This document shows positions 1 to 64,000 of a DNA stretch of 64,000 nt, one piece after another. Under the pieces are notes generated by a model that had not been told where the DNA came from, searched no databases, and was given only the letters and a program-made list of their open reading frames with translations. Every line of letters begins with the position of its first letter. The stretch's first letter is position 1. The stretch is from Geomonas silvestris (GTDB lineage: Bacteria; Desulfobacterota; Desulfuromonadia; Geobacterales; Geobacteraceae): the NCBI RefSeq assembly GCF_014193515.1, contig NZ_BLXX01000011.1:1-64000 (forward strand), written 5' to 3'. A program made the translations under genes and the position numbers.

Positions 1-109
1 CAACCTGTCAACAAAAAGTTTCAAGGTTTTTTCGGCGGCCGATCCGTGAAGCGATCTGGCCAGGGCGGTTATTTGTTTGTCGGAGAGCAGTGCTGCAACA
101 GAGTCCCGT

Positions 110-138
110 TTTATAGCAAAGCATCTCGAGGGCGTCAA
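110..138 (-). promoter_or_regulatory. Leftward sigma-70 promoter near the left edge
   Basis: On the minus strand TTGACG (138-133), a 17-nt spacer and TATAAA (115-110) form a near-consensus promoter firing toward the left edge. A second TTGACA lies at 11-6, with its -10 outside the window. Tandem strong promoters of this kind often precede stable-RNA operons or highly expressed genes. What is transcribed lies outside the window, so that part is inference. Confidence 0.6.
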
Positions 139-431
139 CCCTTTTCCGATACCTTAATGAATAATTTTCTCTAACACACCAAGGATCCAACTGCACACTA
201 CATATATGGCAACCCGGCCCATCGATTCCAGTGGAGGTTCAATTCAGGTGAGGGGATTACTCGGGCAAGGAACAGTATCGGAAGGAGGCGCAACAATTTT
301 AGAGTTTAGCGACGAAGAACCTGGCGTCAACCAGAAAAAAACGGCGATCGCCCAGGCCCAGACGTGCAGGCTAAGGAAACCGCCGGTTTCTTTGACAACC
401 TCAGTGCGTGGCGCGGGCGCCTTGCCCGGAC
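139..431. other. Intergenic region, no supported gene
   Basis: Between the leftward promoter and the 3' end of the XRE-cupin gene I see no coding frame with a ribosome-binding site or a recognisable protein family. A plus-strand open frame (206-538) has no Shine-Dalgarno sequence and runs into the antisense of the next gene. The stretch is probably spacer. Confidence 0.4.
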
Positions 432-1025
432 CTAGCCCTTGGTGTAGAGGACCGCAACGGCGCGGGCGCGGGTGGGACCGACCGAGACATAGCCGTGCGG
501 CTCCGAAGACTCATAATAGATACTGTCACCCGGCATGAGGCGCATCACCTCTTCGGCATAGTGGAACTCGAGCTCGCCATCGAGGATATAGAGAAACTCG
601 ACACCTTCATGGCTGTAGAAAAGCGAGTTATCCCACTCGCGCTCCTCGAACTCGACCAGGAACGGTTCAACCTTCTTCTCGCGCATCCCCGGTGCCAGCG
701 GCTTATATACATACCCTTGGGCGGCATCTTTACCAGGCCGGCGCTGGGTACCCACCGACTGCTCGCCGCGGGTCAGCACGAACTTCTGGCGATCGGTAGC
801 TTCCTCGAAGAAGTAGTGGATGCCGACCTTAAGGCCCTTGGCGATCTTCAGCAGGGTGGCAATGGGCGGCGTCACCTGATCGTTCTCGATCTGGGACAAC
901 AGCGGCTTGGAGAGCCCGGTCATGTCGGCAAGCGCCTGCAAGGTGAGACGCTGCTCCTGACGAAGTCCCCGCACCTTCTCCCCCAGCTTCATTTCACGAA
1001 TTTCCTGCTTGATCTTCTCTTGCAC
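432..1025 (-). CDS. XRE-family transcriptional regulator with C-terminal cupin domain
   Basis: About 197 residues. The N-terminal half is a lambda-repressor-type helix-turn-helix (residues ~15-70, with SKPLLSQIENDQ typical of the recognition helix region). The C-terminal half is a small cupin beta-barrel (around EFLYILDGELEFHY and PGDSIYYES) that usually senses a small ligand. Such proteins repress or activate metabolic or stress genes. I chose the GTG at 1025 because AGGGGG precedes it. The frame stays open to a TTG at 1076, but that TTG is the -35 hexamer of the gene's own promoter. The gene is divergent from htrA with about 170 bp between starts, so it may regulate htrA or itself; that is inference. 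Confidence 0.85.
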   Translation of the reverse strand: MQEKIKQEIREMKLGEKVRGLRQEQRLTLQALADMTGLSKPLLSQIENDQVTPPIATLLKIAKGLKVGIHYFFEEATDRQKFVLTRGEQSVGTQRRPGKDAAQGYVYKPLAPGMREKKVEPFLVEFEEREWDNSLFYSHEGVEFLYILDGELEFHYAEEVMRLMPGDSIYYESSEPHGYVSVGPTRARAVAVLYTKG

Positions 1026-1047
1026 GGAGCACCCCCTGATAGGCACA

Positions 1048-1076
1048 TATATAGGCAAAACTGTATCGGTCGTCAA
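1048..1076 (-). promoter_or_regulatory. Promoter of the XRE-cupin gene
   Basis: Minus strand: TTGACG (1076-1071), 17-nt spacer, TATATA (1053-1048), about 22 nt upstream of the GTG start. It decides the start codon, because the longer reading frame would begin inside the -35 box. GCCTAT occurs twice around the -10 region and could be part of an operator. Confidence 0.7.
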
Positions 1077-1123
1077 GGGGTATTTACACTAACCCAGCAG
1101 AGATTCCTAAATACCCGAAGGGG

Positions 1124-1152
1124 TTGACATCAATTCCTTTTTTGGCTAGGCT
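1124..1152 (+). promoter_or_regulatory. Promoter of htrA
   Basis: TTGACA (1124-1129), 17-nt spacer and TAGGCT (1147-1152) lie about 43 nt upstream of the htrA ATG. The -35 hexamer is a perfect sigma-70 match. The divergent XRE-cupin promoter lies 48 bp away, so one bound regulator could affect both. Confidence 0.65.
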
Positions 1153-1194
1153 TTTTTGGGTTTCAGCCCTAGCAGAACAGCCAAGGAGTGCTCC

Positions 1195-2628
1195 ATGAAA
1201 AGTGCACGTATCCTCATCGCCTGTCTAATGGTTATCTGTGTTCTCGCTGCCTGTAAGAGAAAGCAAGAACCAACCTTCTACGAGTCAAACAGAAAAGAGA
1301 GTGTTGATGCTCCGGTAAAGGATGTACCAAAGGATATCCTGGGCACCCAACAAGCATTCGTCAACCTGGTAAAGAACGTCACCCCCTCGGTAGTTAACAT
1401 CTCCACCGTCGGGAAGAAGAAACTGGTGCGCCCCTTTTTCGAGGCGAACCCCTTCTTCGATGAGTTCTTCGGCGAGCATGGCATGCGCCCCCAGTACCGG
1501 CGTGAGAGCAGCCTCGGCTCCGGCTTCATCCTGAACAAAGAGGGGTACATCGTCACCAACGACCACGTGGTGCGCGACGCCGAATCCATCCAGGTGAAAC
1601 TCTCCAACGAAAGCGTCTACGCCGGCAAGGTGGTTGGGAGCGACCCCAAAACCGATATCGCCGTGATCAAGATCAACACCAAGGAGCCGCTCCCCGCTGC
1701 CGTCCTGGGGGATTCCAGCAAGCTGCAGGTGGGTCAGTGGGCCGTCGCCATCGGCAACCCCTTCGGCCTGGACCGCACGGTCACCGTCGGGGTGGTCTCG
1801 GCAACCGGCCGCTCCAACATGGGGATCGAGACCTACGAGGACTTCATCCAGACCGACGCCTCCATCAACCCGGGCAACTCGGGAGGACCGCTTCTCAACG
1901 TCAACGGCGAGGTGATCGGCATCAACACCGCCATCGTGGCCGCCGGCCAGGGGATAGGCTTCGCTATACCCGTGAACATGGCCAAGCAGGTGGTCACGCA
2001 ACTTATCAGCAAGGGGAACGTAAGCCGGGGCTGGCTCGGGATCTCGATCCAGGCGGTCACCGACGACATGGCGCGCTCCTTCGGGCTCCCCAAGACCTAC
2101 GGCGCCCTGGTGAACGACGTGGTTCCCTCCGGCCCGGCGGCCAAGGCGGGGATCATGCAGGGAGACGTGATCACCTCCTTCAACGGCACCACGGTGAAGG
2201 ACGTGCGCATGCTGCAGCGGGTGGTCGCCGACACGCCGGTCGGCAAGAAGGTGGAAGTCGAGGTTTACCGCGACGGCAAACCGATCAAGGTCTACGTGAC
2301 CACCGCGCCGGCCGAGAGCGCCCCTGCCCAGACCCAGCGCCCGGCCGAGCGCGAGGCGGGGGCCCTCGGACTCTCGGTTCAGGATCTGAGCGCGGCACAG
2401 AAGTCGCGCGGGCTCTCCGGCGTGGTGGTGAGCGATCTCGAACCCGGCGGCATCGCCGAAGACAGCGGCATCGAGCGCGGCGACGTGATCCTGGCGGTGA
2501 ACCAGCGCAAGGTCCGCAATCTCGGCGATTACCAGAGGGCGATCAAGGACGCCGTCGCCAAAGGTGCGGCGACCCTGCTCATCAGGCGGGGCAACGCGAA
2601 CATCTACTTCGCCTTAAAATTAAAGTAG
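1195..2628 (+). CDS. htrA: Do-like serine endoprotease (DegP/HtrA), predicted lipoprotein
   Basis: 477 residues. HtrA proteases degrade or refold damaged envelope proteins. The trypsin-like catalytic triad is visible: H124 in TNDHVV, D154 in KTDIAVI and S229 in GNSGGP. Two PDZ domains follow (about residues 255-345 and 385-470), as in DegP/DegQ. The N-terminus has a lipobox ending LAAC with the cysteine at residue 20, so the protein is predicted to be lipid-anchored rather than soluble periplasmic. The ATG at 1195 follows AAGGAG at good spacing; a longer frame from 1156 lacks a ribosome site. A small conserved gene follows 58 bp downstream. Confidence 0.95.
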   Translation: MKSARILIACLMVICVLAACKRKQEPTFYESNRKESVDAPVKDVPKDILGTQQAFVNLVKNVTPSVVNISTVGKKKLVRPFFEANPFFDEFFGEHGMRPQYRRESSLGSGFILNKEGYIVTNDHVVRDAESIQVKLSNESVYAGKVVGSDPKTDIAVIKINTKEPLPAAVLGDSSKLQVGQWAVAIGNPFGLDRTVTVGVVSATGRSNMGIETYEDFIQTDASINPGNSGGPLLNVNGEVIGINTAIVAAGQGIGFAIPVNMAKQVVTQLISKGNVSRGWLGISIQAVTDDMARSFGLPKTYGALVNDVVPSGPAAKAGIMQGDVITSFNGTTVKDVRMLQRVVADTPVGKKVEVEVYRDGKPIKVYVTTAPAESAPAQTQRPAEREAGALGLSVQDLSAAQKSRGLSGVVVSDLEPGGIAEDSGIERGDVILAVNQRKVRNLGDYQRAIKDAVAKGAATLLIRRGNANIYFALKLK

Positions 2629-2686
2629 TCAGCTCCGGAAAAACTGCGTATAGTGATCCGCTGATAAAACCAGTCGGGGGAGATAC

Positions 2687-2950
2687 ATGAGCCTCATAGA
2701 AAACCGGGACCAGGCCAGGCGGCTTGCCAGAGCCATCGTTTCCGACGTGGCGATCTACAACCGGGACAAGGTGGAGCAGGGGATCAAGGAAGACAACATC
2801 TTCGAGCTGTTAAACGACGCCCTCACCGAGGGGCGGGAGCACTTCGAGTCCCGGGTGACGCCGGAGATCGCCACCTCCAACATCTTCGACATAGCGGTGG
2901 TCGACGTATTGATCAAGCGGGCAGGCAAGATCGAATCGACCATCTGGTAG
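2687..2950 (+). CDS. Conserved hypothetical protein, 87 aa
   Basis: A small, charged, probably soluble alpha-helical protein with no signal peptide or membrane segment. GGGGGAGATAC precedes the ATG. It sits 58 bp after htrA, and the terminator at 2976-3016 closes the pair, so both are probably co-transcribed. I do not recognise the family with certainty; the look is that of short conserved Geobacter proteins of unknown function. Confidence 0.75.
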   Translation: MSLIENRDQARRLARAIVSDVAIYNRDKVEQGIKEDNIFELLNDALTEGREHFESRVTPEIATSNIFDIAVVDVLIKRAGKIESTIW

Positions 2951-2975
2951 GTATACCGACACCAGGACATTAACC

Positions 2976-3016
2976 GCCCGGGCGCGCTTCCTCAGAAACG
3001 CGCCCGAGCTTTTTTT
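2976..3016 (+). terminator. Rho-independent terminator after htrA unit
   Basis: An 11-bp GC-rich stem with one mismatch (2976-2986 with 2999-3009), a 12-nt loop and a run of seven T (3010-3016). Confidence 0.85.
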
Positions 3017-3036
3017 ACCGAGGGAATTTACGCAGT

Positions 3037-4008
3037 ATGGAACCTATCGAACTTATCTTTCCAGGCGACACGGACCCCGAACGTCTGGACAGCTTCATCT
3101 CCCGCTCCGTTCCGGAGCTCACCCGTTCGGCCGCCCTGCGCCTCATCGAGACGGGGCAGACCACCGTGAACGGCAAGGTGCAGAAGCCGTCGCTGAAACT
3201 CAAAGGTGGCGAGCGCATCGTCGTCGAGGTGCCGCCTCCGGTGCCTGCCGAACCTCAGGCGGAAGATATCCCGCTGGAGATCCTCTTCGAGGACGGCGAG
3301 GTCGTCGTGGTGAACAAGGCCGCGGGGATGGTGGTGCATCCCGGCGCCGGCAACCCCGACGGCACGCTGGTCAATGCCCTTTTAGGCCACTGTACCGACC
3401 TCTCCGGCATCGGGGGCGAGCTGCGCCCCGGCATCGTGCACCGCATCGATAAAGACACCTCGGGGACCATCGTGATTGCCAAGAGCGACCGCGCCCACTA
3501 CGCGCTCTCCGAGCAGTTCCAGGCGCACACCATCAAGCGTGTCTATCTGGCGCTGGTCTACGGGAACCTGAAAGAAGACAAGGGGCGCATCGAGTCGGTG
3601 ATCGGCCGCCACCCGGTCGAGCGCACGAAGATGTCCGGGAAAGCCCGTAACGGCAAACACGCCGTCACCCACTGGCGGGTCGTCTCCCGGTACCCGGGCC
3701 TCACGCTGGTCCGGCTGCGCCTGGAGACCGGCCGCACGCACCAGATCAGGGTGCACCTCTCGGAGGCGGGGCACCCTCTGGTGGCCGACGAGCTGTATGG
3801 CGGCGGCGCCCGCCTGGCCAATCTCAAGGATCCGGTTCTCAAGAAGCTGATCAAAGAGATGGGGCGCCACGCGCTGCACGCAAAGACGCTCGGTTTTCTG
3901 CACCCGGTAAGCGGCGAGTTCCTGGAGTTCGACACCGAGCTGCCGCCTGACATGGCGCGGATCGTCGCCTACCTGGACGAGAAGTACCCGCAGGAAGAGG
4001 CGGAGTAG
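3037..4008 (+). CDS. rluD: RluD-family 23S rRNA pseudouridine synthase
   Basis: 323 residues. It isomerises uridine to pseudouridine in large-subunit rRNA (positions 1911, 1915 and 1917 for E. coli RluD). An S4 RNA-binding domain covers about residues 15-75. The catalytic motif HRIDKDTSG follows with the nucleophile D138, and GRTHQIRVHL is the usual C-terminal signature. Length and order fit RluD rather than RluA or RluC, although paralogues cannot be fully separated by eye. GAGGG lies upstream of the ATG. It is first of a co-directional group with pgeF. Confidence 0.92.
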   Translation: MEPIELIFPGDTDPERLDSFISRSVPELTRSAALRLIETGQTTVNGKVQKPSLKLKGGERIVVEVPPPVPAEPQAEDIPLEILFEDGEVVVVNKAAGMVVHPGAGNPDGTLVNALLGHCTDLSGIGGELRPGIVHRIDKDTSGTIVIAKSDRAHYALSEQFQAHTIKRVYLALVYGNLKEDKGRIESVIGRHPVERTKMSGKARNGKHAVTHWRVVSRYPGLTLVRLRLETGRTHQIRVHLSEAGHPLVADELYGGGARLANLKDPVLKKLIKEMGRHALHAKTLGFLHPVSGEFLEFDTELPPDMARIVAYLDEKYPQEEAE

Positions 4009-4169
4009 CCGAGGGTTTGGGAGGTCGGCATTGCCGCCCCCGGAAAAAGTTCGCGCGCCACGGATCCGACCGATGGGACGGATCATCACGCAGGCGCTAA
4101 AGGTAATCGAGCGTCGAACACGATACCACTTGTACTGGCAGCACCAGAATCAACACGAGGTAAATTGTC

Positions 4170-4970
4170 ATGGAAATGAGCAAGGCAGGGAAGATTCAGT
4201 ATCTGAAACCGCAATTGGGCGGCAAGGCGGTCGCCGCCGGATTCACCACCCGCCACGAAGGGGTTTCGCGCCCTCCCTACAACTCCCTTAACCTGGGGAG
4301 CAATACGCTGGACTCCCCGCACAACGTCGAGGGAAACCGCAGCCTTTTGGCCCGCAGCTTCGGCACCACGCTGGACCGTTTTCTCACAGTCACCCAGGTG
4401 CACGGCACCGACCTTTTGGTCATCGACACGCCGAACCCGGAATTCAACCACTTCCTCAAGCTGGAATGCGACGGCATCGTCACCAACCAGCCGGGCCTGA
4501 TGATCGCGGTCTGCGTCGCGGACTGCGTCCCCGTCCTGCTGCACGACCCGGTACAAAAGGTCGTGGCGGCGCTGCATGCGGGGTGGCAGGGGACGGTCTC
4601 CAACATCGCCGGCAAGGGTGTCGAGGCGATGGTGAACATCTTCGGCAGCAAGACGAAGGACATCCAGGCCGCCATCGGCCCCTGCATCTCCCAGTGCTGC
4701 TACGAGGTGGACGCACCGGTCAGGGACGCCTTCAAGAAGGCTGGCGCCGCCTGGGATCTCTACAGCAGGCCCGGCGCCTCCGAAGGGAAATGGCAGTTGG
4801 ACCTCTCCGGCCTGAACCGCCAGCAGCTGCGGGATGCCGGGCTGGGCGCGGGCCAGGTCGACGCCGAGGAACTCTGCGTATGCTGCAACCAGGAGCTCTT
4901 CTTCTCCTACCGGCGCGACGGCGGCGATACCGGCAGGCAGGTGGGCTTCATCATGCTGGAAGCTGAATAA
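4170..4970 (+). CDS. pgeF: Peptidoglycan editing factor / YfiH-family multicopper polyphenol oxidase-type protein
   Basis: 266 residues. The family was called laccase-like; members have purine nucleoside phosphorylase/adenosine deaminase activity, and PgeF removes wrongly incorporated L-serine from peptidoglycan precursors. The zinc site residues are visible: H78 in VTQVHG, C119 in VADCVPV and H136 in LHAGWQG. AAIGPCI is the usual late motif. It lies 161 bp after rluD, an order common in bacteria (rluD-pgeF). The start is ATG at 4170; a second in-frame ATG two codons on is an alternative. Confidence 0.9.
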   Translation: MEMSKAGKIQYLKPQLGGKAVAAGFTTRHEGVSRPPYNSLNLGSNTLDSPHNVEGNRSLLARSFGTTLDRFLTVTQVHGTDLLVIDTPNPEFNHFLKLECDGIVTNQPGLMIAVCVADCVPVLLHDPVQKVVAALHAGWQGTVSNIAGKGVEAMVNIFGSKTKDIQAAIGPCISQCCYEVDAPVRDAFKKAGAAWDLYSRPGASEGKWQLDLSGLNRQQLRDAGLGAGQVDAEELCVCCNQELFFSYRRDGGDTGRQVGFIMLEAE

Positions 4971-5049
4971 AACGGTCGCCGCCTTTCGCCGCGGCGCAGT
5001 GCATTTTATCACGGTGTGCCGACAGCACGCCACTACAGGAGGAGGTACG

Positions 5050-6069
5050 ATGCGGTCGTTTCTCAAGCTGGCCCTGTTAGTCGCAGTAACCGTAAGCATG
5101 TTCGGCTGTGCCCACAACTACTACAACATTCCCCAGGAGACCCTGGAGAAAAAAGTGAAGACGGTTGGCGTGGCATCCCTTTTCACCGATGCGGACTCCG
5201 ACCTGCGGCACCCGGACAAAAGCTCGCTCGTCGCGCTGATCCAGACCTTCAACGCGAAGAACGAAAAGGAGCTGACCGCCCGGCTCAGGGGGACCGGGAC
5301 CTTCTACTCGGTCCGCCCCGTCGACGGGGATCCCAACAGGCTTTTCTCGACGCTGTTGCAAAACCGCGAGCGGCGGGAAGACGCCGGGGTGATCTACAAC
5401 AAGTACTTCTACAAGAAGGACGAGGTCCGGCGCCTGGCCGCCGAGAACAACCTGGACGCCCTGCTCCTTGTGGTGGTGAACGGGATCACGAGGCCCGAAA
5501 AGGTCTACGCCAGCAACCTGCTCTCCTACCTGGAGACCGACTACAACTTCCTGGCGATGTCTGCGCAGCTGGTGGACCGCGACGGCGAGATCATCTGGGA
5601 ATACCCGAACTTCAAGAAGTCGATGCCGCTCTCCTATCCCATGCTGCTCTCGTTGCAGTACCCTGACTTCGACGAGGCGGCTGCCAACCTGAGCGACAAG
5701 GTGGACGTGAAGTTCAAGACCATCGCCGGCATCACCAAGTCCCTCGCGAAGACCGAGAAATCGGTGAGTAACGGTCCGCCGGTCTCTTCCGTGTACGCCG
5801 ACCAGTTCGACGACATCATAAGCCTCATGAAGAAGTACCAGCCGCTCTTCGGCGGCAAGAAAGAGACCGCCCCGGCGGCAGCTCCGACCGGAGCCTTGGA
5901 ACCGGCCCACCCCGCGGCACCGGCGAGCGCCGCACCGGCTCCCGCGGCAGCACCGGCCCCCGTGGCACCGCAGCCCCCCGCGGTCCAGGAGGCACCGGCC
6001 CCGGCTCCGCAGGGGATCCAGGAACCGGGCATGCGGGAAGAGATCGTGCCGGAGACCCCGGCAAAATAA
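5050..6069 (+). CDS. Predicted outer-membrane lipoprotein, unknown function
   Basis: 339 residues. A hydrophobic leader ends in SMFGC, with the lipidated cysteine at residue 20. The middle is a mixed globular domain with no motif I recognise; its TVGVASLF start resembles other envelope lipoproteins. The last ~80 residues are an Ala/Pro-rich low-complexity tail, probably a flexible linker. The start is ATG at 5050, preceded by AGGAGGAGG; the frame upstream is open only by chance inside pgeF. It follows pgeF by 79 bp and a strong terminator follows it. Confidence 0.8.
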   Translation: MRSFLKLALLVAVTVSMFGCAHNYYNIPQETLEKKVKTVGVASLFTDADSDLRHPDKSSLVALIQTFNAKNEKELTARLRGTGTFYSVRPVDGDPNRLFSTLLQNRERREDAGVIYNKYFYKKDEVRRLAAENNLDALLLVVVNGITRPEKVYASNLLSYLETDYNFLAMSAQLVDRDGEIIWEYPNFKKSMPLSYPMLLSLQYPDFDEAAANLSDKVDVKFKTIAGITKSLAKTEKSVSNGPPVSSVYADQFDDIISLMKKYQPLFGGKKETAPAAAPTGALEPAHPAAPASAAPAPAAAPAPVAPQPPAVQEAPAPAPQGIQEPGMREEIVPETPAK

Positions 6070-6130
6070 CCACAGCTGCGGGAGGGAGCCTCGCTCATCC
6101 TCATCAGTAACCCCGACAGCACGGACGCAA

Positions 6131-6178
6131 AAAAAAGAGGCCGGTGCGGGATTCAATCCCAGCACCGGCCTCTTTGTT
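6131..6178. terminator. Bidirectional rho-independent terminator
   Basis: A 13-bp stem (6135-6147 with 6162-6174) extended by an inner GGG/CCC, with an A-run on the left and a T-rich run on the right. It can end the lipoprotein gene (+) and the 60-aa gene/glgA unit (-). Confidence 0.85.
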
Positions 6179-6215
6179 TCCGGTTCATGATCAGTTGTGT
6201 GTTGGCATGTCGGGG

Positions 6216-6398
6216 CTAGAGTTCCTCGAAATCCTCGTCATCCGATTCGGCCTCGCCTTCCTGCGCCTCGGCCTCTTCCCCGTCGTCGAAGTCCTCGTCG
6301 TTCACCCGCGCCAGGAACTGCTTGTTGCTCTCGATGAGCTTGCGGATCTCTTTGGTGAGTTCCTCTATCTCATCGCCGCCTTCGACTTCCTGCGTCAT
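6216..6398 (-). CDS. Small highly acidic protein coupled to glgA
   Basis: 60 residues, no known domain. The N-terminal ~30 residues could form a short amphipathic helix (ELTKEIRKLIESNKQFLARV). The C-terminal ~25 residues are almost all Asp, Glu and Ala. Its ATG overlaps the glgA stop by 4 bp, so translation is probably coupled and the two genes are one unit. A role in binding or regulating glycogen synthase is possible but is inference only. The convergent terminator lies 38 bp beyond its stop. Confidence 0.65.
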   Translation of the reverse strand: MTQEVEGGDEIEELTKEIRKLIESNKQFLARVNDEDFDDGEEAEAQEGEAESDDEDFEEL

Positions 6399-7855
6399 GC
6401 CTCAACCCCTTTGCGCGCCAGGGCCTTGCGGTAGAGCTCCAGGTACTTGTGCACCGAATTCTGCCAGGAGAAGTCGCTGCTCATGCCGCGGCGCATCAGT
6501 TTTTTCCAGAAGGCCCGGTCCTGGTAGGCGGTGATGGCCCGGTTCACGGCGTCCCACAGGGCTTCCGGGGTGTACTCGTCGAAAACGAAGCCGTTGGGGG
6601 TCTTGTCGCTATCCTGCGGATCGAAGACGCTGTCGGCCAGGCCACCGGTGCGGCGCACCACCGGCACGGACCCGTAGCGCATGGCGATCAACTGCCCAAG
6701 GCCGCACGGCTCGAAGGAGGACGGCATGAGGAACATGTCGCTGCCGGCGTAGATCTTCGGTGCCAGCGCGTGGTCGAACCCGGTGGCGCAGGCGATGTTG
6801 CGGGCCCCAGCCGCCTTTATGTCTGCAAAGGCCTTCACGAAGCGCTCCTCGCCCGTACCGAGCACCACCAGCTGCAGCGGCGCCTTGGCAAGCTGCGGCA
6901 ACAGCTCGGCGATCAGGTCGAACCCTTTTTGCGCCACCATACGCGACACCATCCCGAAAAGCGGGACCTCGGGCGCACTGGCAAGCCCCATCAGCCGCTG
7001 CAGACCGATCTTGTCGACCAGCTTGCCCGACAGCGAGGCGTGGCTGTAGTTCTTCATGATGTCCTTGTCCATGGCCGGGTTCCACTCCTCGTAGTCGAGG
7101 CCGTTCAGAATCCCGTACAGGTCTTCCTTGCGGTTGTGCAGCACCCCCTCCAACCCGCAGCCGAGCTCCGGGGTCTGGATCTCCCGGCAGTAGGCCTCGG
7201 AGACCGTGGTGACCAGGTCGGCGGAGACGATCCCCCCCTTCAGGAGGTTCACCTTGCCGTAGAACTCGAGCCCATCGATGGTGAAGCACTCCTTGGAGAG
7301 CCCCATCCCCTCCAGTTCCTCGGGTGGGAAGAGCCCCTGGTAGGCCAGGTTGTGGATGGTGAAGATGACGCCGGTCTTGGCGAAGAAGGGGTCGTGCTTG
7401 CGCTCGTGCTTCAGGTAGTGCGGAATGAGCGCGGTCTGCCAGTCGTGGCAGTGGATGATGTCGGGACGGAAGTCCATTTTCTTCAGCAGCTCGAGAACGC
7501 AGCGGCAGAAAAAGGAGAATCGCAGCGAGTTGTCGGGGTAGTCCTCTTCAGCGGTGCCGTAGAGTTCCTCGCGGGCGAAGTACTCCTTGTTCTCGATGAG
7601 GTAGACCGGGATGTCACCCAGGGCGGCCTGGCGCAGGAACCCTTTCTTCTCGACGCCGTCCATCAGGACCGAGGCGCTCTTGCGCCCCTTTCTGACCGCC
7701 ATGCCTCCCTTCTCGACGCTGCTGTAAAAGGGCATCATGATCCGGACATCATGGCCCAGGGTCTTTAAATTCTTGGGAAGGGCACCCGCCACGTCAGCCA
7801 GACCACCGGTCTTGGCAAAGGGGGTTACCTCAGAGGAAACGAACAAAATCTTCAT
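6395..7855 (-). CDS. glgA: Glycogen synthase (ADP-glucose)
   Basis: 486 residues, the usual length for bacterial GlgA (GT5). It transfers glucose from ADP-glucose to the non-reducing end of alpha-1,4-glucan. The N-terminal ADP-glucose-binding motif KTGGL is present with K15, inside a typical FVSSEVTPFAKTGG start. FEPCGLGQL in the C-terminal half carries the conserved acceptor-loop glutamate. It heads a minus-strand unit with the acidic small gene. A GalT-family gene, a GH57 amylase and a sugar-nucleotide enzyme lie upstream, so the block handles storage glucan. Confidence 0.95.
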   Translation of the reverse strand: MKILFVSSEVTPFAKTGGLADVAGALPKNLKTLGHDVRIMMPFYSSVEKGGMAVRKGRKSASVLMDGVEKKGFLRQAALGDIPVYLIENKEYFAREELYGTAEEDYPDNSLRFSFFCRCVLELLKKMDFRPDIIHCHDWQTALIPHYLKHERKHDPFFAKTGVIFTIHNLAYQGLFPPEELEGMGLSKECFTIDGLEFYGKVNLLKGGIVSADLVTTVSEAYCREIQTPELGCGLEGVLHNRKEDLYGILNGLDYEEWNPAMDKDIMKNYSHASLSGKLVDKIGLQRLMGLASAPEVPLFGMVSRMVAQKGFDLIAELLPQLAKAPLQLVVLGTGEERFVKAFADIKAAGARNIACATGFDHALAPKIYAGSDMFLMPSSFEPCGLGQLIAMRYGSVPVVRRTGGLADSVFDPQDSDKTPNGFVFDEYTPEALWDAVNRAITAYQDRAFWKKLMRRGMSSDFSWQNSVHKYLELYRKALARKGVEA

Positions 7856-7952
7856 GGAGAAACCTCTAAAAGCTTAAAATTATATGTGATTTTAGATTAG
7901 AAGCGCGGTTAAGTAAAGATTTTTCTCGGGAAGCGCGCCGCTCGACCGGACC

Positions 7953-7981
7953 ACTTAACAGCTCGCGGGCCCATCCGTCAA
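7953..7981 (-). promoter_or_regulatory. Candidate promoter of glgA
   Basis: Minus strand: TTGACG (7981-7976), 17-nt spacer, TTAAGT (7958-7953), about 100 nt upstream of the glgA ATG. The leader between is AT-rich and also contains TATAAT without a good -35, so the exact start is uncertain. Just beyond it, 7996-8005 pairs perfectly with 8015-8024 across the stop codon of the upstream gene. That hairpin has no T-run. Confidence 0.4.
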
Positions 7982-8021
7982 CGCTGTATACCGCTTGAAA
8001 GGGGGTTCGGACCTCCCCCTT

Positions 8022-9056
8022 TCAGGCGAGATCCAGCTCGACCTCGCGCAGGAAAACGGCTGCGTCCTCCGGCGAGGTGGGGTTGATGTAGAACCCGGTC
8101 CCCCACTCGAAGCCGGCGATCTGCGTCAGGCGCGGCACCAGTTCGATGTGCCAGTGGTAGTCGTACTCGATGGAACCCCAGTACTCGGGTTTGCCCAGGC
8201 GCTGCTGCCGGGGGGGCGCGGTGTGCAGGATGAAGTTGTAGGGTGGATCGCGCAGCACGCGCTTCACCCGGCAGAGCATGTCTTTCAAGGCCTGGGCCAG
8301 TTCCATGAGTTCCGCATCGCCAAGCAGCGCGAAGTCGTAGGAGTGCCGCTTGGGGTAGAGCCTCAGCTCGAACGGGAAGCAGGAGGCGTAGGGGGTGACG
8401 GTCACGAAGTTGCCGAACTCCCTGACCACCCGGACCCCCTCGGCTATCTCGAACTGCACCACGTCGCAGAAGATGCAGCGCTCCTTTGCTTCGTAGAACT
8501 CCTGGCAGACCCTCAGCTCCGTCGCCGCCACCGGCGGGGTGAGCGGCACCGCGATGAGCTGGCTGTGCGAGTGCGAGATGGGTGAGCCGGCGCGCCGCCC
8601 GTGGTTTTTGAAGAGCACCAGGTAGCGGAAGCGCGGGTCGCCGCGCAGGTCGAGGATGCGGGTGCGGTAGGCGATAAGGACATCGGTGATCTCGGGGAGC
8701 GAAAGGTCGGCGAGCTGCCGGTCGTGGTCAGGCGTCTCGATGATCACCTCGTGGGCGCCGATCCCCTCCATGACGTCGTACGGGCCATAGCCGCGGGTCT
8801 TCAGGTCCCCCTCGATGCGCAGCGCCGGAAACTTGTTGGGGATCACCCGCACCCGCCAGTTCGCCTGGTTGGGCTCGCCTTCGGGGCGGATCGCGAAAAT
8901 TTCCGGCGGCGTCTTGTCCTCGTTGCCGTAGCAAAACGGGCAGTTGGTGACGGTGCCGGTCTCCGGTTCCACCTGGAAATCGCGCGGGCGGCGGCCGCGA
9001 TCCGTCGCGATGATAACCCAGTGCTGTTTGAGCGGATCCCACCTGAGTTCGGACAT
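8022..9056 (-). CDS. galT: GalT-family nucleotidylyltransferase (annotated galT; ADP-glucose phosphorylase-like motif)
   Basis: 344 residues of the HIT-superfamily GalT fold. Zinc cysteine pairs are C39/C42 (CPFC) and C194/C197 (CIFC). The catalytic stretch is H162-S-H164-S-Q166, with H164 the expected nucleophile. Classical galactose-1-phosphate uridylyltransferases have HPHGQ there; HSHSQ is, from memory, what the plant ADP-glucose phosphorylase (At5g18200 type) has. The neighbour is ADP-glucose-using glycogen synthase and no other Leloir-pathway gene lies in the window. Either activity is possible, so the symbol names the family and not a proven reaction. The start is ATG at 9056. Confidence 0.85.
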   Translation of the reverse strand: MSELRWDPLKQHWVIIATDRGRRPRDFQVEPETGTVTNCPFCYGNEDKTPPEIFAIRPEGEPNQANWRVRVIPNKFPALRIEGDLKTRGYGPYDVMEGIGAHEVIIETPDHDRQLADLSLPEITDVLIAYRTRILDLRGDPRFRYLVLFKNHGRRAGSPISHSHSQLIAVPLTPPVAATELRVCQEFYEAKERCIFCDVVQFEIAEGVRVVREFGNFVTVTPYASCFPFELRLYPKRHSYDFALLGDAELMELAQALKDMLCRVKRVLRDPPYNFILHTAPPRQQRLGKPEYWGSIEYDYHWHIELVPRLTQIAGFEWGTGFYINPTSPEDAAVFLREVELDLA

Positions 9057-9080
9057 GTGACCTCGAGAACCTCAAAAAGG

Positions 9081-9306
9081 TTCTATGCTCTACGTTCTAT
9101 GTTGTACGTTCTATGTTGTACGTTCTATGTTGTACGTTCTATGTTGTACGTTCTATGTTCTACGTTAACGAATCTGGGTTTCGTTTCGTGAGGCAGCTCT
9201 TTGTTGGCCAGCAGGGTCACGGACCCTACCGTCACTCACCTTCCACCAACCAGCACCGTGGCAGGCTCGCCTTTCAACCGAGAACGTAGAACATAGAACA
9301 TAGAAA
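9081..9306. repeat. Word-repeat element, TTCTATG/TTCTACG heptad family
   Basis: The left arm (9081-9164) is exactly twelve 7-nt units alternating TTCTATG with TTGTACG or TTCTACG. After about 115 nt of unique sequence, 9280-9306 holds the reverse-complement words (AACGTAGAACATAGAA). The arms can pair into a long hairpin. It lies between the 3' end of the GH57 gene and the 5' end of the galT-like gene. The same family recurs at 41183-41354. Confidence 0.85.
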
Positions 9307-9320
9307 CGTTTCTTTGGTTT

Positions 9321-11531
9321 TCAGATAAGCCAGGTCTCCAGGTCGAGATCCGGGCCGGTGTAGCTCAACAAAAGCGGGGTATCGACCGGCCAGCGCCCCA
9401 CCTCCTCGCCGCTATGGGTCAGGGTGAGGTAGGCGAAAATCTTGTCCCCGGGGGTAAGCTGCAAGACCGCGAGCGGGATGCGCGCCTCGGCGATGCGCAC
9501 GACGCCGTACTGCGCCACCGTGCCGCTTGGCTGCCACCCCGCCGGCCCCTTCACCATGACCTGGTTCTCGGAAAGCCCGAGCTGCATGTCGAGACGGTAC
9601 TCGTTGGCATGGATCAGGTGCAGCGACACGACGTCCTCGCGCTTGAGGAACTTCTCCAGGAACTGCACGCCGTCGATCCGGACATAGAAGAAGTTCCGGT
9701 CGTAACCGTAGAAGAAGGACTGCAGCAGGTTTTCGCCGGCGTGGATCGCCGAGTACTGCTTGGTCAGGTCGTAGAGCCCCGCAGCCAGCCACTCGAAGTA
9801 GTCGGTCACCAACCCGGTGATCGCAGGAGTGATGAGTGCCGCCGGCTCCCGGACGAAGCCGGCCGGCGACTGCTTCTTGATCGGCTCGTAGAGCTCGCGC
9901 GGCACGGCGAGCCCCAAAAGCCGGTAGACGTTCATCAGGTGCCGGCGGAACAACAGGTCGAAGCTCGCGGAGTGCGGGGAGAAGTGGTCGTCTCCGTACC
10001 ACCAGAACCAGTCGCTCCCCTCCGCGGCGTAGAGCGCCTGCACCACCAGCTCCGCCACCTCCCCCCCGATCTCCTCCGGGGCGGGGTCGGCCTGCGCGGT
10101 GTCTCCCGAGAGCAGTGCAGCGACCGCCGGGCTATGCTGCACGGCGGCAGCCCTGGCCCGGGCGAGGTAGTCCCACCCGAGGTTCTCCTCGGGGTGCCCG
10201 ATCCAGATGCCGTAATTCGCGTTGATCCAGGAGCCGGGATGGATGTGGCTCAAGGTGCGCCGCTCGGGGACCCACTCCAGCACCTCGGAGAAGGTGGCCG
10301 GGGCGAGCCCGGGGGTGCCGGCCAGACAGTGGTAGAGCTTGCTCAAAAAGGGGAGCCCGTTGTCCTGGTAGTACTCCCAGGCGTTCTCCCCGTCCAGGAT
10401 GACCGGCGCCACCACCGAGCTGTGGCAGCGCTGGCGCACCTCCTTGAGCCGCCCCAGGAAGTCGGCCACCGCGCGCTCGGCCTCCCACTTCGAATAGGTG
10501 AAGCCGATCAGGTCGGAGAGCACGTGGTCCCTGAAGAAGATGGCGGTCTCGCTCTCTCCCTGCTGGTAGAAGTAGGGGCGGTAGAGCGCCTCCCGGTCGC
10601 GCCCCAGCCCGCGCGGCAGGCTCTTGGCGAGCACCCACTCGTCGGTGGCGGTCCAGGTGATGCCGCGCTCGGCGAGGATCCCCAAAGCCTCGTCGCTCAC
10701 CGCCCCCTCCGAGGGCCAGACCCCCTTCGGGGTGCAGCCGAAGAGCCGCTCGAAGCAGGCGATGCCGCGGTCCACCTGGCTGCGGGCGTCCTCGGGGTGC
10801 CTGAAGTGCTGGGTGGGGAGGGTGACCCGCGGCATGGCGCTCTGGGCCAGACGGGTGTCGCAGAGAAGCGGCAGGATCGGGTGGAAGTAGGGGGTGACCG
10901 AGAGTTCGACCTTCCCCTCTTCCTGCAGGCGTTTGTAGAGCGGGATGATCTCGCCGATCAGGACGCGCTGGGTCTCGAAGAGCAAAAGCTTGTCCGAGGC
11001 GGTGAAGTTCTTCCCCTTGCGCAGGAGCTCCCGGAACTCGGGATAACGGCGCCGGGCCGCCTCGCCGGTCCAGGTGAGGTAGAACCAGACCTGCAGGTCG
11101 AGGATCTCCTGGTCACCCATGACCCGCAGCCGGTCCCGGGAGCCGCCCCCCACGCCGTCACCGGCCAGGCAGTAGAGCTCGAGGTAGCGCCGGTGCGGCT
11201 CCACCATGCGCTGCCGGTTCGCCGAGAAGAAGTTGTCCAGGACGAAGAGGCGCTCCTCCTCGGTCATGTCGGCAGGCGCCATGCGCGCCCGGGAGAGGAA
11301 GGGATCGACCGCGGTGCCGGCGCCATAGTCCTGGATCTGCTCCAAAAGGGAGGGGACCAGGTTGAAGGTCACCTTGGCGCCGGGGGAAGCGTCAACGATG
11401 GCCGGCATATCGTAGTAGTCCTTGATGGCATGCAGGTAGGTCCAGGGGAGGATGTACTCCCCCTGGACCGGGTCCTTGTAGAAGGGCTGGTGCATGTGCC
11501 AGAGAAAGGACACGTACAGCGGTTCCGCCAT
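9321..11531 (-). CDS. Glycoside hydrolase family 57 protein (alpha-amylase/glucanotransferase type)
   Basis: 736 residues. GH57 enzymes cleave or transfer alpha-glucans with a retaining mechanism in a (beta/alpha)7 barrel. The N-terminal SFLWHMHQPF is the first conserved region. WPSEG carries the predicted nucleophile E275 and LDGENAWEYY the predicted acid/base D380. The C-terminal ~200 residues look like the beta-rich domain of the larger GH57 subgroup. It is cytoplasmic (no signal peptide). With glgA nearby, a role in glycogen or maltodextrin turnover is likely. The exact specificity cannot be told from motifs. Confidence 0.9.
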   Translation of the reverse strand: MAEPLYVSFLWHMHQPFYKDPVQGEYILPWTYLHAIKDYYDMPAIVDASPGAKVTFNLVPSLLEQIQDYGAGTAVDPFLSRARMAPADMTEEERLFVLDNFFSANRQRMVEPHRRYLELYCLAGDGVGGGSRDRLRVMGDQEILDLQVWFYLTWTGEAARRRYPEFRELLRKGKNFTASDKLLLFETQRVLIGEIIPLYKRLQEEGKVELSVTPYFHPILPLLCDTRLAQSAMPRVTLPTQHFRHPEDARSQVDRGIACFERLFGCTPKGVWPSEGAVSDEALGILAERGITWTATDEWVLAKSLPRGLGRDREALYRPYFYQQGESETAIFFRDHVLSDLIGFTYSKWEAERAVADFLGRLKEVRQRCHSSVVAPVILDGENAWEYYQDNGLPFLSKLYHCLAGTPGLAPATFSEVLEWVPERRTLSHIHPGSWINANYGIWIGHPEENLGWDYLARARAAAVQHSPAVAALLSGDTAQADPAPEEIGGEVAELVVQALYAAEGSDWFWWYGDDHFSPHSASFDLLFRRHLMNVYRLLGLAVPRELYEPIKKQSPAGFVREPAALITPAITGLVTDYFEWLAAGLYDLTKQYSAIHAGENLLQSFFYGYDRNFFYVRIDGVQFLEKFLKREDVVSLHLIHANEYRLDMQLGLSENQVMVKGPAGWQPSGTVAQYGVVRIAEARIPLAVLQLTPGDKIFAYLTLTHSGEEVGRWPVDTPLLLSYTGPDLDLETWLI

Positions 11532-11578
11532 GGCTTGGCTCTCCTTGTGGCTGCCCGGCTAAAAGGCGCCGTCCGTGC

Positions 11579-14089
11579 CTAGAGCGTCAGCTCCTTCTTC
11601 CACTTCTCCACTTTCTGCATGTACTCGTCCAGGAGCCGGTGCGCGGCCTTGGGGTCCTTCCCTTCGGCCACCACGTGCACCACCGGCTGGTACTGGTCGG
11701 GGAGCACCAGGACCCAGTCCTCGCCGAAACTCACCTTGATGCCGTCGATGAAGCTCGCCTCCTTGTCCAGGCTGTCCTCGCTCATCTTGCGCATGATCCC
11801 CCCCTTCTTCTCCCAGACACAGGGGACCTTCCCCTGCAAGAAGGTGCTGCGCCGCACCTCGCCTAAAACCTTGGAGAGCGGCAGCCGGGCGGCAGCCGAG
11901 AGCTCGATGGTCTTCGCGATGGTGAACATCCCGTCGAAGGCGGCCTGGAACTTCGGGAAGGCGAAGCGGCCGCTCATGGTGCCGGCCATGATCACCTCGG
12001 GGGAAATCGCGGTCTCGATCATGGAGCGCTCGGCGCTCTTGGTGCGCCGGACCGCGCAGCCGTTTTCCGCCGCTATCTGCTCGATCACCGAGGGGGCCGA
12101 CACCGGGACGGCGAAGGTACCGCGGGCCCCGCTTTTCAGCATGAGAGCGACCAGAAGCGGCAAAAGCTCCTCGGGGGGGTAGACCTTGCCGGTCTCGTCA
12201 ACGAGCGCCACCTCCTCGGCGGTCGGGTCGAGCCAGAATCCCGCCTGCGCCTCCAGCGTCACCACGATCTTGGAGAGCTGCTGCAGCGAGTGCGGCTTCT
12301 CGTCGGCGCTCTTCGAGCCGCGGCTTTCGTCCAGGTAGGTGTTGAGCCCGATCACCTCGACCCCCAGGTCGTTCAGGATCTGCGGGAGGATCTGGCCGGC
12401 CACCGAGTGGTTGAAGTCGATCACCACCTTGGACGCCGCGCCGCGGATCAGCTGCTGGTCGAGCCCCCTGAAGAACCCTTCGCGGTAGAAGTCGACCACC
12501 TGGGGGAGTTCGGTGATGCCGCCGGGCTCCTGGTAGTGGGCGCGCCTGAAGTTCTCCTTGTAGAAGATGCGCTCCACGTTTTTCCCCATGGAGCTCGAGA
12601 AGTCGAGGCCGTCGGCGTCGAGAAAGACGATCTCGGTGATGGCCGGGTCCTCCAGGCTCTGCCGGAAGTGCACCCCCCCCACCTCGCCGAAGGTGCGCAG
12701 CTTGTAGCGCAGGATGGGGAGCGAGATCATCCGGATGTCGCGCACGTTCACCCCCGCCGAGAGGATCCCCCCCAAAAAGGAGCGCTTCAGCATGCGCGAG
12801 GAGAGCGTCGAGTCGCGCCCCACCAGGACGTGGCTCCCTTTGGGGAGCGAGGTGCCGTAGGCGCACCCGAGCTTCGCCACGAACTCGGGGGTGAGTTCGA
12901 TGTTGGAGAGCCCCTTGATCATCTCACCCTCGAAGAGCGACTTCTTCCAGCGCTCGCCCCAGATCAGGTTGTCGGTCACTGTGGAGCCGGCTTCGATCAC
13001 CTTGCGCGGCCAGACCTTCACGTCGCGCTTTAAGTAGCTGTCCTCGCCGATCGAGGTGTCGTCGGCCACCACGACCCCTTCCTCCATCACGGTCGCCTGC
13101 CCCACGCTCACGTTGTTGCACAGGACGCAGTCGTTGATCTTCGCCCCCTTCTTGATGAAGACGTTGTCCCAGATCACGCAGCGGGTGAGCTTCACGCCGG
13201 GCTCGATGGTGCAGTTTCTGCCGATCACCGAGTCCTTGATCTGGGCCCCCGCCTTCACCTGGGAGTTGTCCCCCACCACCACGGTCCCCTCCATGAGGGT
13301 CCCCTCGCCGAGCCGCACGTCCGTGCCGATCCTCAGGTCCTTCCCCACCAGGTCCTTCTTGGGCTCGTCGATCTTCACGTTGACCTTACCCTTCAGGATG
13401 TCGTGGTGCGCCTCGCGGTAGCTGTCGGTGTTGCCGATGTCGCGCCAGTACCCTTTCACCGGGTAGCCGAAGAGTGCCGCCTTCTTCTTCAACAAGAGCG
13501 GGAAGAGGTCCTGGGAGAAGTCGAAGTTCTCCCCCTCGGGGATCATCTTGAAGACCTCGGGCTCGAGGACGTAGATGCCGGTGTTGATGGTATCCGAGAT
13601 CACCTCGCCCCAGCCGGGCTTCTCGAGGAACTGGGTGATGCGCCGGTCCTTGTCGGTGATCACCACGCCGAACTGCAGGGGGTCCTTCACCGAGGTGAGG
13701 GTGATGGTGGCGAGCGCCTTGTTGTTCTCGTGGAAGTCGATCACCTTCTGGATGTTGAAGTCGGTCAGAAGGTCGCCCGAGATGATCAGGAAGCGCTCGT
13801 CCAGGTACTTCTCGGCGTACTTCACCGCGCCCGCGGTCCCCATGTCCTCGAGCGGCGTCACGTAGGTGATGCGCACGCCGAAGTCGGCGCCGTCCCTAAA
13901 GAAGTTCTTGATGACGCTCGGCTGGTGGTAGAGCAGCATCACCAGGTCGGTGATACCGTGTTTTTTCAGGAGTTCCACGATGTGCAGCATGATGGGACGG
14001 TTCATGAGCGGAACCATCGGTTTGGGGATGTTGCAGGTAAGCGGTTGCATGCGGGTACCAAAGCCCCCCGCCATGATGACAGCCTTCAT
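11579..14089 (-). CDS. Sugar-1-phosphate nucleotidyltransferase fused to a degenerate phosphomannomutase-like domain
   Basis: 836 residues. The N-terminal ~235 residues are a nucleotidyltransferase with GGFGTRM and PKPMVP, which activates a sugar-1-phosphate with an NTP (mannose-1-phosphate guanylyltransferase type). A left-handed beta-helix with hexapeptide repeats covers about 255-380. From ~395 the sequence follows the phosphoglucomutase/phosphomannomutase family, but the phosphoserine loop, the DGDGDR metal loop (region ~617-624 reads WLDPTAEE) and the sugar-binding loop (~700-710 reads AGTMSGR) are not conserved. The second half may therefore be structural or regulatory. It is 47 bp upstream of the GH57 gene on the same strand. 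Confidence 0.85.
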   Translation of the reverse strand: MKAVIMAGGFGTRMQPLTCNIPKPMVPLMNRPIMLHIVELLKKHGITDLVMLLYHQPSVIKNFFRDGADFGVRITYVTPLEDMGTAGAVKYAEKYLDERFLIISGDLLTDFNIQKVIDFHENNKALATITLTSVKDPLQFGVVITDKDRRITQFLEKPGWGEVISDTINTGIYVLEPEVFKMIPEGENFDFSQDLFPLLLKKKAALFGYPVKGYWRDIGNTDSYREAHHDILKGKVNVKIDEPKKDLVGKDLRIGTDVRLGEGTLMEGTVVVGDNSQVKAGAQIKDSVIGRNCTIEPGVKLTRCVIWDNVFIKKGAKINDCVLCNNVSVGQATVMEEGVVVADDTSIGEDSYLKRDVKVWPRKVIEAGSTVTDNLIWGERWKKSLFEGEMIKGLSNIELTPEFVAKLGCAYGTSLPKGSHVLVGRDSTLSSRMLKRSFLGGILSAGVNVRDIRMISLPILRYKLRTFGEVGGVHFRQSLEDPAITEIVFLDADGLDFSSSMGKNVERIFYKENFRRAHYQEPGGITELPQVVDFYREGFFRGLDQQLIRGAASKVVIDFNHSVAGQILPQILNDLGVEVIGLNTYLDESRGSKSADEKPHSLQQLSKIVVTLEAQAGFWLDPTAEEVALVDETGKVYPPEELLPLLVALMLKSGARGTFAVPVSAPSVIEQIAAENGCAVRRTKSAERSMIETAISPEVIMAGTMSGRFAFPKFQAAFDGMFTIAKTIELSAAARLPLSKVLGEVRRSTFLQGKVPCVWEKKGGIMRKMSEDSLDKEASFIDGIKVSFGEDWVLVLPDQYQPVVHVVAEGKDPKAAHRLLDEYMQKVEKWKKELTL

Positions 14090-14130
14090 AGGTCAATCCT
14101 CCTTGGGAAAAATAACATCAGGAAATATCA

Positions 14131-14256
14131 AGTTGAGGTTGAGGTTGAGGAGAAGCCTTGACAGCCCGACCGGTACAGGATCTCTGCATATTTGCTGTTG
14201 ATCGGTTCAGGCTGCGTAGAAGCCTTCTTCTCAACCTTAACCTCAACCTAACCTGC
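14131..14256. repeat. Word-repeat element, GTTGAG hexad family
   Basis: The left arm (14131-14155) is AGTTGAGGTTGAGGTTGAGG plus AGAAG. The right arm (14224-14256) carries the complement (CTTCTTCTCAACC, CCTCAACC). The right arm contains the stop codon of the response regulator: minus strand reads GGCAGG, then TTAGGTTGAGG. The same family recurs at 23047, 26426 and 35848. Confidence 0.8.
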
Positions 14257-14625
14257 CGTTTGCGCCTTCTGCCTCTTGGCGAGTACCCGCTTGATCTCGT
14301 CTTTTAACTCCTGCATGTCGCTCGATTTCACCACGTAGCCGTCGGCGAGCCAGGCCGAGAAGTCGTCCTTGTAGCAGGAAAAAGCGGTGCACAGGATGAC
14401 CGGCAGGTTGTGGCGCTCCTTGACGATACGCTGCAACAGCTCGATGCCGCTTTCGTTTTTCAGCTTGATGTCTAGTACCACCAGGTCGAAGGCGTTACTT
14501 TGCAGTTTCTCGACCGCCTCCAGGGCAGAGCCCGCCGTCACCACCTGGTACCCCTCGTCGCTCAGTTCCTGCGCGTACAAAAGCCGGATATTCGCCTCGT
14601 CGTCCACCACCAGTAGTTGTGTCAT
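14248..14625 (-). CDS. Single-domain response regulator
   Basis: 125 residues forming one receiver domain with no output domain. The acidic pocket is DDE near residue 8, the phosphoacceptor is D52 (VVLDIKL), and T in ILCTAF and K in VVKSSD complete the switch. Its ATG is 2 bp after the stop of the upstream histidine kinase, so the two form a two-component pair. A longer open frame upstream is antisense noise. It ends inside a word-repeat arm that supplies the TAG stop. Confidence 0.9.
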   Translation of the reverse strand: MTQLLVVDDEANIRLLYAQELSDEGYQVVTAGSALEAVEKLQSNAFDLVVLDIKLKNESGIELLQRIVKERHNLPVILCTAFSCYKDDFSAWLADGYVVKSSDMQELKDEIKRVLAKRQKAQTAG

Positions 14626-14627
14626 CT

Positions 14628-16250
14628 TCAGATCGCCTCCTTGCGGGTACTGAGCCTGAGACTGTAGGTATTTCCGCCACCGGGGCGGTTCATGATGGAA
14701 AGGGAGCTCCCCTGCCGCTCCAGGATGGTCTTGCACAACGAGAGTCCGACGCCCCCACCCATCTCCTGGGTGAGGTAGAAGGGGGCGGTGAGCGCCTCCT
14801 GCGCCTGCCGGGTGAGCGCGGTGCCGCTGTCGCTGATGCGCACCAGGACGCCGTCGCCGTCGAGCTCCGTCTCTACCTTGAGCTCTCCGCCGCGCTCCAT
14901 GGCGGCGAGTGCCGTCGAGATGATGGTCTTCACGCAGTAGCTGATCTGCTTGTAGTCGATGCGCACCATGGGGAGCTCGTTGGCAAGCTCCTGCCGGCAG
15001 ACCACCCCGCTCTCCTCGAGCGTGGTCCCCAGTTCGTCGATGGCGCTTGAGAGGAGTTTGTTCAGGTCCCACAGGTCCATCACCGGGAAGAGCGACTCGG
15101 AGTAATCGAGCACCTCGCTTAGGACCTCCTCGAGCTGGCGCGTCTCGCGCACGATCGACTCGAGGTAGCCGTGGCGCTCGTCGTCCTCGGCGGTCCCTTT
15201 CAAAAGGGTGCGGGCGAAGCCGCCGATCACCATGAGGGGGTTTCTGATGGAGTGGGCGATGGAGGAGGTGATCTTCCCCACCAGGGCCATCTTCTCCATC
15301 TTGACGATGAGCTCCTGCTGCTCCCTCAGCTTCAGGTTCGCCGACTTCTGCTTGGCCACCTCCTCCTGGAGCCTCTCGTAAAGCGAGGCGCGCTCCAGGG
15401 CGAAGGCGACCGGGAAGGCGAAGGTCTCCAGGGACTGCATGTCCTGCAGGGTGATCGGCTTGTGGGTGATGCAGTTGTCGGCGATGATCACGCCGATGCG
15501 CCGGTTGCGCGAGATAAGCGGCATCACCAGGAAGGTGTCCACCCCGAGGATGCGGGCGAGGCCCCGGTCCAGGTCCGGGTTGTTGAGCGCGTTCTCGACC
15601 AGGATCGGCTTTTTGCTACGCAGCGCCCGGTTGAAGATGTGCCCCTGATCCGAAAGCGGCACGGTGAGCAGGGAGAGGATGTCGTGGAACTTCACCTTCT
15701 CGGAGGTGAGCTTGGTCTTTTGGAAGTTCTTGGCGAGTTCTTTGAGGGTGAAGTTGGAACGGCTCAGGTCCTCCCAGGTATGCCAGGCCTCCTCGTAGTT
15801 CTTGGGACCTACCCCCAGGTAGCCGCGGATGTTGCGGCGTTCCTTGTCGGTCATCAACAAAAAGGCCCGGTTCATGCCGAACCCCTTGCCGGCGGTGATC
15901 GCCGTCATGGCGACGGAGAGCACCTCGTCGAGGTCCAGGGAGGTCTGCAGCACCAGCCCCACCTCGCGCAGGAACTTGATCTCGCGGGTCTTGCTGTTCA
16001 GGAAGCTGAGCATGGCGCCCATCTGCGCCTTTTGCTCCTGGAACTCGGTGAGGATATAGGGGAGCACCTCGGCCAGCGGGTGCCCGGTGCTCTTTAGGCG
16101 GGCCAGGTCGTTCTTGAACCGGGGACACTCGACGCACTTTTCCACCACCCTGCGCCGGTGCGAGGTGTAGAGATCCTCCTCGCCGTCTCCGATGTACGGG
16201 CACCCCTCCGGTGTAATTTCGTCCTTACTCCAGCAGCATTCCCAATCCAA
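14628..16250 (-). CDS. Histidine kinase with N-terminal Cys-rich segment and GAF domain; atypical N-box
   Basis: About 540 residues. The first ~50 residues hold a Cys pattern (ECCW, EGCPY, EKCVECP) that could bind metal or an Fe-S cluster. A GAF sensor domain spans roughly 110-290 and a coiled-coil linker leads to the dimerisation helix with H333 in IAHSIRNPL. The ATP domain is odd: the N-box asparagine is a threonine (IISTALAAM, T446) and the G1 box reads DSGTAL instead of DxGxG. G2 (GGGVGLSL) is good. The TTG at 16250 follows GGAGGGG; an upstream TTG at 16301 is the alternative start. Probable partner: the adjacent single-domain regulator. Confidence 0.85.
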   Translation of the reverse strand: MDWECCWSKDEITPEGCPYIGDGEEDLYTSHRRRVVEKCVECPRFKNDLARLKSTGHPLAEVLPYILTEFQEQKAQMGAMLSFLNSKTREIKFLREVGLVLQTSLDLDEVLSVAMTAITAGKGFGMNRAFLLMTDKERRNIRGYLGVGPKNYEEAWHTWEDLSRSNFTLKELAKNFQKTKLTSEKVKFHDILSLLTVPLSDQGHIFNRALRSKKPILVENALNNPDLDRGLARILGVDTFLVMPLISRNRRIGVIIADNCITHKPITLQDMQSLETFAFPVAFALERASLYERLQEEVAKQKSANLKLREQQELIVKMEKMALVGKITSSIAHSIRNPLMVIGGFARTLLKGTAEDDERHGYLESIVRETRQLEEVLSEVLDYSESLFPVMDLWDLNKLLSSAIDELGTTLEESGVVCRQELANELPMVRIDYKQISYCVKTIISTALAAMERGGELKVETELDGDGVLVRISDSGTALTRQAQEALTAPFYLTQEMGGGVGLSLCKTILERQGSSLSIMNRPGGGNTYSLRLSTRKEAI

Positions 16251-16583
16251 GCGTCCCCTCCGCACCGCCAAGGAAAAGATAGCAACAGGCTGAAACGGCA
16301 AAAGTATAGCAGCAGGTTGAACCGTGACAAGGGTCTGCGAGATTTTTACATAAAATTATTAATTAACATTTGCGTGACAGGAGTTACCAGAGGGGAGCTC
16401 GAATCCCGGGCCAAGGCGAGCGCACTGGCGGGGTGAACCGAAAGAAGCGTAGCGCGCAGGGGCTGCAACTGGGGAGGGGAAAGGGGAGGCCCGGGAGCCG
16501 TCGCCTGGCACGGGGACGGCTCCCGGGGGAGAAAAAATGAATGTGCCTGTCGCTTCGGGCCGGTCACGGCGGACCGGCGCAGA
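16251..16583. other. Intergenic region with a GC-rich hairpin
   Basis: No gene seen. A perfect 13-bp stem pairs 16490-16502 with 16515-16527 (CCCGGGAGCCGTC). It is followed by GGAGAAAAAATG and GTGCCTGTC. There is no T-run, so a terminator is unlikely. It could be a dispersed REP-type palindrome; only a genome-wide search would show that. An AT-rich stretch (16340-16380) upstream of the histidine kinase may hold its promoter. Confidence 0.4.
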
Positions 16584-17267
16584 CTAGCGGCCGGCGATCA
16601 GCTTCAGGCGCTCCATGTTGAGGATGATCACCTTGTTGCCGTCCACCTCGATGATGCCGTCGTCCTTGAGCTTGCGGAAGGTGCGCGACAGTGTCTCGCT
16701 CACCGTCCCCAGGCGCGAGGCGAGCTCACCCTTGCGCATGTCGAGCTCCAGATAGGTCTTCCCCTGGAAGCTCGTGCTCTTGCGCCCGGCCAGGTCGATG
16801 AGGTACGAGGCGAGCCGCGCCGGCGCGTCGGCAAAAGAGAGTTCCTCGATCTGCCGCGCAAAGCGGCGCAGCAGCAGGGAGAGCGAGGCGATCAGGTTGA
16901 GCGAGAACCTGGGGTTTCTTTCCAAAAGCCCCATGAAGGACTCCCGCGGGAAGAAGAGGACTTCCCCCTTCTCCACGCCGCGCGCCTCGGCGGGGTAGTT
17001 GCCGTCGCCGAAAAAGGCGGCCTCGGCGAAGGTCTCCACCGGATGCACCATGTGGAGCACCTTTTCCCGGCCGTCCGGGGAGATCTTGCACAGCTTCAGG
17101 GACCCTTCCGCCAAAAGGTAGAACCCCTGCGCCTTCTCACCCTCGACAAAGAGGCTCTCCCCCTTGGCGAACGGGCGGCGTACCGCGATCTCCGCGACCT
17201 CTGCCAGATGCTCCTCGTCCAGTCCGGAGAAGAGCAGCGTCTTCTTGATGATCTCTTTGTTTTCCAT
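16584..17267 (-). CDS. Crp/Fnr-family transcriptional regulator
   Basis: 227 residues. An N-terminal cyclic-nucleotide-binding-type beta-roll (about 10-130) and a C-terminal winged helix (about 150-225, recognition region ELASRLGTVSETLSRT). The N-terminus has no cysteine cluster, so it is not a typical oxygen-sensing Fnr. HMVHPVETFAEAAFF resembles DNR/HcpR-like members that may sense haem-bound NO or other ligands; that is inference. The ATG at 17267 follows AAGGGTGGGT; the open frame to 17348 lacks a ribosome site. It is divergent from the LuxR-type regulator. Confidence 0.88.
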   Translation of the reverse strand: MENKEIIKKTLLFSGLDEEHLAEVAEIAVRRPFAKGESLFVEGEKAQGFYLLAEGSLKLCKISPDGREKVLHMVHPVETFAEAAFFGDGNYPAEARGVEKGEVLFFPRESFMGLLERNPRFSLNLIASLSLLLRRFARQIEELSFADAPARLASYLIDLAGRKSTSFQGKTYLELDMRKGELASRLGTVSETLSRTFRKLKDDGIIEVDGNKVIILNMERLKLIAGR

Positions 17268-17515
17268 ACCCACCCTTGTACCGCAAAGCACATTAAGAGG
17301 CAAAAAAAAAATGACCCCGACCGGGCGCCGCCCCGACTCCTGCCCCATCGGGGGCGGAGCGCCTGAAACAAGGAAACATTGAGAATTTCATAAATAAGTT
17401 AAAGGATTTCCGCTACGAACCGATAAGGAAAGAAAATGTTATCTTTTGTCAGAAGAGCCGTATACAGGTTTTCCGCCGCCCCCCAGGGCCCCATTGGCGT
17501 CCCCTCAGGCGGAGC

Positions 17516-18184
17516 GTGAAATCGGCAGGCGACGAGGTGAGCGTGCGCAAAATACTGGTAGTCGATGACCACACCCTGGTCCGTAGAGGCGTGATCCGGA
17601 TTCTGGAACAAAGCCGGGATCTCGAGGTCAGCTGCGACGAGACGGGACAGGCCCAGGAGGCGCTGCGGCTAGTGACCGGCGGGAACTACGACCTGGTGCT
17701 TTTGGACATCGCACTGCCGGGGGTGAATGGGCTCGACCTGCTCAAGTCCCTGCACCGCGCGGCTCCCAGGCTGCCGATCATCATCCTCAGCATGTACCCC
17801 GAAGACCAGTACGCCATCCGCTGTTTCACCCAAGGGGCCGCCGGCTACCTCGCCAAGGACAGCGCCCCCGAAGACCTGGTGGCGGCAGTGCGCAAGGTGC
17901 TCTCGGGGGGACGCTACGTGAGCGGCGGGCTGGTCGAACACCTGGCCGGGCACCTGGCCGCCGGCCCCGCGCATACGGTGATCTCGCATGAGGACCTGAC
18001 CGACCGCGAGTTCGTCGTCCTGCGGCTCTCCGGTGCCGGGAAAAGCCCGGCCCAGATCGCCGGGGAACTGTTCCTCAGCGTGAAGACGGTGAACACCTAC
18101 CGCGCCCGGGTCATGAGCAAGCTGGGGCTTAAAAGCAATGCGGAAGTAATCAGTTACGCCATCAAACACAACCTGAGCACGTAA
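17516..18184 (+). CDS. NarL/LuxR-type response regulator
   Basis: 222 residues. A receiver domain (residues ~12-130, phosphoacceptor D64 in LLDIALPG) is followed by a GerE/LuxR helix-turn-helix (~155-220, LTDREFVVLRL and VKTVNTYRARVMSKLG). It binds DNA when phosphorylated by a kinase not encoded next door. The start is GTG at 17516 after GGCGGAG; a GTG seven codons later (17537) fits the family's usual N-terminus equally well. The next gene is a CheR-like protein 113 bp downstream. Confidence 0.9.
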   Translation: MKSAGDEVSVRKILVVDDHTLVRRGVIRILEQSRDLEVSCDETGQAQEALRLVTGGNYDLVLLDIALPGVNGLDLLKSLHRAAPRLPIIILSMYPEDQYAIRCFTQGAAGYLAKDSAPEDLVAAVRKVLSGGRYVSGGLVEHLAGHLAAGPAHTVISHEDLTDREFVVLRLSGAGKSPAQIAGELFLSVKTVNTYRARVMSKLGLKSNAEVISYAIKHNLST

Positions 18185-18297
18185 TCGGATAAGAGTATAC
18201 ACTACGCTATTTTCAGCAAGAGTCGCTCTACAGCGGAAGGAGTCTTCCGCCGAAACTTACATTAGATAACGACGTTTGGTACGGAGCCGAGGACGAG

Positions 18298-18906
18298 ATG
18301 GCCTTCACCTTTTTCATGCGCGACCAGCCTACCCTGGAACACGCCGCGCAGCAGATGATCGAGTACGCCAGTGGGCGGAGCCGGATCAAGATCTGGGATG
18401 CCGGGTGCGCCCTGGGGCAGGAGACCTACACCATCGCCATGATCTTCGCCCAGCGCATGAACCCATACGGTTTTCGCAACCTGCGGATCGACGCCACGGA
18501 CTACGACAGCGCCAACAACTTCGGCGACGTGGTGCGGGCGGCGGCCTATCCCAAGGAAGAGTTGCAGCGCACCCCGCCGGAGTTTCTGGAGAAATATTTC
18601 GAGCCGGCCGAACGCCCCGGGCAGCTGCGGGCCGTGGAGCTGCTGCGCGGCCGGGTCACCTTCCAGTACCACGACCTGCTCTCCTTGAAGCCGATCGGTT
18701 CGGACTACTGCCTGGTGGTCTGCAAGAACGTCATGCTCCACTTCCAGTATCCCGAGCGCGTCGAGGTATTCAAGATGTTCCACCAGGCACTGGCCCCCGG
18801 CGGCTACCTGGCCACCGAGAACACCCAGAAGCTCCCGGCCGAGGTGTCCCACCTGTTCACCCAGGTGGTGCCAGACGCCCAGTTGTACAAGAAGATCGGA
18901 GACTAA
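18298..18906 (+). CDS. cheR: CheR-type methyltransferase lacking the N-terminal domain
   Basis: 202 residues. CheR methylates glutamates of chemoreceptors using S-adenosylmethionine. The protein begins at the motif that corresponds to TxFFRE of full-length CheR (here FTFFMRD), and continues with the SAM-binding IWDAGCALGQETYTIAM and the late CKNVMLHF motif. The ~60-residue helical N-terminal domain that normally binds the receptor is absent, and no frame for it exists in the 113 bp upstream. It lies 181 bp before the large chemoreceptor gene, so it probably serves that receptor, perhaps docking another way. Confidence 0.8.
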   Translation: MAFTFFMRDQPTLEHAAQQMIEYASGRSRIKIWDAGCALGQETYTIAMIFAQRMNPYGFRNLRIDATDYDSANNFGDVVRAAAYPKEELQRTPPEFLEKYFEPAERPGQLRAVELLRGRVTFQYHDLLSLKPIGSDYCLVVCKNVMLHFQYPERVEVFKMFHQALAPGGYLATENTQKLPAEVSHLFTQVVPDAQLYKKIGD

Positions 18907-19086
18907 GCTACAGATCATCCTGCGCAAGAGCGAGCGGACCTACAGCTGCAGCGCCCGGCAACAACGTGGCCGACAGCTCTGCGTGGTCCGACAGGTGCTG
19001 GAAAAGATCTAGCCGCACGACGCATCGTCGGCAAACCAGAACATACCGCGTATCACGATACCTGCACCACATCCTGGGAGGGACGC
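18907..19086 (+). other. Spacer between cheR and the chemoreceptor, possible decayed coding end
   Basis: A short open frame (about 18909-19010) follows the cheR stop in another frame, reading [13 protein letters not shown] at its start. It has no start codon or ribosome site. It could be a decayed extension of cheR or nothing. GGGAGGG ahead of 19087 is the ribosome site of the receptor. Confidence 0.25.
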
Positions 19087-22000
19087 ATGAAGAACTTACG
19101 CATTGGAGTACGGTTGGGAGTCGGCTTCGGCCTACTGTTGGTGCTGCTCTGCGCCATCTCGGTCTTCGCCATCATCCGGGTGAACGGGCTTGATCACGAG
19201 ATCAACCAGATGGCCTACGACAAGTTTCCCAAGGCAGTCCTCGTCAATGACGTGGTGGACGCCGCCAACGTCTCGGCCCTGGGCACGCGAAACATGCTGC
19301 TCGACCCCGGCAACCAGCAGAAGGAGTTCGAGCTTATTGCGGAGCAGCGCAAGGTCGTCAACGACCGCATGGGGAAGCTAACCAAGATGATCACCAGCGA
19401 GGAGGGGAAGAAACTCCTTGAGCAGGTCAACAGTGCCAGGACCGCCTACCGTGCCTCGACCGACCAGTTCGTCTCCCTGTTGAAAGCCGGCCGCATGGCC
19501 GAAGCCCGTACCCTGCTGCTCGGAGACAACCGGGTCACTCAGACCGCCTATCTGTCCTCGCTCGAAAAGCTGGGGAAGTTCCAGGACACGCTTGTTGAAA
19601 AAGCCGGCAAAGAGGCGGATGTCGTGGCATCGGCTACGAGAAACATCATCATCGGCCTGGTGCTCGCGGGGCTTTTGCTCGGCATTGCGATCGCCTACCT
19701 GATCACCCGCTCCATAATCAAACCGGTGGAGACCTGCATCGCTGCCGCCAACAAGATCGCCGCCGGGGACACCGACGTGGTGCTCGACACCACGGCCTCG
19801 GACGAAACCGGGCTCTTGCAGCAGTCCATGCAGAAGATGGTGCAGGCGATCCAGGGGCTCGTCGCGGACACCACGCTGCTCTCCAACGCAGCCATCGCCG
19901 GCCAGCTCGCCACCCGCGCCGACGCAAGCCGCCACCAGGGCGACTTCCAGAAGATCGTCTCCGGCGTCAACGAGACCCTCGACGCGGTGATCGGCCCGCT
20001 GAACGTGACCGCCGAGTACGTGGACCGCATCTCCAAAGGTGACATGCCGCCCAAGATTACCGACAGCTACAACGGCGACTTCAACGAGGTAAAAATCAAC
20101 CTCAACAACTGCATCGACAACATAAACGCCCTGATCGCCGACGCGAACCTGCTCTCCCAGGCCGCAGTGGAAGGAAAGCTCGCCACCCGCGCCGACGCAA
20201 GCCGCCACCAGGGCGACTTCCGCAAGATCGTCACCGGCGTCAACGACACCCTCGACGCGGTCATCGGCCCACTGAACGTCACTGCCGAGTACGTAGACCG
20301 GATTTCCAAGGGCGACATCCCGCCGCGCATCACCGACAACTACAATGGCGATTTCAACGAGGTGAAGCTGAACCTCAACAACTGCATCGAGACCTTGAAC
20401 AACCTGCTTTCCGACATGAACGAGATGTCCCACCAGCACGACCTCGGCGATATCGACGTGGTCATGCCGGTGGAGAAGTACCAGGGCGCCTACCGCACCA
20501 TGGCCCAAGGGGTCAACACCATGGTGAACGGCCACATCCAGGTCAAGAAGAAGGCGATGGCCTGCATCGCCGAGTTCGGCAAAGGGAACTTCGAGGCGCA
20601 CCTCGAGCAGTTTCCCGGCAAAAAGGCCTTCATCAACGACACCATCGAGGTGGTGCGCGGCAACATCAAGGACTTCATCGCCGACATGAAGCACATGTCC
20701 GAGGAGCACGACAAAGGTGACATCGACGTCGTGATGCCGGTCGAGCGTTACCAGGGCGCCTTCCAGGTCATGGCCCAAGGGGTCAACACCATGGTGAACG
20801 GCCACATCCAGGTCAAGAAGAAGGCGATGGCCTGCATCGCCGAGTTCGGCAAGGGGAACTTCGACGCCGAACTGGAGCAGTTCCCCGGCAAGAAGGTGTT
20901 CATCAACAACACCATCGAGGCGCTGCGCCAGAACATCAAGAGCTTCGAGTCCGAGCTCCTCGTGCTCATCCAGGCGGCGACGGACGGGAATCTGGATCGC
21001 CGCGCCGACGCGACCCAGTTCGTGGGCGGCTGGAACAAGCTGGTGGCCGGCATCAACGACACCGTCAGCAACATCGTCAACCCGCTCATGGTGACTGCCG
21101 ACTACGTCGACCAGATCTCCAAAGGGATCATCCCGCCGGCGATCACCACCGATTACAAGGGGCAGTACAACGTCATCAAGAACAACCTGAACAACACGGT
21201 CAAGATGATGAACGACCTCTTGGCCGAAACCGACAAGATCATCAAGGCTGCCGCGGACGGCCAACTCGACGAGCGTGCCAATGCTGCGCTCTTCGTCGGC
21301 GGTTGGAACAAGCTGGTGGCCGGGGTCAACGACACGGTCAGCAACATCGTCAATCCGCTCATGGTGACCGCCGACTACGTGGACCAGATAGCCAAGGGGA
21401 TCATCCCGCCGGCCATCACCACCGATTACAAAGGGCAGTACAACATCATCAAGATCAACCTGAACAACATGGTTAAGATGATGAACGACCTCTTGGCCGA
21501 AACCGACAAGATCATCGTCGCGGCTGCAGACGGCCAGCTGGACCAGCGCGCCAACGCGGCACTCTTCGTCGGCGGCTGGAACAAGCTGGTGGCGGGGGTC
21601 AACGACACGGTCAGCAACATCGTCAATCCGCTCATGGTGACCGCCGACTACGTGGACCAGGTCGCCAAGGGGATCATCCCGCCGGCCATCGTTACCGAGT
21701 ACAAGGGACAGTACAACGTCATCAAGATCAACCTGAACAACATGGTCATGATGATGAACAACCTGCTCTCCCAGACTGACATCCTGATCAGGGCCGCAGC
21801 AGACGGCCAGTTGGACCAGCGTGCCGACGCCGAGCTCTTCGTGGGCGGTTGGAACAAGTTGGTGGCCGGGGTCAACGACACGGTCAGCAACATCGTCAAT
21901 CCGCTCATGGTGACCGCCGACTACGTGGACCGTATCTCAAAAGGGGACATCCCGCCGGCCATCACCGCCGAGTACAGGGGGCAGTACAACATCATCAAGA

Positions 22001-23043
22001 CCAACCTGAACGTGCTGATCGCCGCCATGGATATCATCACCAAGGCCGCCCAGGAGATCGCCGGCGGGAACCTGTTGGTGGACATCAAGGAGCGCTCCGA
22101 CAAGGACGAGCTCATGAAGGCCTTTGCCGCCATGGTGGCCCAGCTCTCCGAGGTGGTGAGCGAGGTGAAGGGCGCCGCCGACAACGTGGCACAGGGGAGC
22201 ATGGAGCTTTCCTCCGGGGCCGAGAGCATGTCCCAGGGTGCCAGCGAGCAGGCGGCCTCCGCCGAGGAGGCCTCCTCGTCCATGGAGGAGATGTCCTCCA
22301 ACATCCGCCAGAACGCCGACAACGCGATGCAGACCGAGAAGATCGCCGTGAAGAGCGCCTCGGACGCCATCGAAGGGGGCAAGGCGGTGGCCCAGACGGT
22401 CCACGCCATGAAAGAGATCGCCGGCAAGATCAACATCATCGAGGAGATCGCGCGCCAGACCAACATGCTGGCCCTGAACGCGGCGATCGAGGCGGCACGC
22501 GCCGGCGAGCACGGCAAGGGGTTCGCGGTGGTGGCAAGCGAGGTGAGGAAACTCGCCGAGAGAAGCCAGGCCGCAGCCGGTGAGATCAGCAAGCTCTCCG
22601 TCTCCAGCGTGGATGTCGCCGAGCGGGCCGGAGAGATGCTGGCCCAGCTGGTGCCGGACATCCAGAAGACCGCCGAACTGGTTCAGGAGATCAGCGCGGC
22701 CTCCAAGGAACAGGACACCGGGGCAAGCCAGATCAACAAGGCGATTCAGCAGCTCGATCAAGTTATTCAACAAAATGCCGGAGCTGCCGAAGAGATGTCT
22801 TCGACGGCAGAAGAACTCTCCGGCCAGGCCGAGCAGCTGCAGTCGACCATCGCCTTCTTCAAGGTCAAGGAGGGTGCCGGGTCCGCCAAAGGCGCCGCAC
22901 CGGCCAAGAGTAAGAGGATCGCGAAGCCGGTCGTGCAGCACCTGGTGCATAACGAGCCGGCCACCAGGAAGCAGGCGGTAGGCGGGCACGCGCTGGCCAT
23001 GGACGACGTCGACTTCAAGGACGACGCCTTCGAGAAGTATTAG
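19087..23043 (+). CDS. Methyl-accepting chemotaxis protein with poly-HAMP array
   Basis: 1318 residues, about twice the usual receptor length. TM1 is at ~8-30, a four-helix-bundle periplasmic sensor at ~35-185, and TM2 at ~190-212. A canonical HAMP follows, then eight extra HAMP-like modules of ~91 residues: two of type A ([14 protein letters not shown]), two of type B (AEFGKGNF) and four of type C ([11 protein letters not shown]). The cytoplasmic signalling domain has the standard tip [18 protein letters not shown], and a flexible tail ends in AFEKY. It senses an unknown ligand and signals to CheA through CheW, whose gene follows directly. The start is ATG at 19087. Confidence 0.95.
19861..22040 (+). 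repeat. In-frame tandem HAMP-module repeats inside the chemoreceptor gene
   Basis: Three classes of near-identical DNA repeats lie in a row. Type A has two copies with a 273-bp period (anchor at 19906 and 20179). Type B has two copies with a 270-bp period (20521 and 20791). Type C has four copies with a 273-bp period (21022 and 21295, then two more at the same spacing). All periods are whole codons, so copy number can change by recombination without breaking the frame. Limits are approximate. Confidence 0.85.
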
Positions 23044-23046
23044 GAA

Positions 23047-23114
23047 CCGGTTGAGGTCAAGGTCAGGGGCGTATGCTCCCCTTCCCTGCCTTGACCTCCA
23101 CTCAACCCTTAACC
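23047..23114. repeat. Word-repeat hairpin between chemoreceptor and cheW (GGTTGAGG family)
   Basis: GGTTGAGGTCAAGGTCAGGGG on the left faces CCCCTTCCCTGCCTTGACC and CTCAACC on the right. The arms form a strong stem with a small loop just 5' of the cheW ribosome site (AAGGAG), where it could affect cheW expression. The second receptor-cheW junction (26426) has the same design. Confidence 0.75.
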
Positions 23115-23126
23115 AAGGAGCGGGAC

Positions 23127-23612
23127 ATGAGCACAACAGAAACGGCAGGCGCAAGCACGCAGTATCTCACCTTCAAACTCGGGGACGAGATCTTCGCCCT
23201 GGACGTGGCGGAAGTGAGGGAGATCCTCGACTTCACTACGGTTACCAAGGTGCCGAGGACGCCCCCCTTCATGCGCGGCGTCATCAACCTGCGCGGCAGT
23301 GTGGTTCCGGTCATGGACCTGAGGCTCAAGTTCGGTATGAGCGCCACCGAGCAGACCGTGAACAGCTGCATCATCGTGGTGGAGTTGGACCTCGAGGGGG
23401 ATCAGGTGGTGATCGGCGTGTTGGCCGACGCCGTGCAGGAGGTGATCGATCTCGAGCCCGAGCAGATCGAGCCGGCCCCGAGGATCGGCACCAAGCTCAA
23501 CATGGAGTTCATCCTGGGGATGGGCAAGCACAATGGCAGCTTCATGATGATTCTCGACATCAACAAGATCTTCCAGGGCTCCGACCTCGAAGTCGAGCAG
23601 TCGGCGGCGTAA
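23127..23612 (+). CDS. cheW: Chemotaxis coupling protein CheW (copy 1)
   Basis: 161 residues, typical length. CheW bridges receptors and the kinase CheA through two SH3-like beta subdomains. Motifs RTPPFMRGVINLRGSVVPV and DAVQEVIDL are standard. The ATG at 23127 follows AAGGAG; a frame open from 23073 has no ribosome site. It directly follows the poly-HAMP receptor, and a near-identical copy (26514-26996) follows the second receptor, so the pair arose by duplication. A word-repeat arm starts 3 nt after its stop. Confidence 0.95.
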   Translation: MSTTETAGASTQYLTFKLGDEIFALDVAEVREILDFTTVTKVPRTPPFMRGVINLRGSVVPVMDLRLKFGMSATEQTVNSCIIVVELDLEGDQVVIGVLADAVQEVIDLEPEQIEPAPRIGTKLNMEFILGMGKHNGSFMMILDINKIFQGSDLEVEQSAA

Positions 23613-23615
23613 GAG

Positions 23616-23933
23616 AGGCAGGGATTAAAGGCAGGGACTAGGGACTGGGGACTAGGGAGGGCGAAAACCTTACTTCCCAGTTCCCTGTCCCCAGTTCCGC
23701 TTGTTCTCCGTTTCCTGTTTTCCAGCTGTTTTCCAGCTCTGGCCCCATCCCGTCTTCGGTTCTCTCCCGTTCTCCGACCCACTCGCTCTCCCCGTTTCGC
23801 TTCCAGCAGCCATTCCAATCCCAGCCGCAGCTTCAGCCCGACTCGAAGATCTCCAGTCCTCCGTCCTCCGTCCCCAGTCCCCAGTCCCTGCCTCTAGCCT
23901 CTAGCCTCTAGCCTCTAGCCTCTAGTCACTCGC
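23616..23933. repeat. Word-repeat element, GGGACTA heptad family
   Basis: Begins AGGCAGGG at 23616, 3 nt after the cheW stop, with a second AGGCAGGG at 23629 followed by GGGACTAGGGACTGGGGACTA. The right arm (about 23851-23933) carries CCCCAGTCCCCAGTCCCTGCCT (split here: CCCCAGT twice, then CCCTGCCT at 23886-23893) and then about five CTAGCCT heptads. The ~190 nt between are pyrimidine-rich with TTTTCCAGCTG repeats and no gene. Confidence 0.85.
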
Positions 23934-24200
23934 CAAACAAACCTTACATAATCCTACACACCGTAAGATCCGAAACTACATGAAAAACCGACATTCACGG
24001 ACTTTAGGAAGTATACGTCAGCTCCGAACTGGTTAATGAACCTTGTGCCGGCGGCCTGCTAGACGTGCTGCCGGTTGCGGCACGGCCTTCTCTGCCGGGG
24101 TTACGCTCATGAAGGAGGAAAACAGCGTCATAAGCAACCAGATCCGGCAACCCGCAGTGCACCAGTTTCGGCAACGTCAACCACACACGAGGACCTCACT
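23934..24200 (+). other. Leader region of the second chemoreceptor gene
   Basis: No gene is supported. A stem can form between GTGCCG (about 24045) and CGGCAC (about 24078). A 31-codon open frame (24109-24204) overlaps the receptor ATG by 4 bp but has no ribosome site of its own. The region probably holds the receptor promoter and leader; I could not identify a clear sigma-70 or sigma-28 box. Confidence 0.3.
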
Positions 24201-26423
24201 ATGAACCTGCTTAACAGTTTGACCATCAGCAAGAAACTAATGGCATCGTTCGTGATCCTGGCCGGCATCACCGCCATCGTCGGCTACATCGGGATCAAGA
24301 ACATGGGTACCATCAACGACCGGGCCGACCAGATCTACCAGAAAGAGCTGCTCGGGCTTTCCTATGTGAAGGAGGCCAACATCGACCTCATCTACATGGA
24401 CCGCGCCAGCAAGAACCTGATCCTGTCCACGACCAAGGCCGATCGGGAGTTGTACGCCAAGCGCTTCCAGGAGTACCTGAAGATGTACCAGGAGAACCTG
24501 GAAAAGGGGCGCACGCTCTTTTATTCCGAGAAGGCAAAGGCCGCATTGGCTAAGCTGGACAAGCAGTGGCAGGAGTACCTGCCGGTCGCCCAGCGGGTAA
24601 ACCAGCTCGCCCTCGGCGAACAGCTCAGCGCCAAGAAGGCCTCGGCCGATCTCGCCGCCGGGGAGGCTCGGGAAAAGATAAACGCGGTGGATGACTCGCT
24701 CACCGAGCTTACCAAGATCAAGGAAGCGAACTCCAAGCGCATCTCCGACGAGACCACCGCGCTTTACCTGCAAAGCCGCAGCTATCTGCTCGCGCTCATC
24801 GTGGGGAGCGTGCTCTTCGGCATCGGGGTCGGCCTGTTCCTCTCGCGCAACATCGGCAACATCCTCAAGTCGCTCCTCGAGGAGTGCCGCAGGCTTACCG
24901 AGGCGGCGATCGACGGCAAGCTGGCCACCCGCGGCGAACCCGACAAGATCAACTTCGAGTTCCGCGGGGTCGTGACCGGCATCAACCAGACCCTCGACGC
25001 GGTAATCGGCCCCCTGAACGTGACCGCCGAGTACGTGGACCGCATCTCCAAGGGGGACATCCCGCCCAAGATCACCGACACCTACAACGGCGACTTCAAC
25101 GAGGTGAAGGTGAACCTCAACAACTGCATCGACAACGTGAACGCGCTTGTGCAGGACGCCAACATGCTGGCAGAAGCCGCGATCGCCGGCAAACTTGCCA
25201 CCCGCGCCGACGCGAAGCGGCACCAGGGCGATTTCCAGAAGATCGTCTCCGGCGTGAACGACACCCTCGATGCGGTCATCGGCCCCTTGAACGTGGCCGC
25301 CCAGTACGTGGACCGCATCTCCAAGGGGGACATCCCGCCGCGCATCGTCGAGCAGTACAGGGGTGACTTCAACGAGCTCAAGAACAACCTGAACATCCTG
25401 ATCGCCGCTATGGAGACCATCACCAAGGCCGCCCAGGATATCGCCGGCGGCAACCTCCTGGTGGATATCAAGGAGCGTTCCGAGAAGGACGAGCTGATGC
25501 GTGCACTCTCCGCCATGGTGAACCAGCTCTCCGACGTGGTGACCGAGGTGAAGAGCGCCGCCGACAACGTGGCACAGGGGAGCATGGAGCTCTCTTCCGG
25601 CGCCGAGAACCTCTCCCAGGGTGCCAGCGAGCAGGCGGCTTCCGCCGAAGAGGCCTCCTCGTCCATGGAAGAGATGTCGGCAAACATCCGCCAGAACGCC
25701 GACAACGCGCTGCAGACCGAAAAGATCGCCGTAAAGAGCGCGTCGGACGCCATCGAGGGTGGCAAGGCGGTGGCCCAGACGGTGAACGCCATGAGGGAGA
25801 TCGCCGGCAAGATCAACATCATCGAGGAGATCGCGCGCCAGACCAACATGCTGGCCCTGAACGCGGCGATCGAGGCGGCCCGCGCCGGCGAGCACGGCAA
25901 GGGGTTCGCGGTAGTGGCAAGCGAGGTGCGCAAACTCGCCGAAAGAAGCCAGGCGGCGGCCGGTGAGATCAGCGAACTTTCCATCTCCAGCGTGGATGTG
26001 GCGGAAAAGGCGGGTGAGATGCTGGCGCAGCTGGTGCCGGACATCCAGAAGACCGCCGAGCTGGTGCAGGAGATCAGCGCGGCCTCCAAGGAACAGGACA
26101 CCGGTTCCTCCCAGATCAACAAGGCGATCCAGCAGCTCGATCAAGTCATTCAACAAAACGCCGGAGCTGCCGAAGAGATGTCTTCGACGGCTGAGGAGCT
26201 TTCCAGCCAGGCCGAGCAGCTGCAGACCACCATCGCCTTCTTCAAGGTGAAGGAAAGCGCCGGGGCCGCCAAGCCGGTGGCGCGTCAGCGGGCCGAAGCC
26301 AAGCGGGTGGCCGCGCCGCAGCACGTTCAGGGCTCCACCGTTTCCAAAAAGCAGGCGGTCGCCGGCCACGCGCTTAATCTGGACGAGGCCGACGCCCAAG
26401 ACTCGGCATTCGAAAAGTACTGA
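24201..26423 (+). CDS. Methyl-accepting chemotaxis protein (two extra HAMP modules)
   Basis: 740 residues. TM1 at ~12-34, a 4HB_MCP-type sensor domain (~35-192), TM2 at ~194-215, then two type-A HAMP-like modules closely matching those of the larger receptor, and a signalling domain almost identical to it (tip [18 protein letters not shown]). The tail again ends in AFEKY. The sensor domain is unrelated in detail to that of the first receptor, so the pair share output but not ligand. The ATG at 24201 follows GAGG; the longer frame from 24075 lacks support. A cheW copy follows. Confidence 0.93.
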
Positions 26424-26425
26424 CA

Positions 26426-26499
26426 AGGCAGGGTGTGGGTTGAGGTCGAGGTCGAGAGGTCGCCTTGCCCGCCCTCGGCCTCAACCCACACCCGAGGTT
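26426..26499. repeat. Word-repeat hairpin between second chemoreceptor and cheW
   Basis: AGGCAGGG starts 2 nt after the receptor TGA. GGGTGTGGGTTGAGG (26431-26445) pairs perfectly, 15 bp, with CCTCAACCCACACCC (26479-26493). It is the counterpart of the element at 23047-23114, and lies just before the cheW ribosome site. Confidence 0.8.
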
Positions 26500-26513
26500 A
26501 AAGGAGCACGAGT

Positions 26514-26996
26514 ATGAGCGCAGCAGAAATCACAGTGGCAAGCACCCAGTACCTTACCTTTCGGCTCGGCGACGAGACCTTCGCCCTGGACGTGGCGGAG
26601 GTGCGGGAGATCCTCGACTTCACGACGGTGACCAAGGTGCCGAGGACGCCTCCCTTCATGCGCGGCGTGATCAACCTGCGCGGCAGCGTCGTTTCGGTCA
26701 TGGACCTGAGGCTCAAGTTCGGTATGAGCGCCACCGAGCAGACCGTGAACAGCTGCATCATCGTGGTCGAGCTGGAGTTGGAGGGTGACCAGGTGGTGAT
26801 CGGCGTGCTGGCCGACGCCGTGCAGGAGGTGATCGACCTCGAGCCCGAGCAGATCGAGCCGGCACCCAAAATCGGCACCAGGCTCAATATGGAGTTCCTC
26901 GTCGGAATGGGCAAGCACAACGGCAGCTTCATGATGATCCTCGACCTCGACAAGATCTTCCAGGGCGCGGACCTGAATATCGACAAGGCCGCGTAA
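26514..26996 (+). CDS. cheW: Chemotaxis coupling protein CheW (copy 2)
   Basis: 160 residues, nearly identical to the copy at 23127 in protein and in long DNA tracts; differences cluster at both ends. AAAGGAG precedes the ATG. It carries the same CheW motifs (RTPPFMRGVINLRGSVVSV). With the upstream receptor it forms the second of two receptor-CheW pairs. A word-repeat arm (AGGCAGGG) begins 1 nt after its stop. Confidence 0.95.
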   Translation: MSAAEITVASTQYLTFRLGDETFALDVAEVREILDFTTVTKVPRTPPFMRGVINLRGSVVSVMDLRLKFGMSATEQTVNSCIIVVELELEGDQVVIGVLADAVQEVIDLEPEQIEPAPKIGTRLNMEFLVGMGKHNGSFMMILDLDKIFQGADLNIDKAA

Positions 26997-26997
26997 A

Positions 26998-27124
26998 AGG
27001 CAGGGACGAGGGACTGGGGACGAGGGGAAAACCTCTTGTCTCCAGTCTCCTTTCCACCCTATGAGCCTCAAACCGTCCGCTCGGTATCCAGCTCCCAGCT
27101 CCCAGCCCCTAGCCCCTGCCTCTC
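26998..27124. repeat. Word-repeat element, GGGACGA/GGGGCTA heptad family
   Basis: AGGCAGGG (26998-27005) follows the cheW TAA by 1 nt and continues with GAGGGACTGGGGACGAGGGG. The right arm (27088-27124) has CCAGCTCCCAGCTCCCAGC, CCCTAGC and ends CCCTGCCT (27114-27121). Some 60 nt of unrelated sequence lie between. The lptF start is 45 bp beyond. Confidence 0.8.
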
Positions 27125-27165
27125 TCCTTTACTTCCCCCGCCATCTCATGTATCATGCTGGATTC

Positions 27166-28332
27166 ATGAGAAAGACCCTGAACACGTATATTTTCAAGGA
27201 GATACCGCCCCCCTTTCTGGTCGGGATGTGCACCTTTACCTTCGTGCTCCTGATGGGGAGGTTCCTGAAACTCGCCGAGATGGTGGTGGAGAAGGGTGTC
27301 CCCTTCGCCGACGTGCTCTGGATGGTCATCTACCTGCTCCCCTCCTTCTGGCTCTTCACCATCCCGATGGCGCTTTTGCTCGCCATCCTGCTCGCCTTCG
27401 GGCGGCTCTCCGGTGACAGCGAGATCACCGCCATGAAGAGCTGCGGCATCAGCCTCTACGGGATGCTGCCGCCCCCCATGATCTTCTCCCTGTTCGCCTG
27501 CGCCGCCTGCCTGTGGGTCACCGTCTATGCCGTCCCTTGGGGCAACAGCTCGTTCAAGAAGCTCCTCATCGAAGTGGCACAGGCCAGTGCCGGGGTCGTC
27601 ATCAAGGAAAAGGTCTTCAACGACGCCTTCCCGGGGATGGTGATCTACGCGGAGACCTTCACCCAGAAGGGTCAGACCATGAGCGGGATCGTGATCCACG
27701 ACGAGCGCGACCCCAAGGAGCCGGCCACCATCTTCGCCAAGTCCGGTGCGCTGTTGGCCGACCCGCAGGCCCACTCGATCGAGTTCCACCTGAACAACGG
27801 CAGCATCCACCGCTCCACCGAGACCGGGAGCTACCGGATGGTCGACTTCCAGGAGTACAACCTCAGGGTCTCCCTGGCCAAGCCGGGTGGCAACCAGAAC
27901 AAGAGCGAAGAGGAGATGACCCTCGAGGAGCTGATCCACCCGCCGGCGGGGCGCTACAAGCCCAAGGAACTCCTCTCGATGCAGCTCGAGTACCACAGCC
28001 GCCTCGCGCTCCCCTTTGCCTGCTTCGTCTTCACCCTGCTCGCCATGCCGCTGGGGATCCAGAACCGGCGCTCCGGCAAGGCCGCCGGCTTTTCGCTCAG
28101 CATCGGGGTGCTTTTGCTCTACTACGTGGCCCTCTCCGCCTTCAAGGCCCTGGGCGAGCGCCAGCTTTTGTCGCCGGTCGCCGCCTGCTGGGCTCCCAAC
28201 CTGCTCTTCCTGATCCTGGGGGCCTACCTCTTCCACAAGACCGCCAACGAGCAGCCGCTCCCCTTGACCGAGGGCTTCGCCCGACTCGGTGCCTTCATCA
28301 AGTCGCGCTTTGCCAGGAAGGGGGCGCGATGA
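27166..28332 (+). CDS. lptF: LPS export ABC transporter permease LptF
   Basis: 388 residues, YjgP/YjgQ family. LptF and LptG form the inner-membrane channel that, with LptB, extracts lipopolysaccharide. Three N-terminal membrane helices, a periplasmic beta-jellyroll (about 130-270) and three C-terminal helices fit the family. The ATG at 27166 (MRKTLNTYIF) matches the usual start; the ribosome site is weak. A longer frame from 27061 would run through the word-repeat arm and is rejected. Its stop overlaps the lptG ATG by 4 bp. Confidence 0.92.
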   Translation: MRKTLNTYIFKEIPPPFLVGMCTFTFVLLMGRFLKLAEMVVEKGVPFADVLWMVIYLLPSFWLFTIPMALLLAILLAFGRLSGDSEITAMKSCGISLYGMLPPPMIFSLFACAACLWVTVYAVPWGNSSFKKLLIEVAQASAGVVIKEKVFNDAFPGMVIYAETFTQKGQTMSGIVIHDERDPKEPATIFAKSGALLADPQAHSIEFHLNNGSIHRSTETGSYRMVDFQEYNLRVSLAKPGGNQNKSEEEMTLEELIHPPAGRYKPKELLSMQLEYHSRLALPFACFVFTLLAMPLGIQNRRSGKAAGFSLSIGVLLLYYVALSAFKALGERQLLSPVAACWAPNLLFLILGAYLFHKTANEQPLPLTEGFARLGAFIKSRFARKGAR

Positions 28333-29408
28333 GGATCCTGACCCGCTACGTGGCCCAGGCCTACCTGAAGATGCTCGGGCTCTGCCTGGGGGCCTTCATC
28401 GCCATCTACCTGGTGGTCGACTTCATGGAGAAGATCGCCCGCTTCACCCGCCATGGCGCCCACTGGTACCACATCGCCGCCTTCTTCATCGCGAAGACCC
28501 CGGAGGTCGTGAGCCAGGCAGCCCCCCTTGCCGTCTTGATGGCCACCCTGCTCACCCTGGGGACCCTCTCCATGAACAGCGAGCTCACCGCCATGCGCAG
28601 CTGCGGGGTGAGCCTGTGGCGCATCAGCGCGCCCATCCTGTGCATCGCCTTTCTGGTGAGCCTCACGAGCCTGTTCGTGGGCGAGCTGGTGCTCCCGAGA
28701 AGCTACGCCGAGCGGACCTACATCCAGGAGGTGCTGATCGAGAAGAAGAGCCCGAGCATGTACTTCCGGCAGCACAACATCTGGCACCGCGAGGAGGGGG
28801 CGATCCTCAGGGCGAGCCTCTTCGACCCCTCCAGCCAGTCCCTCAAGGGGGTAACGCTCTGGCAACTGAAGGACGGCAGCGAGCCGGTACAGCGTACCGA
28901 CGCCGACTCCGGCGTGCTCGGTGCCAGCGGCTGGACCCTGGTCAACGCCCAGGTGCGCGATTTCCAGGGGGGCGAGGTTACCCAGACCCGCCGCTTTCCG
29001 AGCCTCAAGGTGCCGCTCAAGCTCAAACCCGACGACCTCAAGGTGCTCGGCAAGTACTCGGACAGCATGACCATCATCGAACTCAGGCGCTACTGCGACA
29101 AGCTCAAGGCCGGCGGCTACGACCCGACCCGCTATCTGGCGCAGATGCACAGCCGCTTCTCGCTCCCCTTTGGATGCGCCATCATGTCCTTCCTCGGCAT
29201 CCCCTTTGCGCTCAGGGGCGGCCGCACCAGCGGCATCGCGGTCGGGATCGGGCTCTCCCTCGGGATCGGCTTTCTCTACGTGATCGTCAACTCGGTGATC
29301 ATCTCCTTCGGCCAGGTCGGGCTGCTCCCCCCGATGGTGGCGGCCTGGGCGACCAACTTCATCTTCCTCTTGGTCGGAGCCTGGCTCTCGCTCACCCTGG
29401 ATCGTTGA
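28329..29408 (+). CDS. lptG: LPS export ABC transporter permease LptG
   Basis: 359 residues, partner of LptF, same six-helix plus jellyroll layout (MRILTRYVAQAYLKM start; last helix FIFLLVGAWLSL). The ATG lies in the ATGA overlap with lptF, so translation is coupled. The long open frame that begins at 27513 is a shadow of lptF. The stop codon overlaps the -35 box of a promoter for the next gene. Confidence 0.92.
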   Translation: MRILTRYVAQAYLKMLGLCLGAFIAIYLVVDFMEKIARFTRHGAHWYHIAAFFIAKTPEVVSQAAPLAVLMATLLTLGTLSMNSELTAMRSCGVSLWRISAPILCIAFLVSLTSLFVGELVLPRSYAERTYIQEVLIEKKSPSMYFRQHNIWHREEGAILRASLFDPSSQSLKGVTLWQLKDGSEPVQRTDADSGVLGASGWTLVNAQVRDFQGGEVTQTRRFPSLKVPLKLKPDDLKVLGKYSDSMTIIELRRYCDKLKAGGYDPTRYLAQMHSRFSLPFGCAIMSFLGIPFALRGGRTSGIAVGIGLSLGIGFLYVIVNSVIISFGQVGLLPPMVAAWATNFIFLLVGAWLSLTLDR

Positions 29409-29434
29409 CAAGCCGAGGGCAAATGATCTAATTA
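29405..29434 (+). promoter_or_regulatory. Promoter for the IPT/TIG gene, overlapping lptG stop
   Basis: TTGACA (29405-29410), 18-nt spacer, TAATTA (29429-29434). The start codon is about 110 nt further on, leaving a leader with an 8-bp stem (29442-29449 with 29476-29483). Confidence 0.6.
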
Positions 29435-29545
29435 AGCCTGAAGGAGGACCCTGCCCACCCCTCGGGGCGGCGGCCGTCCTCCTCGCTCGTATCGGTGCAG
29501 TATCGGTAAGTTACCCTTACAGAACCGCCACAGGGAGGGCGCACC

Positions 29546-30466
29546 GTGAACCGTTTTCTGACCCACATCCTCATGATTTGCCTCTGCTGCACCGTAACGG
29601 CCACCTGCTTCGGCCAGAGCGTCCCCACCGCGGCGGGGTCCCGGAAAGGAGCAGCACCTTCCGAGGCGAAGCTCCCGCCGCTCACCGTCCTCAGCATCAT
29701 CCCGGCCCAAGGAGAGCCCGGCACCACGGTTACCCTCAGCGGCTCGGGGTTCACCCCCGGCACCGTCGCCTGGCTCGGCACCCAGGAGCTCCCCACCACG
29801 GTCCTCGGGCCGAAGGTGCTCAGTGTCCAGCTCCCCGAGCTCCCCGCCGGGGTCTACGCCCTGTACCTCAAGCGCGAGGACAGCGCCACGAGCCGTGCCT
29901 ACAACTTCAACCTGCAGCCGGTGAAGCCGGTCGCCTCCAGCCTGCTCCCCGACACCGTCACCGTCTGCGCTTCGGGGCGCGAGCGCGAAGTGGTGTTGAG
30001 CGGCGCCAATTTCCAGCCCAACAGCAAGGTCGTCCTGGACGGTGCCGCGGTCGGCACCCGGGTGGTCTCCGGCAACGCCCTCTCCTTCCTCGCTCCGCAG
30101 CTTGCCCCGGGCCTGCACCAGGTACAGGTACTGAACCCGCCCGAGGCGCTCTCCGGCACCCTGGCGCTCTTCCTCGATTCCCGACCCGAGATCCTGGGCG
30201 TTGCCGTGGGGAGCGATTTTGTGAGCTACTACGAGCTGGTGATCACCGGGAGGAACTTCCTGCAGAACTCGGTCCTGGTGGCCGACGGCGCCCGGATCGG
30301 GACCCGCGGCCCGGCTGTGGGGGATCGGGACAACCTCGTCTACCGGGGGTGCAGCCAGATCGTCTACCAGCGCCACCCCTACGACCCGACCCCCAAGGAC
30401 ATCAGGCTCCAGGTGGTCAACCAGAGCGGCGAAGAGAGTAACCTCTACACCATCAGCGCACCCTGA
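29546..30466 (+). CDS. Secreted IPT/TIG-domain protein
   Basis: 306 residues. The N-terminus is a signal peptide (hydrophobic core LMICLCCTVTATCF). Three Ig-like segments follow: the first (~48-125, with GEPGTTVTLSGSGFTPGT) is a clear IPT/TIG fold, and two more start near 130 and 215 with the same PxxxxxG layout. These domains usually bind proteins or sugars at the surface. The start is GTG at 29546 after GGGAGGG. It has its own promoter. The function is unknown. Confidence 0.8.
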   Translation: MNRFLTHILMICLCCTVTATCFGQSVPTAAGSRKGAAPSEAKLPPLTVLSIIPAQGEPGTTVTLSGSGFTPGTVAWLGTQELPTTVLGPKVLSVQLPELPAGVYALYLKREDSATSRAYNFNLQPVKPVASSLLPDTVTVCASGREREVVLSGANFQPNSKVVLDGAAVGTRVVSGNALSFLAPQLAPGLHQVQVLNPPEALSGTLALFLDSRPEILGVAVGSDFVSYYELVITGRNFLQNSVLVADGARIGTRGPAVGDRDNLVYRGCSQIVYQRHPYDPTPKDIRLQVVNQSGEESNLYTISAP

Positions 30467-30609
30467 AGGGCGGGTAAGTTCGAGTCGTTGGCTGGATGCG
30501 ACCGGGCAGAGGGAAGAAAAAGCCGGGTGTTCAGCAGGTCGGACCGGAAACAAGGCAGAGGTTGAGCGGGGAACGGCTCAGGGGAGAAAACGGGAAGCAC
30601 GGGGGGCTC

Positions 30610-31011
30610 GTGGCAGGGGTTTTACAGTCTATCCAGCTCTTGGTTGCCGATCTTGACACCACCGAGGCCTTCTACGGCGGGATCCTGGACCTGCCGGTGC
30701 AGCGCGCCCTCACCTCGTTCGGCGCACCGGAACACCTCCTGCTTTCCCTGGGAGAGACCAAGGTGATCTTCGTTGAGCAGGAAGAGGTCTCCCGGCGCCA
30801 CCCAGTCCTGGAGGCGCGCCTGCAGGCCTTTCCGCTCGGGGTTGGGATGACCCTGCACGTCGAGGTCCAGGGGATCGAGGATATCTACCAGGAACTCCTC
30901 GATGAGGAACTCGAGGTGCTCTACCCGCTGGAGCTGAAACCATACGGCACCCGGGAGCTCTGGTGCTTCGATCCGGACGGCTACCTGGTGGTTCTGGAAG
31001 AAAGCATCTAG
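30610..31011 (+). CDS. VOC-family (glyoxalase/bleomycin-resistance fold) protein
   Basis: 133 residues forming one vicinal-oxygen-chelate unit pair: LLVADLDTTEAFYGGILDLPV at the start and DPDGYLVVLEE at the end are classic. Such proteins bind a divalent metal and act on small molecules; the substrate cannot be read. The GTG at 30610 follows GGGGGGC; the frame is open from 30496, but the extra residues are not VOC-like. A bidirectional terminator follows. Confidence 0.82.
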   Translation: MAGVLQSIQLLVADLDTTEAFYGGILDLPVQRALTSFGAPEHLLLSLGETKVIFVEQEEVSRRHPVLEARLQAFPLGVGMTLHVEVQGIEDIYQELLDEELEVLYPLELKPYGTRELWCFDPDGYLVVLEESI

Positions 31012-31029
31012 CACAGGGAAAAGGCTGTA

Positions 31030-31092
31030 AAAAAACCGTTGTCCGTTACGTCGAGTTCTGGCAACTCTACCTAACGAGCCAACGGTTTTTTC
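31030..31092. terminator. Bidirectional terminator between VOC gene and ccdA
   Basis: AAAAAACCGTTG (31030-31041) pairs with CAACGGTTTTTT (31080-31091); an inner GAGTT/AACTC stem shortens the loop. A- and T-runs allow use from both sides. Confidence 0.8.
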
Positions 31093-31142
31093 CGTTTCGT
31101 GCCGACTCGGCCACTTCAACCACTTAACGGCTGTATTCCCTG

Positions 31143-31859
31143 CTACTCCCCGAAAATCCCGGTCAGGTACCTGCTCAACACGGTGAGGTAGTTGAAGTAG
31201 ATCAGGATACCCACGACCACCATCAGGATCCCCGTGAAGATCTCGAAGAGGCGGATGTGCCGCTTGAAGCGCCTGAAGAAGATCAGGAACTGGTGCATGG
31301 CGAGCGCGGCGAGGAAAAAGGGGATGGCGAGCCCCATCGAATAGGTAAGCAGCAGCCAGACCCCGCGCCCCTCGGTGGCGGCCACGGCGAGGATGGTGGC
31401 CAGGATGGGGCCGATGCAGGGGGTCCAGCCGGCGGCGAACACGACGCCGACGATGAAACTCCCCAGGTAACCCGCCGGCTTGCGGTGCAGGGTGAGCTTC
31501 TTCTCGCCCAAAAGCATGCCGATATCGAAGATTCCCGAGACGTGGATGCCGAAGATGACGATCAGGATGCCGCCGGCGCGCCTGATCCCGGTCTTGTGCT
31601 CCTGCAGGAAGTCGCCCAGAAAGCTCGCAGAGGCTCCCAGCAGGACGAAGACGCAGGTGAATCCGGCGATGAAGAGCAGCGAATGGATGATGGTCTGCCG
31701 GCGCACCTGGTGACTTGGGTGTTCGGCCTGCAGGTCGGCGAAGGAAAGCCCCGTGATGTAGGTGATATAGGAGGGGATGAGCGGCAGGACGCAGGGCGAC
31801 AGAAATGACAGAAGGCCTGCCACGAAGGCGCCCACCAGGGTTATGTTGGAGCTTTCCAT
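31143..31859 (-). CDS. ccdA: CcdA-type thiol:disulfide transporter
   Basis: 238 residues, six predicted membrane helices. It carries electrons across the membrane from thioredoxin to periplasmic thiol proteins for cytochrome c maturation. The redox cysteines are C23 (SPCVLPL) and C148 (GWTPCIGP). A TlpA/ResA-like lipoprotein lies immediately upstream and is its natural partner. An NtrC-type regulator heads the unit. The start is ATG at 31859. Confidence 0.92.
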   Translation of the reverse strand: MESSNITLVGAFVAGLLSFLSPCVLPLIPSYITYITGLSFADLQAEHPSHQVRRQTIIHSLLFIAGFTCVFVLLGASASFLGDFLQEHKTGIRRAGGILIVIFGIHVSGIFDIGMLLGEKKLTLHRKPAGYLGSFIVGVVFAAGWTPCIGPILATILAVAATEGRGVWLLLTYSMGLAIPFFLAALAMHQFLIFFRRFKRHIRLFEIFTGILMVVVGILIYFNYLTVLSRYLTGIFGE

Positions 31860-31898
31860 ACCTTTACCTCCGACCGGCTGCGGTGGAGACCGCAGGGT

Positions 31899-32408
31899 CT
31901 ATTTTTCCTTGCCCAGCTGTTCCAGCGCCGCCAGGACCTGCGGATCGCTCCAATCCATGGCGCCGACCACCTTCTTGACGATGATTCCCTTGGTGTTGAC
32001 TACAAAGGTCTCGGGAACCCCGGTCGTGGCATAGAGCCTGGAGATCTTCCCCTCGGTATCCAGCAGTGCGGGGAGCACCGCGCCGCTCTTCTTGAAGAAG
32101 TCGGCGACCGCGTTTTTCCCCCCCTCGTCCACCGAGATCGCCAGCAACTGGAAGGGCTTGCCCTGCATGGCCTGGGTCATGCGCACCAGCGAGGGGATCT
32201 CCTCGCGGCAGGGGGGGCACCAGGTGGCCCAGAAATTGACCAGCACGACCTTCCCTTTCAGGGAGGAGAGCTGGACCGGGTTGCCCGCCAAGTCCTTCAG
32301 GGTGAAATCCGGGGCGGGTTTACCCTCGGCGGCAACCTCCTGGCGCTTGGTGCACCCGAAGGTGAGGCTGAGCGCCAACAACATGAGTACCACGATGCGT
32401 CCCTTCAT
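31899..32408 (-). CDS. TlpA/ResA-family thioredoxin-like lipoprotein
   Basis: 169 residues. The lipobox LTFGC puts the lipidated cysteine at residue 19. The thioredoxin fold follows with active site WCPPC (C64 and C67) and the AhpC-TSA-like insert. It probably reduces apocytochrome c or other envelope disulfides using electrons from the adjacent CcdA. The ATG abuts the stop of the NtrC-type gene, so the three genes are co-transcribed. Confidence 0.92.
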   Translation of the reverse strand: MKGRIVVLMLLALSLTFGCTKRQEVAAEGKPAPDFTLKDLAGNPVQLSSLKGKVVLVNFWATWCPPCREEIPSLVRMTQAMQGKPFQLLAISVDEGGKNAVADFFKKSGAVLPALLDTEGKISRLYATTGVPETFVVNTKGIIVKKVVGAMDWSDPQVLAALEQLGKEK

Positions 32409-33770
32409 CTACTTCCTCCCCGGCTGCGTGATTTGGTATTTTTCCATCCGGTAAATCAGGGTGTGACGCGGGATGCGCAGAAAGCGCGCCGCGGCGGTCT
32501 GGTTCCAGTCGCACCGGTTCAGCGCCTCGAGCACCACCTCCCGCTCCAGTTGCTCCAGCGAGTACCCCCCCGGCGGCAGGCGCAGCACCCCGCCTTCGGG
32601 CTTTGCCGCGGTCGCCGAGAACTTCTCCGGGAGCTCCCCGGCAGCTATCTCGTCCCCCTCGCGCATGATAAGCAGGCGCTCTACGGTATTTTCCAGCTCG
32701 CGCACGTTGCCCGGCCAGGGGTACAGCTTGAGCAGTTCCAGGGCCTCCTTGCTGAAGGTCACCGAGCTGCCGCCGAACTTGCCGCAGAAATAGCGCACCA
32801 GAAGCGGTATGTCCTCCACGCGCTCGCGCAGGGGGGGGAGCCGCAGGGGTATCACCGAGAGCCGGTAGTACAGGTCGTCGCGGAAGCGCCCCTCGCCGAT
32901 CGCCTTCTCGAGGTCGGCATTGGTGGCGGCCACCACCCGGACATCGATCCGGTTCACGCTGGTGCTCCCCACCGGTTCGAGCACCCGCTCCTGAAGGACC
33001 CGCAAAAGCTTGGGCTGCAGCTCGAGCGGCAGGTCACCCACCTCGTCCAGAAAGATGGTCCCGCCGTCGGCCAGCTGGAACTTGCCTTCCTTGTCGCGGA
33101 TGGCACCGGTGAAAGCACCCTTTACGTGGCCGAAGAGCTCGCTTTCCAGGAGGTCACGCGGGATCGCCGCACAGTTCACCGCGATGAAGGGGGCGCTGCG
33201 GCGCGAGCTCCCGGAATGGATGGCACGCGCCACCAGTTCCTTGCCGGTCCCCGACTCGCCGGTGATCAGCACCGTCGCCTCGGTATCGGCCACCTTGCGC
33301 ACCACCGAGAACACCCCGTCCATGGCGCGCGAGGTCCCCACGATGCTCTTGAACTCGGCCCGGCCGGAAAGCTCCTCCTTCAGCAGGCGGTTTTCTTCGG
33401 AAAGCCCTTGAAGCTGCAGGGCCTTTTGCACGGTGAGTTTCAGCTCGTCGCGGTTGAAGGGTTTGGTGAGGTAGTCGAAGGCTCCGAGCTTCATCGCCTC
33501 CACGGCGGTATCGATGGCGCCGAAGGCGGTCAGCACGATGACCACGGTACCGGGAGAACGCTCCTTCACCGCGGAGAGGAGCTGAAATCCCGTCATCCCC
33601 GGCATCTTCAGGTCGGTGATCACCAGCGCCGGCGCGCGCTCCTCGAAAATCTTGAGGCCGCTCTCGCCGTCAGCCGCGGCAAAGACCTGGTACCCCTCCT
33701 GTTGCAGGTTGTACTCCAGCACGCGGCGCAGCGAGCTGTCATCGTCGATGATGAGAATTCTGGCGGTCAT
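32409..33770 (-). CDS. Sigma-54-dependent response regulator (NtrC family)
   Basis: 453 residues: receiver (~1-120, D53 in ITDLKMPG), AAA+ domain (~140-375) with Walker A GESGTGKE and the sigma-54-contacting GAFTGA, and a Fis-type helix-turn-helix at the end (NQTAAARFLRIPRHTLIYRM). It activates sigma-54 promoters when phosphorylated. No kinase gene lies next to it. Being first in a unit with tlpA and ccdA is unusual and hints that it could control envelope redox genes; that link is inference. Confidence 0.93.
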   Translation of the reverse strand: MTARILIIDDDSSLRRVLEYNLQQEGYQVFAAADGESGLKIFEERAPALVITDLKMPGMTGFQLLSAVKERSPGTVVIVLTAFGAIDTAVEAMKLGAFDYLTKPFNRDELKLTVQKALQLQGLSEENRLLKEELSGRAEFKSIVGTSRAMDGVFSVVRKVADTEATVLITGESGTGKELVARAIHSGSSRRSAPFIAVNCAAIPRDLLESELFGHVKGAFTGAIRDKEGKFQLADGGTIFLDEVGDLPLELQPKLLRVLQERVLEPVGSTSVNRIDVRVVAATNADLEKAIGEGRFRDDLYYRLSVIPLRLPPLRERVEDIPLLVRYFCGKFGGSSVTFSKEALELLKLYPWPGNVRELENTVERLLIMREGDEIAAGELPEKFSATAAKPEGGVLRLPPGGYSLEQLEREVVLEALNRCDWNQTAAARFLRIPRHTLIYRMEKYQITQPGRK

Positions 33771-34046
33771 GGGGGTCCGGTCTAATGGAGAAAGTCGTTC
33801 CGCTACAGATCCAGATCAATTTTTAACCGATTCCGGGGATCAGGGCAACCCCTTTTATAATGAATAAACCGCTCTAGGGATTACCAGAAGGGGCGCGCTG
33901 CGCGTTGAGACGGGGGAGCGGTTTGGGCGGGACAACCGCGGTGGGGACAAAAAAAGGACCCTGCTCGAGGAACGTCGGGGTGAGCAAGGCCAACCTGCCG
34001 TGCCGGCAGGGCTGGAGCGATGGTTGGGCCGCAGCTCCGGCCCGGA
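33771..34046. other. Intergenic region
   Basis: No gene seen. CCTGCCG/CGGCAGG (about 33991-34007) forms a small hairpin without a T-run, on the downstream side of the 86-aa gene. The AT-rich stretch near 33850 (TTCATTATAAAAGG on the minus strand) may be part of the promoter for the NtrC-type gene. Confidence 0.3.
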
Positions 34047-34307
34047 TCAGGTGCGTCTTACTCTGGCTCTCCGACAATAGCCGAGGTAGCTCTGGGTGAG
34101 TTCACGGGTACCGACGGCCAAGGGGAGCAGCCCTTCGTGTTTCTGCAGGGTTTCCGGCACCGAAGGGCCATCGGTGATGATGAAGTCGTTCTCGCCCAGG
34201 CAGGTCTTGGCGAAGTAACGTCCGGCGGAACTGCAAAAAACGTTGATCTGGAATACTTCCCCGTTCAGCTCCAACTCAGCCGAGTGCAGCAGCATCTCTT
34301 CGTCCAT
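34047..34307 (-). CDS. Hypothetical protein, 86 aa
   Basis: A small soluble protein that looks beta-rich in the first half (ELELNGEVFQINVFCSS). It has a basic C-terminus. GGAGGGG precedes the ATG at 34307; five further codons upstream are open but the ribosome site favours this start. No domain recognised. It stands alone between the NtrC-type operon and the polyprenyl synthase, all on the minus strand. Confidence 0.65.
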   Translation of the reverse strand: MDEEMLLHSAELELNGEVFQINVFCSSAGRYFAKTCLGENDFIITDGPSVPETLQKHEGLLPLAVGTRELTQSYLGYCRRARVRRT

Positions 34308-34523
34308 TTTCCCCTCCGGCAAACCTACATTAGAAAATTACCGTTTACACACCAGCAAAAAACACGCCAGAGCCAGCAGCAAACGCAGTCATTTTCGAGC
34401 CACCGTGGGGAAGTAGCCGACACGTCACCGGATAGTAAACGCAGGTCGTCGGAGAGAGGGCGATAATTTGAGGAAACTAATACCTAAGGCGCGGTTTTGG
34501 TGGGGAAATCGGGGCAGAGGTCG

Positions 34524-34556
34524 GTTAAATGACGAGGTGAGGGCTCGTCATTTAAC
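34524..34556 (-). repeat. Perfect 13-bp hairpin at the 3' end of the polyprenyl synthase gene
   Basis: GTTAAATGACGAG (34524-34536) pairs with CTCGTCATTTAAC (34544-34556) over a 7-nt loop. The stop codon lies inside the stem. There is no T-run, so it is more likely an mRNA-stabilising or repeat hairpin than an intrinsic terminator. Confidence 0.6.
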
Positions 34557-35516
34557 GCGCGTCACCACGTACTCGGCCAGATCGGCCAGCGCCTCGCGGG
34601 CCGCCGACTCCGGGAAGCACTCCAGGTGTTTCCTGCACAGGGCGACATGTTCCCGGGCGGTCGCGATGGTATGCTCGATACCCCCGTAGCGCTGCACGAG
34701 GCTGAGGACCTTGGCGAAGTCCTCGTCGGAGAGGAGCTCCTTGTCGACGACGCTGGAGATGACCTCGCGTTCGTCGGCGCTGCAGTTCTGGAGGGTGTGG
34801 ATGAGCGGCAAGGTGATCTTCCCCTCTTCGAGGTCGTGACCGATGCTCTTGCCGAACTGCTCCTCGCTCGCGGTGTAGTCGAGGGTGTCGTCCATCAACT
34901 GGAAGGCGATTCCCAGTTCCATGCCGTAGGCGGCGAGGGCTGCCTGCTGCTCCTGGGCGGCACCGCCCAGGATGGCACCCACCTCGCAGGCGGCCGAAAG
35001 GAGGATCGCGGTCTTGCAGCGCACCACGTCGATGAAGCGCTCCACGGTGATGTCGAGGTCGCTGGTCACCACGAGTTGCAGCACCTCGCCCTCGGCGATG
35101 ATGGTGGTGGCATCGGCGAGAACCTTCAGGATGCGCAGGTCGCCGTCGCGCACCATGAGGGAGAATGACTTGGAGAACAGGAAGTCGCCGACCAACACCG
35201 ACGCCTCGTTGCCCCACAGGGTGTTGGCGGAGGCGAGGCCGCGGCGCAGGTTCGCGTTGTCGACGACGTCGTCGTGCAGCAGGGTTGCCGTGTGGATGAA
35301 CTCGACGACACTTGCCAGGGGAACGCTTCTGTCGCCCTGGTAGCCGCAGAGTTTGGCAGCCAGCAGCACCAGGGCCGGGCGGATTCGCTTGCCGCCGCTG
35401 GAAAGCACGTACTCGCCGACTTTGCGGATCAGGGGAACATCCGACTGCAGGTCCTTCTTGAACTGCAGTTCTACGTTTTTCAGGTCTTCCCCAATAAGGG
35501 CAAGTGCTGCATCCAT
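34548..35516 (-). CDS. ispB: Polyprenyl (octaprenyl-type) diphosphate synthase
   Basis: 322 residues. It extends farnesyl diphosphate with isopentenyl units to make the quinone side chain. The first Asp-rich motif is DDVVD (D82, D83, D86) and the second is LMDDTLD; GGKRIRP is the usual early motif. The ATG at 35516 (MDAALALIGED) is the family start, with GAGG upstream. The frame is open to 35603 but has no ribosome site there. The chain length (menaquinone in this group) cannot be read directly. Confidence 0.92.
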   Translation of the reverse strand: MDAALALIGEDLKNVELQFKKDLQSDVPLIRKVGEYVLSSGGKRIRPALVLLAAKLCGYQGDRSVPLASVVEFIHTATLLHDDVVDNANLRRGLASANTLWGNEASVLVGDFLFSKSFSLMVRDGDLRILKVLADATTIIAEGEVLQLVVTSDLDITVERFIDVVRCKTAILLSAACEVGAILGGAAQEQQAALAAYGMELGIAFQLMDDTLDYTASEEQFGKSIGHDLEEGKITLPLIHTLQNCSADEREVISSVVDKELLSDEDFAKVLSLVQRYGGIEHTIATAREHVALCRKHLECFPESAAREALADLAEYVVTRVK

Positions 35517-35626
35517 AACAGGCCTCGGTTCTTTAGAAAGGCCCTCCACTAGCCGTTGCAAAACCCCGGAACAAAAGGGTTTGCGGCAAGACACGGAGGC
35601 CATATATCATTCGGGGTCGACGGGGC

Positions 35627-35655
35627 ACTGTAGCAAATCCCGCCCTATTATTCAA
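35627..35655 (-). promoter_or_regulatory. Candidate promoter of the polyprenyl synthase gene
   Basis: Minus strand: TTGAAT (35655-35650), 17-nt spacer, TACAGT (35632-35627), about 110 nt upstream of the ATG. The rest of 35517-35847 holds no gene that I can support. Confidence 0.45.
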
Positions 35656-35847
35656 GGCATTTCGACAAGGTAGAGGCTGTCGGACCCGCAGCTGGCGCCC
35701 CTTCGGGGCTGTGGGAAAGGAGGGTGCAATTGCGGCAGGTGTCGCGCCGAACTTTTTGCGCAGATCGTTTAACTGGACCAGGAGGAGTGCGGAGGGGACG
35801 CGAAGGAAGCGGCGACTGCGGGGAATGCGGAAAACGGGTTGCGGCCA

Positions 35848-35941
35848 AGGTTAAGGTTGAGGAGACCGGAGCTGCCACCTGGACCCGACAGGAGATCCAC
35901 CGTGTCTCGACCTCAACCTTAACCTTAGCCGTAACCTGCCT
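35848..35941. repeat. Word-repeat element, GGTTAAGGTTGAGG family
   Basis: The left arm AGGTTAAGGTTGAGGAGAC (35848-35866) faces GTCTCGACCTCAACCTTAACC (about 35904-35925, plus further words). On the minus strand the right arm begins AGGCAGG at 35941, directly after the TAG stop of the neighbouring gene, and continues TTACGGCTAAGGTTAAGG. Confidence 0.8.
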
Positions 35942-36415
35942 CTACGCCGCCTTCTGCTCCTGCTGCAGCAGCCCGCAGCGCTTGAGTTCTTTTTCCAGCT
36001 TCACCCTGGTGATTCCCAGCGCGCGGCAGATGCTCTCGCTGTCGCAGCTGTAGCGATCCATCGCCATCAAGAGCAGCGCCTTTCTCAGGGAAACGGAAAG
36101 CTTGTCCATGACATGCTCCGTCGCGGTGGCGCTGATCAGGGTAAAAAGAGGTTGCAGATTGTTCTCGAAGAGCTTGGCGCTCTCCTCCACGTGCGGATTG
36201 CTTTCCACTTTCATAGCGTTCACCCTCACCATATTCGCGGCAATATCAGCCATATTCTCCTTGACGAAGCTCAAGGTGTCCCAATCGTTTTCCACGGTCA
36301 GCACGGCGCTAGCACCGCAATCGGCAGGGAGGCTTTTCTTGGTCAGCACCACCTCGAGCGCCCGAAACTCGTAGGCACCAGCCCGGTGAATCGTCTCTTT
36401 GCATCTGTGTCCCAT
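35942..36415 (-). CDS. Uncharacterised protein with C-terminal helix-turn-helix
   Basis: 157 residues. The last ~35 residues (SESICRALGITRVKLEKELK) look like a Fis-type helix-turn-helix. The preceding ~120 residues are mostly helical and not recognised. The N-terminus has HRCKETIHRAGAYEFRALEV. AGGAGG lies ahead of the ATG at 36415; the frame is open to 36517 without support. It could be a small regulator. Its stop codon touches a word-repeat arm. Confidence 0.65.
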   Translation of the reverse strand: MGHRCKETIHRAGAYEFRALEVVLTKKSLPADCGASAVLTVENDWDTLSFVKENMADIAANMVRVNAMKVESNPHVEESAKLFENNLQPLFTLISATATEHVMDKLSVSLRKALLLMAMDRYSCDSESICRALGITRVKLEKELKRCGLLQQEQKAA

Positions 36416-36782
36416 GATCGCCTCCTCTTCTGGTTCTGGTAGATTGCTGCCGGTCGAGGGCTCACCGCAAAGATCGGTGTGAAGCCGCGCGGAGATGCTG
36501 CCTGTGGAGTCGCGCACCGTGTCGCATGCCGCAGTCTCCCCTGTTACAACAGCCGTACCATCCGGCGCCGGCTTTCATTATTTTTGCAACCTGCTGGATT
36601 TTCGCTCTTTTTCTCCCCCACAGGTTGATCCTTCCGAATCCCCACCCGGCTCGCAACTTGTTCACAAGGTGCACAGAGGTGGCAGAAAGTTGAAATATCA
36701 GCTGTTTTTCGGCCACTTGCAAAGATGGAGCACCTCATGAACTTAAGCAGCCTTTGAACAGCGCATCAGGGCGTCCGAACAC
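36416..36782. other. Intergenic region upstream of pgi
   Basis: Divergent spacer between the helix-turn-helix gene and the pgi promoter. No gene, terminator or repeat family was recognised here. Confidence 0.35.
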
Positions 36783-36810
36783 TTGAACAAAATCTAATCT
36801 GTGTTATCAT
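36783..36810 (+). promoter_or_regulatory. Promoter of pgi
   Basis: TTGAAC (36783-36788), 16-nt spacer, TATCAT (36805-36810). The predicted transcript start is near 36817, which leaves a ~165-nt leader. Confidence 0.55.
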
Positions 36811-36816
36811 GCCCCG

Positions 36817-36925
36817 ACGCACATGAGGGACGCGGCATCACCTTCCAGAGGGCCGAAGGCCTGCAAAGCCTGGGATCGCCTTCGCCGAATCGGCGCCGAA
36901 GGGAAGGGAGTTGCACCCAAACTAC
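36817..36925 (+). promoter_or_regulatory. Structured 5' leader of pgi
   Basis: Three nested stems can form: ACCTTCC (about 36840) with GGAAGGG (about 36902), enclosing GGCC-GAA-GGCC (36851-36861) and CCTTCG...CGAAGG with an inner CCG-AAT-CGG. The linker reads TGCAAAGCC, similar to the most conserved GEMM (c-di-GMP-I) string, and GGC (36834) could pair with that GCC. Other GEMM features are missing, so I only call a structured leader. A two-codon frame (ATGAAATAG) follows. Confidence 0.35.
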
Positions 36926-36981
36926 TAATGAAATAGCTTGATCCCGATACGAGTTACCCAACGTGCGGTACGGAGGAGACC

Positions 36982-38583
36982 ATGGAAAAGTTGCAGCTTT
37001 GGGAGCGCTTCAAGGACCGGCTCTATGCAGACGCGGAAACCGGCCTGGTGCTGGATACCAGCCGGATGGACTTCCCGGCGAAGTTCTCTGCAGAGCTTGA
37101 GCCCCGGCTGCAGCAGGCCTACGCGCAGATGGCCGAACTGGAGGGTGGCGCGATCGCGAACCCCGACGAGAACCGGATGGTAGGGCACTACTGGCTGCGC
37201 GCTCCCGAACTGGCACCCACTCCGGAGCTTTCCGAGGTGATCACCGGCACACTCACCTCGGTTAAGGCGTTTGCGCATTCGGTGCACAACGGGAACATCA
37301 AGGCCCCGGACGGGGGGCGTTTTACCCGCCTTCTGGTGGTCGGCATCGGCGGATCGGCCCTGGGGCCGCAGTTCGTGGCGGACAGCCTTGGTAACGCCGG
37401 GGACCGCATGCGTCCCTACTTCTTCGACAACACCGATCCTGACGGGATGGATAGGGTCATCGCCGAGATCGGCACCGCCCTCCCGCAGACCCTGGTGGTG
37501 GTGATCTCGAAAAGCGGCGGCACCAAAGAAACCCGCAACGGGATGCTCGAGGCCCAGGCGGCCTTCCAGAGGGCGGGGCTCAACTTCGCCGCCCACGCCG
37601 TCGCCGTCACCGGAGTCGACAGCGAATTGGACCGCGCCGCATCCCAGCAGAGGTGGCTGGCCCGCTTCCCGATGTGGGATTGGGTCGGCGGGCGCACCTC
37701 GGTAACCTCAGCCGTGGGGCTTTTGCCCGCCGCGCTGCAGGGGATCGACGTGGACCGGATGCTGGAAGGTGCCCGGCGCTGCGATGCCAGCACCCGCCGC
37801 ACCGCTACCAAGGAAAACCCCGCCGCCCTTTTGGCGCTCTCCTGGTTCCACGCGACCGCGGGGAAAGGGGCCAAGGACATGGTGATCCTCCCCTACAAGG
37901 ATCGCCTGCTCCTCTTCTCGCGTTACCTGCAGCAGCTCATCATGGAGTCCCTGGGAAAAGAGAAGGACCTGGACGGGCAGGTGGTACTGCAAGGGATTGC
38001 CGTGTACGGCAACAAGGGGTCGACCGACCAGCACGCTTACGTCCAGCAACTGCGCGAAGGGGTTCCCAACTTCTTCGCCACCTTCATCGAAGTCCTCAAA
38101 GACCGCCCCGGCACGTCCGGCGAGGTCGAGCCCGGGGCCACCTCCGGCGACTACCTCTCCGGCTTTTTCCAGGGGACCCGGACCGCGCTCTACGAAAGCG
38201 GGCGCGAGTCGATCACCATCACCGTGCCCGAGGTGACCCCCTTCACCGTAGGTGTGCTGATCGCCCTTTACGAGCGGGCCGTCGGGCTCTACGCCTCACT
38301 CATCAACGTGAACGCCTACCACCAGCCCGGTGTCGAAGCCGGCAAGAAAGCTGCCGGCACCGTACTCAAGCTGCAGGGCGAGATCCTGGAATTGATGCGG
38401 AGCCAGCAAAGCCGCGCCTTCACCTGCGAGGAGTGCGCGCTCGCCCTGGCGCGCCCCGAGGAAGTGGAGACGGTCTTCCTCATCCTGCGGCACCTGGCTG
38501 CCAATCCCGACCACGGTGTGCATATGGTGAGCGCCGACAAGCCGTGGGAGAGCCGGTTCCAGTTGAGAGCGGTTGCTCGGTAA
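36982..38583 (+). CDS. pgi: Glucose-6-phosphate isomerase
   Basis: 533 residues. It interconverts glucose-6-phosphate and fructose-6-phosphate. SIS-type motifs are visible: [24 protein letters not shown] and, near the end, [15 protein letters not shown] with the catalytic His/Lys region. The ATG at 36982 follows GGAGGAG. It links central metabolism with the glycogen genes at the left of the window. Gene order around it (a stand-alone unit with its own promoter, leader and a terminator at 38691) suggests independent control. Confidence 0.95.
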
Positions 38584-38690
38584 CGCCGTTTTTTGTTGCC
38601 AAGCCGCCCGGCTTCCGGTATTGGAAAGGTGGGTTGAGGTTTCAGCTGTTTAGGCGCACCGCCCGCGCGGTTTGCGCAGTTCGATAGAAG

Positions 38691-38724
38691 GGACCGGCAC
38701 CTGAGGCGCCGGTCCTTTTGTTTT
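38691..38724 (+). terminator. Rho-independent terminator after pgi
   Basis: GGACCGGC (38691-38698) pairs with GCCGGTCC (38708-38715), followed by TTTTGTTTT. It lies about 107 nt beyond the pgi stop. Confidence 0.85.
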
Positions 38725-38773
38725 GGGAAATTTGCCTGACCGGAATGACAACTCCACCGACACGAGGAATTCA

Positions 38774-39781
<1,008 letters not shown>

Positions 39782-39831
39782 CGCACCTAACCGGGTCGGC
39801 TGTCATAGCCCCAGGACCTTACGATGGTGTC

Positions 39832-39859
39832 GCAGGGGCGAATAATTATCCGCTCCTAC
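39832..39859. repeat. Palindromic intergenic repeat (GGGGCGAATAATTAT type)
   Basis: An imperfect palindrome centred on AATAATTAT, with GGGGCG on the left and CGCTCC on the right. This form resembles a dispersed intergenic palindrome; copy number needs a genome search. It lies 28 nt before the csaA start. Confidence 0.5.
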
Positions 39860-39886
39860 AATTGATTTTGTGGCAAAGGAGGGAAA

Positions 39887-40222
39887 ATGGCAGAAATAAC
39901 CTGGGATGATTTTGAACGGGTGGAGCTTCGGGTGGGGACGATTCTGGAGGTGGAGGAGTTTCCGGAGGCGCGCAACCCGGCGTACAAACTGCGGGTAGAT
40001 TTTGGCGAGGCAGGTATCAGAAAATCGAGCGCCCAGATCACCAAGCTGTACACCCGCGAGGAGTTGGTCGGCAAGCAGGTGATCGGCGTCGTCAACTTCC
40101 CGCGCAAGCAGATCGGCCGTTTCTTCTCCGAAGTGCTCATCACCGGTTTCCCCGACGAAAACGGTGCCATCGTCCTTGCCGTCCCGGAGCGTGAGGTCCC
40201 AAACGGCGCCCGATTAGCGTAA
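39887..40222 (+). CDS. csaA: CsaA-type tRNA-binding-domain protein
   Basis: 111 residues making up a single OB-fold tRNA-binding domain like the C-terminus of bacterial MetRS. CsaA proteins form dimers and have chaperone-like and tRNA-binding activity linked to protein export. [22 protein letters not shown] and the late [15 protein letters not shown] are typical. AAAGGAGG precedes the ATG. The TAA stop is immediately followed by an AGGCAG word-repeat arm. Confidence 0.9.
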
Positions 40223-40348
40223 AGGCAGCGGCTAGGGGCTTCCACCTCTCCGTTGAATCAACAGAAAAGGGCAGGCGCCATACTCGGCGACCTGCCCTTT
40301 TTCATTTTCTCTTGCTGTTTCCCTAGTGCCTGGTCCCTAGTCCCCGCT
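40223..40348. repeat. Word-repeat element between convergent csaA and rsmI
   Basis: AGGCAGCGGCTAGGGGCT starts at 40223, directly after the csaA stop. The right arm (40319-40348) has CCCTAGTGCCTGG and TCCCTAGTCCCC. On the minus strand that arm contains the rsmI stop codon (GGGGACTAGGGAC). The element encloses the bidirectional terminator. Confidence 0.75.
40265..40303. terminator. Bidirectional terminator for csaA and rsmI
   Basis: AAAAGGGCAGG (40265-40275) pairs with CCTGCCCTTTT (40291-40301), with an inner CGCC/GGCG stem and A- and T-runs on both sides. Confidence 0.85.
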
Positions 40349-41176
40349 TTTCATCTTAAGCGCTTCCGCATACACCGTGCTCTTCGGCAGCCCCGTTTCC
40401 TGGGTCACCTTCTTAACCGCATCCTTCAGGGAGTACTCGCCCGACGCCAGATACTTGGCCAGCAGCTCTTCCATCCGCGGCGTGTCCGGCAGGGCCTCCT
40501 CGGTGCTCGGCGCGACCAGGATAGCTACCTCCCCTTTCAGCTCCCTCCGCTCGGCCTCAGCAATGACTTCGGAGATCGTCCCGCGCAGGAACTCCTCGAA
40601 GAGCTTGGTGAGCTCGCGCGCGAGGACGATCTCGCGGTCACCCAAGACCTCCAGCATGTCCTTAAGCGTAGTGAGCAGCCGCTTGGGCGCCTCGTAGAAG
40701 ATGATGAGTCCCGGCAGGTTGACCAGCGACTCCAGCTTCTCGCGCCGCCGTCCCGCACGGTTGGAAAGGAACCCGGCAAAGGTGAAGAGATCCGACGGCA
40801 ACCCGGAAGCCGAGAGCGCGGTGATGGCCGCGCAGGCGCCGGGTATCGGCACCACGGTGACCCCGGCAGCTGCGGCGTCGCGGATCAGCTGGTATCCCGG
40901 ATCCGAAACGCAGGGAGTCCCGGCGTCGGTGACCAGAGCCACGTTCAGACCGTTCAGGAGCCTATCCAGCACGTAACTCCCCTTCACTTCCTTGTTGTGA
41001 TCGAAGTACGAGGTGAGCGGCCGGGAGATGCCGAAGTGGGTCAAAAGCTTGCGCGTGTGGCGGGTATCCTCCGCGGCGATCAGGTCCGCCTCTTTGAGGA
41101 TGCGCAGCGCGCGCAGCGTGATGTCTTCTAGATTGCCGATCGGTGTGGCTACGATGTAAAGAGTGCCTGAAGGCAT
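40337..41176 (-). CDS. rsmI: 16S rRNA (cytidine-1402-2'-O)-methyltransferase
   Basis: 279 residues, tetrapyrrole-methylase fold. It adds the 2'-O-methyl group to C1402 in the ribosomal decoding centre. LYIVATPIGNLEDIT at the N-terminus, AEDTRHTRKLL and TDAGTPCVSDPG are diagnostic. The C-terminal ~50 residues form the small helical domain. The last codon and stop lie inside a GGGACTA-type word-repeat arm. Confidence 0.95.
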   Translation of the reverse strand: MPSGTLYIVATPIGNLEDITLRALRILKEADLIAAEDTRHTRKLLTHFGISRPLTSYFDHNKEVKGSYVLDRLLNGLNVALVTDAGTPCVSDPGYQLIRDAAAAGVTVVPIPGACAAITALSASGLPSDLFTFAGFLSNRAGRRREKLESLVNLPGLIIFYEAPKRLLTTLKDMLEVLGDREIVLARELTKLFEEFLRGTISEVIAEAERRELKGEVAILVAPSTEEALPDTPRMEELLAKYLASGEYSLKDAVKKVTQETGLPKSTVYAEALKMKSGD

Positions 41177-41182
41177 AGAACC

Positions 41183-41354
41183 CGTTCTACGTTCTATGTT
41201 CTAGGTTCTATGTTCACAAACCAAAAACCTGGTGCAGGCAAGGTAGAGCACGGAACGCTGGAACATGACCGGATGTTTTTGATTTTCCCCCTACGCTCAA
41301 CCACTGCCCACGCCTGCAAACTAACGTAGAACCTAGAACGTAGAACTTAGAACC
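41183..41354. repeat. Word-repeat element, TTCTACG/TTCTATG heptad family
   Basis: The left arm (41183-41215) is CGTTCTACGTTCTATGTTC plus TAGGTTCTATGTTC. The right arm (41323-41354) carries the complement (AACGTAGAACCTAGAACG and so on). It lies between the nadE 3' end and the rsmI 5' end. It is the second copy of the family at 9081. About 107 nt of non-coding sequence separate the arms. Confidence 0.85.
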
Positions 41355-41365
41355 TGTTTCTGGGG

Positions 41366-42187
41366 TTACTTTCCCCAATCCCGCGCGTAGCGGAAATCGC
41401 GGTCGATGGTGCGGTTGGAAACCTTGGCGATCACCGGCAGGCGGCGCTTGAAGTGCGAACCCTGGACCTTGCGCTGCACGTTATCGATGAAGTCGGCGGC
41501 AAAGCCCGCATCGATCAGCTCCTCGCGATTCATGCGCTGGTCCACCATGCGGTAGAGGAGCTCATCGGCGTCGCGGTAGCTGAAGCCGAGTTCCTGCTCG
41601 TCGGTCTGCCCGGCCCACAGGTCGGCAGACGGCTTCTTCTCGATCACCTCGTGCGGCACCCCCATGGCTTCGGAGAGTGCCCACACCTGTGACTTGTAGA
41701 TGTCGCCGATCGGGTTCAAGGCGCTCGCCATGTCGCCGTGCAGCGTACCGTACCCCAGGAGGAGTTCGGTCTTGTTGCTGGTCCCCAGCACCAGGCCGCC
41801 CACCGCGGCAGAGTGATCGTACAGGATGGTCATGCGCTCGCGGGCCATCTTGTTGCCGCGCCGCATGTTGTCGGCATCCGGCACCAGCCCGAAGTAGGCG
41901 TCCACCATCGGGGTGATCTCGATCACCTTGTAGTTGATCCCCAGCGCGTCGGCCACCAGTTTCGCGTGCGCCTCGCTCTCCGGGTTACTGGTCTTGTAGG
42001 GCATCGTGTAGGCGTAGACGTTCTCCGGCCCGAGCGCCTCCGCGGCGATGAAGGCCACCAGCGCCGAATCGATCCCTCCGGAGAGCCCGAGCACCCCCTT
42101 TTTCACCCCAACCTTGTACACCTCGTCGCGCACGAAGCCGACCAGCATCTTGCGCAACAGCGTGGTATTAACCGATAACGCGCCCAT
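41366..42187 (-). CDS. nadE: NAD+ synthase, stand-alone synthetase domain
   Basis: 273 residues. It amidates deamido-NAD to NAD+ using ATP. The PP-loop SGGIDS (36-41) and the [12 protein letters not shown] motif are present. The glutaminase/nitrilase domain, fused in many bacterial glutamine-dependent enzymes, is missing here but is encoded by the gene immediately upstream with 2 bp between stop and start. The ATG at 42187 follows GAGGGGG. The longer frame to 42592 is a shadow. Confidence 0.92.
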
Positions 42188-42189
42188 CG

Positions 42190-43038
42190 CTACCCCCTCT
42201 CCCGCTCGATGCGCCGCAGCTCCTTCACGGTCAGCATCATGTTCTCGTCCCGCATCATGGGAGAGAAGATCCGCTCGCGCCTGAGCGCTCCCTCGTCGAC
42301 CTTGGCCAGCACGAAGTCCTCCTCGAGGATCGCACCGCGCACAGCGACCTCGCCCGACGGGGTGATCACCTCGGAGCCGCCCCAGAAGTTGATGCCGTCC
42401 TCGTACCCCACGCGGTTGCAGTAGAAGACCCGGCAGTTCAGGAACATCGCCGTCGTCGAGGTGAGCCGCTGCCAGGCGCCGGCGGAGCCGAGCCCTTCCG
42501 CGTCGCTGAGGCCGCGCCCCGGGCTGGAGGAGAGGCAGATGATCGAGGTGGCGCCGTCCATGGCGAGGATGTACGGCGCCGAAAGGTGCCACATGTCCTC
42601 GCAGATCAGGATGCCGATGCGGCCGAAGCGGCTGTCGAAGGCGCGGAAGTGCTCGCCGCGCGCAAGGTAGCGCTGCTCGTCGAACAGGCCGTAGGTCGGG
42701 AGGTACACCTTGCGGTGCACGTGGCGGATCTCGCCGTCCTCCAGGTAGAGCGCGGTGTTGAAAAAGCGGTAGTCAGGGGTGACCTCGACCAGGCCGATAG
42801 CGATCGAGATGCGCCGCGAGAGGAGCTTCAGCCTTTCGATCTCAGGTGCATCGAGAGTGAGCGCGACGTCCGGGACCAGGTCCTTCAGAAAGTAACCCGT
42901 CAGGGCGAGTTCCGGGAACACGATGAGCTGGGCGCCCTGCGCGATTCCCTTCTCTATGGCGGCCTCGGCGATGGCCAGGTTGTCAGCCAGGCAGCCGAGC
43001 TTCGGCTTTATCTGGGCCAGGGCAACAGTAAAATCCAT
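42190..43038 (-). CDS. Nitrilase-family amidohydrolase, probable glutaminase partner of NadE
   Basis: 282 residues. The catalytic Glu-Lys-Cys triad is E43 (FPELALTGY), K110 ([10 protein letters not shown]) and C146 (GILICEDMW). [12 protein letters not shown] resembles the glutaminase domain of glutamine-dependent NAD synthetases, so the protein probably supplies ammonia to the adjacent NadE. Nitrilases are broad, so another amide substrate is possible. The start is ATG at 43038; the stop is 2 bp from the nadE ATG. Confidence 0.85.
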
Positions 43039-43117
43039 GAGCGTCTCCGGGATTTTTTTCTAATAACTAGCATAGCCTATGAGCCCCGGGCAAACCTTTT
43101 CCTAAAAAAACCGGTTT

Positions 43118-43335
43118 TAGCCACGGAGCCACCAAGTGCACGGAGAAAAACCGGGCATGCGTACTTCGACATACTGCTCTGCGGCTACTGCTGGTAAACC
43201 CTCTCAAACTGTTCGCCCCTTCCCGTTGACGTGAGAGGCCGGACAAGAAGAATGGAGCCGTATCTCTTCAGACAGATCGACTGGTCGCGCGCACCAGGCA
43301 AGCGCCTTTTTCCGTGTCCTTGGTGGCTCCGTGGC
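43118..43335. repeat. Word-repeat element, CCACGGAG family
   Basis: AGCCACGGAGCCACCAAG near 43119 pairs over 18 bp with CTTGGTGGCTCCGTGGCT near 43318. Both arms continue with CACGGAGAAAAA-like sequence. The ~160 nt between hold no supported gene. It lies between the nitrilase 5' end and the DUF4149 gene 3' end. Confidence 0.8.
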
Positions 43336-43347
43336 TATCTTCAGCTT

Positions 43348-43788
43348 TTAGAAAAGCACCACCAGGACGACGCCGCCTGCGATAACCACCAGGTTGCAGA
43401 CCGCCGATACCCCGTGCAGCTTCGCGAATTCCCGGCGCAGCGGGTGATCTTTCGGCGTCGTTTCGAAGGAGACGATCTCCTTCTTGAGAGCGGCCGCCTT
43501 CGGCTCGATGTAGAAGGACTGGAACGAGCAAAGAGCCAGCATGACTGCGAGGATGATCCCCGCGACAAGGGTTCCCTTGCCCGAGAGGATCACGCGGCAG
43601 ATAAGCGCGACGACGCCGCAGGCGAGGCCCCAGCGGAAGTAGCCGGGGAAGAGCAGCCCCACGATGCGTCCCGCGCTGTCGCGGCTTTCCGACCGGAACA
43701 GGATCGGGGTCAGCATAAAGGTAAAGAGCGCAGCACCGCCCAGCCAGAGCGATACCGCCAGACGGTAAATGATGGTTACAACCTGCAT
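43348..43788 (-). CDS. DUF4149-type small membrane protein
   Basis: 146 residues with about four membrane helices (start YRLAVSLWLGGAALFTFML; last helix VVIAGGVVLVVLF). The SLWLGG...FTF...P signature and size fit DUF4149 proteins of unknown function. Word-repeat elements of one family lie on both sides. No operon partner is obvious; the next genes on the strand are yraN upstream and the nitrilase downstream. Confidence 0.78.
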   Translation of the reverse strand: MQVVTIIYRLAVSLWLGGAALFTFMLTPILFRSESRDSAGRIVGLLFPGYFRWGLACGVVALICRVILSGKGTLVAGIILAVMLALCSFQSFYIEPKAAALKKEIVSFETTPKDHPLRREFAKLHGVSAVCNLVVIAGGVVLVVLF

Positions 43789-43838
43789 GAAAGAACCTCC
43801 TTAGAAAAGAGTAGTCAGGGACTGCAACATGATAGATC

Positions 43839-44005
43839 AGCCGCGGAGGCACGGAGCGCACCGAGAAAAATCTCTACGGCTAAAGCTTCTAGGTATAACC
43901 CTCAAGCTTTTGCCTTTCTCCGGTTTTCCTCCGGCATTCTCCGTGACTACAAGATGTGAGGCCCGGCCGTTCAGCCTTTCTCCGTGCCCTCCGTGGCTCC
44001 GTGGC
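43839..44005. repeat. Word-repeat element, GCGGAGGCACGGAG family
   Basis: AGCCGCGGAGGCACGGAGCG (about 43839) with a CACCGAGAAAAA tail faces CTTTCTCCGTGCCCTCC and GTGGCTCCGTGGC (43976-44005). It is the second copy of the family at 43118 and lies between the yraN 3' end and the DUF4149 gene 5' end. Confidence 0.8.
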
Positions 44006-44015
44006 AAAACCGGTG

Positions 44016-44393
44016 TTAATAGGCCAATTCGAAGGCATCACGGATATGCTCGATCACCGGCACCTCCCCTTTGCGCGCCACGATCGCCACCACATCGAAC
44101 CTGGCCTCGGCATCGTAGAGTTTCTTCTTCGAAAGCCACACCAAGGCCGCCTTGGAAATCTGGCGCTGCTTGAACGGAGTCACTGCAAGCTGAGGCGGCC
44201 CATAGTTCACATTGTTGCGGCACTTCACCTCGACAAAGACAATGGTTCTACCTTCACGCGCGATGATATCCAGTTCGCCGCAGACACAGCGAAAGTTCCG
44301 CTCGACAATGGTGAAGCCTTGCCCTTGGAGATAGGTGGCGGCCATAGACTCACCTCGCTCTCCGAAAGAGCTGTTGCCGCGCTTTTCTTGCAT
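44016..44393 (-). CDS. yraN: YraN family protein (UPF0102, nuclease-like)
   Basis: 125 residues. The fold is of the Holliday-junction-resolvase/restriction-endonuclease type; ERNFRCVCGELDIIARE and FVEVKCRN hold the expected acidic and Lys metal-site residues. The biological role is not settled. The ATG at 44393 follows GGGGTGCT; an open frame to 44447 lacks support. It follows rnhB in the usual rplS-rnhB-yraN order. Confidence 0.9.
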   Translation of the reverse strand: MQEKRGNSSFGERGESMAATYLQGQGFTIVERNFRCVCGELDIIAREGRTIVFVEVKCRNNVNYGPPQLAVTPFKQRQISKAALVWLSKKKLYDAEARFDVVAIVARKGEVPVIEHIRDAFELAY

Positions 44394-44482
44394 AGCACCC
44401 CGCACCGGATGACTCTGAACGATTAACCCCAGACAGTGTAGCAGCAAGTTGACAGGTTGTAGATGTATTTGTGGCGGAAAGA

Positions 44483-45166
44483 TTAGAAGCCGGGCAGGGT
44501 CAAAACACCAGCCGCTTCGGCCTTGGCTGCTTCGGGGAGGTGTTCCTTTACGCCGCGGAAGGTCTTGCGGTGGATCGGCGAGGGGCCGAGACTTGCGATG
44601 GCCGCCATGTGGGAAGCCGCCGCATACCCCTTGTGCTCGGCGAAGCCGTAACCGGGATACTGGGCGTCGTACTCCACCATCAGCCGGTCCCGGGTCACCT
44701 TGGCGATGATGGAGGCGGCGGCGATGGAGATCGAGAGAGAATCACCCTTTTTCACGGTCTTCTGGGCGATGTTCATGGGAACGGCCGAGATGCCGTCGAT
44801 AAGCAGGAAGTCAGGTTTGGGGGAGAGTTGCAGGATGGCGTCGCGCATGGCCGACAGGGTCGCCTGCAGGATGTTTATGCGGTCCACCAGGTCGTGGTCG
44901 CCGAAGCCGACGCCTACCGAGACCGCTTCGCGGCGGATGGTGTCGAAGAGTTCCTCGCGCTGCAGGTGGGTGAGCTGTTTCGAGTCGTTTACCCCGGGAA
45001 GGATCAGACCTTCGGGGAGGATGACCGCAGCCGCGACCACGGGGCCGGCCAGGGGGCCGCGGCCCGCCTCGTCGATGCCGGCGACGCAGCGGTAGCCGCG
45101 CCGTTTGGCCTGCGACTCGTGCAAGAGCAGATCGATCGGCTGGTTGTCCTGGAAAAGATCGGACAC
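44483..45166 (-). CDS. rnhB: Ribonuclease HII
   Basis: 227 residues. It cuts RNA in RNA-DNA hybrids and single ribonucleotides in DNA. GIDEAGRGP carries D32 and E33, D124 is in LLIDG, and AEHKGYAAASH is the later conserved region. The start is ATG at 45166. A terminator separates it from rplS, so it may have its own promoter or depend on read-through. Confidence 0.95.
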   Translation of the reverse strand: MSDLFQDNQPIDLLLHESQAKRRGYRCVAGIDEAGRGPLAGPVVAAAVILPEGLILPGVNDSKQLTHLQREELFDTIRREAVSVGVGFGDHDLVDRINILQATLSAMRDAILQLSPKPDFLLIDGISAVPMNIAQKTVKKGDSLSISIAAASIIAKVTRDRLMVEYDAQYPGYGFAEHKGYAAASHMAAIASLGPSPIHRKTFRGVKEHLPEAAKAEAAGVLTLPGF

Positions 45167-45198
45167 CTTCCCTCCTGAAGGAAAATCGAAAGTACCAC

Positions 45199-45233
45199 AA
45201 AAAAAGCCCCGGTCGAGGTGACCGGGGCTTTTC
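45199..45233 (-). terminator. Rho-independent terminator after rplS
   Basis: AGCCCCGGTC (45205-45214) pairs with GACCGGGGCT (45220-45229). On the minus strand a run of T follows the stem. Confidence 0.88.
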
Positions 45234-45244
45234 GACGGTAAGTC

Positions 45245-45604
45245 TTACTGAGCGCCGTGAACGTACTTGCGCTCTTTGATCCTGGAAGCCTTGCCGCGCA
45301 GCTTGCGCAGGTAGTAGAGCTTCGCGCGACGCACCTGGCCGCGGGTCACCACTTCAACTGCCTCGATGGACGGCGAGTGCAGCGGGAACACCCTCTCAAC
45401 GCCCACGCCGTTGGAGATTTTGCGCACGGTGAAGGACTCGCGGATCCCGCCGTTCTGACGGCCGATGCACACGCCCTGGAACGCCTGGATACGCATCTTG
45501 TCGCCTTCAACGATCTTTACCTGCACCTTCACGGTGTCGCCGGGAACGAAAACCGGGATGTTCTTCTTCATCTGCTCGAATTCAATACGGTCGATCTTGT
45601 TCAT
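45245..45604 (-). CDS. rplS: 50S ribosomal protein L19
   Basis: 119 residues, the usual length. L19 sits at the interface of the two ribosomal subunits. [34 protein letters not shown] and [11 protein letters not shown] are the family signatures. It ends the ffh-to-rplS block, with a terminator 12 bp after the stop. A word-repeat element and the SPOUT gene lie upstream. Confidence 0.98.
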
Positions 45605-45674
45605 GTTCTACTTCCTCCCTTATCGGAACTTCTGATTCTGCAAGTTTGTGACTGCGTTAAACCTAAACCAATAG

Positions 45675-45790
45675 AACGCGGATTAGGCGGATTATGCGGA
45701 TTTCCGCGGATGAACCTTAAAATCGTTATGGGTTGAACCCTATAGCTTTTGGCTTGATCCGCAAAATCCGAACGATCCGCACAATGCGCG
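45675..45790. repeat. Word-repeat element, GCGGATTAG nonamer family
   Basis: GCGGATTAG-GCGGATTAT-GCGGATTTC (from about 45678) faces GATCCGCAAAATCCG and GATCCGCACAATGCG (45755-45790). It lies between the SPOUT gene stop and the rplS start. The arms are about 45 nt apart. Confidence 0.75.
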
Positions 45791-45812
45791 TGCTATCGCC
45801 TTTGACTTTGCC

Positions 45813-46382
45813 TCACCGTCCGAAGAGTCGATCCAGCATGATGGCCGCCGCGCTCCTCACCGAGAGGTGGTTGTAATCCCCACCGCCGCTGATCGGCTCC
45901 AGCAGGTAATCCCCCTGGTTGAAGACCTCTTCGGTGAGCCCCCATCCGGTTCCCAGCAGGAGCAGGTAGTGCTGCTCGGGGTCGCTCGCCAGGATCTCCT
46001 TCATCTGCTCGAAGCTCACCGAGTTGGGCCGCCCCGCGGCTCCGGTCACCACGACCTTGGCCTTTTTCCCGGTGCGGGTCTCGATGTCGGCGAGCGCATC
46101 GGCCAGCGAATTCTCGCTCTGGATCAGCTCCAGCGCCATCTTGCGCTTCGGGTTGTAGGTGGATCCCCAACCCTCCAGCCAGTGCGTCCTGATCTTGTCG
46201 ACCAGCTTCCGCTGCTCCTGGACCGGCGTCACGATGTAGTAGCGCGCGATCCCGAAGGTGCGGCCCGACCGCGCGATGTCGTGAATGTCCAGGTTGGTGA
46301 CCGCCGTCGCCACCAGGTCCTTGTTCTTGTCCAGAACCGGGTAGTGGATCAGCGCTATGCTCAAACGTTCGGCGAGGCTCAC
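45813..46382 (-). CDS. SPOUT-type RNA methyltransferase (TrmD-associated family)
   Basis: 189 residues. It resembles the SAM-dependent RNA methyltransferase family found next to trmD in this phylum (start [18 protein letters not shown]; late [14 protein letters not shown] with the Gly-rich knot loop). The target RNA is unknown to me. The GTG at 46382 overlaps the trmD stop (GTGA), so translation is coupled. The longer frame to 46490 is within trmD and rejected. Confidence 0.85.
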
Positions 46383-47104
46383 GAACTCACCTCCGCCAAA
46401 AGTTTCTGGTCCGCCTTGCTCAACTCGATCCGGCCGAGGAGCTCGGGACGGGAGGCAAGCGTTCTTAACAAGGACTCCTTGCGGCGCCACTTGGCGATCA
46501 CCGCGTGGTTGCCGGAAAGGAGCACGTCGGGAACCTTCTCGCCCCGAAATTCGGGAGGCCGCGTGTACTGCGGGTACTCCAAAAGACCATCGGCAAAGGA
46601 GTCGTAGAGCGCCGAGTCGTCGGAACCGAGCACCCCCGGCACCAGACGCGCCACGCTGTCGACGAGCGCCATGGCGGCGATCTCACCGCCGGTCATGACG
46701 AAATCCCCCAGGGAGATCTCTTCGTCGACGAAGAGCTTCTTCACCCTTTCGTCGACCCCTTCGTAGCGGCCGCAGATGATGATGAGCCCCTCTTCGCGGG
46801 AGAGTTCCTGCGCCACGTCGTGGGACAGGGTCCGCCCGCCCGGGGAGGTCAGGATCACCTTCGAGCCGGGGCACTTCTCTTTCACGCTCTCGATGGCACC
46901 GGCCAGCGGTTCCACCTTCATCACCATGCCGGCCCCTCCGCCATAGGGGGAGTCGTCGGCAGTGGCGTGTTTGTCGAGCGCCCAGTCGCGGATGTTGTGC
47001 AGCGCGACCTCGATGAGCCCGTTCTCGCAGGCACGCTTCAGGATACTCTCCGTCAGCGGCCCCTCGAACATGGCCGGGAAAAGCGTCAGTATGTCGAATT
47101 TCAT
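46379..47104 (-). CDS. trmD: tRNA (guanine-37-N1)-methyltransferase
   Basis: 241 residues. It methylates G37 next to the anticodon to prevent frameshifting. The N-terminal [15 protein letters not shown] and the trefoil-knot region ([24 protein letters not shown]) are diagnostic. ATG at 47104 overlaps the rimM stop by 4 bp. It is the fifth gene of the ffh block. Confidence 0.97.
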
Positions 47105-47628
47105 AGATCGAGCAGCCCCTCGGGAAGAGAGACCGTCATGCGGTTTGCTTCCAGGTCGACGGAGAGGACCACATCCTCCAGCGCGGGGACCAGCACCTCG
47201 CGCCCGTCCAACCGCACCACGTAGACGTCGTTGGATCCGGTCTCAATGATATCGACCAGTTCCCCCAAAGCCTCCCCCGCCTGCGAGACCACTTCCAGGC
47301 CGAGCAGGTCCGACCAGTAAAACTCGTCGTCGGGGAGTTCCGGCAGTTGGCCGCGTTCCGCGTAGATCTCGCGGCCCACCAGGTGCAGCACCTGGTTTAT
47401 GTTTTCGAACTGCGTGAGGGTCAGGATCACCCTCTTGCCGTGGGCCATCGCCGAGCGCACCGGAAACGTCTCCAGGGCGCCGTTTGGGGCCTTGATCAGC
47501 ACGTGGTCCAAGAGCGAGATGCTCGAGGCATCTCCCGCAAAGGGAATGACCCGAAGTTGCCCCCGGATCCCCTGGGTCGCCTGGATTTTACCGATCAGTA
47601 ACAGCTTGCTGCTTTGAGACATCGTCAC
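47101..47628 (-). CDS. rimM: Ribosome maturation factor RimM
   Basis: 175 residues. RimM helps assemble the 30S head and binds S19. The N-terminal barrel ([18 protein letters not shown]) and the PRC-barrel ([29 protein letters not shown]) are clear. It overlaps khpA by 4 bp upstream and trmD by 4 bp downstream. Confidence 0.96.
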
Positions 47629-47855
47629 TCTACAATCTTCAGGATAGCTTTCTTGTTGTCCTTTGTGGAAACTGCGTTCAACAGGGTGCGGATCGCTTTT
47701 GCGGTGCGTCCCTCCTTGCCGATGATACGTCCCATGTCTTCCTTGGCTACCGTCAACTTGATGACGTTGGTGTCTTCCTCCATCTCTTCGGTAGCTTTAA
47801 CCTGGCTGGGATCATCAACAAGTGCTTTCGCGATGGTCTCTACAAGATCTCTCAT
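47625..47855 (-). CDS. khpA: KH-domain RNA-binding protein KhpA
   Basis: 76 residues with one KH domain; the GRIIGKEGRTAKAIR loop is the RNA-contacting GxxG motif. KhpA-type proteins act in RNA and small-RNA binding. Its position between rpsP and rimM is conserved across bacteria. ATG at 47855. Confidence 0.95.
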   Translation of the reverse strand: MRDLVETIAKALVDDPSQVKATEEMEEDTNVIKLTVAKEDMGRIIGKEGRTAKAIRTLLNAVSTKDNKKAILKIVE

Positions 47856-47904
47856 GTCGCTATCCTCTGTAGTGTGGGATATCCGGCTTACCGGACGTTA
47901 AACA

Positions 47905-48171
47905 CTAGGCAGCCGGAGTTACGAACTTCTCCCAGATGCCAGCCTTTTTCAGGATCTGCTTGACGGTATCGGTCGGCTGAGCGCCCTGCTTCAGCCACTC
48001 AAGGGTCTTCCCTTCTTCCAGGTTGTAAGCTGCCGGGTTTTTGTTCGGGTCGTAGGTACCGACGTTCTCGATGAAGCGCCCGTCCCTGCGGCTGCGGCAG
48101 TCAGCAACTACTACCTGGTAAAACGGTTTCTTCTTGGCGCCCGCACGTGCAAGTCTGATCTTTATTGCCAT
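47905..48171 (-). CDS. rpsP: 30S ribosomal protein S16
   Basis: 88 residues. Start [18 protein letters not shown] and [18 protein letters not shown] are the S16 signature. It lies between ffh and khpA in the conserved block, and GGAGGA precedes the ATG. Confidence 0.98.
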
Positions 48172-48264
48172 TTCTTCCTCCTGGTATTCTCGGATCTTGG
48201 ATCCGCGACTTCTGTAAGTATGGGTGAATCGGGTTTCGTCTATCGTGTCAACTAAAAGCCGGGT

Positions 48265-49623
<1,359 letters not shown>

Positions 49624-49718
49624 CGATATCCCATAAAGCGCCGGAAATGCGCGCTATTTTCCGTAAAGCCCTTGGGAAAACCTGCAAAAAGACACAGGTA
49701 TCCCGCGGCAAGAGAGTC

Positions 49719-49748
49719 AATCTAGTAGATAAACCCATCTATTGTCAA
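49719..49748 (-). promoter_or_regulatory. Promoter of the ffh operon
   Basis: Minus strand: TTGACA (49748-49743), 18-nt spacer, TAGATT (49724-49719). A perfect -35 lies only 11 bp from the end of the neighbouring S23-bearing repeat element. Confidence 0.65.
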
Positions 49749-49758
49749 GGAAAAAGAG

Positions 49759-50294
49759 AGGCAGGGGAAAGGCAGGGGCTAGGGACTAGGGACTAGGGAA
49801 ACGGCAAAATCTTAACCACTTCCCAGGCGCTTTTCATGCCACAGCCATCCTCTTTATCCCTACCCTCTGCCCCTTCATCCCAACTTTACCCTGAGCGTCT
49901 TTTGCAGAGAACGCAGCATCCGACCGACTTCGTCACATTTGCCGAGAGTCGCCTTGAGTGCTGTACTATCAAGGTACTGGAGGCGCTCTGCTATGAAAAG
50001 CTGTGTTTCCAGTTCTGCAAGAGATCCGGAGCAGATGGCAAGGAAATGCAAAAATTCTCGCGTAGACTCACGAGCATGACCTTCCGCTATATTGGAAGGT
50101 ACTGACACCGCAGCCCGGCGTACCTGGCTTGTCAGTGCATAAAGTTCAGATTGGGGAAAGTGTTTGGTATGTTCGTACACAGCATGGACCAGGTCCATTC
50201 CCAGCTGCCAAACTTTGAGATCACGATAGCTCTTAACCTCAAGCATCTCCCCCCCAGTTGCGCCGCCCTAGTCCCTAGCCCCTAGCCCCTGCCT
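49759..50294. repeat. Word-repeat element carrying an S23-family gene
   Basis: The left end has AGGCAGGGG (49759-49767), then AGGCAGGGGCTAGGGACTAG and more units to 49798. The right end (50267-50294) reads CCCTAGTCCCTAGCCC then TAGCCCCTGCCT, so the ends are inverted repeats of ~28 bp. The right end abuts the yedF stop codon exactly. Inside is a single gene, the S23-family protein, which nearly fills the space. This is the only element in the window with a gene as cargo. Confidence 0.8.
49875..50246 (-). CDS. Four-helix-bundle protein, S23/23S-rRNA-intervening-sequence family
   Basis: 123 residues, all-helical. KVWQLGMDLVHAVYEHTKHFP, VRRAAVSVPSNIAEGHARES and SLAELETQLFIAERL are the family signature. 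These proteins are known from intervening sequences in 23S rRNA genes, as free-standing genes and as Avd, the accessory protein of diversity-generating retroelements. No reverse transcriptase or variable repeat is nearby. The ATG at 50246 has GGGGGGAG very close. The ends of the surrounding repeat element suggest it travels with it. Confidence 0.85.
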   Translation of the reverse strand: MLEVKSYRDLKVWQLGMDLVHAVYEHTKHFPQSELYALTSQVRRAAVSVPSNIAEGHARESTREFLHFLAICSGSLAELETQLFIAERLQYLDSTALKATLGKCDEVGRMLRSLQKTLRVKLG

Positions 50295-50885
50295 TTACAA
50301 CCGCACTACTGTGCGTGCCGTCGTGAGGCTCTCGGCGATGGTGAACATGTTGGTTACCGCACCGGCCTTCAGAAGTTCCTTCTTGTGGAAGTAGTCGAGA
50401 CAGACGCCACAGGAGAGCACCTCCACCCCGCGGTTCCCGAGCTTCTCCAGCGCCTCGAGCACCTCGGACCCCTCGGCTGTGAGCAGCACGCCGGTGTTGA
50501 TGAAGAGCATCCGGTCCGGCACCTCGGCCACGTCCAAAAGGGTGATGATGAAGTTGCGCATCAAAAGACGCCCAAGCTCTTCGGGGCCGTCGCCCAGCCG
50601 GTCGGTGCCGATCAGCATCACCGCAGGTCCGGTCTTGGCGACCGCAGCCTGGGGAGCTGCGACTGCCGCAGCACCGGCGCCGGTGATGGTCAAGGCAAAA
50701 GCACCGTCCTGGACCTCTTCCTGCACCTGGTAGCCGCGACCTTCCGCGAAGCGCCGCACATTCTCCCTGGGCGCGCCGTCATCCAACAGCACCCGCAACG
50801 CTCCGTTCGCCGTTTCCAATGCCCGTTTCACCGATACCACCGGCGCCGGGCAGGCCATTCCCCTGCAATCGAGATCCATCGTCAT
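50295..50885 (-). CDS. yedF: YedF-like sulfurtransferase-type selenium metabolism protein
   Basis: 196 residues. The N-terminal TusA/SirA-like domain has the CPAP motif with C12 (MACPAPV) and the C-terminal domain is DsrE-like with VLSCGVCLDY. YedF proteins are linked to selenium or sulfur transfer. The ATG at 50885 overlaps the stop of the upstream DUF3343 gene by 4 bp; a second ATG at 50879 is a possible start. The TAA stop is directly followed by AGGCAGGGG of the repeat element. Confidence 0.88.
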   Translation of the reverse strand: MTMDLDCRGMACPAPVVSVKRALETANGALRVLLDDGAPRENVRRFAEGRGYQVQEEVQDGAFALTITGAGAAAVAAPQAAVAKTGPAVMLIGTDRLGDGPEELGRLLMRNFIITLLDVAEVPDRMLFINTGVLLTAEGSEVLEALEKLGNRGVEVLSCGVCLDYFHKKELLKAGAVTNMFTIAESLTTARTVVRL

Positions 50886-51142
50886 TCTCCCTCTATCTTT
50901 ATAAACGCTTCGCCTTGCTTGCGGAACGACTCCCGCGGCATGAGCCCCGCCTGGGTGAGCACCTCCTCGACCTCCTGCCGGACCTCCTCGCCGTAGCGGA
51001 TGGCCAGACCGCAGTCTGCGGCCAGCGCCCTGGGTGCGGGGATCAAGAGGATCGACAGACGCCGCTCCTTCAGGAGCTTCTCGGCCTCCATGACCCGGTG
51101 GATCGAGTTGAAAATCACTACGTAATCGCCTTCGTTTACCAC
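50882..51142 (-). CDS. DUF3343 protein (YedF partner)
   Basis: 86 residues. The pattern YVVIFNSIHRVMEAEKLL, then LLIPAPRALAADCGLAI, is typical of DUF3343, a small family often encoded beside YedF. The conserved cysteine in ADCG could be its active or metal residue. The GTG at 51142 follows GGAG at good spacing; the longer frame from 51211 lacks support. It overlaps yedF by 4 bp. Confidence 0.8.
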   Translation of the reverse strand: MVNEGDYVVIFNSIHRVMEAEKLLKERRLSILLIPAPRALAADCGLAIRYGEEVRQEVEEVLTQAGLMPRESFRKQGEAFIKIEGE

Positions 51143-51237
51143 ACCTGCTCCTTTTGGCTGGGACGGCCGCTCTCCGTGAGATCCGGATTGACAAGGCCGC
51201 ATGAAATCCATAATATTCGTGGTTCAAGAGGTTCTAC

Positions 51238-51498
51238 ATGCAGACAGCCCTACAAGTAGCCGTCGTCGTCCTTCTGGCGGCCGCCGTCAACATTCCCTTG
51301 GGATACCTACGCCAGGGCTGCCGGAAGTTCTCCCCCGGGTGGTGGTTCTACATCCACATCTCCATCCCGCTCATCATCTATGCCAGGCTCAAGATCGGCC
51401 TGGGCATCCAGTTCATCCCCTTCACCCTCGCAGGATCGGTAGCCGGCCAGTTCATGGGCGGCCGACTCTACCGCAAGAGAAACGGCGTTGGCGAGTGA
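51238..51498 (+). CDS. Small membrane protein, unknown
   Basis: 86 residues with two or three helices (LQVAVVVLLAAAVNIPLGYL, IHISIPLIIYARL, IPFTLAGSVAGQFMGG). GAGG precedes the ATG. The C-terminus overlaps the next gene's longest reading frame by 11 bp. It resembles small conserved membrane proteins without a named role. Divergent from the DUF3343-yedF unit. Confidence 0.7.
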   Translation: MQTALQVAVVVLLAAAVNIPLGYLRQGCRKFSPGWWFYIHISIPLIIYARLKIGLGIQFIPFTLAGSVAGQFMGGRLYRKRNGVGE

Positions 51499-51961
51499 TC
51501 GCCGCCCGAAAATGAAACGTCCCGCAGCGCTCTCCGACCTGCTCAGGGCTTTTCTAAGCGGAACGCCCGCCGAGAAGCGGCTCTACGAGGGGCGCATCTG
51601 GCTGGTCTGGGATCAGGCTGTCGGCGAGCGCATCGCCTCGCACGCCCAGCCCTCCGCCTATCGCGAGGGGACCCTCACCGTCACCGTGGACAGTGCGCCC
51701 TGGATGCAGCAGCTCACCTATCTCAAGAAGGAGCTGATCGCCAAGGTGAACGACGAACTGGGCCAGGAGATGGTTCGCGAAATCTACATGAAGGCTGGCC
51801 GCATCGCCCCCCCTGCCCAAAAGAAACCCCACGTTCCCAAGCGACGCGAACTCTCTGACGTCGAAGCGACCGAGATCACCGAGCAGACCGCCTCGATCTC
51901 CGACCCGGAACTGCGCACCGTCCTCGAGCGCCTCATCAAAAGGGATCGGGAAAGCAGGTAG
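51488..51961 (+). CDS. DUF721 / DciA-like protein
   Basis: 157 residues (149 if the ATG at 51512 is used). The central ~90 residues (WDQAVGERIASHAQP, REGTLTVTVDSAPWMQQL) match DUF721; DciA of this family loads the replicative helicase. The C-terminal ~50 residues are charged and probably disordered. The TTG at 51488 or the ATG at 51512 are both possible, and neither has a strong ribosome site, so translation may be coupled to the gene before it. Confidence 0.8.
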   Translation: MASDRRPKMKRPAALSDLLRAFLSGTPAEKRLYEGRIWLVWDQAVGERIASHAQPSAYREGTLTVTVDSAPWMQQLTYLKKELIAKVNDELGQEMVREIYMKAGRIAPPAQKKPHVPKRRELSDVEATEITEQTASISDPELRTVLERLIKRDRESR

Positions 51962-52047
51962 ACCAGCGAGGGACTGTCACAGTTCCCGCCGTAGCGTCTC
52001 ATTATCCACACAATCAGCCTGCTGCGCAAGCCGCAGCTATCTTTTAT

Positions 52048-52869
52048 CTAAATAACCGTGGCAGGTTCTGCCAATAGTTTGTGATTTTCACTTGCTCCGG
52101 CGGCCTGCGCAGCTTCCTGTCTCACACGGTTCTTGCCACGATAAATGCGCAGTTTCTCCTCGCTGTACCCCCCTTCCTCGCCGCGCACGAACAGAGGCGC
52201 CTCGACCTTAAGCTCGCCCGTCCTCCCCTTGACCAGCTCCACCAGGAACATCCTGGCCGGCATCGAGATACTGCCGTGCACCATGCGCAGTCTCAAGATG
52301 CCGAGCTTTTGCTGGGCGGCCTGCGCCATCAACTCGGGCAGCCGGCAGGTGTGGTAGACGAAGCAGATGCGGCCGGAGGGCTTCACCAGGTACTTTGCCG
52401 CGGCGAGGAAATCCGCCAGGGTGGCGCTCGTCTCATGGCGAGCGTCGTCGCGCCCCGCACGCGGGCTCACCTTCCCGGTTCCCGGGCGGCGGTAGGGAGG
52501 GTTCGATACCACCAGGTCGAAACTGTCCACTGGGAAGCGCAACCTTAGCGAGATGACGTCCTCCGACACGATCTCAACCCGCTCCTCGAGGCCGTTCAGC
52601 GCGACGTTTCGCTCTGCGATGTCCGCCATCACCGGCTGAAACTCAATCGCGGTCACCAAGCAGGACTCCTCCAACCGCGCCAAAAGCAGCGGTATGACGC
52701 CGCAGCCGGTCCCCAGGTCTGCCGCCCGCTCGCCCCGACGCACCCCTGCGAAGTCCGCCAACAGCAGCGGGTCGACCGAAAACCGGTACCCATGCCGCGG
52801 TTGAATGATGCGCAGGCCGTAGCCGGTCAGTTCGTCAAGCGTTTCCGATTCATGAACGTGCGGTTCCAA
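52048..52869 (-). CDS. trmN6: tRNA1(Val) A37 N6-methyltransferase-like enzyme
   Basis: 273 residues. RFSVDPLLLADF, the SAM-binding ADLGTGCGVIPLLLA and the adenine-N6 motif NPPYR are all present. It modifies A37 of tRNA(Val) or a related base. The TTG at 52869 follows GGAGAGGGGA; an open frame to 52971 goes on through non-coding sequence. Convergent with the DciA-like gene. Confidence 0.85.
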   Translation of the reverse strand: MEPHVHESETLDELTGYGLRIIQPRHGYRFSVDPLLLADFAGVRRGERAADLGTGCGVIPLLLARLEESCLVTAIEFQPVMADIAERNVALNGLEERVEIVSEDVISLRLRFPVDSFDLVVSNPPYRRPGTGKVSPRAGRDDARHETSATLADFLAAAKYLVKPSGRICFVYHTCRLPELMAQAAQQKLGILRLRMVHGSISMPARMFLVELVKGRTGELKVEAPLFVRGEEGGYSEEKLRIYRGKNRVRQEAAQAAGASENHKLLAEPATVI

Positions 52870-53065
52870 AACAGTCCCCTCTCCTGCGCCTGCTCGAAAA
52901 AAAAGGTCCCTTTGCACCGTAAGGGCGCAAAGGGCCAGGAAGCATTGGCCACAAAAGGGGCAAAAGCTCAACAGGACCCTGAAAAGGTCCCCGGTTGTCT
53001 TCGCCCCTACTCGCGGCTAAGAAAATGTAGCCCAACCAGCACCCCTCGTTGAGGCACCGACACTC
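52870..53065. other. Spacer with degenerate repeats
   Basis: No gene. AAGGGCGCAAAGGGCCAGG near 52921 and AAGGTCC copies near 52913 and 52984 look like a weak word-repeat copy of another family (GCGCAAAGG). The arms are too divergent for a firm call. Confidence 0.3.
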
Positions 53066-55498
53066 CTAGTTTTTCGCCGCCCCCTCACGCTTCAGCCAGA
53101 TCTCCCGGCCCAGCATGATGAAGAAGAAGGCAAAGGAAGTAAGGGTCAGCCACTTGCCGATCTTGAAGGGGGTCGGGTCGAAGGTGAACTCCACCCGGTG
53201 TTTGCCGGGGGTGAGGTAAATCCCCCTCAGCACGTGGTCCACCGGGTAGATCTCGGTCTCCTTGCCGTCAACGGCGGCGCGCCACCCCCGGTAGTATTTC
53301 TCTCCCAAGACAAGCATGGCGTTCGTTGCGACCTGGGCATCGAGGTCGATCCGCTCCCCTTCGAACCTGGTCACCTGCACGGCCCCGGGAGCGGCAGTCG
53401 CCGGAGCGCCCGGGTTTGCCAGCGGGATGGGGGAAGGCGTTTCGACGAGTGCGATCTGGCCCAGGTTGAGCTTGGGGTCCTGCATGACACCCAAGCGCTC
53501 GTTGGGGGAGCTGACCACGGCGATGGTACCCACCAGCCACGCCTTGGGAAGCACCGTCCGGCTCTCAAGGACCACCGTCCCGTCGGGAGAGGTGAACACC
53601 GGGGTGAACTTGGCGCTCAGGCCCGCCTTCTCTTTCTCGAACTGGTCCCGCGCCACGATCAGGTACCTGACATTGAGGATGTCGGGCATGCTGGAGCCCA
53701 TGTTGAAATTATCCAGAAACTCCTGCCAGCGCCGCTGCTGTACCGCGTTGGCCGTGAAAACCACGGGAATTTTATGCGCGACATACGCCATCGGATCGCT
53801 GCCATCCATGGGAAGCACCCGATACTGATCCGAAGCCTGCCGGGCCACGAAATCGAGCACCGGCGTCTTGACCATCCGGCTTTTTTCCGGCACCGCAATG
53901 GTGAACAGGAATTTGCCGTCGATTCTTCCGACGTCCGCCAGGAAAAGGGCCAGCAAGAGACCGGGAAGCAGCTTTATGGTCACGGCACCGCGCCGATAGG
54001 CGAAAAACACGGCGGCAAACAGGGCGGCAAGCCCAGCCGACAGCCCGGTTTCCGTCACCAGGTTCAGCCAGCGCTGCATCACCAGTTGCTCGCTCTGCGG
54101 CTGGTAACGGGTCGGCTGGGAAAGGATCTCGATGAACCGGTTGATCCAATAATCCCTGCCGACCAGTTCTACGGCCAAGAGCGCCACCAGGGCTACCGGC
54201 AGGGCGGCCACCCCGATCAGGTACTTCTTGAACTCTTTGGTCTCTCGAGTTTTCAGGTCAAGCAGCAGGTCGAGCCCCAGCGCAGACAGCACCCCAAGCC
54301 CCATGACAGGGATGAACATCATCATCTTGGGGACCCGGAAGCGGTTGATCCCCGGGAAGTAGTCGAAGAGCAGGTTGTAGAAGATGGTGTACTTCCCCAT
54401 CGAGAAGAAGACCCCGCCGAGAATCGCCGCGGTGGCCAGCCAGGTGTAACGGTTGCGGCGGTAGATGAGCGGCAGCGGCACCAAAAGCCAGGGGAGCAGC
54501 CCCATGTAGCTCACGGTCTGGGTGAAGTTCATGCGCCCCCAGTAATAGCAGGCGATGTTCTTCGGGTTCTCGCCCCCCTCCTGCCGGGAGAGTCCGAAGA
54601 AGCCGGGGATAACAAAGGCGCCGAGCTCTTCGGGCGGCAGCGACCAGGACATTGCCTCCTCGCGGGCAAGCCCGCCCTTCCCCTCGTTGGCGCCGCTGTG
54701 CACGCCGCGGTTGGTATCCTGCGACCAGTTGGCAAGTGGCAACAGCGCCATCGAAACGGTACTGAGGAAAAAGACCAGGACCACCACGTTCATCCCGAGC
54801 AGCTTCGGGAACGGGAACAGCTTCCGCTCCTCCGGGTTGCGCAGGATCGCCACCGAGCGGAGCACGCCGTACAGGCCGATGCACAGGCAGGTGTAAAAGG
54901 CGATCTGCCAGTGCGTGTTGAAAAACTGCAGCGCCAGGAAAAATGCCGTGGCGAGGAAGAAGATCAGCCTGCGGGTTAAAAGCCCCCGCTCCAGGAAGTA
55001 AAACGCCCAGGGTGCGAAGGAGATCGTCGCGATCTTCATGACGTGGCCGGCATTGATGAGCGAGGCGTTCTCGGGGGCGATCGCGAAGATCAAGGCGGCA
55101 AGAAACGCAGCGATTCTGCTGGCGCCGATGGTGCGGCAAAAAAGATAGAGCCCCGCGGCGCCAAAGAACAGGTGCAGCACGATGAACCAGGCGACGCTGG
55201 CAGGCGGCGGCAGCAGCAGGAAGAGCAGTTTTATGTAGAAGAGCATCTGGGTGGCATTACCGCCCCCCTCTGCAGTCGAGCCGCCGTTGACATAGACGTC
55301 CCACCCGGCGGAGAACACGTTGCTGTCGAACAGCTTCGCGAACCCCTTCTGGTGGATATCGAGGACCCCCCAGTAGAATTCGTTGATGATATCGGGGGCG
55401 CTGATGATCTTCCCCGTGAAGAGGATCTTCCAGAAGAAGAGGATGAGAAGCAGCAGCAATCCCCCCAGAAACAGGAGGTCCTTCTTTTTTTCCGTCAT
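53066..55498 (-). CDS. YfhO-family polytopic membrane protein
   Basis: 810 residues with about 12-14 membrane helices, then a C-terminal soluble domain (~550-790) ending in RGWRAAVDGKETEIYPVDH. YfhO proteins resemble glycosyltransferases of the GT-C type that use lipid-linked sugars and modify surface polymers. The N-terminal SAPDIINEFYWG holds an acidic pair in the expected loop position. It is the last of the overlapping polysaccharide genes, 18 bp after the GT4 gene. Confidence 0.85.
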   Translation of the reverse strand: MTEKKKDLLFLGGLLLLLILFFWKILFTGKIISAPDIINEFYWGVLDIHQKGFAKLFDSNVFSAGWDVYVNGGSTAEGGGNATQMLFYIKLLFLLLPPPASVAWFIVLHLFFGAAGLYLFCRTIGASRIAAFLAALIFAIAPENASLINAGHVMKIATISFAPWAFYFLERGLLTRRLIFFLATAFFLALQFFNTHWQIAFYTCLCIGLYGVLRSVAILRNPEERKLFPFPKLLGMNVVVLVFFLSTVSMALLPLANWSQDTNRGVHSGANEGKGGLAREEAMSWSLPPEELGAFVIPGFFGLSRQEGGENPKNIACYYWGRMNFTQTVSYMGLLPWLLVPLPLIYRRNRYTWLATAAILGGVFFSMGKYTIFYNLLFDYFPGINRFRVPKMMMFIPVMGLGVLSALGLDLLLDLKTRETKEFKKYLIGVAALPVALVALLAVELVGRDYWINRFIEILSQPTRYQPQSEQLVMQRWLNLVTETGLSAGLAALFAAVFFAYRRGAVTIKLLPGLLLALFLADVGRIDGKFLFTIAVPEKSRMVKTPVLDFVARQASDQYRVLPMDGSDPMAYVAHKIPVVFTANAVQQRRWQEFLDNFNMGSSMPDILNVRYLIVARDQFEKEKAGLSAKFTPVFTSPDGTVVLESRTVLPKAWLVGTIAVVSSPNERLGVMQDPKLNLGQIALVETPSPIPLANPGAPATAAPGAVQVTRFEGERIDLDAQVATNAMLVLGEKYYRGWRAAVDGKETEIYPVDHVLRGIYLTPGKHRVEFTFDPTPFKIGKWLTLTSFAFFFIMLGREIWLKREGAAKN

Positions 55499-55516
55499 GC
55501 AAACCTCGCGATGCGC

Positions 55517-56725
55517 TTAGCGTTGAGCGCTATCTGTAACCTTTACGTAAAAATTATGCAAGAGGCCAGCGTAGTCCCGCCAGGCGTAGCTCGTTACCAG
55601 GAAGGCGCGTCCGGCGGCCGAGGCACGCTTTCTGGCGTCCGGGTCGCGCAGCAGTGCCAGACACTTTTCCGCCATTTCTCCCTCGGCGCCCGGATCGCAC
55701 AAAAGTCCCTGCAGTTCCGGCGCAACGTACTCGGGTATCTGCCCGACCCTGTCCGCCACCACCGGGATCCCGGCCCGGAGCAGTTCGGTGAATTTTGCCG
55801 GACACTTGGCCCGGTTCACCAGGTTGTCCGCAAAGGGATAGAGGGCCACGTCACCTGCAGCCAGGTACGCCGGCAGTTCAACCGGTTCGATCCAACCGGC
55901 CACCAGCAGCTTGGAGGCGAACCCCAAGGTGCGGGATGCTTCGGCGAGTTGCTGCTCTTCCCCGTGCCGCCCCTTGCCGACCACCAGGAACCAGGCTTCC
56001 GGCACTCCCCTGGAAACCTGGGCGAGGATCCGGTGCAACCTGGCCTGGTCGAACTCGAAGAAGCGGGTGTAGAGGAGGACGACCGGTGCGGCGGCGGGAA
56101 TGCCGAGACGCTCGCGGACCCCGGCGCCGCTCGCGGGAGGCAGATCCTCGACGCAGTTTGGGAGATACAGCAGCCGTTGCGGGGGCACCCCCATGGCGAG
56201 GATCTGCTGCTCGAGCATCCGGCTGGCAACCGTCACCCCGCTCAAGCGAGGGGGGAGCCACGACTCCTGAACGGCATAGAGCCGCTGTTCGGCCCCCGAG
56301 TAACGGACAAGGTCGTTCATGCCGCCTTCCCCTTCCCAATCGTCGGTATCCAGGAAAAGGCGAGGCATGCGGATCCCCAGGCGTTCGCAGCAGACCATGA
56401 GCATGGCGGCGAGCCCGCCGTACCCTTTGGGTTTGAAGAGGTGCACCAGATCCGGGCTTTCCTTGAGAGCCGCCCGGAACATGCGCCAGGCCAGGAAAGG
56501 AGCCGCCAGGGCCTTGTGCCGCGGGCCAAGCGACACGTTCAGGAGCTTTACCCCCCTCACGATCTCGGTCCGCCCGGAATCTTCCGGGTTCGTATAAGGG
56601 GGCGCCACGATCACCACCTGGTGCCCCAGCTTCTCAAGCTCGACTGCCAGAGGGAGCATGCGTGCGATCAGGGTCCCTTTGGGACGGATGCCAAACGGCG
56701 CCAGGAAGACGATCTTCACCTGCAC
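55517..56725 (-). CDS. Glycosyltransferase family 4-type
   Basis: 402 residues, GT-B fold. LAPFGIRPKGTLIARMLPLA is a common GT4 start; KFTELLRAGIPVVADRVGQI is the sugar-nucleotide-binding region with the EX7E-type glutamate. Cytoplasmic or membrane-associated. It probably adds one sugar to a lipid-linked repeat unit. The ATG at 56725 overlaps the stop of the preceding GT4 gene by 10 bp. Confidence 0.88.
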   Translation of the reverse strand: MQVKIVFLAPFGIRPKGTLIARMLPLAVELEKLGHQVVIVAPPYTNPEDSGRTEIVRGVKLLNVSLGPRHKALAAPFLAWRMFRAALKESPDLVHLFKPKGYGGLAAMLMVCCERLGIRMPRLFLDTDDWEGEGGMNDLVRYSGAEQRLYAVQESWLPPRLSGVTVASRMLEQQILAMGVPPQRLLYLPNCVEDLPPASGAGVRERLGIPAAAPVVLLYTRFFEFDQARLHRILAQVSRGVPEAWFLVVGKGRHGEEQQLAEASRTLGFASKLLVAGWIEPVELPAYLAAGDVALYPFADNLVNRAKCPAKFTELLRAGIPVVADRVGQIPEYVAPELQGLLCDPGAEGEMAEKCLALLRDPDARKRASAAGRAFLVTSYAWRDYAGLLHNFYVKVTDSAQR

Positions 56726-57783
56726 ACCTCCCGGTAGAGATCCAGGTACTCGGGGGCCCGGACCGCCATGGAAAACCGTTCCCGCACCATGCGCGCCCCC
56801 GCACTCCCCATGGACCTGCGCAGTGCGGGATCTTCCAGGAGCAGTTCGATGCGCGCGGCCAGCTGATCGACGTTACCCGGTTGCACCAGGAAACCGGTCA
56901 CCCCGTCCTGCACGACCTCCCGCATCCCTTCCAGGGCATGGGCCACCACGGGCACCCCGCAGGACTGGGCTTCGACAAGCGCCATCCCGAACGACTCGCT
57001 CCACGAGGTGTGCACCAAGAGCGCCGCTTCGGCGAGAACGCTCATGACCTTGTGGGTAGCCCCCGGGAAGAAGACCCGGCCCGCCAGCCCGTTTCTTTCG
57101 GCAAACTTTTTCAGGTCCCGCACATAGCCGCGCGCGGAGAGCCCCGTCGTCCCGTAGAGCCAAAGCTCTACATCATTTCTGGCGAGCCGGGAAAACGCCT
57201 CGAGCAAGAGGTCCTGCCCCTTGTTGCGGTTGAGACTGGCAATCATCACCACGCGGAGCCGGCCGCCCTCGTTACGGACCGGAGGCTCCGGCGCGAGTTC
57301 CAGGGCGTTGACGATGGTGCGCCTGCGCCGGGCCGGAACCCCGGCGAAGTGCTCGGCGCAGGTCTGGGAACAAAAGACGACTTCGTCAGCCCTCAGCATC
57401 GCCTGCCTGACCAGCCACCCTATCCTGCGCGGCATCTCGTGGATGTGAAAAACGACCGGCAACCCGAGGGCCCGGGCACAGAGAACCGACCAGGCAAGCT
57501 TCAGGCTGTGGGCATGAACGACGTCGAAACCGCGCCCGCGGGTCAGCAAAAGGAGGTTCAGGAGAAACCTCTTGGCCCGCCATAAAAACGGGGTGCGCGC
57601 CCCCAGGGTGATTACCGGAATCCCCTCGGCCCGCAATTCCTGCGCATAGATGCCGTCATAGGCGAAAGCCACCGTCGGGGCGACCTGGACCGTCCTGGCG
57701 AGCCGGATGAAATTGACGGCAACGGCAGGGACTCCGGAGCGCCGCGCATCGTGCAAAAGGTAAAGGACCTTGACCGGCTGCAT
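56716..57783 (-). CDS. Glycosyltransferase family 4-type
   Basis: 355 residues, GT-B fold. MQPVKVLYLLHDARRSG start, VVHAHSLKLAW in the acceptor domain, MIASLNRNKGQDLLLEAF and SWSESFGMALVEAQSCGVPV in the donor domain with the EX7E glutamates. The ATG at 57783 lies in ATGA overlap with the upstream GT2 gene; the frame to 57831 is rejected. Acceptor and sugar unknown. Confidence 0.9.
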   Translation of the reverse strand: MQPVKVLYLLHDARRSGVPAVAVNFIRLARTVQVAPTVAFAYDGIYAQELRAEGIPVITLGARTPFLWRAKRFLLNLLLLTRGRGFDVVHAHSLKLAWSVLCARALGLPVVFHIHEMPRRIGWLVRQAMLRADEVVFCSQTCAEHFAGVPARRRRTIVNALELAPEPPVRNEGGRLRVVMIASLNRNKGQDLLLEAFSRLARNDVELWLYGTTGLSARGYVRDLKKFAERNGLAGRVFFPGATHKVMSVLAEAALLVHTSWSESFGMALVEAQSCGVPVVAHALEGMREVVQDGVTGFLVQPGNVDQLAARIELLLEDPALRRSMGSAGARMVRERFSMAVRAPEYLDLYREVCR

Positions 57784-58775
57784 CACGCTTTCTCCCGAGC
57801 GATCCGGCAGGGCCAGGGGCGCCCCGGCCACAGGGCTAGGTTCACCCGCACCAGGGAGGCCGCCATGAGGCCAAGTGCGGCGACCCTGTAACGGCCGGCC
57901 CCGACCAGCGCGGCAGTCTCCCGACTGCGCTCGAACTCGCCTCGGCAGTTCTGCTTCAGCGCCGTTTTGAAGATGGCACGGGCACGGTAGCGGCGGTACT
58001 CATCCAGCAACTCGCCGGCCTGGATCGCCGGGGCGTGCGCTGCGAGGACCTCGAGGATGTCGGGAAGCGCCACGTTGCGGCGCAGTTCCTGTTCGCTCCC
58101 CTGAGCCGAGTGGACCCGGTACTTCATCAGGTACTCGGGAAGGACCGCAACGGGAGCGTGCGCGGCGATGCGCAGCCACATCTCGTAGTCGCCGGCAGAT
58201 CCGAAACGGCCAGTGGTGTCGAAGCCTCCCAGCTCGCGGTACATCCGGCGCCGCACCATGACCGAGGGGGTCACCAGGAAGTAACGGCTCCCCCCGCTTC
58301 TCACCACGGCACGAAACGCGTCGGCCAGTCGGTAGCGTCCGTCCGGTGCGGTTCCCGAAGGAAGCTCGGTCGCGGAGAGCTGCGCGCCGTTTTCATCGAC
58401 GATGGTGGCCAGGGTCCCCACCAGTCCGAGCTCGGGGTCAGCTTCCAGCAGTCCCACGCACTTATGTACGATGTCCGGCCCGTAGACGTCGTCCGAGTGG
58501 TACAGGGCGAGGTACTCCCCGCGCGCCTCGGCGATCAGGTTGTTCCAGTTCCGGAACGGGCCGCTGTTGGTCTCGTTGACCAGCACCCGGAAGCCGTAGC
58601 GTCGACCGTACTCCTGGGCGATCTCCACCGAGTCGTCCTGCGACGCGTTGTCCGAGATGATCACCTCGAGGTTTCCGTAGCTCTGGGAAACCAGCGAATC
58701 GAGGGTCTCTCGCAGGTAGCGGGAGCTGTTGTAGGTCGGCACGCAAATGGTGACCAGAGGCAGGCTGCGCGTCAT
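57783..58775 (-). CDS. Glycosyltransferase family 2
   Basis: 330 residues, GT-A fold. VTICVPTYNSSRYLRETLDS, SDNASQDDS and ALYHSDDVY (DxD-type metal site) are typical. No membrane helix. The ATG at 58775 overlaps the stop of the flippase gene in ATGA; the frame open to 59006 is a shadow. It probably adds a sugar early in the repeat unit. Confidence 0.92.
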   Translation of the reverse strand: MTRSLPLVTICVPTYNSSRYLRETLDSLVSQSYGNLEVIISDNASQDDSVEIAQEYGRRYGFRVLVNETNSGPFRNWNNLIAEARGEYLALYHSDDVYGPDIVHKCVGLLEADPELGLVGTLATIVDENGAQLSATELPSGTAPDGRYRLADAFRAVVRSGGSRYFLVTPSVMVRRRMYRELGGFDTTGRFGSAGDYEMWLRIAAHAPVAVLPEYLMKYRVHSAQGSEQELRRNVALPDILEVLAAHAPAIQAGELLDEYRRYRARAIFKTALKQNCRGEFERSRETAALVGAGRYRVAALGLMAASLVRVNLALWPGRPWPCRIAREKA

Positions 58776-60337
58776 CAGGGTGCACCTCTTCGGACAAGTT
58801 TCGCGAGCGGCTTGGCCACGATGTCGTTCACCAGGGTCCGCACATCCCCGGGAAGGCGGAGGTAGGAAACGGCCGAGTAACCGGCCACTACCGCCAGGTT
58901 GATCAGGAGCCGCAGCCACAGCGTCCCCACCAGGTGATTCACCAGCAAAACGAGGGCGACCGCAGGGAAAAGCACGGTACCGAACTGGACCGCCAGGGGG
59001 CGCCACTCGAGGGTTATCTTCCGGTCGGTGCGCCGGGCTATCTCGCGCGGAATGAGCCAGAACACCGTCACGAGCGAGGCGACCAGCGTCCCGGTAGCAA
59101 CACCACCCAGTCCCAGAACCTGGACGAGCATGAGCGACAGCGTCAGGTTGACGCCCGCTTCCAGCCAGGAGATCAACGGCAGGTTGCGCACCAGGTTGAG
59201 GCTCGTCAAAAGCGCCGCGTGCACGCTGACCAGCGACAAGAGATACCCGTACCCGCCCATGGCAAAGACCACCAGCACCCCACCATAGGCCTTGTGGCCG
59301 GCCCAGATGTCGATGATGAATTCCGCGTAGGCAAGGGAGCCGATCCAGATCAACCCGCCGAGGATCGAGGTGACCCGGCAGATCTGGTTGTAGGTTCCCA
59401 CGATCCAGCTGAAATCGCCGCTGGCCCAGGCCCTTCCGAAGTACGGAGAGATGGCGGGGTTGATCGCGGTGAAAACGATGTAGGTCATGGTGACCAGTTT
59501 GAAGGTGACCTGGTAGGGGGTCACCGCTCCCACTCCCAGGAAGTGGCTGATGACCAGGTTATCCGTCTGCCACACCATGAGCGAGGCGAGCCCCACGACA
59601 AAGATCCGGCCACCGGAGACCAGGATCGCCCGGGTCTCGAACTCCGGGGGACAGGGCCCCTGAAGCAGGGGAGCCATCCCTTCCCTGAAGATGCGCCGGT
59701 TTTCCCGATACCCGAAGAGAAAATGGAGCGTCCCGGCCAGGCTGCAGACCAGGACCAGCCCGCCGCGCGCTATCGCATACCAGGCCAGATCCCCCTTGAG
59801 CCAGATGGTGAGGATCAGGGCGAGGATATAGCTGTTGGTGCTCAAGGTTGCGTAGAAGCGCTCGACGTGCACCTTTTGCACGGCGAGAAATCCGGCGAGA
59901 AAAGGGGCGAACAGCAGGTTCACCAGGAACAGCACGGCGGTCCAGAAGGCCGCACGCTGCACCTCGGTAAAAATAGCCGGAGGGATCTTGCCCAAGACCT
60001 GCACCCAACCGGGGAAGCAGGTAAAGAGCAGAAACAGGGCGAGCACCGCGAGACCGATCCAGACCATCAAGACAAACGAGCGGCAGACGATGGCGAGCTG
60101 TTCGCGCCGGTCCACCGATTTGGCGCCCAATACCGAACAGGCGGTCGGGATGCCGAAGTTGGTGATGGAGAGGTAGTTGACCAGGGTCATCACCAGGGCA
60201 AGAGCGCCGTAGCGGTCGGTGCCGAAGTAACCGAGGGTTACCGGGACGGCGACCACCGAGATGAGGTTCGTCGCCAGCATCCCGAGATAGCTCGAGGAGG
60301 TGCCCAGCAGCACCCTGCTGCGCCGCTCAGTCCCCAT
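58775..60337 (-). CDS. Polysaccharide flippase (Wzx-like, MATE/MOP superfamily)
   Basis: 520 residues with about 12-14 membrane helices (YLGMLATNLISVVAVPVTLGYFG start). Such proteins flip lipid-linked repeat units across the inner membrane. AGGACG precedes the ATG at 60337; the frame open to 60364 lacks a ribosome site. No Wzy-type polymerase is clear in the window, so it may lie outside, or the YfhO-like gene may play a part. Confidence 0.88.
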   Translation of the reverse strand: MGTERRSRVLLGTSSSYLGMLATNLISVVAVPVTLGYFGTDRYGALALVMTLVNYLSITNFGIPTACSVLGAKSVDRREQLAIVCRSFVLMVWIGLAVLALFLLFTCFPGWVQVLGKIPPAIFTEVQRAAFWTAVLFLVNLLFAPFLAGFLAVQKVHVERFYATLSTNSYILALILTIWLKGDLAWYAIARGGLVLVCSLAGTLHFLFGYRENRRIFREGMAPLLQGPCPPEFETRAILVSGGRIFVVGLASLMVWQTDNLVISHFLGVGAVTPYQVTFKLVTMTYIVFTAINPAISPYFGRAWASGDFSWIVGTYNQICRVTSILGGLIWIGSLAYAEFIIDIWAGHKAYGGVLVVFAMGGYGYLLSLVSVHAALLTSLNLVRNLPLISWLEAGVNLTLSLMLVQVLGLGGVATGTLVASLVTVFWLIPREIARRTDRKITLEWRPLAVQFGTVLFPAVALVLLVNHLVGTLWLRLLINLAVVAGYSAVSYLRLPGDVRTLVNDIVAKPLAKLVRRGAP

Positions 60338-61295
60338 CGGCCTGCGTCCTTTTGGCGAGGGCATGGGAGATGGTCCGCGCCACCCTGAAGATCCCTCCCG
60401 GCAACAGCAGCAGCGGCAGGTCGAGAACCCAGAAAGAAGGAAACCACCAGAAGAGCTCGGCGCAGTCTCGCAGCAAGGGCCAGCTCACCCGCAGCCCCTT
60501 GGCCTTGGCGAGCGGGATATTCTTGGGATAGCCGTCCTTGATGGTCCGGTACGCCGCGCGGACGGTCGCCCGGTCGTAGCCCAACTGGGGCATCTCGCGG
60601 TAAATCCGCACGAGGTTGAGCCCGGTCATCAGGAAGGTTCCCGAACCTCCCCAGCGGGTCACCCCCTCCTGGTCCTCCAGAACCAACTGGGCGACCAGCT
60701 CTTCACAGATCACGTAGGAAGGAGACTTTGCCAGGGCCTGGACCAGAAACCCCATGTGGATCCAGCCGCCGCCGACGTAGCGCTCGACTCCCGCGCTCTC
60801 CCAGGCATCCCGCCGGAAGATGTTGGAAGAGATCAGGCCGCACTTGAACCGGCTCCTGCGGAAAAAGTCGGCACCGGTCGGGCAGAGGCCGGTGTCGGCC
60901 GGGTCAAGACGGATCGGATGCCGGGAGTCGGCAAAGATCGCGGCGACTTCGGGGTGCTGCCGGATGACCTGCAAGACCTGCCGCACCGCGTCCCCGCGGC
61001 AGAAGATGTCGTCGTCCGACATGATCCAGACGAAACGCCCGCGAGCCCGCCGCAGGCAAAGGTCCACGTTGCCGTCGAACCCCACGTTCTTATCGTTTCG
61101 CTGGTACCGGATTGCGGGATGCTCCGCAGCGAAGGTACCCACGACGTCGCCGGTATCGTCAGTCGAGGCGTTGTCGCAGACGAGCAGTTCGACACCGGGT
61201 TCCAGTTGGGGAACGATGGTTGCCAGGGCGCGGGCTATGGTGCGGGCGCCGTTATAGGTCGGTACCGCAATCGTCAGGAGAAGTTCATCAGGCAC
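60327..61295 (-). CDS. Glycosyltransferase family 2
   Basis: 322 residues, GT-A fold: LLTIAVPTYNGARTIARAL, CDNASTDDT and WIMSDDDIF (DxD). A short hydrophobic stretch near the C-terminus (FWVLDLPLLLLPGGIF) may touch the membrane. The GTG at 61295 after GGAG overlaps the GT10 stop by 8 bp; the frame open to 61406 is rejected. Overlaps the flippase start by 11 bp. Confidence 0.9.
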   Translation of the reverse strand: MPDELLLTIAVPTYNGARTIARALATIVPQLEPGVELLVCDNASTDDTGDVVGTFAAEHPAIRYQRNDKNVGFDGNVDLCLRRARGRFVWIMSDDDIFCRGDAVRQVLQVIRQHPEVAAIFADSRHPIRLDPADTGLCPTGADFFRRSRFKCGLISSNIFRRDAWESAGVERYVGGGWIHMGFLVQALAKSPSYVICEELVAQLVLEDQEGVTRWGGSGTFLMTGLNLVRIYREMPQLGYDRATVRAAYRTIKDGYPKNIPLAKAKGLRVSWPLLRDCAELFWWFPSFWVLDLPLLLLPGGIFRVARTISHALAKRTQADGD

Positions 61296-62322
61296 GCTGG
61301 AGCTCCCGGAGTAACGTGGCGGCAAAATGATCACAGGTAAATGCGCGGGCTTTGCTTCCCCCCAAAAACGCCTCGATGGCTTCGAGGTATTCGAGGTAAC
61401 GCTCATCCGACATCTCGACCAGGAACCGGTAGAGTTCCTCGAATCCGGAGAACTTGCGCAAGTCGATGAAGCACTGTGCCGGAATGTGGTCGGTTACGTT
61501 GTCCGCACCGCGGTAGACGGGAACCGTCCCGGAGAAGAAGGCATCGAAGAGTTTTTCCGTGATGTACCCCGGGATGTCCCGCACGTTCTCGTAACAAAGT
61601 GCAAACCGGTAGCGCCCCATCACGTCGCGCTTGCGGGCCACCTTTCCGCGCCAGGACGGAAACTGCGGTGCGAGGAGCCGCCTGAGCCAACCGATCCGGT
61701 TCAGCTTGCCGACCAGGGGAATACCTGGGGTGCGCACCTCGTCCCACCCAAAGCCGAAGAGATCGAAGTCCAGCGGGTGCTCTTTCTCGAACCAGCGGAT
61801 CGCGGCCAGACGGTCTCCGTAAAGCTCCTGGGGATGGCGGGAGATCTTGTTGCCGGCAATCATGACGCAGAGCTTTTCTTTCGCGGCGAGGTCCTTGGGA
61901 ACAGCCGGAGGGAACCGGAAGGCGTAGTTCAGTTTGAGGATCCGCTCGCCGTCCACCTGCGAGTCGTCGTAGGTAAAGATCTTCCTGAACCGGCCGGTCA
62001 GATCGCGGTCGTAATTGCGCGGGTGCACCAGGCGGCTTTCCAGCACGAGCAGGAACATCGGTCGACCGGTTGCCAAAGCTTTTCTGTAGAAGGGATCTGA
62101 GGGAACCGGCATGTCTATGAAAACAAAGGCATCTGCCGCTTCTGGGGCCAGAACCCCGGAGGTGGCTACCGATATTCCCAGTTCGGCCGCCTTGGCGCGC
62201 AACACGCTGAAGGGGAGCAGGAGGTCGTCCCCGATGGCTGCGTCACGCTCCTCGAAGAGGCGGTTCCCCTCGTTAAGCCCTTGATAGATGTTGTGAAAAG
62301 CGACGGTAGAGACTGGCATCAT
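61288..62322 (-). CDS. GT10-family (fucosyltransferase-like) glycosyltransferase
   Basis: 344 residues. FALCYENVRDIPGYITEKLFDAF (split: FALCYEN and GYITEKLFDAF) followed by SGTVPVYRGADN is the GT10 donor-binding signature. The family transfers L-fucose (or another 6-deoxy sugar) from GDP-fucose in O-antigens and capsules. TAATG couples it to the FkbM gene, with ATG at 62322 (or 62319). No GDP-fucose synthesis genes are in the window. Confidence 0.88.
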   Translation of the reverse strand: MMPVSTVAFHNIYQGLNEGNRLFEERDAAIGDDLLLPFSVLRAKAAELGISVATSGVLAPEAADAFVFIDMPVPSDPFYRKALATGRPMFLLVLESRLVHPRNYDRDLTGRFRKIFTYDDSQVDGERILKLNYAFRFPPAVPKDLAAKEKLCVMIAGNKISRHPQELYGDRLAAIRWFEKEHPLDFDLFGFGWDEVRTPGIPLVGKLNRIGWLRRLLAPQFPSWRGKVARKRDVMGRYRFALCYENVRDIPGYITEKLFDAFFSGTVPVYRGADNVTDHIPAQCFIDLRKFSGFEELYRFLVEMSDERYLEYLEAIEAFLGGSKARAFTCDHFAATLLRELQRA

Positions 62323-63059
62323 TAATACTTGGTGAAAACGCAGTCGAACTGGGCGAGGGGCCAATCGCGTTGCCCCTCGCTGTGGGAGAGGTCGTAGATC
62401 TGCGCCGGAGCAAAGCCGTAATCGTGCATGATCTGGAACAGGCGAATGTACTCGCCGTTGCCGCGGGCGTTGCGCACGAAGGAGATTTCCATGATGACGG
62501 AGTCGACCTTGGAGCGAAAGGTTTCCGGCCCCCCCTTGAGGATCTGCTGCTCGACCCCCTCGACGTCGATTTTCACGAGATCGATGTGCTCGATCCCCTG
62601 TTCGCGCACGAAGTCATCCAGGCGCACGAGGTCGATCCGCTCGGACTCCACTTCGGTGATGTGCGGGTTCATACGCCGGAACTCGTCGCTCAGCCCGAGC
62701 ATGGAGTTCGCGCCGTGGAAGGAGGTGATATGCAGGTCGCCCTGTTTCTCCTCGTCGAAGAAACCGAGTTTGAAGGTCCGGGAACGGTCGGCGTACCCGG
62801 TCTTTGCGATGTTCGCGGTCAAGGCGGCGTAGGTCGAGGTGCAGGGTTCGAAGGAATAGACCGTAGCCTGGGGAAAGTAGTAGAGCATGAGCGACGACAC
62901 GTCACCGACGTTTGCCCCGATGTCGAACACGGTGCGCAGGTTTCGGTTCATGCCACGCAACACGGGTCCGATCCCGGCGCGATTCGGTTGCACCAGGTCC
63001 AGGATCCCTTTACGCCAGGGATAGGGGATCATATCCGTAAAAGACTTGAAAGCACTCAA
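62322..63059 (-). CDS. FkbM-family methyltransferase
   Basis: 245 residues. TVFDIGANVGDVSSLMLYYF is the SAM-binding motif, VYSFEPCTSTYAAL and IDLVKIDVEGVEQQIL (with the acidic residues) follow. FkbM enzymes O-methylate sugars or other small molecules. The TTG at 63059 follows AAGGAG. First of the eight-gene unit; the methyl group may cap the polymer. Confidence 0.88.
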   Translation of the reverse strand: MSAFKSFTDMIPYPWRKGILDLVQPNRAGIGPVLRGMNRNLRTVFDIGANVGDVSSLMLYYFPQATVYSFEPCTSTYAALTANIAKTGYADRSRTFKLGFFDEEKQGDLHITSFHGANSMLGLSDEFRRMNPHITEVESERIDLVRLDDFVREQGIEHIDLVKIDVEGVEQQILKGGPETFRSKVDSVIMEISFVRNARGNGEYIRLFQIMHDYGFAPAQIYDLSHSEGQRDWPLAQFDCVFTKY

Positions 63060-63239
63060 TCGAGTTCTCCTTCTCTAACCGTTGACCTTTCATTAGGCCC
63101 TTGACGCTTCCTCTCAACAGAGCCGCATAGCTTACCGGCTCAAAAACACTAGAACCCTCTACAAAACCATCGTAATACCCGACAGATATTGAACATTGAC
63201 TACGAGACCATCAACTTCCCACGAGAAATAATGCTATTC
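63060..63239. other. Upstream region of the polysaccharide operon
   Basis: No gene. It should contain the operon promoter on the minus strand, but I found no convincing sigma-70 match. The sequence changes from high to low GC here, before the repeat array. Confidence 0.3.
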
Positions 63240-63840
63240 CGAACGCGCAGCCCTACTTCGGCGAGGGTGTCTTCATTATCGCAGCTGGCAATTGACAACA
63301 ACGCGAGAAAATTATCGTTATTTCCTCCGCGATGTCATACATCGGAGAGCACATCTTCGTTATCGTCGCCGCAATTAACAACTTCGAGAAAAAAATATCG
63401 ATATTTTTTTTGCGATAATGTTGTTCGGCAAGCGATTAACGATATTCCGGCGACGATGTTGTTAATCGCCGGCAAAATAACGATACTTTTTTTGCGATAA
63501 CATTATTTGTCGAGCGATTAACGATATTCCGGCGACGATGTTGTTAATCGCCGGCAAAATAACGATACTTTTTTTGCGATAATGTTGTTCGGCGAGCAAT
63601 TAACGATATTCCGGCGGCGATAACGTTAATCGCCCGACAAAATAACGATACTTTTTTTGCGATAACGTTATTTGTCGAGCGATTAACGATATTCCGGCGA
63701 CGATGTCATACATTGCCGAGCACATCTTAGTTATCGCGGCAGCAATTAACAACATTACGAAAAAAGTATCGTTATTCTCTGCGCGATGTCGTACATCGGC
63801 AGGACGATCACGTTAATGACGAGTTCAACTAATGAAATCA
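63240..63840. repeat. AT-rich array of ~82-bp dyad-rich tandem repeats
   Basis: About seven degenerate units. The best four share TTTTTTTGCGATAA with anchors (GCG) at 63412, 63494, 63576 and 63659, so periods are 82, 82 and 83. Each unit has two inverted repeats: GCGATTAAC...GTTAATCGC and, best in one unit, GACAAAATAACG...CGTTATTTGTC. Outer copies carry GATGTCATACAT in place of GATGTTGTTAAT. The period is not a multiple of three and frames are not maintained, so it does not code. GC content is far below the neighbours. Confidence 0.8.
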
Positions 63841-63862
63841 GCTCCGCAATTTCATTAATCGC

Positions 63863-64000
63863 CTAACGCATAACGGAATCGGTGACGGCCTTATCTTTCC
63901 AATCTGGTGTTGTTGGGTACTTGGGCAGCAACTGGGAATAAATCCGCGGGAGGAAATCCTTGGTGGGGGTCTCTGCAGATTCTCCTAAGCGATGCGCCCT
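63863..64000 (-). CDS. C-terminal end of an unknown gene, cut by the window edge
   Basis: An open frame from the right edge to TAG at 63865-63863 encodes 45 residues ending DWKDKAVTDSVMR, with FLPRIYSQLLPKYP upstream. Composition looks like real protein. It has no start in the window because it is truncated. Family not recognised. The 82-bp array begins about 20 nt after its stop. Confidence 0.5.
   Translation of the reverse strand, partial: RAHRLGESAETPTKDFLPRIYSQLLPKYPTTPDWKDKAVTDSVMR

Follow-up and report, generated by a model that had tools for sequence, protein, structure and literature searches.

An S23-family gene between inverted heptamer arrays in Geomonas silvestris: a possible self-spreading element of an unrecognised kind

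REPIN/RAYT systems combine dispersed extragenic inverted pairs with a low-copy Y1 transposase gene that is flanked by the same repeats, and their gene-less copies are the more numerous. S23 proteins are known from rRNA. According to the accessible part of one account, the 23S rRNA intervening sequence carries an S23 open reading frame within an insert excised by RNase III, tandem heptamers (GACAGAT) that vary between strains lie upstream of the S23 start in Coxiella, and a solved S23 relative is a homopentamer (PMC4990558). Unexplained heptamer repeats are reported in the accessible parts of two other papers: GGGAATC in Xanthomonas and Nostoc, intergenic and in convergent inverted pairs in Xanthomonas (PMC4692102), and TAACTGA in Beggiatoaceae (PMC4679880). 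The term S23 does not occur in the available text of either, and in the literature covered, mostly outside subscription papers, we found none joining free-standing S23 genes to heptamer arms. Here we analyse such an arrangement in a 64,000-nucleotide stretch of Geomonas silvestris DNA (the window), comparing the window genome (G000) with 18 sisters, 19 genomes in all.

Between yedF and ffh, which are both encoded on the minus strand, lies a minus-strand gene of 123 residues at 49,875–50,246. Its product matches the S23/23S_rRNA_IVP four-helix-bundle family above the curated cut-offs, scoring 133.2 bits against a cut-off of 33.8 for PF05635 (E 4.9e-39, over most of the protein) and 129.2 bits against 24 for TIGR02436; the closest solved structure is 2gsc (XCC0516; E 1.1e-24). 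This is the sole open reading frame between two inverted arms, as an earlier sequence-only reading had noted, though the arms are slightly longer than the 28 nt given there: each is 31 nt, the two are 97% complementary, and 467 nt separate them. Upstream of the S23 start, the arm reads AAAGGCAGGGGCTAGGGGCTAGGGACTAGGG on the coding strand; it lies at 50,266–50,296 (minus) and overlaps the yedF stop codon by two bases, bearing out the claim that this end abuts yedF. Its inverted copy downstream of the S23 stop, the partner in an RNA stem, lies at 49,768–49,798 (plus), with its outer end 10 bp from the TTGACA (49,743–49,748) of the ffh promoter, close to the -35 box as the same reading held. Each arm consists of a leader, AAAGGCAGGGG, followed by 7-bp words, CTAGGGR. 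On the ffh-promoter side, a partial outer copy of the leader (AGGCAGGGG) occupies 49,759–49,767 (plus), and a further sequence, GGGATGAAGGGGCAGAGGGTAGGGATAAA, overlaps the S23 stop at 49,853–49,881 (minus); it resembles the different words found in the same gap of the nearest sister, G009, to which we infer that it is related. The exact pattern CTAGGGRCTAGGG has 23 matches in the 5.1-Mb genome and its reversed control has none, which excludes a chance origin of the words; they recur at ten further genomic places, at some of these together with the leader. In a predicted RNA fold, the arms pair into a single long stem that closes around the gene (z -5.8; none of 100 shuffled sequences was equally stable).

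Like REPIN/RAYT systems, this arrangement has dispersed inverted extragenic pairs, a low-copy gene with the same flanking repeats and gene-less copies that outnumber the gene. Unlike them, the gene encodes a four-helix-bundle S23 protein rather than a Y1 transposase, and each end is made up of tandem copies of a 7-bp word that can change; between the arms, the list of open reading frames and a profile search gave S23 only and no transposase gene. With 23S intervening sequences, as far as the accessible account describes them, the locus shares the protein family and the heptamers before the S23 start, but it lies in a gap between protein genes and not inside a 23S rRNA helix, its word is shared by other arrays, and both arms are word arrays. 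Because of the Coxiella heptamers in that account, the rRNA elements may, by analogy, be the same thing in another place. The Avd proteins of diversity-generating retroelements are distant kin of the window protein (bAvd, E 6.7e-9; DivGenRetAVD, E 3.7e-7; both below cut-offs). Unlike Avd genes, however, the window gene has ffh and yedF as neighbours, and no reverse transcriptase, template or variable repeat beside it. Its arrays resemble the GGGAATC and TAACTGA repeats, in so far as the available texts describe these, in being intergenic and built of 7-bp words, and GGGAATC words themselves flank S23 genes at L315 and L320, with GGGAATA/G words at L318.

The reading that we favour, with confidence about evenly balanced, is that the window contains the gene-bearing copy of an element from a system that resembles REPIN/RAYT without being related to it, in which S23 acts in trans on word arrays. 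The element family would consist of two intergenic, inverted arrays of a 7-bp word, most copies enclosing a short unrelated stretch and a few per genome enclosing an S23 gene. The S23 protein would recognise its own word array, probably as the RNA stem of the two arms, and would then assist, in trans, in copying or rewriting the arrays that match it at other sites, with a polymerase presumably supplied by the cell. RAYT and its REPINs, or Avd and its template RNA, would follow the same logic; given the distant S23–Avd relation, it is attractive to think of S23 as an RNA-binding protein that borrows a reverse transcriptase.

The sequence-only reading had proposed a small mobile element, with the other word-repeat elements as its empty relatives, and this interpretation is partly supported. 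The yedF-ffh gap contains no S23 match in any of the 18 sister genomes, G009 (88.5% identity over the aligned part) included, so the gene is not conserved at this locus across the genus. By eye, the gap is short in ten sisters and occupied by other inverted or hairpin sequences in eight; in G009 it holds an inverted pair of CAGGGATGAA-like words. However, GGGRCTA pairs sit at three gaps common to G009, and that genome has 75 GGGRCTA matches, the highest count of the genomes, while a profile search found no S23 match anywhere in it. Both points disfavour a simple mobile S23 gene with its own ends. No transposition event or target-site duplication was identified; the sister gaps are too diverged for exact junctions to be placed. 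As for empty relatives, one case came to light, at another site and not of the window's own element: the DUF721/methyltransferase gap of G018, where G002, G011, G013 and G014 carry S23, retains both arms but just the beginning of an S23 gene between them. The G018 copy is a deletion-made, MITE-like empty derivative. Further inverted element families were seen by eye in sister yedF-ffh and DUF721/methyltransferase gaps (TCTGAGAAAATCTGAG, AACGCAAAGGCGC, CGCGGATGACGCGGAT and CTCTCCCGGAGGG). The idea that the window gene is the genus's site-a S23 gene moved by 2 kb was weakened, since the site-a genes form a group with L056 (labelled Myxococcota in the tree) that excludes L001 (96/91), in a tree with many open forks.

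Gene-less pairs of the same or degenerate words as the S23 element occur elsewhere in the window. Inverted GGGRCTA-like arrays lie at 23,626–23,896 (arms 23,626–23,661 and 23,861–23,896), degenerate GGGRCTA arrays at about 27,000–27,120, and GGGRCTA arrays around a hairpin that by eye resembles a terminator at about 40,221–40,350. Within the 144 kb compared there are five GGGRCTA pairs; those at 27.1, 40.3 and 80.9 kb occupy the same gaps in G009, and a fourth, at 23.6 kb, has a decayed trace there. Two more gene-less pairs carry other words: GTTCTAT/GTTGTAC at 9,080–9,305, which is not in G009, and GTTCTAN at 41,179–41,358, where the G009 gap holds a different inverted element. GTTCTAN is the word of the window genome's second S23 gene (L002). 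At 14,080–14,300, 41,120–41,400 and 43,090–44,020, G000 and G009 carry different inverted word elements or a single arm, and at 35,800–35,960 their words are similar. Word elements thus appear to turn over rapidly at fixed gaps between the two genomes. At 63,289–63,776, imperfect inverted repeats 26 to 58 nt long (GTTAATCGCC-like and TATTCCGGCG-like) are clustered; they look unrelated to the word arrays.

The pattern is wider than the single window element first noted. We scored local matches between the 200 bp upstream of each S23 gene and the reverse complement of the 200 bp downstream, taking a score of at least 14 as arms. The sample comprised genus loci (up to 30, plus L218–L220), the best 80 of 522 relatives in the genome_contigs set, and further copies and stretches, the copies coming from 19 of 20 genomes behind the genome_contigs loci, with the genome of L088 left out. 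It leans towards relatives of the window gene. From 169 loci, 161 had an S23 gene by our own profile, 140 of these were distinct and 136 had both flanks; the eight dropped loci matched weakly or in part, and some exceed the Pfam cut-off (L039 and L040 in the genus); further partial matches in the genus were left out. Matching inverted arms were present within 200 bp at 103 of the 136 genes, which come from many phyla, and 33 fell below threshold; at a score of at least 16 the count was 92. By set, arms were found at 54 of 75 genome_contigs genes, 25 of 34 other copies and 24 of 27 genus genes. S23 genes lacking such flanks, which had been named as grounds against the mobile-element idea, are thus confined in the genus to three below threshold. 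For 56 loci the gene's own downstream flank was the best of 136 possible partners, with a median rank of 1.

In an earlier set, only 6 of 300 control open reading frames reached a score of 14, against 72 of 99 S23 genes at the same loci; the two highest controls are apparently one region in two loci, and the one that was checked, which lies in L055, proved to be a PDDEXK_3 gene that has its own word ends. (L055, from G. propionica, has the same S23 gene and context as L029 of G014.) As a positive control, the same test found matching ends at 18 of 29 Y1/RAYT genes. In the Luteimonas family, 64 of 149 genomes have S23, with arms at 12 of the 29 loci analysed and 17 below threshold. S23 genes are repeatedly found in tight operon gaps with different words (L067, L071, L076, L087, L315, L318, L320 and L327), among them, with gene names assigned by eye, positions ahead of a GuaA-like start in several beta-proteobacteria; in the Luteimonas family the start that follows is AccC-like. 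Single genomes can hold many S23 matches, often with different words (18 in G037, 8 each in G030 and G031).

The arms follow a period of seven. Among the 92 best arms, the period was 7 in 80, 6 in seven, 8 in three, and 9 and 11 in one each. In an alignment-free lag test over 70 bp on each side, S23 flanks of the three main sets peaked at lags 7 and 14, with self-match 0.07 to 0.14 above composition; control open reading frames peaked at the coding lag of 3 or its multiples, and PIN-domain genes gave nothing clear. The peak in the Luteimonas family was clear upstream and weak downstream. The word itself varies by locus (GGGRCTA, GTTCTAC, GTTCAAC, TTAGTCG, GTAAAAA, GGTGTCA and more). Words such as GTTCAAC, CAATTGA and GATAAA contain no GGG, and a general G-quadruplex role of GGG words was rejected on this ground.

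Word and protein lineage go together. With locus pairs in homologous surroundings excluded, protein identity correlated with word similarity (Spearman 0.355 over 5043 pairs from 103 loci), a value reached in none of 300 permutations. Four main S23 types in the genus each have their own word family: type a GGGRCTA, type b GATAAA or GATTAAGA, type c GTTCAAC or GTTCTAS, and type d CAATTGA. G033, titled Deltaproteobacteria and labelled Myxococcota in the tree, repeats two Geomonas pairings at other sites, type a with GGGRCTA (L056) and type c with GTTCAAC (L200). L205 is an exception: its identity to type d is 70%, yet its word is a different one; L038 is 49% identical to type d and has another word, and L041 falls outside all types. 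The protein is under purifying selection, as dN (0.007–0.135) lies far below dS (0.04–2.1) in ten pairs; one more pair had saturated dS.

One word also tracks one S23 clade across the genus. Ten genomes that carry clade-c S23 have 12 to 100 matches to GTTCAACGTTCAACG (GTTCAAC arrays), and the other nine have 0 to 2. In G000 and G013, which show 0 and 1 matches, the clade-c genes are flanked by other words; these two genomes were set apart after the counts were known, and G015 was counted among the ten carriers although its S23 arms read GTTCTAC. By phylogenetic regression (PGLS) the association had t 10.2 and p 1.2e-8 with G000 and G013 set apart, and t 4.1 and p 0.0007 with both taken as carriers. 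Sister contrasts on a FastTree phylogeny of ffh and its downstream 1.5 kb agree (G014/G003; G018 against G011, G012 and G002; G013 against G004 and G005). The clade-c gene of G011 (G011:C1:3641465-3641772) is split over two frames, yet this genome has 93 GTTCAAC matches, and the clade-c genes of G002 and G007 cover the profile incompletely. The high GTTCTAS counts predicted for G000 and G015 were found (139 and 127 matches) but are unspecific, because these arrays are also common without clade-c S23 in G003 (105), G006 (89) and G017; G010 (147) and G012 (104) are high as well, and the regression of GTTCTAS on the first predictor gave p 0.08. For clade a and GGGRCTA the association is weak (PGLS p 0.06; p 0.03 with no tree weight; one-sided rank test p 0.014) and is contradicted by G009, with its 75 matches and no S23 match.

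These pairings bear on the strongest alternative, that S23 is a passenger: other machinery would make and spread the arrays, and S23, with an unrelated cellular role, would survive best inside them, in safe gaps and with arms insulating its transcript. The abundant arrays of G009 and the small number of S23 genes per genome speak for it, as do 40 gene-less array stretches that we examined (twenty in G003, sixteen in G002, four in G004), all with less room between the arms than an S23 gene requires. So do PDDEXK_3 genes (PF13366, GxxExxY), which across these 19 genomes likewise lie between inverted word arrays (L055:1705-2085 and L242–L271): among 30 of 43 such genes, 28 score at least 14 and 25 at least 16, and some have a complete inverted pair in each flank. 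However, the period is tied to the gene family. Where S23 has 7, the 25 best-scoring PDDEXK_3 genes have 9 in eleven, 8 in eight, 10 in five and 11 in one. Moreover, similar S23 proteins have similar words in different sites and genera, genomes lacking clade-c S23 have next to no GTTCAAC arrays in several sister contrasts, and PIN-domain genes of the same genus show no such placement (arms at none of 30, out of 42). We therefore regard the passenger explanation as possible but clearly less probable than an action of S23 on the arrays.

The gene-less stretches have a uniform layout. Typically a stop codon is followed by an arm, some 10 to 300 bp of unrelated sequence, the inverted arm and the next gene start; a few stretches are one-armed. 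Among the matches listed, all 32 close opposite pairs (17 in G003, 15 in G002) are convergent and none divergent. The arrays thus form dispersed inverted pairs of fixed polarity that share the flanking repeat of an S23 gene, as REPINs share that of RAYT. The convergent polarity, the position between stop and start, the folding of the arms into one stem and the many pairs that occupy the same gap in two species would also suit RNA-processing or termination devices selected at operon gaps, akin to the RNase III-cut 23S stems, with words arising by slippage and arm-to-arm correction and nothing moving. Against such devices, sister gaps hold different elements or none, and slippage by itself does not explain why a genome has the same word at tens of places while the next species has a different word at some of them. 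From 19 flank matches, ten were kept as orthologous gaps and nine that rested on the arrays themselves were dropped; bar a few single words, the ten differ in concert, with GTTCTAN in G003 and GTTCAAC in G002 or G004. They were chosen by word, so that the word difference is built in but the identity of the gap is not. Both arms are present in both species at nine of them, L380/L387 having one arm on the G003 side. At L374 and L393 the junctions are nearly identical on both sides, which favours rewriting in place. An account by static RNA devices consequently seems unlikely to us. It is very improbable that we are dealing with ordinary REPINs, mobilised by a RAYT transposase that the same genome encodes: the convergent inverted layout is the same and 18 of the 19 genomes have Y1 transposase matches, but the three Geomonas word arrays occur within 1.5 kb of none of 30 Y1 loci, whose ends differ, G006 has its GTTCTAS arrays with no Y1 match, and RAYT was rejected as their mover.

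Returning to S23 as a factor that acts on word arrays in trans, a bolder form, which we put forward as a doubtful speculation, makes it the guide-and-word subunit of a telomere-like writing system. RNA of its own element, with a reverse transcriptase of the cell, would rewrite the heptamer arrays of many gaps; one word would thereby become common to the whole genome, and it would change with the resident S23 element. Were this so, the rRNA intervening sequences and the long-known heptamer repeats would be outlying products of one system. More generally, the arrays and their S23 genes point to a type of self-spreading element that has gone unrecognised, and they link S23, a widespread family with no known role, to repeats of no known origin. 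If the favoured reading is right, it would account for S23 genes in rRNA and in operon gaps as well as for the heptamer repeats of several phyla, and the REPIN/RAYT way of life would have been invented twice, the second time by a non-homologous system.
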